A stretch of 44,788 nucleotides of DNA, taken from NCBI GenBank assembly GCA_004524535.1, contig SDNY01000012.1, forward strand, positions 1-44,788, in the 5' to 3' direction. Made by a program: the position numbers and the translations under genes. Shown piece by piece: positions 1 to 44,788 of this stretch (position 1 is the first letter of the stretch; each line of letters starts with the position of its first letter). The stretch is from Promethearchaeota archaeon (GTDB lineage Archaea; Asgardarchaeota; Lokiarchaeia; Sigyniarchaeales; SOKP01). The notes under the pieces are model-generated. The model was given only the letters and a program-made list of their open reading frames with translations. It did not search any database and was not told the DNA's origin.

Positions 1-576
1 CCTGGCAGTAAAGCAACCCAGCTAGGACAAATTATGAAAAATAAAGGAAAATTAATTTTAATTGAAAAAAATAAAAATAGAATTCCTGCTTTAGAACTTA
101 ATATTAGAAGAATGGGAATTACTAATTCAATAGTCGTAAATATTGATGCAATTAATATTGAAAAATTAAAGATTAAACCAGATAAAATCTTATTAGATGC
201 TCCTTGTACAGGAGAAGGCTTAGTAAGACAAGATATTAGCAGAAAAAAAAGTAAGAGTTTAAATGATATAAAAAAAATGGCAAATGTTCAAAAAAAACTA
301 TTAATAGCTGGTCTAAAGATCTTAAAGCCTAATGGTCAATTATTATATAGCACGTGCTCAATTGGTCCAGAAGAAAATGAACTTATAGTTAACCACGTAC
401 TTAAAAATAATTCAAACTTTTCTATCGCTAAAATTCCCAATCAATATGGAGTCAATGGTCTTACTAAAGTTTATGGAAATGTTCTAATGAATGAATTACA
501 ATTTTCTCAAAGATTATACCCTCACATTCACGATACCATAGGATTCTATTTCTGCGTGATTAAAAAATTGGAATAA
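1..576 (+). CDS. NOL1/NOP2/Sun (NSUN) family RNA cytosine-C5 methyltransferase, 5' partial
   Basis: SAM-dependent enzyme that makes 5-methylcytosine in rRNA or tRNA. The reading frame is open from base 1, so the N-terminus lies outside the window. It begins in the SAM-binding motif I (PGSKATQLG). The catalytic motifs follow: LDAPCTGEG holds the cysteine that releases the product, and YSTCSIGPEENE holds the nucleophilic cysteine. Both are intact. The gene converges on a Nip7 homologue with a gap of about 26 bp, and the two functions (rRNA methylation and ribosome assembly) often sit together in archaea. Target nucleotide cannot be read from this fragment. Family call is firm; rRNA versus tRNA specificity is open. 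Confidence 0.93.
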   Translation, partial: PGSKATQLGQIMKNKGKLILIEKNKNRIPALELNIRRMGITNSIVVNIDAINIEKLKIKPDKILLDAPCTGEGLVRQDISRKKSKSLNDIKKMANVQKKLLIAGLKILKPNGQLLYSTCSIGPEENELIVNHVLKNNSNFSIAKIPNQYGVNGLTKVYGNVLMNELQFSQRLYPHIHDTIGFYFCVIKKLE

Positions 577-602
577 AAAAAGTATCTTAATTATATTTTT
601 CT

Positions 603-1184
603 TTATTGTTCTCTCCTTAGATAATAACCTTTATCGTTTAAATTTAAGGCAATCAAATCAGTGATATTGAGATTTTGGCTTGTTTTATAATCGATTTGAG
701 ATCGGGCTATGGCAATTAACTCATTTAATCTGTTAAAAACTAATAAAAACTCTTTTTTTCCTAAATTAGAGGATATCTTTATTATCATTTTCTTTAAAAT
801 TTTATTTCCATATAGAATAGCTTTTTCTCCGTCATCATTTACTTGTATTTGATCTTTCTCAGAAAAGCAGTTTAGATTATTTAAAAACTCGGCACCCTCT
901 AAACTTAGGAAGAATTGATTCCTTTTTATAAAACCAAAATATAATCCTGCTGAATCGACGTTTCTATTAAACTCTATAGTATCTAAGAATTCCCTTAAAT
1001 TATTAGGAACTAAGAAAATAGAAGGAAATTTGTTTTTTGAGCTTAAATCCTTAAGTAAAATAAATAATTTAAATTCAACTTTACCCAAAATTTGTAAGAT
1101 ATTAGTAGAAATCTTTGAAAGAGAATTAATAATTATCTTTTTTTCAGTATCATTGACAATTCTAAAGTTTTTTAGATTTTTCAT
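603..1184 (-). CDS. nip7: Nip7-like ribosome biogenesis protein (PUA domain)
   Basis: Homologue of eukaryotic Nip7, which acts in pre-rRNA processing and large/small subunit assembly. The 193-aa protein is slightly longer than typical Nip7 (about 160-180 aa). The second half carries the PUA signatures: 'AILYGNKILKK' matches the human LYGNxVLK region, and the C-terminus 'NDKGYYLRREQ' matches the human DIGEYVRHE ending. The N-terminal half is a diverged alpha/beta domain. It converges with the NSUN methyltransferase gene, which fits a shared rRNA-maturation role. Archaeal Nip7 is known to bind U-rich RNA; that activity is inferred here from family membership. Confidence 0.82.
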   Translation of the reverse strand: MKNLKNFRIVNDTEKKIIINSLSKISTNILQILGKVEFKLFILLKDLSSKNKFPSIFLVPNNLREFLDTIEFNRNVDSAGLYFGFIKRNQFFLSLEGAEFLNNLNCFSEKDQIQVNDDGEKAILYGNKILKKMIIKISSNLGKKEFLLVFNRLNELIAIARSQIDYKTSQNLNITDLIALNLNDKGYYLRREQ

Positions 1185-1268
1185 AATTGATTATAATTGA
1201 ATAAATAGAAAAGAGATATTTGTTATATATTAATCACTAAAATTATTAAAAAATATGGAATAAAAAAT

Positions 1269-1985
1269 ATGGGCATTCGCAAAATCGAAGATGAGATTGA
1301 TTTAAAAGAAGCAATGAAAAAAAAAGCTGCCGAATTGAAAATAAAGGAAATCAAAGCTAAAGCTTCTGTGGAAAATCTCACCAAGGAAAGACTCAGTGAA
1401 TTAGCTAAAAGACATGGTGTAATTTTGGCATTAAATCCGAAATTAAAAGGAGAAGTTAAAAGATTACAGGAAAAATATAACATTGCATCATCTAAAATAA
1501 TAACAGAACAAATTTATGAATCTGACGTAATGAAGACCAAATCTAAAAAAATCGACTTTGAAAAGCTGGGGTTGCTTGCTTATCAACGAGTATTAATGCG
1601 TAAAGAGGAGACAGGAGGGATAATGCCAATATCTGAAGTTTTCGAAACAATAAATACAGGAATTTTAAAAGGAAATGTTGAGATCAAAGATCTAATAAAG
1701 GCAATGAACCTTTTGAAAAAAATGAAAGTCATTGATGATGTAAAAGAATTAGATTCAGGCGCTACAATAATTCATTTTTTTCCAGTTCAATATACTGGCG
1801 ATGAGGCAAAAGTTATTGAATTAGCAAAAGAAAATGATTATCTTTCAATTGAAACGGTATGCACTGCATTCAAGTGGTCTCAAGCGCGAGCCTTAAAAGT
1901 TTTAAACTCGCTCGAAAACACAGGTATAGCAAAATTTAGAGAATCTTTGTTGACAGGTAAACAATGGTTTTTCCCATCAATATAA
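1269..1985 (+). CDS. vps22: ESCRT-II subunit Vps22/EAP30-like
   Basis: Homologue of Vps22 (SNF8/EAP30), a core subunit of the ESCRT-II complex that bridges cargo recognition to ESCRT-III. The 238-aa protein has the family order: an N-terminal basic helix (about residues 1-45), a helical segment 'LAKRHGVILALNP' resembling human 'FASKHKQEIRKNP', then two winged-helix domains (about 90-165 and 170-238). The C-terminal WH region contains 'VIELAKENDYLSIETV', matching human 'VLQLAEKNGYVTVSEI', and ends in 'QWFFPSI', matching 'HYWLPAL'. It is convergent with vps25 (6-bp gap), so the complex partners are adjacent but on opposite strands. The ATG at 1269 has no clear Shine-Dalgarno sequence, so the transcript may be leaderless. 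Confidence 0.92.
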   Translation: MGIRKIEDEIDLKEAMKKKAAELKIKEIKAKASVENLTKERLSELAKRHGVILALNPKLKGEVKRLQEKYNIASSKIITEQIYESDVMKTKSKKIDFEKLGLLAYQRVLMRKEETGGIMPISEVFETINTGILKGNVEIKDLIKAMNLLKKMKVIDDVKELDSGATIIHFFPVQYTGDEAKVIELAKENDYLSIETVCTAFKWSQARALKVLNSLENTGIAKFRESLLTGKQWFFPSI

Positions 1986-1991
1986 AAGAAT

Positions 1992-2876
1992 TTATTCAAG
2001 CTTTATTTTAAAAGCAATTTGCCCATCTTCCGTTTTAATAATAGAACCTCTATTGTCTTTAGATAAAATTCTAAATACTTCTTCTAAATCATCTTTTGGA
2101 AGAGAATTTAGTCCTATTTGAGCTGATTCTCTTATCTCATATATTAAAATTGGACCAACCTTACCGGAATCAATCGCCCAATCATATAAGTCATCAGCCC
2201 AAACTTCAAGAGTTTTCCAATAAACTCTTATTTTGTCTTGTTTTTTTGATATAAATTTAGCAAGTTCTTGATTTACTAATTCTTCAGCAATTTCTTTAAT
2301 TGCTTCTTGACGATTTTGAAAATTTGAAAATGGTTTTTCAGAGATTACCTCTCTCAAATATATAATATGAAGTATGGCATATTTGGCGTAATCAAATGTA
2401 ACTTTTGACCACTCGAGTTTCCAGGATTCATAATCATTTGGATTTTTCTTTTTATTTGGGATAGAGTACATAAATTCATACTTCTGTTCTTCAAGCCATG
2501 GGTATTCATTTAATAATTCTTCATAAGGGCTTAATTCCTTCTCGATAACACCTGTTTCACCTATGATCTCCTCTTCAAGAGCTTGGAGTTGTTCCTCTAT
2601 ATAACCAGCATGTTGTTCATAAGTTCGTTGATCAATATCTTCAAATTGCTTAAGTAGAGCTTTGTCAATCTCATTTAGTTTACTTTCTATAACATCTACT
2701 TTAGCTTCGTATTGAGCCTCAGATTGAATTTCTTCGTTTTCGGTGGAGGTGGAAGCTACAATTTCTTGTTTGGCGTCTTCTTTTTGCCTCTTTAATTCTC
2801 TTAATCTCGCAAGCTCTTTTCTAAGTGTTTCAAGCTCAGTTTCTTTAAGTTCTTCCCTAGGTTTCTCTCTTTCCAT
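1992..2876 (-). CDS. vps25: ESCRT-II subunit Vps25-like with long N-terminal coiled coil
   Basis: The C-terminal half (about residues 124-294) reads as Vps25, two winged helices. WH1 starts at 'EYPWLEEQKYEF', like human 'WPWQYRFPPF', and includes 'KPFSN'. WH2 'YWKTLEVWADDLYDWAIDSG' parallels human 'MWRRPEEWGKLIYQWVSRSG' and ends 'EDGQIAFKI', like 'SDGRGVKFF'. The eukaryotic PPFF motif that packs against Vps22/36 is not conserved. Residues 1-120 are an extra Glu/Lys/Gln-rich coiled coil absent from human Vps25 (176 aa), with a low-complexity break near 41-50. The gene lies 6 bp downstream of vps4 on the same strand, so they are almost certainly cotranscribed. The extension may serve as an assembly or ESCRT-I/III-binding arm; that part is inference. 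Confidence 0.85.
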   Translation of the reverse strand: MEREKPREELKETELETLRKELARLRELKRQKEDAKQEIVASTSTENEEIQSEAQYEAKVDVIESKLNEIDKALLKQFEDIDQRTYEQHAGYIEEQLQALEEEIIGETGVIEKELSPYEELLNEYPWLEEQKYEFMYSIPNKKKNPNDYESWKLEWSKVTFDYAKYAILHIIYLREVISEKPFSNFQNRQEAIKEIAEELVNQELAKFISKKQDKIRVYWKTLEVWADDLYDWAIDSGKVGPILIYEIRESAQIGLNSLPKDDLEEVFRILSKDNRGSIIKTEDGQIAFKIKLE

Positions 2877-2882
2877 TTTTAA

Positions 2883-4097
2883 TTATTCTCCAAATTCTTC
2901 CTTCCAATCATCATACTGTTTTAAAGCGGAGTCTGTTGTCATGGGTTTTACTTTTTTAATTGAATTTTTAAAATCATTCAAATTAATATTTCTAACCTTT
3001 ATTTCTTGATCTGATTTTTCTAATAATCCGCCCATGTCTAATTCTCGAATTGGGAGCATTATTACTTCACGACATACATTTGCAATATCTCTCCCAGAAT
3101 AACCTTCGGTTCTTGCTCCTAACTCTATGAAATCCTCGTCATCCAAAGAGGATTCTATTCCAGCGGTGTGAATCTTGAATATTGCTGCTCTTGCTGGTAA
3201 ATCTGGAAGAGGAACATATACTTTCTTTTCAAATCTAGATAACATAGCATTATCAAGGTCCCAAGGTCGATTTGTTGCTCCTAATACAAGTAGAGGTTTG
3301 TCGTGACTTGTTTTTAAACCTTGAATTTCGCTTAAAAGTTGTGTTTTTACACGTCTTTCACCACCACTTTCGGTGCCCTCACCTCTTTTAGTAGCGATTG
3401 AATCTATTTCATCCATAAAAATTAAACTTGGAGCTTTCAATCTTGCGACTTTAAATAACGCTCCAATCAATTTTTCGCTTTCTCCTAACCATTTGCTCAG
3501 TAAATCTGCTGAAGATGCGCTAAAAAAAGTTGCGTTGCATTCAGTTGCGGCAGCTTTAGCAAGAAGAGTTTTCCCACATCCAGGGGGTCCAAATAATAAA
3601 ATTCCAGCCCATGGTTTCCTAGCTCCAGTAAACAATTCGGGTTTTATCATTGGTAATACAATGGCTTCTCTTAAAGATTGTTTGCAATTTTCCAATCCTG
3701 CTATTTCTATCCATCGTACATTAGGAGATTCTGTAACTATAGTTCCTGAAATCATATCAAGTAGCTCTTGTTCTTCTTCACTGACACCTTCTTCTTTTGC
3801 TTCAGATTTATCAGCAGCAGATCCAAAAGTGCCTGTTGACGCAGTTCCTCTACGTGTTGACTTTCCACTTACTTTTAATCTTAATATTTTTGCTCTGCTA
3901 ATATAATCTTCAGCACTCTTTTGAACATTTTGCCGCATTATTGGATTTTTGTTAAATCTTAAGAATTGTATTAAGATTTCTGCTGCTCGTTCGTATTTAT
4001 TAATCGCCTGATGAAATTTACCAGCGTTCTCAAATGTTATTGCTTGATTCGCTTCTTGTTTTGCATATAGTAATAATTTTGAATCACTTGAACTCAT
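2883..4097 (-). CDS. vps4: ESCRT disassembly AAA ATPase Vps4
   Basis: AAA ATPase that remodels and disassembles ESCRT-III filaments. The 404-aa length is close to eukaryotic Vps4. Order: MIT three-helix domain (about 5-75), Ser/Thr/Gly and acidic linker (78-115), AAA core with Walker A GPPGCGKT (170-177), pore loop SKWLGES (201-207), Walker B LIFMDEID (225-232), sensor GATNRP (273-278) and the arginine-finger segment LSRFEKK (R288). The C-terminal helix 'ALKQYDDWKEEFGE' is the Vps4 type seen in eukaryotes. All catalytic residues are present. It heads the vps4-vps25 operon and is divergent from the ESCRT-III gene, whose C-terminus carries a MIM1-like motif for this MIT domain. Confidence 0.97.
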   Translation of the reverse strand: MSSSDSKLLLYAKQEANQAITFENAGKFHQAINKYERAAEILIQFLRFNKNPIMRQNVQKSAEDYISRAKILRLKVSGKSTRRGTASTGTFGSAADKSEAKEEGVSEEEQELLDMISGTIVTESPNVRWIEIAGLENCKQSLREAIVLPMIKPELFTGARKPWAGILLFGPPGCGKTLLAKAAATECNATFFSASSADLLSKWLGESEKLIGALFKVARLKAPSLIFMDEIDSIATKRGEGTESGGERRVKTQLLSEIQGLKTSHDKPLLVLGATNRPWDLDNAMLSRFEKKVYVPLPDLPARAAIFKIHTAGIESSLDDEDFIELGARTEGYSGRDIANVCREVIMLPIRELDMGGLLEKSDQEIKVRNINLNDFKNSIKKVKPMTTDSALKQYDDWKEEFGE

Positions 4098-4341
4098 TCA
4101 ATTAAACCTTTTTTATTGCTAATTTTTCTATTGTTAATATAGCATTTTTGATATATATACCTAATCTAATTTGAATATTAGTACTAATATATCCTTTCGA
4201 TTAATTCGATATAATTTAAGTATGAAATATTGGACCCCAGAAATAATTATAATATAAAGTTTATACTATAATATTATATTAAAAAATTTTTATTAAATAT
4301 TATAAAAATAAATTAAAAATTATTTATGGTGATCAAAAAAA
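4098..4341. promoter_or_regulatory. Divergent ESCRT promoter region with palindrome
   Basis: This 244-bp gap separates the divergent vps4 and ESCRT-III genes and is extremely AT-rich. It holds a perfect 16-bp palindrome, ATATTAGTACTAATAT, at 4175-4190, and a second imperfect dyad TCGATTAATTCGA near 4197-4209. Several TATA-like runs lie on both sides. A Shine-Dalgarno sequence GGTGATC (4329-4335) precedes the TTG start of the ESCRT-III gene. The palindrome is a candidate operator controlling both transcription units; no regulator is identified. Confidence 0.4.
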
Positions 4342-4980
4342 TTGGGACTACTTTCAGACTTAAGCAGATGGTTATCTGGAGGACGAGGGCGAGGCAAACG
4401 GGATAATATTCGTTCTGCCAGTATTAAATTAAAAATATTTAACAAAAGATTGATGAGACAATCAAAAAAATTAGAAATGAGTGCGAAACTAGCAAGAGAA
4501 AAAGCAATTAGATTGAGACGCGAAGGGGATCTGCAAGGTTCCAAATTCCACGCAAGGAATTATCTCCAAGTTAACAATCAAGCACGAGCTGTCGATCACT
4601 TTCGTACGAATATAGAAAGTTTACAATTTAAATTAGACAACGCAAGTGCGATTAAAGATGTTGCGGGAATTTTCAAAGGCATTGCCCAATCTGTAGCTGG
4701 ATTAAAAAGAAATCTCTCGATTCCACAGATCACTGAATTGATGAAAGATATCAACATGGATATAGAAGATTTTGAAGTTACACAGGAAATTACTACAGAC
4801 GCAATGACGGATATGTCTATGGACACGGCAGTTACTGATGAGACCGTAGATTCCTTCTTGGCGGAAGTTGACGCAGAAATTGGAATAGAAACAGGCGTAG
4901 CTTTACCTACTACTGCCGGAGGTAACCAAAAAATAAAGGACCTTGAAGAAGAGCTAAATCGCCTTAAATCTAACGAATAA
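4342..4980 (+). CDS. ESCRT-III (Snf7 superfamily) subunit, Vps2/24/46 class
   Basis: Filament-forming ESCRT-III subunit used for membrane scission. The 212-aa protein has the family layout: basic helix alpha-1/alpha-2 (about 20-95, many Lys/Arg), middle helices (100-150) and an acidic C-terminal tail (150-212). The helix 'IAQSVAGLKRNLSIPQITELMKD' resembles CHMP1-3 proteins rather than Snf7/CHMP4. The tail ends 'DLEEELNRLKSNE', which fits a MIM1 motif (LxxRLxxLK pattern, with Glu in place of Arg), the expected ligand of the Vps4 MIT domain. Start is TTG at 4342: an in-frame stop lies at 4330-4332, and the Shine-Dalgarno GGTGATC is well spaced. The second paralogue (Vps20/32/60 class) is not in this window. 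Confidence 0.93.
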   Translation: MGLLSDLSRWLSGGRGRGKRDNIRSASIKLKIFNKRLMRQSKKLEMSAKLAREKAIRLRREGDLQGSKFHARNYLQVNNQARAVDHFRTNIESLQFKLDNASAIKDVAGIFKGIAQSVAGLKRNLSIPQITELMKDINMDIEDFEVTQEITTDAMTDMSMDTAVTDETVDSFLAEVDAEIGIETGVALPTTAGGNQKIKDLEEELNRLKSNE

Positions 4981-5110
4981 TTTTATAATAGAATTCTTCT
5001 TTGTTTTACCCTTACTTTTGTTAAAAACTAAGTAAACTTTTTAAGATAAAAGTTTATTTTTAAATTATTTACTAACTTATAGTACAAAATCATTTTAGAA
5101 GTGAGTAACT

Positions 5111-6118
5111 TTGAATCCAGAATTAATTACAATCGGCAGCTGTACCCTTGATGTTATCATAGAGATAGATGACATATTACGTTTTGAATTATTCGATAAA
5201 GATATAATAAAAAAATATACCGCTATTGAATATTCTCGAAAGTTGAATGTTAAAAGTGTAAGATTCGTACCAGGAGGGTCAGGCTCAAATATAGCAGCAA
5301 ACTGTTCAATGTTAGGATTAAATGCATGTTATATTGGAATTTTAGGAAATGACTTCTCTGCCACAATATGTTTAGACGATTTAAGGAAGAGAGCGGTAGA
5401 TTTATCTCAAGTAGTTCAAACTGATAAGGATTCTACTGCTTTATCAGTAATTTTAAAAACTCCTTGGGGTAAAGATCGAAGTATTCTAGCATATAAGGGT
5501 GCGAACAATTTATTAAAACCGTCTGATGTTAAACCAGAATTATTTGGTGAGGTTAAGGCTTTTGCATGGACTTCTTTAACATCCGATACTGGTTGTCAAG
5601 CAATAGAAAAAGCAATAAAACTTACAAAAGATCATGGCGGAAAGATTTTTGCGGCACCAAGTATGTCAATTATTAAAAATGCTACTAATTGGGCAAAAAC
5701 ATTAATTTCCCAATCGGATGTGGTATCAATGAATATGGAAGAAGCTCAAGAATTCACGGGAAAAAAGAAAAAAACTTTAATGATAAAAGATTTTATAGAT
5801 ATGGGTGTTAAGTTAATTTCTATAACGGATGGTCCAAATGGGAGCATAATCTCTGATGGTGATACAATTATAAACAGCAGCATCTACACGGGTGATGTAA
5901 ATGATACAACTGGAGCAGGAGATGCCTTCCTTAGTGGAATTCTAGTCTCTATTCTGAATAATTTTAGTTTAGAAAAAATATCTAAATTGGCTACTGCTAT
6001 GTCCTTTTTGGAGTGCAAGGAGATTGGTGTTAGAGAAGGACTCCCTAAGAGTCTACAAGAATTAGAAACTTTTGTAGATACAAATACCCTTAACCAAGTT
6101 ATTTCTAAAGTAGTTTAA
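5111..6118 (+). CDS. PfkB family carbohydrate/nucleoside kinase
   Basis: ATP-dependent kinase of the ribokinase/PfkB fold. The 335-aa protein carries the N-terminal signature 'FVPGGSGSNIAANCSMLG' (about residues 55-72) and the C-terminal signature 'DTTGAGDAFLSGIL' (about 262-275). The latter contains the anion hole and the catalytic aspartate (second D). Candidate substrates are a sugar, a nucleoside or a sugar phosphate; the sequence does not decide. The start is TTG at 5111: TGA is in frame just upstream, and a short GTGAG stands in for the Shine-Dalgarno. It is followed by a tRNA-Gly gene and stands alone as a transcription unit. Confidence 0.9.
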   Translation: MNPELITIGSCTLDVIIEIDDILRFELFDKDIIKKYTAIEYSRKLNVKSVRFVPGGSGSNIAANCSMLGLNACYIGILGNDFSATICLDDLRKRAVDLSQVVQTDKDSTALSVILKTPWGKDRSILAYKGANNLLKPSDVKPELFGEVKAFAWTSLTSDTGCQAIEKAIKLTKDHGGKIFAAPSMSIIKNATNWAKTLISQSDVVSMNMEEAQEFTGKKKKTLMIKDFIDMGVKLISITDGPNGSIISDGDTIINSSIYTGDVNDTTGAGDAFLSGILVSILNNFSLEKISKLATAMSFLECKEIGVREGLPKSLQELETFVDTNTLNQVISKVV

Positions 6119-6173
6119 ACCTTATAAACATCAAATTTTAATTTCTTGGATTACTCACTATAATATCTAAAAA

Positions 6174-6305
6174 GCGCTCTTAGTATAGTGGTAAGTATAC
6201 CAGGTTGCCAAATTGCTGAGATTTTCTCAGAATGTTAATACCTGGTGACCCGGGAAGCCATCTCTAATTCAAAGAGGCTCGGGAATTCAATCCCCGGAGG
6301 GCGCA
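6174..6305 (+). tRNA. tRNA-Gly(GCC), apparently with two introns
   Basis: Acceptor GCGCTCT (6174-6180) pairs with AGGGCGC (6298-6304), with A6305 as discriminator; CCA is not encoded. The D arm is GTAT/GTAT around AGTGGTAA. The anticodon stem CCAGG (6200-6204) pairs with CCTGG (6241-6245), and loop TTGCCA gives anticodon GCC (6207-6209). Intron 1 is about 6211-6239, at the canonical 37/38 site, and contains a CTGAG/CTCAG hairpin. The T arm is also interrupted: CCGGG (6250-6254) is separated from TTCAATC-CCCGG (6286-6297) by about 31 nt (6255-6285). This second insert contains a CTCT/AGAG hairpin and ends in a repeat of CGGGAA. Removing both gives a normal tRNA-Gly. Exact splice sites are inferred. 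Confidence 0.88.
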
Positions 6306-6350
6306 TACTTATTTTCTTAAGTTTTTAACACATCTGATAAATTACTTAAA

Positions 6351-7199
6351 TTAAATAAGTTTTAGGAAACCCGAAGCATCCGAAGTTTCACTAACATTAA
6401 CTTCAAAATAATATTTTAAAATATTAATTATAAAATTTAAGTAGGTTTTCTGTAATTTGAGATTAAACTTTTCTATTAGAAAATCAACGATTATCTTTAC
6501 ATCGAGTTTTTCAATTTGTTGTTCATTAGCATAATCTACAATGGATTTTGACAATTGATGTGATTTACGAATCTCGTTTTTTAACATAATATAGCTATAG
6601 GATAAATCATGCTCGGATAAAAAACTTTGAATAAAATATTTCTCCACCTTTAGTTTTTTATCATCTATAATCTTCTCAATATTATTTAGAATTTTATTAC
6701 CCTCGAATACCATGCAATCTTGATATTCTTTTTTATTTTTTTTGTAATCTTGGTTATTTACAATTTCAATTTCAGCTTTAAAAGCATCTCGAGTAATATA
6801 ATTAAAAAAATTGTGAATATGTTCATATAAAAATTCTTGATCGGAGACTAGTACAATTTTTTGCTTAGAGAAAATTGATTTGAGAACATAAGTAAGCAAT
6901 AATGCAGATAAATTAAGTTTAATTAAATCTAAATTAATTACTTCCTTAGAGGGAATTTTTTTCTCTTCAATTTCTTCAGACGGAGCGATATCTGGCAGGT
7001 CAATTTTAAAGTCAGCAATAAAATAATCCCTTACTTTAAGATTTCTATCAACATAAGCGATAAAAGTATGTTCGCATATTGTACCCTCTGGAATATTGAT
7101 CGCCAGTAGCCCCTTAGAAACATTTTTTAAATAATCTTCTGAAATTTCTATTTCTCCATTTGCGGAGCATGATGGACAACGTATTTTAACATGAGACAT
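6351..7199 (-). CDS. Uncharacterised protein with N-terminal zinc-ribbon-like module
   Basis: I do not recognise a characterised family. The N-terminal 70 residues have CPSC (about 9-12) and a later Cys-Glu-His (about 42-44) that could complete a zinc site. A beta-rich 'FIAYVDRNLKVRDY' segment follows. The same arrangement, CPxC followed by YxDxNLxxR, occurs in the 117-aa protein at 27196-27549, so the two probably share a domain. The remainder (90-282) is Lys/Ile/Asn-rich and predicted helical/alpha-beta, with 'QKIVLVSDQEFLYEHIHNFF' looking like a small Rossmann-like strand-helix. No signal peptide or membrane helix. It is a single gene between tRNA-Gly and a membrane protein gene on the same strand. 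Confidence 0.75.
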   Translation of the reverse strand: MSHVKIRCPSCSANGEIEISEDYLKNVSKGLLAINIPEGTICEHTFIAYVDRNLKVRDYFIADFKIDLPDIAPSEEIEEKKIPSKEVINLDLIKLNLSALLLTYVLKSIFSKQKIVLVSDQEFLYEHIHNFFNYITRDAFKAEIEIVNNQDYKKNKKEYQDCMVFEGNKILNNIEKIIDDKKLKVEKYFIQSFLSEHDLSYSYIMLKNEIRKSHQLSKSIVDYANEQQIEKLDVKIIVDFLIEKFNLKLQKTYLNFIINILKYYFEVNVSETSDASGFLKLI

Positions 7200-7377
7200 G
7201 ATTATTCAAATTGAGTATTTAATAATGAAATTCAATTAATTTTAAATGTTATAAGATAAATATGATAATTTGATAAAATAACAATATTTTTTATATTTAT
7301 ATCTAATGAAATATAAATCCTTTTTTTAACAATTTTGAGAATGAAATATAAGGATTCTAAATCTTAATTAATGCTGT

Positions 7378-7857
7378 CTAATATCTTTGAATTTTTGCAT
7401 AGTGTCTTTCGATTATATTTGCAATAAAGATGCATGCAATAGCCCCCAAGACTTCAGCTATAACAAATGAATAAATATTGTTAAACCATATAATACTAAT
7501 AAAATAAGAAGGAAAGAAAAAAACGCTAAAAATCGCGAAAATAATTAATAGTGGTCTTACAACAGGAGCTTCGAGGAGCTTTCTAAATCTAACTTTTTCA
7601 ATTATCCTTTTAGCAAATCCACGTTTAATTTTCCTACTTCGTTGCACTTGGGCATAACTTTCATATATAATTATAGAGCAGTAAAATAATGCGAATATAA
7701 CCCCTATTGGGATTAAAATAATTACAAGATAATTTCCTATACTTAGAAAATATTGTGCAATAAAAATATAAAAAGCTTGAAAAATTGCACAGAGACCAAA
7801 GAGCATTAAAGCTATGCCAAAATATTCACGCTTAACCCATCGAATTTTTAAAGGCAT
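7378..7857 (-). CDS. Small four-helix membrane protein, unknown function
   Basis: A 159-aa protein with four likely membrane helices (about residues 13-35, 41-65, 103-123 and 128-148). A strongly basic cytoplasmic loop ('QVQRSRKIKRGFAKRIIEKVRFRK') separates helices 2 and 3, which predicts both termini inside. No catalytic motif is visible and I do not recognise the family. It lies immediately downstream of tRNA-Val, same strand, about 40 bp away. A structural or accessory membrane role is possible, but nothing in the sequence shows which. Confidence 0.7.
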   Translation of the reverse strand: MPLKIRWVKREYFGIALMLFGLCAIFQAFYIFIAQYFLSIGNYLVIILIPIGVIFALFYCSIIIYESYAQVQRSRKIKRGFAKRIIEKVRFRKLLEAPVVRPLLIIFAIFSVFFFPSYFISIIWFNNIYSFVIAEVLGAIACIFIANIIERHYAKIQRY

Positions 7858-7895
7858 TTCTTCATTATCCTGAGTTAATTATTATTGTATTTAAA

Positions 7896-7969
7896 TGGGC
7901 GCGGCGAGGTTTGAACTCGCGACCTTCCGCACGTCAAGCGGACGTCATACCGGGCTAGACCACGCGCCC
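7896..7969 (-). tRNA. tRNA-Val(GAC)
   Basis: The complement folds as a complete 74-nt tRNA without intron. Acceptor GGGCGCG pairs with CGCGCCC and the discriminator is A. The D arm is GTC/GAC. Anticodon stem TCCGC/GCGGA carries loop TTGACGT, giving anticodon GAC. The T arm is GCGAG-TTCAAAC-CTCGC. CCA is not encoded. Confidence 0.96.
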
Positions 7970-8276
7970 AAAATTAAAAAATTATTCTTAAACTCTAATA
8001 TCTCTTTAAGATGTATGTGAATAATATTACTATAAAAGAATTATTCTCTAAATATTAAATTTATTGATTGTAAATCATATTTTCAGAAAATAACCTCTTA
8101 TATGATTCATATAATCTCCTTTCTTAAAATGCGATTTCTATAAAATTTTTATCTTAAAAATGTATATAATAGAATTATAACATTTTATATAGTAAAAATT
8201 CCCAATTTATATTAAAATAAAAAAAAGGATTGGTGTTTTTATAATTTCCAAATCGGAACTTACTAAAAAAAAAAAC
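7970..8276. other. AT-rich intergenic region between tRNA-Val and the small ORF
   Basis: About 300 bp without a credible ORF or RNA fold. It must contain the tRNA-Val promoter (reverse) and that of the small ORF (forward). TATA-like stretches such as TTTTATATA near 8184-8192 are present but indistinct from the AT-rich background. Confidence 0.4.
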
Positions 8277-8534
8277 ATGAAAAAGGCTATTATAATAATT
8301 GCCGTTGTTGCTCTTTTAACGACTTTTTCAATAACGATAATTATTATTTATTTAAATAGTCAGTATTATGAAGGTGATGGCAAAGATTCAGATGACGATG
8401 ACAATAGCGCAGATGCCAGTGATTCTGGAGGAGGAGGCTGAGGATGTATTATCTTTAAGCAAGGCTTCTCAAGTTATAACCTCAATAAAATATACGGCAT
8501 TAAATTAATACAAATCCAATACCAAGTATTTTAA
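8277..8534 (+). CDS. Candidate membrane-anchored selenoprotein (in-frame TGA at 8439-8441)
   Basis: This ORF starts at ATG 8277. It encodes a Lys-Lys start, a long hydrophobic helix (residues 4-25), an Asp/Ser-rich linker (about 32-50) and a Gly4 run (51-54), then TGA. If TGA is decoded as selenocysteine the frame continues Gly-Cys and 28 more residues to TAA at 8532-8534 (85 aa, Sec at residue 55). The topology of a single N-terminal helix, disordered acidic/Gly tail and Gly-rich Sec site recalls eukaryotic SelK/SelS. A hairpin with a eukaryote-like SECIS core follows 30 nt after the TAA and about 120 nt after the TGA. If TGA is simply a stop, the product is a 54-aa peptide ending at 8441. 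The tail after TGA shows no recognisable family. No Sec machinery gene lies in the window, so recoding is inference. Confidence 0.4.
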
Positions 8535-8550
8535 AAGAATAACCAAAAAT

Positions 8551-8623
8551 CGCCCCGAATTGAATGATTCTTACGAGAAAAAATGGAGTCGTAAGAGGAC
8601 TGACCTTTGCGAAGGTATCGGTG
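8551..8623 (+). ncRNA. Structured 3'-UTR element resembling a SECIS
   Basis: Stem TCTTACGA (8569-8576) pairs perfectly with TCGTAAGA (8589-8596) around a 12-nt A-rich loop. Directly below are a U-G wobble (8568/8597) and then TGA (8565-8567) opposite GAC (8598-8600). These give tandem A-G and G-A appositions, the UGAN/NGAN quartet of eukaryotic SECIS elements. The loop begins GAAAAAA, supplying the unpaired adenines. Below, CCGA (8555-8558) can pair with TCGG (8618-8621), enclosing a second hairpin ACCTT-TGCG-AAGGT (8603-8616). The GC content is clearly higher than the flanks. Alternatives are another L7Ae-binding kink-turn RNA or a terminator. Confidence 0.45.
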
Positions 8624-8658
8624 AAATAAAAATAAAAAATAAAAAATAAATTATAGAT

Positions 8659-9879
8659 CTATAATTTTTTTTCTCTTAACGCTCGAATCATAGGCAAGTC
8701 ATTTCCAGATAGAATTTCGAGCATGGCTCCACCTGCTGTAGATATGAATGAAACTTGATCATCTTTGCCAGACATTGCAGCCGCCGCTCCCATTTCCCCT
8801 CCGCCTATTATGGTTAAAGCTCCTTTTTTAGTGGCTTCCACCATTGCATCAACCATATCCATGGTAGCAGCTCTAAACACTTCTTTTTCAAATATGCCAG
8901 GAGGTCCATTTGCTACTATTGTTTTACATTTTAATATTACATCTTTAAAAGTTTCTACTGTTTTAGGTCCAATGTCCCCAGTGGTTGTATTTGCTGTTCC
9001 AGCTTCATCAATTGTAATCGCTTTTCTATTCCCATTATCATCAATAATTAAATCTTCAGGTAAGATTATCTTGTCTTTGTATTTATTATACGTTTCAATA
9101 ATCATATCCTTATTTGCTTCCAGATCCTTTGCCGTAATTTTAAGGTTAATCTCTCCCATGTCTTTACCTAACGCTTCAAAGATTAAGATAGCTGTTAATC
9201 CTGAGCATAAAGCATAATCTAATTTGTCATTGTCAAAATTGTATTTCATAGCTTTAAATTTATCGATTGCTTTTGCCCCTCCGATAAGCATCGCCATAGG
9301 TTTATCAGGTGCTTCCACTATTTTTTTTAAATTGTCTAATTCCTTATCAGTTATTGGGCCAGCTAGCATCTTAGGCCAACCTACGATAGATGCATGTGCT
9401 CGATGTGCTGCTCCAAAAGCATCCACTATAGCATAATCCACCAGGGGAAACAATGTCTTTATCAAATCAGTATTCTCTGCTTCGGAAAAATCTTTATATC
9501 CCTTCATTTCAGCTTCATATTTACGTATATTATTCAGTACTAAGACTTCTCCTGGTTTAAGATCTTTTATTGCATTGACAGCATCTTCACCATAAATATC
9601 CTTGACAAATTTTACGGGTTTACCAAGGAGTTTTTCGATTTCTTTAGCATGAATATCTAAATCGGTGAAATCATCCATACCTGGTCTTGATTGGTGAGCC
9701 ATAATAATTACAGCACTCTCATTGTAAATATCCTTCAAAAATGGAACCAATACTTCAATTCGAGGGGATTTGGTAATTTGCATCTTTTCTACATCTATGT
9801 TGGAATTGATATCCACCCGCATTATAAGCTTTTTTTTTTTTAAATCGACATCTTTATAGGATGTATAATCAATCTTCAT
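8659..9879 (-). CDS. pgk: Phosphoglycerate kinase
   Basis: Interconverts 1,3-bisphosphoglycerate + ADP and 3-phosphoglycerate + ATP in glycolysis/gluconeogenesis. The 406-aa length is typical for archaeal PGK. N-domain substrate motifs: 'MRVDINSNID' (about 20-29), 'AHQSRPG' (about 61-67), and 'DAFGAAHRAHAS' (about 153-164). C-domain nucleotide motifs: 'LIGGAKAIDKFK' (about 198-209), 'ANGPPGIFE' (about 323-331) and 'FISTAGGAMLEILSG' (about 380-394). Both domains and the hinge are intact. The start is ATG at 9879. The gene is divergent from larB across about 160 bp. Archaeal lipid and sugar metabolism both draw on this step; no other glycolytic gene adjoins it. Confidence 0.97.
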   Translation of the reverse strand: MKIDYTSYKDVDLKKKKLIMRVDINSNIDVEKMQITKSPRIEVLVPFLKDIYNESAVIIMAHQSRPGMDDFTDLDIHAKEIEKLLGKPVKFVKDIYGEDAVNAIKDLKPGEVLVLNNIRKYEAEMKGYKDFSEAENTDLIKTLFPLVDYAIVDAFGAAHRAHASIVGWPKMLAGPITDKELDNLKKIVEAPDKPMAMLIGGAKAIDKFKAMKYNFDNDKLDYALCSGLTAILIFEALGKDMGEINLKITAKDLEANKDMIIETYNKYKDKIILPEDLIIDDNGNRKAITIDEAGTANTTTGDIGPKTVETFKDVILKCKTIVANGPPGIFEKEVFRAATMDMVDAMVEATKKGALTIIGGGEMGAAAAMSGKDDQVSFISTAGGAMLEILSGNDLPMIRALREKKL

Positions 9880-10037
9880 AATTCATCACTCTAGATTTTA
9901 TTAAGATTATATTTTATGATTATTTTGAATTCTTATTATCTTTTTTTATATTTAAAAAGAATAAAAGATTTAACTATTAAGTTAAATTGAAAGAAATTAT
10001 AATTAAAAGTTAAAATCTTATTTTTAACAGATTGGTT

Positions 10038-10817
10038 ATGGAGAATATTAAGGAAATTTTAAAAAAATTACTGGAAAAGGAATGTTCAATCGAAGAAGCT
10101 GAGAAACTTTTAAAAGCTAATTTAATAGAAGAAGTAGGAGATTTAGCAAAATTAGATGTTTTTCGAAAGACGAGGACTGGTGTCCCTGAAGTTATACTTG
10201 CTCAAAATAAAGAACGCAAAATTATTATTGATATTATTGAACGCTTTCTGAAAATAAATAAATTTGCTATAATCTCTCGATATATTGAAAAACAGAGGGA
10301 ATTTATTGTCGAAACCTTCGGAAATGAGGATAAATATGATATTGAGATAAATGAATTAGGTAAAATTATAATTATTAAAGAAAAATCATTTGATTTTCCT
10401 AAGAGAGGGGGGATTGTGGGGATAATCACTGCGGGAAGTTCAGATATTCTGGTTGCTGAGGAGGCAAAAACCACAGCAATAGCTATGGGATGTGAAGTAT
10501 TAACAAGCTATGATGTAGGAATAGCTGGTGTGCATAGAATTTTTGCGCCCCTCAGCGAAATGATCAAAAGAAATGTTCATGTGATTATTGTTTGTGCCGG
10601 AATGGAGGGAACTTTACCTGGAGTTGTTGCTGCATTAGTAGATATACCAGTTATAGGCGTTCCCATTTCTAGTGGTTATGGACTTGGTGAAAAAGGGAAA
10701 GGAGCACTTACAACTATGTTACAATCCTGTTCTCCTGGCTTATTAGTTGTAAATATTGATAATGGTTTCGGAGCTGGTGCTTCTGCTGCTTTAATTGCTA
10801 ATAAAATAGTAAAATAG
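10038..10817 (+). CDS. larB: Nickel-pincer cofactor biosynthesis protein LarB
   Basis: LarB carboxylates and hydrolyses nicotinic acid adenine dinucleotide, the first step in making the nickel-pincer nucleotide (NPN) of lactate racemase-type enzymes. The protein has an N-terminal helical domain (about 1-120), which includes the 'KTRTGVPEVILAQNK' segment conserved in LarB. The C-terminal domain is PurE-like: 'RGGIVGIITAGSSDILVAEEA', 'DVGIAGVHRIF', 'CAGMEGTLPGVVAALVDIPVIGVPIS'. I place the start at ATG 10038; an in-frame TTG at 10032 would add two residues. It is followed by a TPR gene and, on the opposite strand, larC. LarE and the enzyme LarA are not in the window. Confidence 0.93.
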   Translation: MENIKEILKKLLEKECSIEEAEKLLKANLIEEVGDLAKLDVFRKTRTGVPEVILAQNKERKIIIDIIERFLKINKFAIISRYIEKQREFIVETFGNEDKYDIEINELGKIIIIKEKSFDFPKRGGIVGIITAGSSDILVAEEAKTTAIAMGCEVLTSYDVGIAGVHRIFAPLSEMIKRNVHVIIVCAGMEGTLPGVVAALVDIPVIGVPISSGYGLGEKGKGALTTMLQSCSPGLLVVNIDNGFGAGASAALIANKIVK

Positions 10818-11037
10818 CTTTAATATAATAATTACAGCTTTAGAATGGGATTTAAAAGAGAACTTTTTTTATAAAATGGGAATAAAATGGGTATATTCAA
10901 ATAAGCTTTTGATTAAACAAAAGTTCATTAAACTTAAATAGATGTTTAAATATATGTATTATTGGACTAATTTTTAATTAAAATCTAATTTAAAAAAAAA
11001 TTAATAAGCATTCAAGTTGAGACCAATGGTCGCAATT
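10818..11037. other. larB-TPR intergenic region with direct repeat and dyad
   Basis: About 220 bp. It contains a tandem ATAAAATGGG repeat (10871-10880 and 10882-10891) followed by a hairpin-forming dyad AGCTTTTG/CAAAAGTT (10904-10911 and 10918-10925, ATTAAA loop). These could be regulatory for the downstream TPR gene; AT-rich background makes chance plausible. Confidence 0.3.
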
Positions 11038-11556
11038 ATGAACAACAGTTTTTTTGAACAATCTAAGTCTTTTTTTGAAGATGGTGATATCAAGAATACA
11101 TTAGAAACGTACGAGAAGGCTATTTCTTATATTGATCCAAAGGAGAAATCGAGTTATCTCCAATTCTTAAACCAGATTCTAAGTTATTGTAGGGAAAACA
11201 ATCTAAAAGAAGAGGAAGCGGTAGTTTTAAGATCTTTAGGCAGAACTCATTCCATCTTTAAGCAATATGTTGAAAGCTTAAAGTATCATGAAGAATCTTT
11301 AAAGATTCAACGAGAATTAGGGAATAAAATAGATGTTGCTGAAGGATTATTGTATCTTGCCGAGGATCTTGAAGTTTCTGGTAATTATGAAAATTGTATT
11401 AGAGCTTTTCAAGATGCAGAAGAATTATTTCGAGAACTTGGAAAACTACGAAAAGCAAAAGAAATTAAAAAAGAACTCTCGCGCTTAAAGGATTTTTCAA
11501 AGCAAATGGTTGAGGATGAATACTACCTTAAAGAATTCAATATAGATAAATATTAA
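11038..11556 (+). CDS. TPR-repeat protein
   Basis: A small all-helical protein of about 172 aa built from tetratricopeptide repeats. Repeat-like units include 'SFFEDGDIKNTLETYEKAI' (TPR1, near the N-terminus), 'AVVLRSLGRTHSIFKQYVES' plus 'LKYHEESLKIQRELGN' (typical TPR pair) and 'AEGLLYLAEDLEVSGNYENC' plus 'IRAFQDAEELFRELGK'. These superhelices bind peptides or partner proteins. There is no signal peptide, membrane helix or catalytic domain. Start codons are ambiguous: TTG 11017, ATG 11026 and ATG 11038 are all in frame, and I take 11038 because the first TPR helix begins right after it. The gene sits between larB and larC, so a role in nickel-cofactor assembly is possible but unproven. Confidence 0.82.
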   Translation: MNNSFFEQSKSFFEDGDIKNTLETYEKAISYIDPKEKSSYLQFLNQILSYCRENNLKEEEAVVLRSLGRTHSIFKQYVESLKYHEESLKIQRELGNKIDVAEGLLYLAEDLEVSGNYENCIRAFQDAEELFRELGKLRKAKEIKKELSRLKDFSKQMVEDEYYLKEFNIDKY

Positions 11557-11596
11557 GCTAGCATTGTCAACCAAAATTATTTTTTTATTTTTTTAT

Positions 11597-12889
11597 TTAA
11601 TGGTTATTCTTTTTATATTTATAAAAAAACTGCTCAATTTTTGCTTGAGTGAAAAATAGAATTTCTTTTAATGAAAGTCCTGAATCCTCAGCAATTCTTC
11701 TAAGGTCTTCATTTTCTGGCTTAATATTCACTATCTTCCTTTCTTTTTCAGTATCAATATAAGAGATTTTATATTTTAAAGCATAGATTTTTCCATTTAT
11801 TTCAATATCAGTGTTTTCAATTTTTCTCTCAACGCAGACTCGGCTTATCGTATTGAATCTTACTCCTAAAGTTCCTAACTCATATAAGAATTTTTCAATA
11901 ATTTTAAATTTATATTCAGGTTGACATAATACCTTAATATTATGACTCGGTCTATTTTTTTTTGTAATACTTGGAATAATTTGTATATCTAATATATCTT
12001 CTTTTTCTAACGTTTTAATGAAGTTTCCGATTACCTCCCCTGAAACATCGTCAACATTAGTTTCTAAAACTGTGATTGGTTCTATATAATCTTTTAAAGG
12101 GTGAGATTCAATGAGAATTTCTTCTTCCTCCATCTCTCCATAATATAACCGCAAGATATTTAAAAAATTATTAAATTCCTTTTGCCCCGTACTGTATATC
12201 ACTTTTTTAAGTCTCGCTTCACATGGAAAATTCATTGTATTTAAATTCGCTAACAATGCCGCTCCCGTAGGAGTTACCAATTCATTCTCAATTGGACCAC
12301 TATATACAATTAAATTTGATTTTTCTAAAATTTTCAAAGTTGCGGGAGCTGGTATTGGTAAAATTCCATGGGCTGTTTTAATTGTACCACCACCTAAAGG
12401 TAATTTACTGCAAAATATTTTAAAATTATTATTGAAAGCACCTATTGTTTCCAATGCTCTTGACACCCCAATAATATCTATTAATGTATCAATAGAACTT
12501 AACTCATGCAAATGTAAATTTTCAATTAGTTCACCGTGGATCTCTGCTTCAGCTTGAATTAATGTATTTAATACATTATTAGCGTAATTTTTAGCTTCAT
12601 TTGTCAAATTATTATCTTCCAGAAATTTATTTAACGAGAATTTTAAAACGTTTGCTGTTCGATGATGCTTATTTTCTTTAATATCTATTTTAAGTTTATT
12701 TAATTTAATCCCTGATCGCTTAATATTTACTAAATCTATTTGTAATTTGGACACACCTGGAAGGTAATCTTTCAATGTTTTTAATTCATTTAATAAAGTA
12801 TCTGAATCTGGAACAAACCCTAAAAGTGAAGCTAAAAACATGTCACCCGATATTCCAGAATTAATCGCATCGATATATAATAATTTCAT
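11597..12889 (-). CDS. larC: Nickel-pincer cofactor biosynthesis protein LarC
   Basis: LarC is the nickel insertase that uses CTP to build the Ni-C/Ni-S centre of the NPN cofactor (DUF111 family). The N-terminal 'LLYIDAINSGISGDMFLASLLG' is the family hallmark. Later signatures are 'LHLHELSSIDTLIDIIG' (about 150-166) and 'ELVTPTGAALLANL' (about 205-218). The C-terminal half 'ETNVDDVSGEVIGNF' is the LarC2 part, so this is a single full-length LarC rather than the split form made by frameshift in lactobacilli. I place the start at ATG 12889, 430 aa; the frame extends upstream to ATG 12937, but the extra 16 residues precede the conserved N-terminus. It converges with the larB-TPR unit and is divergent from the AlkP-like/nikR side. 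Confidence 0.94.
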   Translation of the reverse strand: MKLLYIDAINSGISGDMFLASLLGFVPDSDTLLNELKTLKDYLPGVSKLQIDLVNIKRSGIKLNKLKIDIKENKHHRTANVLKFSLNKFLEDNNLTNEAKNYANNVLNTLIQAEAEIHGELIENLHLHELSSIDTLIDIIGVSRALETIGAFNNNFKIFCSKLPLGGGTIKTAHGILPIPAPATLKILEKSNLIVYSGPIENELVTPTGAALLANLNTMNFPCEARLKKVIYSTGQKEFNNFLNILRLYYGEMEEEEILIESHPLKDYIEPITVLETNVDDVSGEVIGNFIKTLEKEDILDIQIIPSITKKNRPSHNIKVLCQPEYKFKIIEKFLYELGTLGVRFNTISRVCVERKIENTDIEINGKIYALKYKISYIDTEKERKIVNIKPENEDLRRIAEDSGLSLKEILFFTQAKIEQFFYKYKKNNH

Positions 12890-13049
12890 TTTGATAGTAG
12901 TTTTTTTTATTGAATACATTAGAATTTTTATGAGCAATAAAACACAAATAAAGAATAACTAAAAATAATTATATTGATATGTTTATAATAAATATAAGAA
13001 ATTAGAAAAAATAAAATTAGACATTTAATTATTAGATTCGATTTAAAAA

Positions 13050-13787
13050 ATGTCAGAACTTCAAACTTTAAAATGTTATTTGAATCAAGTACCTGCGACG
13101 ATAATTCAATTATTAGGTCTTAAACCCCCATTAAATACGATTTCTGAACCGGTTCAATCAATATTAGAGATGTATCAGGATATTGAACGAATAAGTATTA
13201 ACATGATAGATAACTTTGGTTTATTTGAAATTACTTACCATAAACCTCAATTTATGATAACTAACTCTGAAGTAATGTTGCTTTTAAGTACCAAAAATCC
13301 TTATACATTAGGCGTTTTGCACCAATTGATGTTTGGTGGTTTTGAAATTGAACCTAACGGTTTTCATTTACTAAGATATCTTAACGATAACGGTAAAAAT
13401 TCGTGCTTTATTGCGAGAAAAAAAGATTTGGAGCGTTATGATGGGGGAACTCTCTCAATCTCTAAAGACACTGATATGTCTACATGGGTGGAATCTGCCA
13501 AAACAATTAATAAATACACATTATCATGGATGCATTATTTGGATTTTGAAAACCTTCACAAACAACAACAAAAGTTGAAACAAAGAACCCCCGAAGATTT
13601 GATTCAAAAATTAATCCTCCGTACTGATAAATGGATTTTAAGCAATTACAAACAACTTAGAAGAAAATCTTTAATGATTATCCTCGGTGACCATGGGAGA
13701 TCTAAATTAAATCTTGAGTATTCTGGTAAAATCGCTCAGTGGCGTGAAGCAAGTGTACCGATCGCTATTTTTATAAGAAAGCCTTAA
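13050..13787 (+). CDS. Putative alkaline phosphatase superfamily (AlkP-like) protein
   Basis: The C-terminus contains 'SLMIILGDHGRSK', the DHG motif by which AlkP-superfamily phosphatases/phosphodiesterases bind the second metal. An earlier 'MHYLDFENLHKQ' resembles the hydrophobic-xxD-xxxH segment. The N-terminal 'INMIDNFG' fits the first metal-binding Asp. The expected nucleophile region, 'LSTKNPYTLGVLHQLMFGG', is plausible but not a textbook match. At 245 aa it is far shorter than most relatives. It lies about 60 bp upstream of nikR on the same strand, so the two may be cotranscribed and part of the nickel neighbourhood. Substrate unknown; an inactive or unusual minimal member is possible. 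Confidence 0.55.
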   Translation: MSELQTLKCYLNQVPATIIQLLGLKPPLNTISEPVQSILEMYQDIERISINMIDNFGLFEITYHKPQFMITNSEVMLLLSTKNPYTLGVLHQLMFGGFEIEPNGFHLLRYLNDNGKNSCFIARKKDLERYDGGTLSISKDTDMSTWVESAKTINKYTLSWMHYLDFENLHKQQQKLKQRTPEDLIQKLILRTDKWILSNYKQLRRKSLMIILGDHGRSKLNLEYSGKIAQWREASVPIAIFIRKP

Positions 13788-13845
13788 TGGACTCTATTTA
13801 ATAATTTAATATATTTTAATTTAATAAAGGAAAAAATGAATCTAG

Positions 13846-14406
13846 ATGGAAGAAGATAAGGAAGATTATAAGCGATTCACTGTTTCTCTTCCACAAAAAT
13901 TATACGAAGCCTTCGAGTCTTTTAGAAAAAAAAAAAAATGGGCAAGATCCGAAAGCATTAGAAAGGCTATGAAATCTTTCATGATTAGCGAAGAAAATAT
14001 AGCTGAATCGTCAGGAAACGTTGCAGGATGCATCACAATGATTATGGCTCATGAACATATCAAAGAGATGGATGACCGTGATGATCTTGCTTTTGACCTA
14101 AATAATGAACATGATCACGATCATGACCACCAACACGCTCATGAATATATTTCTAAACCTATTTACGCAAATATTCAACAAACTGATTCCCTTTTATCAA
14201 AAGATATCCAGCATCATTATGGAGATGTTATTCTTTCAACTTTACATGTCCATTTAGAGTTTGAAAAATGTATGGAAATTATCGCAGTATCAGGATCCTA
14301 TGAGAGAGTAAAAAATTTAAGGGACGACCTTCAAAGATTAAAGAGCGTGTTATCAATTGGATTTTTTGTTGTTGATAAAGAAGATAGCGTTGATTCAATC
14401 GAATAA
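13846..14406 (+). CDS. nikR: NikR-type nickel-responsive transcriptional regulator
   Basis: Ribbon-helix-helix regulator with a C-terminal ACT-like nickel-sensing domain. The RHH is at about 9-45 ('KRFTVSLPQKLYEAFESF'). The nickel site of NikR is intact with the exact E. coli spacing: H123, H134, H136, C142 (E. coli H76, H87, H89, C95). The region reads 'QHHYGDVILSTLHVHLEF', with the cysteine a few residues on. At 186 aa it is longer than usual (about 135). The extra piece is an insert between RHH and sensor containing an alternating His/Asp tract (residues 89-99), a likely additional metal-binding loop. Being next to larB and larC, its natural targets are probably nickel uptake and nickel-cofactor genes. 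Confidence 0.92.
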   Translation: MEEDKEDYKRFTVSLPQKLYEAFESFRKKKKWARSESIRKAMKSFMISEENIAESSGNVAGCITMIMAHEHIKEMDDRDDLAFDLNNEHDHDHDHQHAHEYISKPIYANIQQTDSLLSKDIQHHYGDVILSTLHVHLEFEKCMEIIAVSGSYERVKNLRDDLQRLKSVLSIGFFVVDKEDSVDSIE

Positions 14407-14423
14407 TGGATTAAAAAAAGTGT

Positions 14424-14500
14424 AATAAGAATAAAGTTTTCCTATTCTCTAAAAAAGGGTTATCTGATAAGGCGATTGGAAGGAAAGTTTATTCTTTATT
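14424..14500. repeat. Long inverted repeat downstream of nikR
   Basis: AATAAGAATAAAGTTTTCCT (14424-14443) is almost fully complementary to 14481-14500. The stem is about 18 bp with one G-G mismatch and two single-base bulges, and encloses about 37 nt that include the small palindrome TTATCTGATAA. It could be a terminator for the nikR unit, a small structured RNA, or the remnant of a MITE-like element. Position and size do not match a NikR operator, which is normally upstream. Confidence 0.5.
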
Positions 14501-14642
14501 AGGTTAGGTGTGTGTTAATTATTATTTGTTTAATCTGTAATTTATATTCTAATACTGCTATAATTTACTAATTTATATTAAAAAATAAAAAGAAAATTAG
14601 AATTAGAAAAAAAAAGAAAAATTAAATTATTAAATTAATTCA

Positions 14643-14849
14643 TTATAAATCCTTTTCTTGAACGGTCTTTCTGCCATTAGCTTTAGCCCTGCTTATTGCT
14701 TTATCGAGAACGTCGATAATCGCATCGTTAAGAGAAGCTCCATCGATTACATCTCCACTCGTATTGCATCCTTTCGATTTAATATATTCTCGAACTTTAC
14801 TCTTAACAAAAAGGGCCTCGGCCTTGGCTCCTGCTGCCTTTTTAGCCAT
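14643..14849 (-). CDS. Short histone-fold protein (alpha-3-truncated, DUF1931-like)
   Basis: A 68-aa basic protein. The segment 'DVLDKAISRAKANGRKTVQEKDL' matches the alpha-2/loop/alpha-3 start of histones (archaeal HMf: 'GRKTIKAEDI'). The protein ends right after 'EKDL', so helix alpha-3 is almost entirely missing. That is the pattern of DUF1931-type histones, which form non-canonical tetramers instead of wrapping nucleosome-like filaments. The N-terminus is Lys/Ala-rich (MAKKAAGAKAEA), a possible DNA-binding tail. The start is well supported: a strong Shine-Dalgarno GGAGG (14859-14863 on the plus strand, reversed) precedes ATG 14849. It is monocistronic. DNA binding is inferred from the family. 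Confidence 0.82.
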   Translation of the reverse strand: MAKKAAGAKAEALFVKSKVREYIKSKGCNTSGDVIDGASLNDAIIDVLDKAISRAKANGRKTVQEKDL

Positions 14850-15322
14850 TTTTATATTCCTCCATTATTGTTTTAGATATAATTTAAAAATAAATTTAAA
14901 ATTATTTTAAATTTAAATATTGATTAGTTAAGCTTGTTTTTAAACTTTAAGGTTAAACCATCATAGAATGTTAATAATGTGGGTCTAAATGCATTTTTTA
15001 GTTACACAAAATAATTCAAAAATGTAAGCGGAATAAATCATTTTACGAAAAAACACGAATATATATCATTGATCTCATTGTAGAGCTAACTCTTTTGAAT
15101 AATTATCTTAAATTTAACATAATTTACAATTAGAATAATTTTTAAAGAGTTGCATTGAGATTGAAAATTGGTGAAATTTTAAAAGAAATTACAGAGAAAA
15201 ATAAATCAAAGATTACTTAATATTTTAAAAAAGACGAAATTAGATTTTCCTAAAAATTAAAAAATTCATAAAAATGGAAAAAAAAATTAAAAAAAAAATA
15301 ATATTATAAATTTCGTTATATT
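14850..15322. other. AT-rich intergenic region
   Basis: About 470 bp with no convincing gene. The histone Shine-Dalgarno is at its left edge. An inverted repeat AACTCTTT/AAAGAGTT (around 15088-15095 and 15143-15150) could form a hairpin with a 47-nt loop. A 19-codon TTG-initiated ORF at 15161-15220 is too short to support. Promoters for the histone must lie here. Confidence 0.4.
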
Positions 15323-17059
15323 TTACATCCGTTTCTTTTTCATGATGACATAGATAAGTGCAACGGCAGAAATTGCGGCTGAGGCTAATAAGATCGTAAC
15401 CTCATACCCAGGAATAAGTGGAGCAATACTTTCGATCTTGTAGAATGTATCAGAACCCTCAAATTCAATTGAAATTTGACCTCCTGTATCACCATAAGTA
15501 TAGATTATCTTATAGTCTTCACGAGAATCATAAAGCAGAGGATCAACTTCTACTGTCTCAGGAACATCATATATATCTTTTGCCCATTCATATTTTACAG
15601 TGACAATTCTTCCCTCAACTGTAATACCACCATTATTTAAATCATCCTTCCACTCCATTCCATCAATTTCTAAATCATCTCCCCAGATCGCATCGCCATC
15701 AATATCGAAATCATCGATTATTTTCTCAAGGTATTTATCCACAGGTTGCATGGCATATAATCCTTCTTCAAATAAGAGAGCCAAGAATTCTTTCTTCTGT
15801 AATGGGATTACATCTAGGATGAAATATTTAATATAATTGAGTCCGGCAGGAAACCCCAGATATTGTTGAATAAGAGTATCGCCACTCGCATTAAGAAGAG
15901 CTTCAAGATATAGGTCAACTAAATTTCCAGTCTCACATGCTTTATAAAATAAAGCTTTCTTATCTTTAAAAGCATCATTCGCTTTTAATCTATCACTGAT
16001 TGATTTGTTAGCTATGTCCCAGAAAAGGCTTTGATTTTCAGCCCTACCTTGATATTCCATTGACCCTGCTTTAAAATCCTTAAATATCCTTCTCATTTGT
16101 TGTATTCCTTCTATGATCTGATCAACCATAAAAAGTTGGCGCTGCCAGTATGAGCTAAATTGCTTATATAACTCGAGATAGTCATGTGGATCCTTTAGAA
16201 TAGCAAGAATCTCTTTTTTTTCATCTGGATCGGATTCATAATCCCCATCCTTGACAAAATCCCAAGAATCTATTTCAACTTCAGTTCCTGTGTATTCCTT
16301 AGCAAAGGTTTCTTTGGATTCCTCTTCGCTTAATACACCAACTTCTGATCTCCAGTGAGTGAAATCTGACCAATTAGCGATTACCCAGGGACTGGATTCA
16401 TTATAATTACCTAAGACAGTATCACCAAAATCAAATACTTTTGTTCCCGGATTGTTCGGATCTTCGGTATCATATATTACCTTTGTTAAAATTTCTAGAT
16501 ACGAAAATGGTGCACAACTATCAGCAGCACCATTTGATACAGTAAAATTTACAGGCCAACCTGGATCAATAACAACCTCTAGTTTGTTTGGATCTTGGTT
16601 TACTGAATCATTTCTCCATGCTGCTTCCGCTAAGATCTCATCTATCTTTTCACCCACAGACCAATATTCTGCAAGTTCTTTTCCCATAATTGTTAGTGGC
16701 ATACCCTTTTCGTCAGTTGGTAAATCTCTTGTCATTAAGTGATCCGCGAAGAAATTAATCTTTACGCCGTCCCAGTCATTAATTTTGATTTTTGATTTTG
16801 CGCCAACTTCATCTGCATCCCCGCCAATTTTTTCTGAAACCTTATCATTATTATCATCGCCTAAATGTTCACCCCATGCATCCTTATCATATATTTTAAC
16901 TTCTCTCTCCACTTCCGTTCCCCTTGCTTGTTCTGGTATACCTAATTTCCAATGAGCACCAGCAGCAGGTTGAGCCACCATTGATACAGTGCTTAGTATA
17001 AAAATGGATGTAAAAATTAGGGCATATAAAATTCTTTTATTCATATTGCTTTCATCCAA
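15323..17059 (-). CDS. Secreted, C-terminally anchored surface protein
   Basis: A 578-aa protein of unknown function with clear export features. An N-terminal signal peptide spans about residues 6-34 (basic 'NKR', a hydrophobic 'ILYALIFTSIFILSTVSMVA', then AGA). A C-terminal membrane helix (about 550-572) ends in 'MKKKRM', just after 'PLIPGYEVTILL', an Ile-Pro-Gly-aromatic sorting-type motif common on Asgard surface proteins. The ectodomain is very acidic and rich in Trp, Asp and Tyr. It contains repeated DGD/DDDF stretches ('DDFDIDGDAIWGDDLEIDG') that might bind calcium. A helical middle section (about 290-430) separates two beta-rich parts. Start may be ATG 17059 or 17044. Envelope or adhesion function is a reasonable guess only. 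Confidence 0.85.
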   Translation of the reverse strand: MDESNMNKRILYALIFTSIFILSTVSMVAQPAAGAHWKLGIPEQARGTEVEREVKIYDKDAWGEHLGDDNNDKVSEKIGGDADEVGAKSKIKINDWDGVKINFFADHLMTRDLPTDEKGMPLTIMGKELAEYWSVGEKIDEILAEAAWRNDSVNQDPNKLEVVIDPGWPVNFTVSNGAADSCAPFSYLEILTKVIYDTEDPNNPGTKVFDFGDTVLGNYNESSPWVIANWSDFTHWRSEVGVLSEEESKETFAKEYTGTEVEIDSWDFVKDGDYESDPDEKKEILAILKDPHDYLELYKQFSSYWQRQLFMVDQIIEGIQQMRRIFKDFKAGSMEYQGRAENQSLFWDIANKSISDRLKANDAFKDKKALFYKACETGNLVDLYLEALLNASGDTLIQQYLGFPAGLNYIKYFILDVIPLQKKEFLALLFEEGLYAMQPVDKYLEKIIDDFDIDGDAIWGDDLEIDGMEWKDDLNNGGITVEGRIVTVKYEWAKDIYDVPETVEVDPLLYDSREDYKIIYTYGDTGGQISIEFEGSDTFYKIESIAPLIPGYEVTILLASAAISAVALIYVIMKKKRM

Positions 17060-17270
17060 TTTTTTTTACAATTTTTATTTAAAATAAATTATATTATATT
17101 AATTTTTAATACTAATCTTTTTAAATGTATCGATTAGCAATTTAAAAAATAAATGGTTTTAATAATTAATTTTTCATAACTTATTAATTAGTTAATGAAC
17201 TTTTGAATTCTAAACTCAATTCTTTACATGAAAAATCGAGCTTTTTATATTCTAAGTTTAAAAAAATAAT

Positions 17271-18074
17271 ATGATCATCGAAGATAAAACCAAAGCACGA
17301 TTTAAAATAAAAAGATCTGTGTTTAAAAAGAACATCCATACCTTATTTATATTCAATAAGTCTGGAATCTGTTTATATAGTCGAAATTTTACAACTTCTT
17401 ACGAGATAGAAAGTAAACAACTTATAAGTTCCTTTTTTACCGCTCTAATGTCGTTTACAAGGGAGCTTTTGAAAAATGAAGTAAAGATTATAGAAATGAC
17501 GGATGTAAAATTAGTTGTATTTGAAAAAAATACATTTTATTATGGTTTTTTAACAGAAGCAACTGAAAATATTATTTTCTTAGATGAAGTCGCCTCAAAA
17601 ATTAATTCTCAATTTATTGATTATATCAGTAGGAATAATATTGATATCAACATGGAATACATTCATGATGAAAGATTTGACCTCGAGATTGGCGACCTAA
17701 TAAAGGATATCTTAAGCTCCGAATTTGATTTACGAAAAGAACAGAAAATTATTGAATTTTTAAACGAAATCTCTTTAAATACAGAAATAAAGGGAATAAT
17801 TTTATTAACTGATAAAGGCCGAGTGATTTATACTACATTTAATAAGATAGATCTACGAAATTTTTCAAAAGAAGTTGATTTTCGAGTCAAAATCTGTAAT
17901 AATTCAATTTTAAAATTATTCTATACATCTAAAAACAAAGAACTTATTTTTTCTGATTATATCGAAGATTTGTATTTTGTAATTTTAATTTTTGATACAA
18001 GGACAAAATTCGGTGTTGCTGAATATTATTTACAAAAGGTTGTGAATTTTACTAAGAAAACTTTAAGCTATTGA
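17271..18074 (+). CDS. Longin/roadblock-like protein (small GTPase-associated fold)
   Basis: A 267-aa soluble protein. Residues about 22-130 read like a longin domain: 'IHTLFIFNKSGICLYSRNFT' (strand-turn-strand), helix 'KQLISSFFTALMSFTREL', and then strands 'VKLVVFEKNTFYYGFLTEA' and helix 'LDEVASKINSQFIDYI'. The second half (about 150-267), with 'IKGIILLTDKGRVIYTTF' followed by a strand-rich segment and a C-terminal helix, resembles a roadblock/LC7-type fold. Such domains scaffold Ras-like GTPases in eukaryotes and are unusually abundant in Asgard archaea. It is divergent from the surface-protein gene and has its own start near 17271. Family assignment is by fold pattern, not a clear sequence match. 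Confidence 0.6.
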   Translation: MIIEDKTKARFKIKRSVFKKNIHTLFIFNKSGICLYSRNFTTSYEIESKQLISSFFTALMSFTRELLKNEVKIIEMTDVKLVVFEKNTFYYGFLTEATENIIFLDEVASKINSQFIDYISRNNIDINMEYIHDERFDLEIGDLIKDILSSEFDLRKEQKIIEFLNEISLNTEIKGIILLTDKGRVIYTTFNKIDLRNFSKEVDFRVKICNNSILKLFYTSKNKELIFSDYIEDLYFVILIFDTRTKFGVAEYYLQKVVNFTKKTLSY

Positions 18075-18080
18075 TGATTT

Positions 18081-19667
18081 TTAGTTAAATTTCCAAGGAA
18101 TATAACAACCTTTGATCTTAAGAAAATAGTCCTCAATAGAGAAATTTAGTTCTTTTTGGGTTCTTCTCAAACTTCCAAAATTAGCTCCGTTTAAATAGTA
18201 ATTTATAAGAAGATCACATATATTTTCATCCCCAAGAGAAATTAAAGCTTGTAATTTAGCATTATTAATAATATTCTTTAAGTTTAAAAATTTTAATTTA
18301 ATGGTTGAAATATTTTTTAATTCTTGTTCTAATTTTTGATATTTTAACTTAAAGGTCTTAATATTTTTCTTTAAAAAAGAGTTAATCTCTTTTTCATAGG
18401 GAGTATTTAATTTAGGAACTAACGGATTAACACTTACTCTAAGAGAAGCTCTATTAAAATTTATATTGCCTAATACTTTTAGGAATTCAATTGTCTCGTC
18501 TATTTCGTGCTCAGTTTCGTTAGGGAGCCCTATTAAAAAATATAATTTTACGTTTTTAATTTTGGAATCTTTAAGTTCTTTAAGGAGTAAAATTATCTTA
18601 TTATTTGAGATTTTTTTTCCTAACTCATATCTTAATTTTTCCGATCCTGTCTCTGGTGCTACTGTAATTGTTTTAATATTCCCTTTTTCAAGGATTTGAA
18701 TCACTTCAGATGTTAGATGCTCAATTCGAATTGATGGAATTGATAATCTTTTACCTTTATTAATTATAAATTCGCATATCTCGGAGAATTTAGGGTGACC
18801 AGAAACACAGGAACCGATTAGACTAATTGTTTTAAAATCCGAATATCTTATTCCTTCTTCTATAGCATTTGTAATGTTTTCAAAACTTCTATTTCTAAAA
18901 GGAGAATTATGAAATGATGAAATACAAAATTTGCATTGAAACGGACAGCCTCTATTTATTTCAATAAAAAATCTATCTTCAAATATCGCATTTTCACTTG
19001 AAGTTTTGGTAATTAATTGGGAATTGGGAATTGATGAATCGTCAAGATTTTTAAGAACAGCTCTTTTAACCTTATTACTACGAGAAGGAACGTAAATACC
19101 TTCAATAGAAGTTGCTAATTTTAAAAATTTGAGGAAGGTTATGTTTTTAGATTTGTACTTTAAAAATAATTTAAGGAGTAAATCTAAATTTGGTTCTGAA
19201 TCTCCTATAAAAAAAAGATCAAATACTTTACTTAAAGGCATAGGATTAGAAGTTGCTACTGGCCCTCCCCCAACAATAAGTGGGAATATTCCCTTTTTTT
19301 GAATAAAGGATTCTTTACGCTCTTTATAATTTAAAGGAATCCCCGCTTTCTCTAATATCCATAAAATATTCTTAACATCATTTTCAAATTGGAGTGAAAA
19401 TCCTAATATATCAAATTGGTTCGGAAGAATTTTATTTTCAATACTTCTTAGGTTGTCTTCAGAAGTTGTATCTTGAGAGGCAGGAAATTTTATACGCTCA
19501 GGCAAGAAAATCCGCTCACAAACATAATTTTCGTGCGAATTTATCATAAAGTAAAGAAGTCTAATTGAATACGATGACATAGCAATCTTATAAACATTAG
19601 GATAAATCAACCCAAACGATAGGTCAACATTTCGCCAATCCTTTATTATACTATTTTCATTATACAT
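18081..19667 (-). CDS. B12-binding-like radical SAM protein
   Basis: Radical SAM enzyme of unknown substrate, 528 aa. The N-terminal part (about 13-190) has a B12-binding-type Rossmann pattern: 'LPNQFDILGFSLQFEND' and 'IFPLIVGGGPVATSNPMPLS'. The canonical cobalamin DxHxxG is not obvious, so cobalamin may not be bound. The radical SAM core has the cluster motif CPFQCKFC (C241, C245, C248) followed by 'TISLIGSCVSGHP', 'TITVAPETGSEKLR' and 'VKLYFLIGLPNETEHEI', which are typical barrel strands. The C-terminal ~130 aa are helical. Its first 8 bp overlap the end of the upstream sirtuin gene, so the two are translationally coupled; a shared protein or tRNA modification pathway is possible. Confidence 0.88.
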   Translation of the reverse strand: MYNENSIIKDWRNVDLSFGLIYPNVYKIAMSSYSIRLLYFMINSHENYVCERIFLPERIKFPASQDTTSEDNLRSIENKILPNQFDILGFSLQFENDVKNILWILEKAGIPLNYKERKESFIQKKGIFPLIVGGGPVATSNPMPLSKVFDLFFIGDSEPNLDLLLKLFLKYKSKNITFLKFLKLATSIEGIYVPSRSNKVKRAVLKNLDDSSIPNSQLITKTSSENAIFEDRFFIEINRGCPFQCKFCISSFHNSPFRNRSFENITNAIEEGIRYSDFKTISLIGSCVSGHPKFSEICEFIINKGKRLSIPSIRIEHLTSEVIQILEKGNIKTITVAPETGSEKLRYELGKKISNNKIILLLKELKDSKIKNVKLYFLIGLPNETEHEIDETIEFLKVLGNINFNRASLRVSVNPLVPKLNTPYEKEINSFLKKNIKTFKLKYQKLEQELKNISTIKLKFLNLKNIINNAKLQALISLGDENICDLLINYYLNGANFGSLRRTQKELNFSIEDYFLKIKGCYIPWKFN

Positions 19668-20466
19668 TTGAGTCTTTTTCTGCCTTCAATTTTTTAATTT
19701 CTTCAACGATTAAGGGCAAGATTGTTCCAGTTTTATGATGAATTACAATTTCTGCTTTATTATCTAAATGTGTAGGTCTATCGTTTACGATTATTAATTT
19801 ACCCCCTTCACTTAAAGTATATGCCGGTAAATCACAAACAGGAGCAACTGAAAGTGAAGATCCAGCAATTAACATAACATCTGCTTTTTGCGCTAATGCC
19901 TGGGATTGATAGATTTCAAAAGTAGGTAGACCTTCTCCAAACAGAACAACTGATGGTTTTAATGGAGCAGTGCATATATCACATGTAGGAGGATAACTTT
20001 TTTCTTTTTTCAATTTTTGTAGTACTTGTTTTTTTGTGTATGATGCTCTACATCCGAAACAATTAAATCGATTAATATTTCCATGAACCTCATATACCAA
20101 TACGGACCCAGCTTTCTGGTGTAATTCATCAATATTTTGAGTGATTACTGCTTTAAGAAGATCCATATCCTCCAGTTCAGCGAGCGCAATATGACCAGGA
20201 TTAGGATTTGCTGTGAATAATTTAGGTGCTACTTTTTCAGCCATTTGCCAAAATTTCTGAGGGTCACGTATAAAAGATTTTATGTTTCCATATATCTCGG
20301 GTTTGTATTTTTCCCATATTCCATGATCACCTCTAAAATCGGGTATTCCTGATTCTGTCGATATACCCGCTCCCGTCAATACGACGGCACTTTTAGATTT
20401 AAAAAGAAGTTCCGCAGCTTTGTGAATTTTCTCCCTTTGAGTATGTTTTAAAATTTTTGCCCCCAT
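19660..20466 (-). CDS. sir2: Sir2-family NAD-dependent protein deacylase
   Basis: Sirtuin that removes acetyl/acyl groups from lysine using NAD+, giving O-acyl-ADP-ribose and nicotinamide. The 268-aa protein has the Rossmann motif GAGIS (32-36) with 'STESGIPDFRG', 'TQNIDELHQKAG' (NAD/ribose pocket) and catalytic His128 in 'VYEVHGN'. The zinc ribbon is complete with C136-C139 and C162-C165, and 'AGSSLSVAPV' contacts NAD. There is no signal or membrane segment. It precedes and overlaps the radical SAM gene by 8 bp. Archaeal sirtuins deacetylate chromatin proteins such as Alba; with a histone gene 5 kb away this is only suggestive. Confidence 0.95.
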   Translation of the reverse strand: MGAKILKHTQREKIHKAAELLFKSKSAVVLTGAGISTESGIPDFRGDHGIWEKYKPEIYGNIKSFIRDPQKFWQMAEKVAPKLFTANPNPGHIALAELEDMDLLKAVITQNIDELHQKAGSVLVYEVHGNINRFNCFGCRASYTKKQVLQKLKKEKSYPPTCDICTAPLKPSVVLFGEGLPTFEIYQSQALAQKADVMLIAGSSLSVAPVCDLPAYTLSEGGKLIIVNDRPTHLDNKAEIVIHHKTGTILPLIVEEIKKLKAEKDSNV

Positions 20467-20744
20467 CTAAATCCAATTTTTTTTTATTATATTATTGCTT
20501 TTTAAAAAGACGTATCTCCAAATTCCTATTCGTATAAATTTATATCATTTTTCTTTTGTAAATGATATATTAAATCTTATTAATTTCTAAAATAATTGAA
20601 AATTAATATTTTTGATTAATTTTCATAAAAGATTAAAATATTCAATGATATTACTCTTTAAGAAGAAGCCTTAAAAAAATTTAACTTTTTTGTCCTTAAA
20701 TTACTTAAAATTAAGAGCTCTTATAAGTAAAAGGATTCTTACAC

Positions 20745-21647
20745 ATGACAAAAACACAAATAAGCTTCGGAATTGTCTTAAAAGATGAAATACTATATTG
20801 CTCGAACGAAGATAAATATAACTTCCTTGAAATAATTTTATTCGTTGAGAAACTTATTCGAAGTTTTAATCCTAAACAGACATGGCGGTTAAATAGTATT
20901 TATTTAAAAAGGGCTAAGGATAAAGAACGATTATTTATTCGACATGAGATTACTGAAACAAATAAAAACTTGTTCTTTATAGTGAGCGGGGCATATGAAG
21001 AAAACTCTCAAGAGATTCGAAAGATGTTAAAAAATTTTTTTGAAAAGGTGAATACTAATTATAATACTGGAGAGCTATTAGAAAAATCTTCAAAAAAACC
21101 AATATTTAAAGAAATTATTGACAATATTACTGATTTTTTATGGAATAAATATGAAATTCTTTTAGAACAGGAGGAAATAAAACAAGAAGTTGATCATGAA
21201 ACAACTAATAAAATATTATATGGAGGAATTTCAAGCCAAGGATTACCAATTATATCAAAATTGTTTGATCCAACTCTTTTAAATAATTTAGATAAAAAAA
21301 TAACCACTGAAAATATTGAATTATTTAATTCTAGTTTTTCAGCGCAATTAGCTACAATTGAAATGAATACATTAATACGGACTAACAAATATAAGATCAA
21401 ACAGATTCATATATTTGATTTAGAAGATAAGAAGAACAAAAAAATAATTTTATATGATAATATTGATAAAAACCATTTTTCTTTAACCATTTTTGCATCT
21501 GGGAATTTTTTTGAAATTAAAGATCTTATGAAGTTATTAAAATTCCAAATCTCTAAAGAATATATTTTACATAAAGAATTCTCAGGAGATATTAAAACAT
21601 ATAAATATTTAGACAATTATTTTTTAGGTTTAGATAGAGAATTTTAG
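20745..21647 (+). CDS. Longin/roadblock-like two-domain protein
   Basis: A 300-aa soluble protein with no clear named family. Residues about 5-110 start with a strand-turn 'ISFGIVLKDEILYCSNEDKY', a helix, then 'IYLKRAKDKERLFIRHEI' and 'NLFFIVSGAYEEN', followed by a helix. This is the layout of a longin domain. The second half (about 140-290) has 'LYGGISSQGLPIISKLFD', a roadblock-like 'question/answer' strand pair, then helices and strands ending near residue 285. This two-domain layout parallels the 267-aa protein at 17271-18074, so they may be distant paralogues. No GTPase is next to it. Promoter is in the 278-bp gap upstream, which holds no other gene. Confidence 0.6.
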   Translation: MTKTQISFGIVLKDEILYCSNEDKYNFLEIILFVEKLIRSFNPKQTWRLNSIYLKRAKDKERLFIRHEITETNKNLFFIVSGAYEENSQEIRKMLKNFFEKVNTNYNTGELLEKSSKKPIFKEIIDNITDFLWNKYEILLEQEEIKQEVDHETTNKILYGGISSQGLPIISKLFDPTLLNNLDKKITTENIELFNSSFSAQLATIEMNTLIRTNKYKIKQIHIFDLEDKKNKKIILYDNIDKNHFSLTIFASGNFFEIKDLMKLLKFQISKEYILHKEFSGDIKTYKYLDNYFLGLDREF

Positions 21648-21668
21648 TGAAAAAACAACTCTTATTAC

Positions 21669-23438
21669 TTAGGCATTCGCTTCGGCAGTACCCTGCTTCT
21701 TTTTCTGTTCCTCTTTTTTAAATTTACGCAACAAACGAGAAAATTTTAAAGGTGTATCTTGATAATCGAGTTCTGAAAGCGCTTGATCCTGATAAGCTTG
21801 TAAAAGCTTGTTGGAAAATTTTTGCCAATCTCGACAGATAGCAAGGGTATCAGCATCGTTTTTTAATAAGCTTTCATGAGACATTATTCGGAGAAACTCA
21901 GCAGCATAAGGTTCAATAACATCAGATTGAGCACCTGCTAGGAGATCTCGAGCAAAGTCATCAGCAGGATACCAATCTCTAACCCTTTGAAAATCACGAT
22001 GGATTTGGGTAAGTAAAACGTTGCGAGGGCCTTCCCAGAGCTCCATAATCATAGAATCACGATGCACGCGTGGAAATGATAAGAAATCTTCCATAATTCC
22101 ATGACCTCCAAAAAATGAGATTGCCATTCTTATCAAAGCTGGAGCTTCGTCGCATACGACAATCTTTTGCAGCATTACAAGTTCACGTAGCCTAAATCTT
22201 CGTTTACGTTCAGTTATATCTACAATTTTTTCCAAGTCTCTTAATCCCGCAATTAGTTCTTCACCAAAATGAATAAATTCAGAATAAACTTTAAATGCTC
22301 CTGCTGCGGATCTCATAGCTGCGTGATTTAAATCATTAATCTGATTTATCATTAAAGGAAACTTTGATACTAGAACTCCAAAGGCGGTTCTAAATTGAGC
22401 ATATAATGTAGCTTCACGAGCAACTCTCAATGCTCCACTTGCCATTGCTAATCCAATATCTAATCGTGATAATGACAGAACAATCCCAACAATGTCAGCT
22501 AATCCTTTTTCAAGAGGCCCTATAGGATAGGCAACAGCACCATTATATGTTATTTCTGCTGTTGGTAATTCTGCTGTTCCTAATTTTGGTTTAAGTCTAT
22601 CTATTGTATAGGAATTTCTTATTTCTTTCTCCTTATTTTTTGGTAACCAAGCTGGAACGACAAATACCGCAATTTTAGTGGATGTAGGAGTTCCTTTAGG
22701 TTTAGCTGTTACCACAGCATAATCTGTATGTATTGCTGAACAAAAAAATTTCTGTCCATAAATCCTCCAGCAATTCGAGATCCCATCAGGACCTTCAGCC
22801 TCCTCAAAAACGGCTTCGACGAGATTTGATGGAACATCACTACCTCCTTGAATTTCAGTAACAAATTGAGCTCCCATGCCATATTCACCACTACTATATT
22901 CGCCCGTGCCATTTCGAACATGTTCTAGAATTTTTAATGCTTCGGGATCTAACATATCTTCATATTGCTGCAGGAGCCAAACCATTCCATGGGTACAAAC
23001 TAGAGGACAGATTACACCGAATTCCGAATTTTGAGATAATAAAAACAATTTCGCAAACCTACTCCATGGACTATTCCTATTTGGATCGAACAATCCAAGA
23101 CTGAATATCTCTTTTTCTAAAATTTCAGTTTCAGCACATCGCTCTATTCTGTCAATTCTATGATTATGAGCATCGTAATGTTTTATTTGAGTAACTTTTA
23201 TTCGATTTTCAAGATCATTACCTTTATCAGCTAAATCCCTAAATCTAAAAGACACATAATCAGAAAGAGCAAGAAGTTCTTTATTTATTTTTTCAAATTC
23301 ATCTCCAGTATACTTTTTAACTAAAGCTTGGAAAAATTCGTCATCTTTATAATAATTAAATTGATTTCTGACAAATAGATAATCGTCAAAAGAGTAGGGA
23401 TTATTTCTATTTCCTTCCTCATTAATTTGGGCGCACAT
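21669..23438 (-). CDS. AidB-like acyl-CoA dehydrogenase
   Basis: FAD-dependent acyl-CoA dehydrogenase-type flavoprotein, 589 aa. The central part contains the ACAD FAD/substrate motif 'VTEIQGGSDV' (about 214-223), which is the signature form of the AidB branch (AidB: TEKQGGSDV). It also has 'WRIYGQKFFCSAIHTDYAV'. The C-terminal domain has 'FFGGHGIMED' and 'LWEGPRNVLL', matching the AidB/isovaleryl-CoA dehydrogenase FAD-binding end. The N-terminal ~120 residues are an extra helical domain as in AidB. AidB proteins bind DNA and their in vivo substrate is unclear; here the gene stands alone, about 210 bp from rps3ae, with no beta-oxidation neighbours. A branched fatty-acid or amino-acid degrading role is possible. 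Confidence 0.87.
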   Translation of the reverse strand: MCAQINEEGNRNNPYSFDDYLFVRNQFNYYKDDEFFQALVKKYTGDEFEKINKELLALSDYVSFRFRDLADKGNDLENRIKVTQIKHYDAHNHRIDRIERCAETEILEKEIFSLGLFDPNRNSPWSRFAKLFLLSQNSEFGVICPLVCTHGMVWLLQQYEDMLDPEALKILEHVRNGTGEYSSGEYGMGAQFVTEIQGGSDVPSNLVEAVFEEAEGPDGISNCWRIYGQKFFCSAIHTDYAVVTAKPKGTPTSTKIAVFVVPAWLPKNKEKEIRNSYTIDRLKPKLGTAELPTAEITYNGAVAYPIGPLEKGLADIVGIVLSLSRLDIGLAMASGALRVAREATLYAQFRTAFGVLVSKFPLMINQINDLNHAAMRSAAGAFKVYSEFIHFGEELIAGLRDLEKIVDITERKRRFRLRELVMLQKIVVCDEAPALIRMAISFFGGHGIMEDFLSFPRVHRDSMIMELWEGPRNVLLTQIHRDFQRVRDWYPADDFARDLLAGAQSDVIEPYAAEFLRIMSHESLLKNDADTLAICRDWQKFSNKLLQAYQDQALSELDYQDTPLKFSRLLRKFKKEEQKKKQGTAEANA

Positions 23439-23650
23439 GTTTTTATCATTTATTATTATTTTATTTCAAATTAGTAGAAGTTTAGCTTATTTATATATAT
23501 ATTACTTGGCAAAAATTAAAAATTAATATTAAATAACAAAACGACATAAAGAAAATTCAAAAAGAAAGAATCGATAATTATTCAAAAATTAAAACATCAA
23601 AATTTGTTAGAAAGAATAAGGTTATTCTTTAATATTTTTATATGAATATT

Positions 23651-24430
23651 TTAATCAAAATTCGAAGTTTCTTCTTTTTTATTATTAGTAGTGTGTGTGT
23701 TTTTCTTTACAAATTTCTTTACATTGATGCGTTCTGTTCGTTTAATCTCAGATTTACGACTCCTTTTTACATCAACTTCCACTATCTCAAATTGCTCATC
23801 TGGGCTTACAGCTTTATCTTTAATACCCTCGGGAAAAGAGATCAAAACACTCTTAATGAGTTTGGAACTAGATAGTGGATAGATAGTTTTCGACACCCTT
23901 GCTATTTGGTTTTGAAATTCTCCGTAAATCATTCCAATAATAAATTTTTCATGATTCAATGACTTAGCAAATTCTTTCAGGATATCGCGTGAAATCTTCC
24001 TTATCAAAACGATCTGCGAACTTCTCGCTCGTTTAATTGTACTACATATAGTTGTAACACGGAATACAAAACCATCTTTAGTTGTAAGATTTTGAATTGT
24101 TTGAATCTTCGTAGCTCCCCTCCCAACGAGACTACGAACGAAATCATTAGTATATTGATGACCTATAAAAATAGTCTCGCATTTTTTTGTCTCAGGATTA
24201 ACATTTATAACCTTGAACCTTAGCTTTAAATTAATATCATTGAAATCATCAGTAAAATCGAATAATAAAGCCTCTACTGTTCGACCTAAAACCGTATTAT
24301 CTAATCCAAGAATTTCACCTATAGGTTTAAATTTAAAGAGTTTAGGGGTAATAATTTCATACCAATCCTTATCCTTAAATGATACTTTTTTAATCTTAGC
24401 TTTTTTTTTCCTTTTAGCTTTCTGACTCAT
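23651..24430 (-). CDS. rps3ae: Ribosomal protein eS1 (S3Ae)
   Basis: Small-subunit ribosomal protein found in archaea and eukaryotes. The 259-aa protein has a very basic N-terminus ('KAKRKKKAKIKK') and family signatures 'WYEIITPKLFKFKPIGEILG' (about 23-42), 'LGRTVEALLFDFTDDFNDI' (about 48-66) and 'LRFKVINVN'. The conserved 'LVGRGATKIQTIQNLTTKDG' (about 101-120) follows. The C-terminus is extended and Asn/Lys-rich compared with methanogens. It lies 31 bp downstream of rps15 on the same strand, the usual archaeal pairing, so they are cotranscribed. Confidence 0.95.
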   Translation of the reverse strand: MSQKAKRKKKAKIKKVSFKDKDWYEIITPKLFKFKPIGEILGLDNTVLGRTVEALLFDFTDDFNDINLKLRFKVINVNPETKKCETIFIGHQYTNDFVRSLVGRGATKIQTIQNLTTKDGFVFRVTTICSTIKRARSSQIVLIRKISRDILKEFAKSLNHEKFIIGMIYGEFQNQIARVSKTIYPLSSSKLIKSVLISFPEGIKDKAVSPDEQFEIVEVDVKRSRKSEIKRTERINVKKFVKKNTHTTNNKKEETSNFD

Positions 24431-24461
24431 TTTATCAATTCTGTTTATGGGTTAAAATAAA

Positions 24462-24920
24462 TTATTTAGCTACAAGTGTTCTTATCTTTTCGGGATCGTA
24501 TTTGAAGTCCATCGGTAATACTCTAGTTTTTTTATAATATTTAATTAAGCGATATATCTTCGATTCTGTCCGTTGTAATCCTTTTTTTCCTTCAAGATCT
24601 TTATGGTTCGATTCAAGATGTTTTCTTATATTTAGAGCCTTTTTTACTAAATTTGTTAGATCTTCGGGAAGAGAAAATTCAATTTCATTTTCTTCGAGAA
24701 TTTGGCTTATTTTTTTCCCTGCGACAACCGAGACTAAAGGTACACCATAGCTATCCCTTAATATATTACCTATTATTGATTTAGAGTATCCTTTTTTGGC
24801 TAATTTGACAACTAAATTTTCAACTTCCTCCGCGGATCTCTCAATCCAAACAGGTTTCTCCAATCGTGGAGGTCTTGTGGAACCTGATTTTCCCTTCTTT
24901 CTACTGTGAAATCTTGCCAA
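24462..24920 (-). CDS. rps15: Ribosomal protein uS15
   Basis: Archaeal/eukaryotic-type uS15 (eukaryotic S13), a primary 16S rRNA-binding protein. The 152-aa protein has the archaeal N-terminal domain 'MARFHSRKKGKSGSTRP' (1-17) and 'IERSAEEVENLVVKLAKKG'. The core S15 helices are at about 70-152 ('IRKHLESNHKDLEGKKGLQR', 'IYRLIKYYKKT'). Start is TTG at 24920: a Shine-Dalgarno-like GGTTAGAG lies just upstream. The leader has a duplicated 19-nt element and a GC-rich hairpin (described separately). It is the first gene of the rps15-rps3ae unit. Confidence 0.96.
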   Translation of the reverse strand: MARFHSRKKGKSGSTRPPRLEKPVWIERSAEEVENLVVKLAKKGYSKSIIGNILRDSYGVPLVSVVAGKKISQILEENEIEFSLPEDLTNLVKKALNIRKHLESNHKDLEGKKGLQRTESKIYRLIKYYKKTRVLPMDFKYDPEKIRTLVAK

Positions 24921-24985
24921 TATTTCTCTAACCTTTAATCATTTTCCTCTAATCTTTAATCATTTCGGGCAATCTCCCGAAAGAT
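24921..24985 (-). promoter_or_regulatory. Structured and duplicated leader of rps15-rps3ae
   Basis: Reading toward rps15, a perfect 7-bp hairpin TTTCGGG-loop-CCCGAAA (24963-24969 with 24976-24982) is followed by two near-identical 19-nt copies (24947-24965 and 24926-24944, one mismatch). Each copy contains ATG ATT AAA GRT TAG, a five-codon mini-ORF. The second copy supplies the GGTTAGAG Shine-Dalgarno of the TTG start. This could be an autoregulatory operator for uS15, by analogy with bacterial rpsO, which folds differently. Confidence 0.5.
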
Positions 24986-25155
24986 AATTTCCTATTAATA
25001 TTTTTACAAAACACTTAAATCATTATTAAAAACTTAATTCAAAAACAATTCCTTAATACTTTAGAGGTATAATAGAGCAAAATAAATAAAATTTTGGAAT
25101 TTAATCAATTCTTTAAGTTGGTATTTTTATTTTATATCTCATTTTATATAGAATT

Positions 25156-25749
25156 ATGCAGAAAGAAAATTTAATATTAAATTTTGTTACGGGAAATAAA
25201 AGCAAATTTAATGAAGGTTTGAAAATATTTCAAACTCAAAAAGTGGAAGTAATATTACAGCAATTAAATATAAAAACAGTCGAAATTCAAGCAGATAATA
25301 TAAAAGATGTTGCTTTATTTAAATTAAATTCAGTTAAAGACAAGATAAATAGTTCTTTCTTCATTGAAGACTCAGGATTTTTTGTAGACAAACCATTAAA
25401 AGGATTTCCAGGTGTTTTTTCTTCTTATGTTTTTAAAACTATAGGTGATGAAGGTATTTTAAGATTAATTGACGATTTCGAGGGATCCCGAGCACATTTT
25501 TCTGCTATAATAGCTTTATATTTTAAACCTTTAGATAAAATTCTGTTATTTGAAGGTGAAGTGAGAGGAAAAGTATCAGATAAAATCAAGGGAAAGGGAG
25601 GATTTGGTTTTGACCCAATATTTATCCCAGATTTAATACCCAATAAGACATTTTCAGAGCTTACTCCTCAAGAAAAGAATGAAATCTCTCACCGAGGTCA
25701 GGCAATTAGAAAGCTGATTTCATTTCTAAAAAAAAATTCAGCCAAATAA
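25156..25749 (+). CDS. rdgB: XTP/dITP diphosphatase (RdgB/HAM1 family)
   Basis: Hydrolyses non-canonical purine nucleoside triphosphates (XTP, ITP, dITP) to monophosphates plus pyrophosphate, keeping them out of DNA and RNA. The 197-aa protein has the family motifs 'FVTGNKSKF' (about 9-17), 'FIEDSGFFVDKPLKGFPGVFS' (about 73-93, with the metal-binding acids), 'GKGGFGFDPIF' (about 151-161) and 'ISHRGQAIRKL' (about 182-192). Start is ATG 25156 with no evident Shine-Dalgarno. It lies next to, and divergent from, rps15-rps3ae; in many archaea HAM1 and these ribosomal genes sit near each other. Confidence 0.95.
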   Translation: MQKENLILNFVTGNKSKFNEGLKIFQTQKVEVILQQLNIKTVEIQADNIKDVALFKLNSVKDKINSSFFIEDSGFFVDKPLKGFPGVFSSYVFKTIGDEGILRLIDDFEGSRAHFSAIIALYFKPLDKILLFEGEVRGKVSDKIKGKGGFGFDPIFIPDLIPNKTFSELTPQEKNEISHRGQAIRKLISFLKKNSAK

Positions 25750-25792
25750 AAAGGATAATAAAATTGAAAAATGCGAAAAAGCTGTTATTATT

Positions 25793-27175
25793 ATGAAATA
25801 TACACCTGATAAAAAATCTATAAGAACTCATGAGGTTCCACAGTGGTTTCATGACGCAAAACTCGGCATTTTTATCCATTGGGGTCTTTATTCTGTGCCT
25901 GCATTTGCGGTGACTGGTATGGACATAACTGAAACTATGGAAAAATTAGGGTTAGAAGGTCATTTTAAGAATAATCCTTATGCAGAGTGGTATTTAAACT
26001 CATTAAGAATCCCTGGAAGTCCGACTGAGAAATATCATAAAGAAACCTATGGAGAAGATTATTCCTATGATAATTTTGTTCCAATCTTTAATGAAGAGAT
26101 TAAGAAATGGGATCCACAAGAAATGGTGGATTTATTCAAAAAGGCGGGGGCTAAGTATGTCGTATTGGTTACAAAGCATCATGATGGATTTACTTTATGG
26201 CCAAGTAAATACAAGAATCCAAATAAAGAAAACTATTGTGCCAGTAGAAATATTGTGAAGAAGCTCACTAATGTCGTTAAAGAAGCGGGTTTAAGAATGG
26301 GATTTTATTACTCGGGTATTCTTGATTGGTCTTTTGAGCCAAATCCAATAAAAGATGGTAAAACCTTTTTAGAAAATGGTGTCAAGACTCCCGAGTACAC
26401 TAAATACGCAGATAACCATTGGTATGAATTGATTGATAATTATGACCCTATTATCCTTTGGAATGATATCGGATACCCACCACATACTAACCTTTATGAA
26501 TTGTTTGCGTATTTCTTTAATAAACACCCCGATGGCGTAATAAACGATAGGTGGAGGCAACCATTCATTGAAGGCAAAAAAAATACAAATATTACTTTTA
26601 AAGATTTCTCCACTCCTGAATATGAGGTATTTAATAGAATCCAAAAAAGAAAATGGGAATGCACTCGGGGTGTTGGTAATTCTTATGGATACAATAAATT
26701 TGAAACTGAAAAGGATTACATGAACTCGGAAGAATTAGTGCGAATGTTTATTGATATAGTAAGTAAAAACGGGAATCTATTACTAAATGTAGGTCCTATG
26801 GCTGATGGCACAATCCCAGATTTTCAAAAGAAATGTTTATTAGGACTTGGTAAGTGGTTGGAAGTGAACGGAGATGCAATTTATGGAACTCGTCCTTGGT
26901 CAAAGGCTGAAGGAAAAACTTCAGATGGTATTGATGTGAGATATACCCAAAAAAAGGATTCTTTATACGCTATTTTATTAGATACGCCAAAAAGCAATAA
27001 TACTACAATAAAATCTCTTATCATTGAAAAAGATTCCAAGGTACAATTGTTAGGATACGAAGAAAATCTAATTTGGAAACAAGAGAATGACAATTTAAAG
27101 ATTTCTATTCCAGAAAATTTAAGCCATGCCATTGCGTATTCATTTAAAATAATGCCAAGACCAAAAATAAATTAA
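25793..27175 (+). CDS. Alpha-L-fucosidase (GH29)
   Basis: Retaining glycoside hydrolase family 29 enzyme that removes alpha-L-fucose. The 460-aa protein begins with the family hallmark 'WFHDAKLGIFIHWGLYSVPA' (18-37). It contains 'VLVTKHHDGFTLWPSKY' (124-140) with the substrate-binding His pair, and 'PIILWNDIGYP' (219-229), in which D225 is the expected nucleophile. 'NGNLLLNVGPMADGTIPDFQ' follows near residue 340. The C-terminal ~75 residues are a beta-sandwich. There is no signal peptide, so it likely acts in the cytoplasm on imported oligosaccharides. The start ATG is 43 bp after rdgB. Of bacterial-like character; a match to the LacZ gene 6 kb away suggests glycan use. Confidence 0.93.
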   Translation: MKYTPDKKSIRTHEVPQWFHDAKLGIFIHWGLYSVPAFAVTGMDITETMEKLGLEGHFKNNPYAEWYLNSLRIPGSPTEKYHKETYGEDYSYDNFVPIFNEEIKKWDPQEMVDLFKKAGAKYVVLVTKHHDGFTLWPSKYKNPNKENYCASRNIVKKLTNVVKEAGLRMGFYYSGILDWSFEPNPIKDGKTFLENGVKTPEYTKYADNHWYELIDNYDPIILWNDIGYPPHTNLYELFAYFFNKHPDGVINDRWRQPFIEGKKNTNITFKDFSTPEYEVFNRIQKRKWECTRGVGNSYGYNKFETEKDYMNSEELVRMFIDIVSKNGNLLLNVGPMADGTIPDFQKKCLLGLGKWLEVNGDAIYGTRPWSKAEGKTSDGIDVRYTQKKDSLYAILLDTPKSNNTTIKSLIIEKDSKVQLLGYEENLIWKQENDNLKISIPENLSHAIAYSFKIMPRPKIN

Positions 27176-27195
27176 AAAAAAAGAGTTCAAGTTGC

Positions 27196-27549
27196 CTATT
27201 TTTGCTTCAGCTTATTTATTTCATCTGTTAATCTAATAACATCTTGCCTTAATCTCTCGTTCTCTTCAAATAAAGTTTTTGTCATTGCTACAACTTGCGC
27301 TTTAGAAAATATGTTATCGTCCTTAAGTTCTTGAACCTCTGCATGACGTATTTGGAGATTATTATCAATATATAAAATTGTTAAGAGTTCTTTAACCTCA
27401 TTATCATTAATGGAATCGTGAAGTATAACATATGGAAATGGAAACTTCGTCCGCCCTTTACACAGTTCTTTACTCAGATTTACTTTATGTGTACTATTAC
27501 AAATTGGGCATCTATAGTGTTTTACTATTTCAAATTCTTCATTAACCAT
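27196..27549 (-). CDS. Small zinc-ribbon/coiled-coil protein, unknown function
   Basis: A 117-aa protein. N-terminal 'HYRCPICNSTHKVNLSKELC' has CPxC plus a further Cys and several His that may bind one zinc. It is followed by 'LLTILYIDNNLQIRHAEVQEL', which matches the YVDRNLKVRDY segment of the 282-aa protein at 6351-7199. The C-terminal 35 residues ('LFEENERLRQDVIRLTDEIN') are a coiled coil, so the protein probably dimerises. No catalytic residues are visible. It converges with the fucosidase gene (20-bp gap) and lies just downstream of the RNase III gene on the same strand. Confidence 0.78.
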   Translation of the reverse strand: MVNEEFEIVKHYRCPICNSTHKVNLSKELCKGRTKFPFPYVILHDSINDNEVKELLTILYIDNNLQIRHAEVQELKDDNIFSKAQVVAMTKTLFEENERLRQDVIRLTDEINKLKQK

Positions 27550-27602
27550 AAATAATCTATATGCCTTATCGTTTAAAAATAGAGACTGTTAGAGGAGAGA
27601 AC

Positions 27603-28325
27603 TTATTTTTTTTTTAAATAATTTAAAATTTTTAAATATAGATCCTGCTCAGCTTCTTTCTTGCTTTTACATTCTTCTGACTTTATGTCCTTTTTTAAGG
27701 GAATTAAAATTTTATTATTGCGATCTAAGATTTTGGGATTTTTTGCAATCCATTTAGGAGCGTGATCGGAACCTTTGTTAAGGAATTCTGTTTTTATTAC
27801 TGGAGTGATTCTATGTCTTTTTTGTATATACTCCAATAACTTGTTCTTGTTCAGAATTGTCTCATTAATGATAAAATCCCAATCATCATAAAATCGATTA
27901 ATTACATTCTCTTCAACTAATTTAAGGTTTGAATCTGAATCGAGAAAAATTGCACCACAGATTGCTTCAAAGACATCCGCTAGAATCCTTGTCCCTTCAA
28001 TTACTTGTTTTTCTGATTTTAAGATGAATTTCTCTAGATTAAAATAATCCTTCGAAATTTTGCTTAAAGTCTCATCGTTTTCTAAACACTGCTTAATTAT
28101 TGTAATCTCGCCAGGGTCTATTAATCCTTCTTTTATTTTCTTTGAAATAAAAATTAATTTAATTACGGCATCTCCTAAAAGTTCTAATGCATTATAATCA
28201 AGAAGATCTAATTGTTTACCTAATTGAGGTGTAGTTAATGCATTCCTTAATAAATCCTCATTTTTAAATTTATATTCAAGAAATTCTTGCAACTCTTTTA
28301 AATTATCATTTTCATTTTTTAGCAT
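27603..28325 (-). CDS. rnc: Ribonuclease III
   Basis: Double-strand-specific endoribonuclease. The 240-aa protein has the RNase III domain (about 8-150) with catalytic motif 'NALELLGDAVIKL' (E48, D52) and 'LADVFEAICGAIFLD' (D117, E120), all four acidic metal ligands intact. The C-terminal part (about 160-240, 'NKLLEYIQKRHRITPVIKTE', 'SKKEAEQDLYLKILNYL') is a diverged double-stranded RNA-binding domain, with the KKxAE-type helix start. RNase III is rare in archaea and best known there from Asgard and a few other lineages. Its start is ATG 28325, divergent from a small helical protein gene. Substrate (rRNA precursor or other dsRNA) cannot be told. Confidence 0.9.
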   Translation of the reverse strand: MLKNENDNLKELQEFLEYKFKNEDLLRNALTTPQLGKQLDLLDYNALELLGDAVIKLIFISKKIKEGLIDPGEITIIKQCLENDETLSKISKDYFNLEKFILKSEKQVIEGTRILADVFEAICGAIFLDSDSNLKLVEENVINRFYDDWDFIINETILNKNKLLEYIQKRHRITPVIKTEFLNKGSDHAPKWIAKNPKILDRNNKILIPLKKDIKSEECKSKKEAEQDLYLKILNYLKKK

Positions 28326-28389
28326 CTTTCTAATTTACTATTATTTTCAGATAAATTTAAAAATTTAGACATTTCTATATTAATATATA

Positions 28390-28824
28390 ATGGAAGAAGA
28401 AATTGGAAGATTAGGTAAAGTTCTTTCAATGATTAAAGGAATTGAAAGAAAGAATTTAGAATTTGAAAACTACATTTCAAATCTGAATATTTATTCAAGA
28501 ACGGATTTACTAAAAGAAATCTCTTTTAATATAATTAAAAATAGCAAACTCTTTCAAGGATTAAATGTTGATTTCAGAGATGTACAGGTAGTTAAAGATA
28601 AAAAAGAAGAAATACTAACCAATAATTTTATTGAGGCAACAATTTTAAAAATTAGAAATAATCCTATGAAAAAAATTATTTTTTTACGAGAATTTCTCGA
28701 TAATTTAAAAGATATCTCTCAAAATGATAAAGATGTAATTTTACAATCATTAAAAGATAAAGAAGACGAAGAATTAAACCAAGAATTATCTAATTTGGTG
28801 CAAATTTTTAAAAAACATGATTGA
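28390..28824 (+). CDS. Small helical protein, unknown function
   Basis: A 144-aa mostly helical, Lys/Glu/Asn-rich protein. The N-terminal 'EIGRLGKVLSMIKGIERKNL' and C-terminal 'SLKDKEDEELNQELSNLVQI' look like long amphipathic helices, with two shorter helices between. There is no cysteine, no His cluster, no signal peptide and no membrane helix, and I do not recognise a family. Codon use resembles its neighbours. It is divergent from the RNase III gene and convergent with the RPB9-like gene. Confidence 0.7.
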   Translation: MEEEIGRLGKVLSMIKGIERKNLEFENYISNLNIYSRTDLLKEISFNIIKNSKLFQGLNVDFRDVQVVKDKKEEILTNNFIEATILKIRNNPMKKIIFLREFLDNLKDISQNDKDVILQSLKDKEDEELNQELSNLVQIFKKHD

Positions 28825-28902
28825 GAATAAAAATTTCTTTTTTTAGATTAATGGAGAAAATATCTGATCTAACAATAATTATTGATAAAAAAGAAGGTAA
28901 AA

Positions 28903-29154
28903 CTAATAGCCTGACTCTTCTCCTCCACTAAAATATTCTTCGAATGCTTTACGATCTTGGTCAGAAATTCTATCTCCTTTAATACCCTCTTTAATAATAA
29001 TTGGAGCAACTTCTTTATCATCATGCCTAATCGTTTTAATAATCTTATATTCTTCTCGAGACTCGCCTATCTCAAATTCCTCATCGCACGCTTTACAGTA
29101 AAGCTTACCTTTCTTAGGGATCAACATATTTCCACAAGCTTCACAGAACCTCAT
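28903..29154 (-). CDS. RPB9/TFS-like protein with only the N-terminal zinc ribbon
   Basis: The sequence 'MRFCEACGNMLIPKKGKLYCKACDEEFE' is the N-terminal zinc ribbon of archaeal TFS and eukaryotic RPB9 (CxxC...CxxC). The classic C-terminal ribbon with the DE catalytic hairpin is absent. After the ribbon come about 55 acidic, mostly non-conserved residues ending in 'FSGGEESGY'. This is the pattern of RNA polymerase subunit M-like paralogues; a role in transcription or transcript cleavage is unlikely without the second ribbon. I set the start at ATG 29154 (83 aa). An upstream GTG at 29169 is in frame, but it lies inside the good Shine-Dalgarno GGTGATC. Confidence 0.85.
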   Translation of the reverse strand: MRFCEACGNMLIPKKGKLYCKACDEEFEIGESREEYKIIKTIRHDDKEVAPIIIKEGIKGDRISDQDRKAFEEYFSGGEESGY

Positions 29155-29479
29155 GTTTTTCAAGATCACCTTTTTTTTTAAAAATACTCTAATTTAAATC
29201 TTTCGTTTTTATTATCGATTTTATTAATCAACTTTATAGTAAAACTAAATAACATTTATAAATTTATCCAAAATCATATTATTATGGATTATTTGTCTAT
29301 TTAAATTTATTGTTTTAATTTATTAGTAATTGATGATTAAAAATCTTATTAAATCAAAGTGAAACCATATAAAGATTTATTATTAACAATTTAATACTTA
29401 ATATATAATTCTATTTTAATCAAATATTCATTTAATTAAAAAAAGAATCGATATTTTTAACCAAATTGACCTTTAGGTA
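29155..29479. other. AT-rich intergenic region
   Basis: About 325 bp between the divergent RPB9-like and GDPD genes. The left edge holds the GGTGATC Shine-Dalgarno of the RPB9-like gene (29163-29169, read in reverse). I see no further ORF, RNA fold or notable repeat; promoters of both flanking genes must lie here. Confidence 0.45.
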
Positions 29480-30208
29480 ATGATTTTGAATGATAAAAAA
29501 ATTATAATTGGACATCGAGGAGCAAATAATGTTGCTCCAGAAAACACATTGAAATCTTTTAAAATGGCAATCGAATTAGGGGCAGATTACATAGAATTTG
29601 ATATTCATAAATCCAAGGATGGAGAAATTGTTGTAATGCATGATTCAAATACTTTAGCGACAACAGGTCATAAAGGCTTAATAAGAAGGATGACATTGGA
29701 AGAATTGAAAGAGTTAGATTGTGGAGAAGGTGAAAAAATTCCTACCTTACAAGAAGTAATTGAACTTGCGAAAGGAAAAATAGGATTACAAATTGAAATC
29801 AAGGCAAAAAGTCTTGCGGATTCTCTTGTGTCTCTTCTGAAGAGTGAGAATTTAATAGAATCCACATTAATTTCTTCTTTTTTGCATGAAGAACTTCTAA
29901 AAATTCATAAAATCGAGCCAACCCTTAAAGTAGCAACGCTCGAGCCCATTACAACTAAATTCTCAAAAGAATGGTCCTACCTCGGAGGGATCATTAATAA
30001 TGCTATTAGGCACAGTTGCCATGCAATTCATCCTCGATATAATCTGGTAAATCAAAAATTCGTAGATTTTATTCATGAAAACAATTTAAAAATAAATATT
30101 TGGACGGTAAATAGTAAAGCTGCGATGAAAAAATTTGTTAGGATGGGGGTTGATGGGCTTATAACGGATGATATTTTAAAAGCAAAAGAAGTTTTAGAGA
30201 AAATGTAA
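29480..30208 (+). CDS. Glycerophosphodiester phosphodiesterase
   Basis: Metal-dependent GDPD that releases glycerol phosphate and an alcohol from glycerophosphodiesters. The 242-aa TIM-barrel protein has the family signatures 'IIGHRGANNVAPENTLKSF' (about 9-27, first catalytic His), 'ADYIEFDIHKSKDGEIVVMH' (about 35-54, metal acids and second His), 'LQIEIKAK' and C-terminal 'INIWTVNSKAAMKKFVRMGV' and 'DGLITDD'. There is no signal peptide, so it is cytoplasmic and may act on lipid breakdown products. In archaea the natural substrate is uncertain because sn-glycerol-1-phosphate lipids predominate. It lies 113 bp upstream of the acyl-CoA synthetase-type gene on the same strand. Confidence 0.94.
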   Translation: MILNDKKIIIGHRGANNVAPENTLKSFKMAIELGADYIEFDIHKSKDGEIVVMHDSNTLATTGHKGLIRRMTLEELKELDCGEGEKIPTLQEVIELAKGKIGLQIEIKAKSLADSLVSLLKSENLIESTLISSFLHEELLKIHKIEPTLKVATLEPITTKFSKEWSYLGGIINNAIRHSCHAIHPRYNLVNQKFVDFIHENNLKINIWTVNSKAAMKKFVRMGVDGLITDDILKAKEVLEKM

Positions 30209-30321
30209 TATATCTACATCTTTGAGTTTTATGATTAATGTTCTAAACTCTACAATAAAATATTTTAGTAATTTTTCAATATCAATTTTATACAAGAAAT
30301 TATTAGTAAAGAGATTAAATT

Positions 30322-31812
30322 ATGTCCAATTCAATTGACTCTAATGGGATAAATTTTGAGCGCCTTTTTTCGCCACGGGCTATAGGAATTATTGGAGCAA
30401 GCTACGATCCAGCAGGCGGTGGATTTTTTGTAAGATGTATGAAGGATAAATTTCGAGGTCCTATGTATTTGTTTAATCCTCGAATGAACGGTAAGGAACT
30501 TTATGGATATAAAGTTTATAGCTCAATCTTGGAGATTCCTGACGATAAACCAATTGATTATGTAATTTTAGCTGTACGCGCAAAATTATGTCCGAAATTA
30601 CTCGAAGAAATTGGTCAAAAAAAAGTTCCATTTGTTACAATTTTTTCTTCTGGTTTTCGTGAGGTAGGAAATGAAACCCTTGAAAAAGAAACGTTGCAAA
30701 TTGCAAAAAAATATAATATCCGGATTATTGGTCCAAATTGTATCGGTGTTTATAATCCAAGTTCAAATCTTTATTTTGCTTATGATCAATCTCGAAAAGC
30801 TGGAAATTTTGGTGGAATCTTTCAGTCTGGTGGAAACTCTCAAAATATAGCTCAGCTTGCGGTTTCTTACGGTGTTTATATCTCAAAATTTATTTCAATC
30901 GGAAATGCTTTAGATTTAGGGCCTCCAGAATTTCTAGAACATTTTGTAAATGATGATTATACCAAAATTATCGGTTTATATCTTGAAAATTTGCGCTCTA
31001 TAGAACAAGGTCGTAAATTTATAGATAGTGTAAAAAAATGCAATTTAAATAGGAAACCCGTGATATTGTGGAGAGCAGGATATGGTGAGGCAACTAAAAA
31101 AGCAATTTTATCTCATACAGGAGGGTTAGCGGGAAATAACAAAATTTGGAATGCTGTTGCTAAACAAACGGGGTGCTCTTTGGTAACTAATTCGACAGTT
31201 TTAGCAGCTTTAGCGAGTGCATTTAAACTAACTCATTTGCCAGAAACGCGTAATGTTGGAGTAATTGGAATAGGTGGTGGTTCGACAATCGAAGCAGTAG
31301 ATATTCTCGAGAGTTATAATCTAAAAATAGGGTCATTAACAGAAAAAACCATAAAAAAAATGAAGAGATATATTCCAGATGTTAATACAAATGTGGCTAA
31401 CCCAATAGATCTAGGAGGATCCGGCATTCGCCCAGATATTTATTATAGATGCCTGCTCTCATTAGATAGAGACCCTAATATTTCTGCTATCGTTTTTATA
31501 AAAGATCCTGAAAGATTTGGGAATTTCTCAACACTTTTAGATGAGATGGGCTTTAAAGGATTAGATTTAAATAAAGAATTTATAAGATTTATCTCTAAAG
31601 CTAAAAGTGTATGTACGAAACCATTGTTTTGTGTAATGTTAAAAATTAATGAGGGGTTTGAAGAATACAAGAGCCGATATAAGTTTAAACTTAAACTTTT
31701 AAATCGAAACGTTCCCGTTTTTGAATCTCTTGAATTGGCTGGTGAAGTTTTGGATAAAATGAATACATATAGAAAATTTCTCCAAAAACACGGAAAATTT
31801 CCTAAAACTTAA
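30322..31812 (+). CDS. ADP-forming acyl-CoA synthetase alpha-type protein (CoA-binding)
   Basis: Resembles the alpha subunit of archaeal acetyl-CoA synthetase (ADP-forming), which makes ATP from acyl-CoA. The 496-aa protein has the CoA-binding domain ('IGIIGASYDPAGGGFFVRCM', about 21-40), then the succinyl-CoA-ligase-like domains: 'IIGPNCIGVYNP' (135-146), 'IFQSGGNSQNIAQLAVSYG' and 'LSHTGGLAG'. H265 is the phosphohistidine site. The ATP-grasp beta domain is missing and no beta-subunit gene adjoins it, so it must pair with one elsewhere or act differently. It overlaps the downstream convergent gene by 4 bp. Confidence 0.88.
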   Translation: MSNSIDSNGINFERLFSPRAIGIIGASYDPAGGGFFVRCMKDKFRGPMYLFNPRMNGKELYGYKVYSSILEIPDDKPIDYVILAVRAKLCPKLLEEIGQKKVPFVTIFSSGFREVGNETLEKETLQIAKKYNIRIIGPNCIGVYNPSSNLYFAYDQSRKAGNFGGIFQSGGNSQNIAQLAVSYGVYISKFISIGNALDLGPPEFLEHFVNDDYTKIIGLYLENLRSIEQGRKFIDSVKKCNLNRKPVILWRAGYGEATKKAILSHTGGLAGNNKIWNAVAKQTGCSLVTNSTVLAALASAFKLTHLPETRNVGVIGIGGGSTIEAVDILESYNLKIGSLTEKTIKKMKRYIPDVNTNVANPIDLGGSGIRPDIYYRCLLSLDRDPNISAIVFIKDPERFGNFSTLLDEMGFKGLDLNKEFIRFISKAKSVCTKPLFCVMLKINEGFEEYKSRYKFKLKLLNRNVPVFESLELAGEVLDKMNTYRKFLQKHGKFPKT

Positions 31813-32585
31813 TTCTCTTTTTTTAAGTGAGATATTTCTATAGGCCGACCAGGGCTTCCTTGATAATAACGTTTTCCTTGTTTTCCTCGCCAATTTTTAT
31901 GGAGAACCGTATTTGGAAAAATTACGTAATTTTCTGTAGTTAATACCCCAGGACCAGCAATTATACCTGGATATAAAGTACTATTCTTTCCTAATTTAAT
32001 CTCTAACATACTAATTTTGCCAAAAATTGTATTAACCGCATGAGAAGATAGTCCAGTAGTGGGATAAATAAACACGTTATCGCCTAAATCGGTAAATTCT
32101 AAACCTACATAACAATCGCAATAAATTACATTTTTTCCAATTTTATTATGACCAATTCTTCGAAGGGTTCTATTAATTAACCAAGGGAAGGGAGATTTGG
32201 CAGTTAACCACATCGGGTATTTAATAATGAAGCCCCGTTTATGATAATATTTAATCATTCTGCCCTCTTCACTATTAGCATCATCAAGAACTCGTTTAAA
32301 TACCCCTTGTAAGGGAGGGGCTTTTTTATTCCATTTTCTAGCCCAAAAAGCGGTAAATTCGATTAATATTATTAAATATGCATAGTATAAAAAAAGAAAT
32401 AACCCGGGTAATATAAGCAAGTGAATAATTAGTGGAATTGAAAAAGGAATTATAAAACAATACTCAAACAATAAAAACAATCCTAAACACACATATAAAG
32501 GAACTAAAAAGCTTAAAAAATTAATTTTAAAGAAATCTAATGCAGGAAGTTCAACTGTTTGTTGTTTTTTTTCATTATTTTCCAT
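31809..32585 (-). CDS. Membrane-anchored left-handed beta-helix acyltransferase-like protein
   Basis: A 258-aa protein with two to three membrane helices (about residues 22-45, 47-75) at the N-terminus. A C-terminal hexapeptide-repeat region (about 140-240) follows: 'IGHNKIGKNVIYCDCYVGLE', 'DLGDNVFIYPTTGLSSHAV', 'LEIKLGKNSTLYPGIIAGPG'. The turns have the [LIV]-G-x4 spacing of left-handed beta helices seen in O-acetyltransferases and in Pls/PosA-type proteins. No transferase catalytic His is obvious ('LSSHAVN' is a candidate). It may modify surface polymers. Its 3' end overlaps the acyl-CoA synthetase-type gene by 4 bp. Start ATG 32585; about 80 bp separate it from lacZ on the same strand. Confidence 0.72.
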   Translation of the reverse strand: MENNEKKQQTVELPALDFFKINFLSFLVPLYVCLGLFLLFEYCFIIPFSIPLIIHLLILPGLFLFLYYAYLIILIEFTAFWARKWNKKAPPLQGVFKRVLDDANSEEGRMIKYYHKRGFIIKYPMWLTAKSPFPWLINRTLRRIGHNKIGKNVIYCDCYVGLEFTDLGDNVFIYPTTGLSSHAVNTIFGKISMLEIKLGKNSTLYPGIIAGPGVLTTENYVIFPNTVLHKNWRGKQGKRYYQGSPGRPIEISHLKKEN

Positions 32586-32664
32586 AAAATTATAAGGTGT
32601 AACAAACTTTAAAATTCCTTTGATTCAATGGAATTTTGTATCTTAAAATGACTAAACAAGTATG

Positions 32665-35826
<3,162 letters not shown>

Positions 35827-36086
35827 TTATAAATATTGATTAAAATTATTAATTTTTTACCAAAAAGAATAAGAGTCTTCCTTAAAGTGTATGTTTTAAA
35901 ACGATAATTAGTTTAACTAAATACCACAAAATAGCATTATCTTTCCTTGATTTGATGATAACACACATAAAAAGATTTATTATCTCATTTTGACAATTTT
36001 GATGATATTATAATTTCTTATGAAAAGGAAACATTTTATATTTTAATTTATAATATTTTTATATTCATTTTTTAGTGCATTAAATC

Positions 36087-36905
36087 ATGGAAGAATCGGT
36101 TAAACACAAGGCAATCATTATTATAAAACAAAACATTAAAAACCTTGATTTAATCAGTTATTTTTGCAAATCAACAATTAAGACTCCAATATTCTTGAGT
36201 GTAATTCAAAGGAAATATCCAGAAATAAAACCTTTATTAAAAAAAAGATTAATTATAGATTTAAAACCTGTTAAAAGTTACGAATTCTATCTTGATAAAT
36301 TTGAGAACTTTTTTTATCAAAAATATCAAGAAAAAATTGATTTTTTAAAATATGAGATTTGGAAAAGAAAAAGAAAGAAGGATGATTTAATTAAAATTAC
36401 TGAAGATTGTGTCCCAGATACTGATTGTGAGGATTATGACCAGAAACTTCAGGAGGTACTTGTTTTTGCTCGAAAAGCGATAAAGGATCTGGATAAAATG
36501 GAAATGGAAAAGGAAGATTTTAATAATGTAATTGGGCACTTACAAGAAGAAATGAAAAAAGATCCTTTTTACAAATTCTTATTTTTTATTCGAAATGATA
36601 AAGATATTATCTTTAATAAAAGAACAGAAGATAGGGAAGGTATTATTCATAAAAAGATATTAAATTATTTAAATGAATGTGCTGAAGGGAAAGGATGGAA
36701 TTTATTTAAAATTCTTAAAAATAAAGGTTTTTTTAAGGAGTATTCACCTGCTAAAAATTATTTTATTTCTGATTTGGGTTTATGTGTTGATATTAAATTA
36801 AGAGAAATTAAATGGTTGAGTGATGATGAGAATTATCAGAAGAATGAACAAGAAATTGCTCAAGAAGAAGAGTTTAATAAGTTAAAAGAAATTTTCAATT
36901 TTTAA
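36087..36905 (+). CDS. Uncharacterised Lys/Glu-rich protein
   Basis: A 272-aa soluble protein that I do not recognise. The N-terminal ~70 residues appear alpha/beta ('HKAIIIIKQNIKNLDLISYF', 'LKKRLIIDLKPV'). A central helical, possibly coiled-coil section (about 80-175; 'YEIWKRKRKKDD', 'KMEMEKEDFNNVIGHLQEEM') follows. The C-terminal part (about 180-272) includes 'GLCVDIKLREIKWLSDDENY' and an acidic tail. There are few cysteines (four) and none paired as a zinc site. No signal or membrane helix. The gene stands alone between divergent lacZ and the convergent MFS gene, with a 290-bp AT-rich gap upstream. Confidence 0.7.
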   Translation: MEESVKHKAIIIIKQNIKNLDLISYFCKSTIKTPIFLSVIQRKYPEIKPLLKKRLIIDLKPVKSYEFYLDKFENFFYQKYQEKIDFLKYEIWKRKRKKDDLIKITEDCVPDTDCEDYDQKLQEVLVFARKAIKDLDKMEMEKEDFNNVIGHLQEEMKKDPFYKFLFFIRNDKDIIFNKRTEDREGIIHKKILNYLNECAEGKGWNLFKILKNKGFFKEYSPAKNYFISDLGLCVDIKLREIKWLSDDENYQKNEQEIAQEEEFNKLKEIFNF

Positions 36906-36926
36906 GAGAATTATTAAAATTCTAAA

Positions 36927-38168
36927 TTATAAATCATTTGTTATCCCTTTTTCTAGTGGCTTTTTTTTAAGATGGAGAGGAATAATCTTTTTGAAAGCCA
37001 TAAAAAATGCTACTACAGCTAATAATCCCATGCATACACCTAACCAAGCAGGATCATAAAGAGTAAGAATAAGTGTGCCTATTATTGGTCCTGCAATTTG
37101 GGCAAGACTATCTAAGGTGGTTGTATAACCATTTATTTTTCCTACCTCATTCGGCTCAACAGATTGGGTTACTTTACTTATTAATAATCCTCTTGAACAT
37201 GAAACGCCATAACTTATAATGAGCATTAATATAAGAAAAGTCCAGACATCTCTTACAAATCCAACAAGAAAAAAAGTTATTACAACTATGAATAATCCTA
37301 GTTGTGTCATTCGTTTCTCTCCTAATAACTTGAGAGTAGGTTTAAATAAAGTAAATCTAACTATCGCTCGAAAAATGCCTGAGATTGTTAACAAAATTCC
37401 AATTTCTAATGCACCAAGACCGAGTACAAGTCCGATAAAAATTGTCAGCGTAGTTATGTACATTGTAAAAGAAAAAGTATGAAATGCATATTGGGTCATA
37501 AGATAGGACGCATCTTTATTTTTTCTTAACTTTAATTTAATCTTAATTTGCTTCTCAGCATCTAAACGCTTTTCTTTAGGCCATGATTCCTTCACAAAAA
37601 AAATTGAAATCATGATTGTGGTAAACGAAAGCCCTGCTGCAGCTAATCCTGCAGTTGCTACTGGATATTCAGGACCTAAAATACGTAGAATTGATAAAAT
37701 GCCTCCTAGTCCCGGTCCAACAAGTCCTGCAAGTACATGGACCACTCCCACATTCGTCATTTGAAGACCTCGATCTTTTGGAGGGGCTGTGTCTGTTATA
37801 ATTGCTTTTACTAATGGAAAATTACCACCAAAAATTCCGTCAACAATACGGGCAAGAAAAAGAAGATATAACGAGTTAGAAAAAGCTAATATTAAAAATG
37901 CTACACAAGTTCCAATTTGAGAGATTATCAAAATAGGTTTTCTCCCTACTTTATCACTAATTTTTCCCCATATCGGTGCAAATACTAATGTAAAAACAGC
38001 ATTTGTTGCTAATAATAAACCAATTACTAAAGGTGTCGTCTCAAAAACGTCTATAAACGTTGGCAAGAATGGAATGATTATGTAGAAGCCTAGGATATCT
38101 ACAAACATTCCTATCCATAGGGGTCTTAATTCAGGAAACTTAACTTTCTCTCTGTGGTTAACATTCAT
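36927..38168 (-). CDS. MFS transporter (multidrug/sugar efflux type)
   Basis: A major facilitator superfamily exporter, 413 aa, with 12 predicted membrane helices (6+6, central loop about 190-215). The signature between TM2 and TM3 is present: 'PIWGKISDKVGRKPIL' (about 64-79), the MFS motif A. 'GIFGGNFPLVKAIITD' (about 112-127) is the TM4 segment of drug/H+ antiporters. The cytoplasmic loop ('WPKEKRLDAEKQIKIKLKL') is basic. A drug or metabolite proton antiporter is the likely role; the substrate is not shown. It converges with the orphan gene at 36087 and lies 100 bp upstream of two alpha/beta hydrolases on the same strand. Confidence 0.93.
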   Translation of the reverse strand: MNVNHREKVKFPELRPLWIGMFVDILGFYIIIPFLPTFIDVFETTPLVIGLLLATNAVFTLVFAPIWGKISDKVGRKPILIISQIGTCVAFLILAFSNSLYLLFLARIVDGIFGGNFPLVKAIITDTAPPKDRGLQMTNVGVVHVLAGLVGPGLGGILSILRILGPEYPVATAGLAAAGLSFTTIMISIFFVKESWPKEKRLDAEKQIKIKLKLRKNKDASYLMTQYAFHTFSFTMYITTLTIFIGLVLGLGALEIGILLTISGIFRAIVRFTLFKPTLKLLGEKRMTQLGLFIVVITFFLVGFVRDVWTFLILMLIISYGVSCSRGLLISKVTQSVEPNEVGKINGYTTTLDSLAQIAGPIIGTLILTLYDPAWLGVCMGLLAVVAFFMAFKKIIPLHLKKKPLEKGITNDL

Positions 38169-38268
38169 GATTCTAATTAGATAAATATAGGTTCAATGTT
38201 AAAGGGAATTCAAAAAGAAATTTAAAATTACCATTTATGAAGTAAAAATATCAATAAAAAAAGATTAA

Positions 38269-39102
38269 TTATTCTTTTAAAAAATCTAATATCGCTTGAT
38301 TTACTTCTGGAGCTTTTTCAAAAGGAGAATCATGTCCAGCGCCGTTAATTACTTTTAAAATACTGTTAGGAATTCCTTCATGGATTTTTTCATTTGCATA
38401 TTTCGGTGATATTCTGTCTTTGTCAGCTGTTAAAACCATCGTTGGGTTCTTTATTTCATGAAGACGACCCATTATTTTATGCGCTTTTATCGCATTTGCG
38501 CTATTTTCTATGTCTTGAGGAGTTGCGGGATTCGTTGAGTTTAACTTTATTATATCCTCGGCAGAAAATAAACCAAAGAATTTTCTTTTTGGATCCTCTT
38601 GCATTAATTTTTTGAATTTGCGAGTATATCCAAGGGCGCGATCGAAAAATGCCTTAGTAGGATCTTTCAAAATTTCGTGATATCCATCAATCAGACCATT
38701 CTTATACATGATAAGTCCTTGTTCGTTAGGAAAGCCTGCAAAAGTGTTAATTAATATTAATTTATTTACTCGTTCAGGATATTTTAATATAAAGTTCTGA
38801 ACAATCATGCCTCCCAGAGACCATCCAACAATGTGGGCTTTCTCAATCTTCAAAAAGTCCATTAATCCCTTAATATCTTCTACATACATATCCATAGTAT
38901 AAGGAATGTTAGGACGATCTGACTTGCCCGCACCACGATTGTCAAATATTATAACTTTAAATTTTTCGGATACTGCTCCAATTTGGCACATCCAGGTTTC
39001 TTTTACAGCACCATAACCATGAACAAAAATTACAGGATGTCCATCACCTTGAATTTGATAGCAAATTTTTATTCCATTAACTTCAGCAAACTGTTCACTC
39101 AT
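38269..39102 (-). CDS. Alpha/beta hydrolase
   Basis: A 277-aa soluble hydrolase. Oxyanion/HGxG motif 'VIFVHGYGAVKETW' (about 24-37), nucleophile elbow 'GWSLGG' with Ser95, acid 'LTADKDRISPKY' (about 226-237) and catalytic His in 'GAGHDSPFEKAPE' (about 255-267) are all present. A cap domain spans about 130-205. Similar to the next upstream gene (shared 'MDFLKIEKAHI', 'NKLILINT'). Candidate substrates are esters, lactones or haloalkanes; none can be chosen. It is downstream of its paralogue (48-bp gap), probably the same transcript. Confidence 0.92.
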   Translation of the reverse strand: MSEQFAEVNGIKICYQIQGDGHPVIFVHGYGAVKETWMCQIGAVSEKFKVIIFDNRGAGKSDRPNIPYTMDMYVEDIKGLMDFLKIEKAHIVGWSLGGMIVQNFILKYPERVNKLILINTFAGFPNEQGLIMYKNGLIDGYHEILKDPTKAFFDRALGYTRKFKKLMQEDPKRKFFGLFSAEDIIKLNSTNPATPQDIENSANAIKAHKIMGRLHEIKNPTMVLTADKDRISPKYANEKIHEGIPNSILKVINGAGHDSPFEKAPEVNQAILDFLKE

Positions 39103-39150
39103 AATATTACAGTAATTATTTTAGATGTTTTAAATTTATGATTTTAATTT

Positions 39151-39996
39151 TTAACTTTCCAAAAAATCTAGTATAAGTTTGTTTACTTCGGGGGCTCGTG
39201 AATAGTGAGATTCGTGCCCAGCTTTATCTATCACTTTAAAGATACTATTAGGAATTCTTTGATGTATTTGTTCTACGAAAAACTTAGGAACTAACTTATC
39301 GTGAGAGGCAGTAAGCAAAAGGGTTTCATTTTTAATTTGATGCAATCTTTCAAATGTGCTATGTGACTTAATAGCATGTGCCTGATTTTTAATATCAATT
39401 GGTCTAGAAGGATTTGTTTTAATATACTCTATAAGATCCTCTACTGACCAAATGCCATAAAATTTTTTCTTAGGATCAGCTTCCATCTGTTTCCTAAATT
39501 TTATATGAAATCCTAAACGTGTATCCCGCCAAAATACTTTTTCTGGATTGCTTTGAATTAGGTTATATCTTTCAATTTGCGCTTTTTTAAACATTTCAAT
39601 ACTCTCTTTATTCCGCATTCCCGCACTCGTATTAATTAAAATTAGTTTATTCACTTTTTCGGGATATCTTAACACGAAATTTTGAGCGATCATACCACCC
39701 ATGGACCTTCCCATGATATGTGCTTTCTTAATTTTAAGAAAATCCATTAATCCTTTTATATCGTCAGCAAACATTTCCATTGTATAAGGAGGCTCTTCTG
39801 GACGACTGGATTTTCCGGCTCCACGTAAGTCGAATATAATAACTCTATAAATTTTTGAAAGATCGCCAACTTGTGCTATCCATGTTTCTTTTTTAGACCC
39901 AAAACCATGAACACAAATTATTGGGTAGCTATCCTCCTTACCGTGGATTTTATAGCAGATATTAATACCATTAACATAAATAAAATGTTCGCTCAT
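39151..39996 (-). CDS. Alpha/beta hydrolase (tandem paralogue)
   Basis: A 281-aa hydrolase, a clear paralogue of the gene immediately downstream. The triad is complete: Ser98 in 'GRSMGG', acid 'TASHDKLVPKF' and His in 'KAGHESHYSRAPE'. The elbow's second residue is Arg instead of Trp in the other copy, and the cap region differs most, so the two probably have separate substrates. The motif 'IICVHGFGSKKETW' (about 26-39) matches its sister. Tandem duplication is evident from nearly collinear sequence. Start ATG 39996, followed by a 90-bp gap to the radical SAM gene. Confidence 0.92.
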   Translation of the reverse strand: MSEHFIYVNGINICYKIHGKEDSYPIICVHGFGSKKETWIAQVGDLSKIYRVIIFDLRGAGKSSRPEEPPYTMEMFADDIKGLMDFLKIKKAHIMGRSMGGMIAQNFVLRYPEKVNKLILINTSAGMRNKESIEMFKKAQIERYNLIQSNPEKVFWRDTRLGFHIKFRKQMEADPKKKFYGIWSVEDLIEYIKTNPSRPIDIKNQAHAIKSHSTFERLHQIKNETLLLTASHDKLVPKFFVEQIHQRIPNSIFKVIDKAGHESHYSRAPEVNKLILDFLES

Positions 39997-40084
39997 AATA
40001 TTATTAAAGCTTTGTTTCTAAAAATTAATTCTAATATTTTTTTTTAACACTTTTCTAAGAAATCTAAAATTAATTAAAAAAAAA

Positions 40085-41137
40085 TTAAATCCTACATATC
40101 GGAAAGCCACAGATTTTGCATTTCCCTTCAGAATCTATCAAGAATTCTTCAATACCAAAATTAACTCGTTTAATTACGGTTTTTGAACAATTTGGGCATA
40201 TTGTATTTTCATATTCAGTAGTAGGTAAGTTTCCAAGATAAACATATTTTAAACCAACATTTTTCGCAATTTCATAAGCATTTTTTAAGCTCTTGATTGC
40301 TGTAGGATTATGAATTCCATACTCATAAGATTTATAATGCGGAAAAAAACGGCTAATATGAAACGGTGTAAATTCTCCTAAATCCTCTAAAATTCTCTTT
40401 GCAATTTGTTCTATAACCTCATTATCAGAATTTAAATTCTCAATTAATAAAGTCGTAATTTCCACGTGTACTCCCAATTTCTTTGCCAATTTTGCATTTC
40501 GCCACACTTTCTCAACATCAATATCACAATATTGTTGCACCATTTTTCCCCCTCCTTTTATATCAATATTAATTGCATCGAGCCCAGCTTCTACTAAGTC
40601 CCTCAATACATTCTTTGTCATATAGCCATTTGAGACATACGTATTATATAACCCCTCTTTCTTAGCTAATCTAAAAACTTCAACAGAATATTCGAATAAT
40701 AATGTAGGTTCATTAAAAGAGATGGAAATCCCTTTACAATTATTCCTTAATGCAATATCTATGAATTTTTCAGGTGATAAAAATTCTTTTTCCTTCCTTA
40801 CTTTATCTAAAACAGAAGGATTAGGATGGGAAATGTGGTGATTTTGGCACCAGAAACAACTAAAATTGCATCCATAAGTCCCTATTGTTAAAGCAATGGT
40901 TCCAGGATAAAAATGAAATAGCGGCTTTTTTTCAATAGGATTAAAAGATAGAGCAGGAATACAACCAAAAACTATAGTAAAAATTTCACCATCTTTATTT
41001 ATCCGAGTCTGACAAAAACCAGAATTTCCTAATGAAATTTTACATCTTCTTTCACAGGTTAGACATTGAGAAATTTTATCGTTAATTTTCTTTTGGTATT
41101 TAGATATTTTAAAAAATTTTGGATTAATGGAATACAT
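40085..41137 (-). CDS. AmmeMemoRadiSam-type radical SAM enzyme
   Basis: A 350-aa radical SAM protein related to pyruvate formate-lyase activating enzymes and to the 'AmmeMemoRadiSam system' enzyme. The N-terminal 'CLTCERRC' (25-32) and 'NSGFCQTRI' form a cysteine cluster. The core has 'GTYGCNFSCFWCQN' with C90, C94, C97 as the [4Fe-4S] ligands. A C-terminal ribbon 'CPNCSKTV' plus 'CKICGFPIC' follows. The family normally pairs with MEMO1 and AMMECR1, neither seen here. It directly follows a 75-aa ORF: that ORF's TAA abuts this ATG (TAAATG), so translation is coupled. The reaction is unknown; protein or tRNA modification by radical chemistry is likely. Confidence 0.9.
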   Translation of the reverse strand: MYSINPKFFKISKYQKKINDKISQCLTCERRCKISLGNSGFCQTRINKDGEIFTIVFGCIPALSFNPIEKKPLFHFYPGTIALTIGTYGCNFSCFWCQNHHISHPNPSVLDKVRKEKEFLSPEKFIDIALRNNCKGISISFNEPTLLFEYSVEVFRLAKKEGLYNTYVSNGYMTKNVLRDLVEAGLDAINIDIKGGGKMVQQYCDIDVEKVWRNAKLAKKLGVHVEITTLLIENLNSDNEVIEQIAKRILEDLGEFTPFHISRFFPHYKSYEYGIHNPTAIKSLKNAYEIAKNVGLKYVYLGNLPTTEYENTICPNCSKTVIKRVNFGIEEFLIDSEGKCKICGFPICRI

Positions 41138-41365
41138 TTATACTTCCTTAAGCACAATAATTTCATTAGGTAAATGCTTTTGTAGCATCTCACTTACACT
41201 ACTATCATCTGATATTGGAAGCCCTCTAACATAAAATTGAGAGTTCTGGGGATCTGCATTCCATTCGAATTCATTTAAAAGGTATGTTTTTAATTCGCCA
41301 AACTTTACATCTGGATCTAACATAAAATCCTCCATAAGTTTTTCGATATCTTTCATGTTAACCAT
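41138..41365 (-). CDS. Small protein with possible ubiquitin-like (beta-grasp) segment
   Basis: A 75-aa acidic protein. After an N-terminal helix (about 1-16), 'DPDVKFGELKTYLLNEFEWN' and 'SQFYVRGLPISDDSSVSEML' follow, ending 'NEIIVLKEV'. This parallels ubiquitin helix 1 ('[20 protein letters not shown]') then '[20 protein letters not shown]' and 'STLHLVLRL'. The match covers the second half; the first beta hairpin is not evident and there is no C-terminal Gly-Gly, so conjugation is not expected. It is translationally coupled to the radical SAM gene (TAAATG junction). The fold is my reading only and could be wrong. Confidence 0.4.
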   Translation of the reverse strand: MVNMKDIEKLMEDFMLDPDVKFGELKTYLLNEFEWNADPQNSQFYVRGLPISDDSSVSEMLQKHLPNEIIVLKEV

Positions 41366-41477
41366 TTTATTTAATCAACTCAAAGAATTAGTATTTTATC
41401 GAGTTAATAATATATTATATTTATTTTTAATTTAATATTTGTGAATTTTTGATAATTACTGTTTAATGAGTTTTCAC

Positions 41478-42290
41478 TCAAATTACGCCGCCCATCTGAA
41501 GCGTAATTAAACATATAAAATATATTAATAGGAAATTTCCAATTAAAATTCCTATATCCTTTACTCCTTGAGTAGATTTAGTTGGACGCCGGAATGTATA
41601 AATTGTACCTATTGGTAGGAAAACGAAAGGAAAGAAGTAGAATTGTTCCAAAATAATAAAAGCCCATAATCCTAATATAAATGAAATTATTGAAGAAATA
41701 ATTATTATTAGTTGGCATTGTCTTAAACTAAAGTATTTCGTCAAAGAGTCCGAATCTATTACTTCATGTACAAATTGACCCGTAAGAGCAAAGGCAAAAA
41801 ACGTTATTAATAATGGCAATTCTGTATTAAGATCCAATAATTGCAAACCTGCATCAATTTTAATCATAAAATACGGTAAAAGCATGTGGGAGATCCCCAG
41901 TGAAATATGATTTAAAAAAGGAATTGGTTTTAACCATAAACAATATAATAACACCGAAATTATGATTATGATTAAAAAAATCGCATTAAGAAAATGTTCA
42001 ATGCAAGTTCGTAATAATAAAGTGAGGCCTAATGTGAAGCTAACTACTCCTATAGTAAATATCTCTTTTGGATGATATCCCTCCACTCTTTTCAAAGTTT
42101 CGGTCTCATTTGGATCTCTCATATCAATTACATCATTCCACGTATTTCCTGTAATTGCTAAGAATATAAAACCAATAAGGATATCAAGATGATAAAATGG
42201 ATTTAGTCGATTAAGATAAATAGCCATTAACATCGGGATTATAACGCTAAAAGTATATTCTAATCTCAACAATCCAAATCTGCTTGACAT
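41478..42290 (-). CDS. UbiA-family prenyltransferase
   Basis: An integral membrane prenyltransferase, 270 aa, with about 8-9 membrane helices. The first aspartate motif is 'GNTWNDVIDMRD' (N52-D53...D56), the NDxxD of the family. The second is 'VHEVIDSDS' (about 172-180), with the expected spacing. UbiA members attach prenyl chains to aromatic acids, glycerol-1-phosphate (archaeal DGGGP synthase), or quinone precursors. The sequence does not decide; in archaea lipid synthesis (DGGGPS) or menaquinone are the main options. Start ATG 42290, preceded by a 150-bp gap to the TauE/SafE gene on the same strand. Confidence 0.85.
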   Translation of the reverse strand: MSSRFGLLRLEYTFSVIIPMLMAIYLNRLNPFYHLDILIGFIFLAITGNTWNDVIDMRDPNETETLKRVEGYHPKEIFTIGVVSFTLGLTLLLRTCIEHFLNAIFLIIIIISVLLYCLWLKPIPFLNHISLGISHMLLPYFMIKIDAGLQLLDLNTELPLLITFFAFALTGQFVHEVIDSDSLTKYFSLRQCQLIIIISSIISFILGLWAFIILEQFYFFPFVFLPIGTIYTFRRPTKSTQGVKDIGILIGNFLLIYFICLITLQMGGVI

Positions 42291-42440
42291 GACAACCGCA
42301 TCCTTCTATAAATTATTAAATATCACTGCTTCTGATAAACTTAGATTCATTTTTTTCTACTGACATCTATTTAATTTTAAACTTATAAATATTTAACCTT
42401 TTTTTTAACCTTAAGGAAATCAAATTATAAGATTTTTAAT

Positions 42441-43244
42441 CTAAAAATACATCAAGAGCCCTAAACTAATTAAAACAATTGCCACAAAACACTGGAGCGT
42501 GACTTTTGGCATTTTATTTGAAATTTTTGCTCCTATTATCGATCCTAGAACTGCCCCAATCCCAATAATTATCCCTATTAAATAATGTATTTTTCCAATA
42601 ATTACTTTGACAATGGTATTAAATATTGCTGTAAAAAATATAATAGAGGTTGATATTGCCGTTGAATTATGAATTGGATATCCTAAGACAATATTAAGAG
42701 TGGGTACCATAACTACGCCTCCTCCAATTCCTATTAAATTAGCTAAAAATCCTGCTAACATAAATAATGGGATGCTTTTTTTAAGATTGGCTTTATAATC
42801 GAAATCTTTAAATGAAAAATCCTGTAATTCCTTATCATCAGTTTGATTTTTTAAATTTTTATGGGTCTTTATTGCTTTATATATCATGTTTAATCCGGTG
42901 ATTAACATAACCGTTGCAAATATTAATCTTAAAGCTGTATTATCTATTTTGATTATTAAAAAGATTATTGTGCAAATTAAACTTCCTAAAATAGTAAATC
43001 CTGCTAATATTATCGATAATTTTAAATCGGTCCTTCCTTGTTTTAGATAAGTGAGGAACCCTGCTCCCGAAGCAATTAAAATTATAAAAGTAGAGGTGTC
43101 TATTGCTTCATTTATTGGAATAATAAAGAAAAGTGTTAAAATTGAGACGATAATCACACCAGCTCCGATACCTGCAATAGTACCGATCATCCCAACAATT
43201 AACCCAAAAATTAGTAAAATAATTATTTGCCATAAAAGTTCCAT
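42441..43244 (-). CDS. TauE/SafE-family membrane permease
   Basis: A membrane protein of about 267 aa with two homologous halves, each starting with a Gly-rich motif: 'GLIVGMIGTIAGIGAGVIIV' (N-terminal) and 'AGFLANLIGIGGGVVMVPTL' (C-terminal). Eight membrane helices are expected. These are the TauE/SafE (DUF81) signatures of permeases for sulfite, sulfoacetate or other organosulfur anions. A charged loop 'HKNLKNQTDDKELQDFSFKD' separates the halves. I set the start at ATG 43244 (upstream ATG 43268 adds 8 residues). It lies next to the UbiA gene but the functional tie is not evident. Confidence 0.9.
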   Translation of the reverse strand: MELLWQIIILLIFGLIVGMIGTIAGIGAGVIIVSILTLFFIIPINEAIDTSTFIILIASGAGFLTYLKQGRTDLKLSIILAGFTILGSLICTIIFLIIKIDNTALRLIFATVMLITGLNMIYKAIKTHKNLKNQTDDKELQDFSFKDFDYKANLKKSIPLFMLAGFLANLIGIGGGVVMVPTLNIVLGYPIHNSTAISTSIIFFTAIFNTIVKVIIGKIHYLIGIIIGIGAVLGSIIGAKISNKMPKVTLQCFVAIVLISLGLLMYF

Positions 43245-43388
43245 ATTAAATGTAGAAATTTGGCACATAATTATTATTTTTCTAATTATTTTTAAAAAGA
43301 TAATAAAAGGAAAATCACTAATAATATTATATTAATCAATTATTTAAGATAATTAAATACTTAATTAAAGAATTAATTGGGGTTTAAC

Positions 43389-43784
43389 TTGACCGACAAG
43401 GATATGCCAGTACTGGAATTAAAACCATGCTCTCGATGTGGAAATCCTTTTTTAGTTAGTAAAGACGAAGATTTAAAGAAAATTGTGTGTGAAAATTGCA
43501 TTAAATTAGAACAGAGAAAACGAGAATTACAACTTGGCGTGTTTGATAATGTAATTGAAGTAGAAAACAAAATGGAAGCCAGCATAAATGAGATGAAAAA
43601 TACTTTAACTTTATCAAAAGGAACTTTCAATAAACAATTTTATATGAATAAAATTAAGAAACGAGCTGAAGCTCTCTGGAGATCGATTGAATTGATTGAG
43701 AAAATTGAGGAAACTAAAGAAGAAAAGTATATTGATGAATATAAAGAAATGTTTGAACAATTGAAAACCGATTTTAACGATTAA
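43389..43784 (+). CDS. Zinc-ribbon/coiled-coil protein, unknown function
   Basis: An about 131-aa protein starting at TTG 43389, where GGGG 6 bp upstream can act as Shine-Dalgarno; a longer TTG start at 43377 is also possible. The N-terminus has 'LELKPCSRCGNPF' and 'KKIVCENCIKLEQ', a CxxC/CxxC zinc ribbon. The rest is helical, with a Glu/Lys-rich coiled coil ('EVENKMEASINEMKNTL', 'EKIEETKEEKYIDEYKEM'). No catalytic domain. A regulatory or nucleic-acid-associated adaptor is conceivable, but nothing specific is shown. It converges with the methyltransferase gene. Confidence 0.75.
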   Translation: MTDKDMPVLELKPCSRCGNPFLVSKDEDLKKIVCENCIKLEQRKRELQLGVFDNVIEVENKMEASINEMKNTLTLSKGTFNKQFYMNKIKKRAEALWRSIELIEKIEETKEEKYIDEYKEMFEQLKTDFND

Positions 43785-43800
43785 GGCATTAAAGGAACAA

Positions 43801-44601
43801 TTATTTTACCTGTTTTTTAAATATAAACGCAATATTCATTACTTTTTTTAGCGAATGATATTTTGCGTCAATTTTCATTAATTTTGCTCCAATATTAACT
43901 ATTATGTCCCAAAACACACGAAAAATAATATTTGAACCATACCAATTTCGTAATTTTATTAAATTTTCTTCTGTTTTTTTAGGATTAACTGATTGAATGT
44001 CAGCAATTTTCATAAATTTTCCATATACTCCAAAAGTTCTTATGTTTTTCAAATCATATTTCTCGAAAAGAGAATAGATTTGTTCAATTTCATATCTCCT
44101 ATAATGCCCTATTAGTTGGTCTTGATAAGTATAATTCTCCATTCTATGGGGCACCGTTATAATAGCGACTCCATTCTCTTTTAGGACTCTACTTATTTCT
44201 GATATTGCCATTTTATCGTTTTTAATATGTTCTAAGACATCAAGAGCGCTAATAAAGTCAAAGCATTTATCACGATAGGGTAATCTCGTGAGATCTCCAC
44301 ATATAGGATGCCAAAATTGATTTAAGACTCCATTTTCTGAATTCTTTAAATTAATTTTAGAATATTGCTTTAATGGTAAGTATGCAATATCAAAAGTAGA
44401 TCTATGTGCAATATTTCCTAAAAAATACAAAAACGAATTTCCTGAAGAGCCCAAATCAATTCCGTTTTTAAAATTTATTTTTGACCCTATATTTGCTTTT
44501 AAAAGATCAAATTTACATTTTATACCTGGAGAAATAAGATACTCTGATATTGTTCTTTGAGAAAAATTTGTGTGTGCCTCGTAAAATCTTTTTTTATTCA
44601 T
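43801..44601 (-). CDS. Class I SAM-dependent methyltransferase
   Basis: A 266-aa methyltransferase of the Rossmann-like Methyltransf_11 type. 'NGIDLGSSGNSFLYFLGNI' (about 45-64) is motif I. 'DFISALDVLEHIKNDKMAIS' (about 128-147) and 'EISRVLKENGVAIITVPH' (about 148-165) are the usual motif IV/post-motif stretch found in ubiquinone/sterol-type and sugar methyltransferases. The substrate is not shown. The C-terminal region (about 180-266) is basic and helical. It is convergent with the zinc-ribbon gene and lies about 80 bp from the partial membrane gene at the window end. Confidence 0.9.
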   Translation of the reverse strand: MNKKRFYEAHTNFSQRTISEYLISPGIKCKFDLLKANIGSKINFKNGIDLGSSGNSFLYFLGNIAHRSTFDIAYLPLKQYSKINLKNSENGVLNQFWHPICGDLTRLPYRDKCFDFISALDVLEHIKNDKMAISEISRVLKENGVAIITVPHRMENYTYQDQLIGHYRRYEIEQIYSLFEKYDLKNIRTFGVYGKFMKIADIQSVNPKKTEENLIKLRNWYGSNIIFRVFWDIIVNIGAKLMKIDAKYHSLKKVMNIAFIFKKQVK

Positions 44602-44680
44602 TAGAATGGTTTTAAATTATTATTTCGTAATTAAATAGAAAAAAAATAAATTAGTTAATTTGAAAAAAGAAGGGTACAAA

Positions 44681-44788
44681 TTATTCTTGACTCTTGTACA
44701 TTGAGTACCCAATAAGATAGGCCAAAATAACTACTCCAAACGAAATCGCACCGGCAATATAGAACCACCTTCCAAGCTCTCCTAAAAG
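44681..44788 (-). CDS. C-terminus of a membrane protein, partial
   Basis: The last 35 codons of a reverse-strand gene cut by the window edge; stop TAA at 44681-44683. The frame reads a Gly/Leu/Trp-containing stretch, then a membrane helix ('IAGAISFGVVILAYLIGYSM') and a short basic/polar end 'YKSQE'. This could be a single-pass anchor or the last helix of a polytopic protein; its identity cannot be determined from the fragment. Confidence 0.65.
   Translation of the reverse strand, partial: LLGELGRWFYIAGAISFGVVILAYLIGYSMYKSQE

Follow-up and report, generated by a model that had tools for sequence, protein, structure and literature searches.

The UGA at position 8439 of a 44,788-nt stretch of Lokiarchaeal DNA (hereafter, the window) is very probably decoded as selenocysteine (Sec), and comparison across related loci identifies the gene that carries it as a likely real selenoprotein of a new, Loki-restricted family of small membrane proteins. 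Lokiarchaea are close relatives of eukaryotic cells. The window (G000:C37) belongs to a Lokiarchaeota-like MAG that is 99% complete; named relatives, traced through the neighbouring phosphoglycerate kinase (PGK) gene, are almost all Candidatus Lokiarchaeota MAGs, with LW60_4 (95%) the closest. The original prediction had proposed a selenoprotein with a eukaryote-like SECIS element. That proposal is upheld by the Sec machinery of the genome, by a SECIS covariance model, and by the conservation of TGA and Cys over about 43 loci. The reading frame opens at ATG 8277 on the + strand, reaches an in-frame TGA at 8439–8441, continues with GGA TGT (Gly-Cys) and ends at TAA 8532–8534; these coordinates, like those of the stem-loop, had been given correctly. 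The gene is alone on the + strand, flanked by a minus-strand tRNA-Val and a minus-strand PGK, the latter identified from its sequence. This monocistronic gene would encode a single-pass membrane selenoprotein of about 85–96 aa, with the following features.

8244–8276, + strand: possible N-terminal extension ISKSELTKKKN from the non-ATG start ATT 8244; aligns with homologue N-termini
8277–8438, + strand: coding part before Sec, with N-terminal transmembrane (TM) helix, acidic linker and Gly4 (sequence; family HMM)
8439–8441, + strand: TGA predicted to be read as selenocysteine (about 43 homologues have TGA in this column)
8445–8447, + strand: TGT, Cys of the putative Sec-x-Cys pair (Cys at +2 in 28 of 43 members)
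8442–8534, + strand: post-Sec tail and TAA stop; little conserved beyond the Cys
8551–8626, + strand: SECIS element in the 3′ UTR (R2 covariance model; covariation in both SECIS sets)
8555–8621, + strand: lower stem, CCGA 8555–8558 / TCGG 8618–8621 (sequence; kept in the same-genus homologue G004; helix 1 covariation in relatives)
8564–8567, + strand: AUGA, 5′ side of the quartet (sequence ATGA; same plan in the SelD SECIS)
8568–8597, + strand: upper stem 8568–8576/8589–8597 and A-rich apical loop 8577–8588 (sequence, folding; helix 2 covariation)
8598–8599, + strand: GA, 3′ side of the quartet (sequence)
8603–8616, + strand: side hairpin ACCT-TTGCGA-AGGT, 8603–8606/8613–8616 (folding; helix 3, weaker support)

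A single-sequence search recovered a homologue from the same genus (G004), 93% identical in DNA and with the TGA and SECIS core unchanged, as well as faint matches in another genus, likewise with a TGA and a SECIS. Between the window and G004, the part before Sec (8277–8438) differs by an in-frame 18-nt indel, the tails differ by one synonymous and five non-synonymous changes, and the G004 frame meets a TAG four codons before the stop position of the window; from the AUGA side onward the SECIS is unchanged. The start codon is uncertain: homologues begin about 11 codons before ATG 8277, at a position occupied by ATT (8244) in the window. The N-terminus of one of them (L130), MSESELTELRKGK, is the counterpart of the window frame upstream of ATG 8277, and the extension is identical in G004. 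On this alignment, ATT 8244 is a possible start codon of the gene.

The eukaryote-like SECIS at 8551–8626 is, on comparative grounds, the element that would direct decoding of the UGA. It reads ATGA[TTCTTACGA]GAAAAAATGGAG[TCGTAAGAG]GA CTG ACCT TTGCGA AGGT, with an upper stem of 9 bp (eight Watson-Crick pairs and one U-G) directly between ATGA and GA and an apical loop, GAAAAAATGGAG, of 12 nt. The side hairpin and the lower stem, neither of which had been part of the original prediction, complete the element. The SECIS of SelD in the same genome, ATGA[ATCTTATGT]AAAAATGTTAG[ACATAAGTT]GA CTAACC TTGCGA TGGT with the lower stem CTCCATA/TATGGAG, shares one plan with it. The Asgard type I model comprises a GA_GA core, an upper stem of 7–15 bp and an apical loop of 8–20 nt (PMC11227280); the window element, with AUGA_GA, 9 bp and 12 nt, agrees with this eSECIS-like type, and the earlier worry about a short apical stem is thus moot. 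At 8603–8616 of the window and in the SECISs of sets A4 and A5, a side hairpin with a GCRA-like loop lies between the quartet and the lower stem, giving a three-way junction. This suggests a lateral hairpin that apparently goes without mention in the published Asgard SECIS model (PMC11227280).

Plain folding of the element region showed no clear departure from shuffled sequence (z = −1.33). Since folding energy was not significant, homology-based tests were used. Covariance model R1, which includes the window among its building sequences, detected SECISs in the great majority of same-family genomes, with up to 11 per genome. To avoid circularity, a second model, R2, was restricted to 26 SECISs from known selenoproteins of relatives (SelD, MvhD/FrhD and Prx-like), aligned to the structure of R1. 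R2 matched 8551–8626 with 53.7 bits (E 1.5e-13), while the next match in the 44.8-kb window had 12.7 bits (E 0.45); the E-values of both models are rough, as their calibrations were shortened. In the known set, 85% of cells were paired versus 61% after shuffling and ≤50% after sliding, with 133 double-change cells versus 48; in the small-protein set, the values were 81% versus 64% and 202 versus 73. The upper and lower stems are well backed by covariation in both sets. The side hairpin is weaker, with 62–68% of cells paired, one near-invariant C-G pair and a recurrent GCRA-like loop, and it scored above shuffled sequence in 64 of 77 cases. Both the covariance-model search and the paired changes in the stems speak for the fold first proposed, and Loki SECISs prove searchable by covariance model.

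In the proposed decoding, tRNA-Sec and EFsec would insert Sec at the UGA. The genome encodes SepSecS (E 6.8e-117), EFsec (E 9.6e-73, above the curated cut-off), PSTK (E 5.3e-42, below the curated cut-off) and a SelD that itself carries an in-frame TGA. In relatives, tRNA-Sec lies 200–300 nt upstream of SepSecS, and this synteny led to the gene of the window genome (anticodon TCA; L057, G000:C188), which is likewise upstream of SepSecS. One insertion of ~30 nt lies in its D-arm region and another, of ~31 nt, in its T-arm; we infer both to be introns. G004 has the D-arm-region insertion only, and a T-arm intron is known from Lokiarchaeota (PMC5330540). Because of these intron-like inserts, the gene scores 24 bits with Rfam, far under the cut-off, and would therefore be missed by standard scans. 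The candidates for tRNA-Sec obtained from Rfam alone were rejected as Arg, Ser or Gly tRNAs. The machinery on which the original prediction depended is thus present in the genome.

Upstream of the SECIS matches, many frames encode a small TM protein in which a Gly run precedes a TGA. A family HMM (A3), made from 25 of these proteins, was run against 295 genomes with no use of SECIS information. Its strong matches fell only in this Loki family, and nearly all of them are read with one TGA; the window protein, itself part of the HMM, matched at E 7.9e-18. A SECIS was located beside the gene in 12 of 12 tested HMM loci (R1, E 1e-13 to 1e-22); nine of these lie outside the training set, and L269 was seen through its SECIS. 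Three weak matches (L288, L289 and L300) were rejected for want of both Sec and SECIS. With further members added from additional matches, the TGA is held at one column in about 43 homologues, all from one Loki family. Common to the members are a basic N-terminus and a single TM helix, followed by an acidic/Gly linker, a little-conserved tail and a SECIS whose core lies 50–125 nt after the TGA.

The residues after the TGA argue that translation runs past it. The motif is GGG-U-x-C in 28 of the 43 members and U-P-x-x-C in 10, which places a Cys at +2 or +4 in 38 of 43, versus 2 of the 421 further tail positions examined; the sequences are related, and the counts hence do not represent independent events. 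The remaining five members carry U-P-G (three, without a nearby Cys) or C-G-U-G-G (two). The tails have otherwise diverged, with 35 distinct six-residue starts, and substitution counts give no sign of strong purifying selection beyond the motif and little constraint past the Cys. Of the conserved downstream frame that the original prediction called for, the Cys is evident and the rest of the tail is weakly constrained. This weak conservation, together with the kink-turn-like nature of the quartet (PMC11227280), would suit an ordinary stop at 8439. The product would then be a membrane peptide of 54 aa with Gly4 at its end, and the RNA element would be otherwise employed, for instance as a kink-turn bound by L7Ae or in mRNA stability. 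We consider this very improbable: the Cys is concentrated just after the TGA, the element fits the pattern of known selenoprotein SECISs, that of SelD in the same genome among them, and just 2 of the 37 long open frames in the window end in TGA, so the use of this codon throughout the family would be unexpected for ordinary stops. There is also an overlapping 46-codon ORF at 8368–8508, which the SECIS might serve instead, as it might an upstream gene on one transcript. That it does either is hardly credible, since the TGA-bearing frame is the one kept across other loci and the nearest upstream genes, tRNA-Val and a 159-aa ORF, are both on the opposite strand; the overlapping ORF was rejected.

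Sec decoding of the TGA is thus retained as the preferred reading. A Cys form at the Sec position, which would give the classical Sec/Cys alignment (TGC or TGT against the TGA), was absent from the strong HMM matches in the 295 genomes. Cys-containing homologues are supportive where present and are no requirement for a selenoprotein. A Pfam search with family members returned nothing significant and recognised no domain, in keeping with the earlier statement that the tail has no known family. Conserved gene neighbours were not found beyond genus-level synteny. Among PGK loci in named genomes, that of LW60_4 (L214), the closest, alone keeps the SECIS; no comparable match was seen at the 38 others, which indicates that the location of the gene is not conserved, although some of these contigs end near PGK.

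Other Sec candidates and variants were seen in the same material. Six loci (L133, L135, L181, L184, L190 and L198) encode a 37-aa zinc-ribbon-like protein (C..C ... C..C ... FKFK/LRFK), a second and apparently new candidate; in 6 of 6, the TGA is followed at once by TAA or TAG, with a SECIS just downstream, and a C-terminal Sec is possible. L064, L065, L072, L085, L096 and L284 encode related small TM proteins that have a SECIS, a long acidic linker and a longer tail. In this set a Cys precedes the TGA (CDIF-U, CDLPI-U, CF-U or CKI-U), and the longer tail is conserved among L072, L085 and L096. Four homologues from genus g6 (L285, L286, L287 and L290) end NGGG-U-G-stop or NGGG-U-C-stop. Among these, a SECIS match was obtained for L287 only, and it is weak (28 bits); for this reason, the g6 genes may be decaying or using a diverged SECIS.

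Huang et al. (2024) used members of known selenoprotein families as queries against more than 400 Asgard genomes and reported seven families (PMC11227280), none of which resembles the small membrane family; they report no selenoprotein family specific to eukaryotes. Because that survey sought known families only, it could not see genes that have a SECIS but lack a known homologue. The terms small selenoprotein, membrane selenoprotein and transmembrane are absent from a 2026 review (PMC13188914), and no earlier description of such a family was found in the literature covered, which was partial and did not include supplements. The family is therefore apparently new to the literature. It adds to Lokiarchaea a widespread membrane selenoprotein for which no Cys form was found, and with so small a gene one can test how far the Loki selenoproteome extends and where eukaryote-type selenocysteine insertion came from.

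The mean net charge is +3.0 in the N-terminal flank before the TM helix and −2.4 in the linker after it (50 proteins, including a second subfamily). By the positive-inside rule, this asymmetry predicts an N-in/C-out topology for the family, with Sec outside. The TM helix would anchor the protein with its N-terminus inside, and the acidic/Gly linker would present the Sec-x-Cys pair, probably as a selenenylsulfide. Held to the membrane in this flexible way, the pair could then serve at the outer face as a thiol/selenol redox relay, which is the biochemical function that we infer. Sec-Cys pairs at such short spacing are typical of selenenylsulfide chemistry. A site for metal binding or a sacrificial antioxidant is a less likely but serious alternative, consistent with a short motif that lacks an enzyme domain and with the further Cys residues of some members; the close Sec-Cys spacing would rather favor the redox relay.

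The layout of the family recalls eukaryotic SelK and SelS, which have one N-terminal TM helix, a Gly-rich stretch, Sec near the C-terminus and a eukaryotic-type SECIS in the 3′ UTR. The orientation of SelK/SelS is generally described as the reverse of N-in/C-out, with the Sec-bearing C-terminus on the cytosolic side. The label "SelK/SelS-like" given at the outset thus holds as an analogy of layout and is not supported as a statement of kinship: eight members gave no SelK/SelS Pfam match at E up to 1, strong matches are confined to one Loki family, and the charge pattern predicts the opposite orientation. The Loki proteins also differ in their U-x-C motif and usually longer post-Sec tail. Homology is hard to test by sequence because the proteins are short and of low complexity, and the g6 members that end U-G or U-C resemble SelS in stopping one residue after Sec; even so, it is most unlikely that the family is a true homologue or forerunner of either protein. 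Were it a forerunner, single-pass Gly-tail selenoproteins with eukaryote-like SECISs would predate eukaryotes.

The Lokiarchaeal SelD, FrhD/MvhD and Prx-like selenoproteins (PMC11227280; Mariotti et al. 2016, cited there) share with the family the organisms, the machinery and the SECIS plan of AUGA, 9-bp upper stem, A-rich apical loop, GA and lower stem. They differ in the protein, which here is small, unrelated and built on a single TM helix, with no enzyme domain and no Cys form found.

In mammalian thioredoxin reductase, a flexible C-terminal Gly-Cys-Sec-Gly tail relays electrons. Its GCUG sequence resembles the Loki motif in that a flexible tail carries a Gly-flanked Sec close to a Cys, and this analogy suggests selenenylsulfide/dithiol exchange by the Sec-Cys pair on its tethered linker. 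Unlike the reductase, the Loki protein has no enzyme domain, its spacing is U-x-C, and its tail is predicted to be anchored in the membrane.
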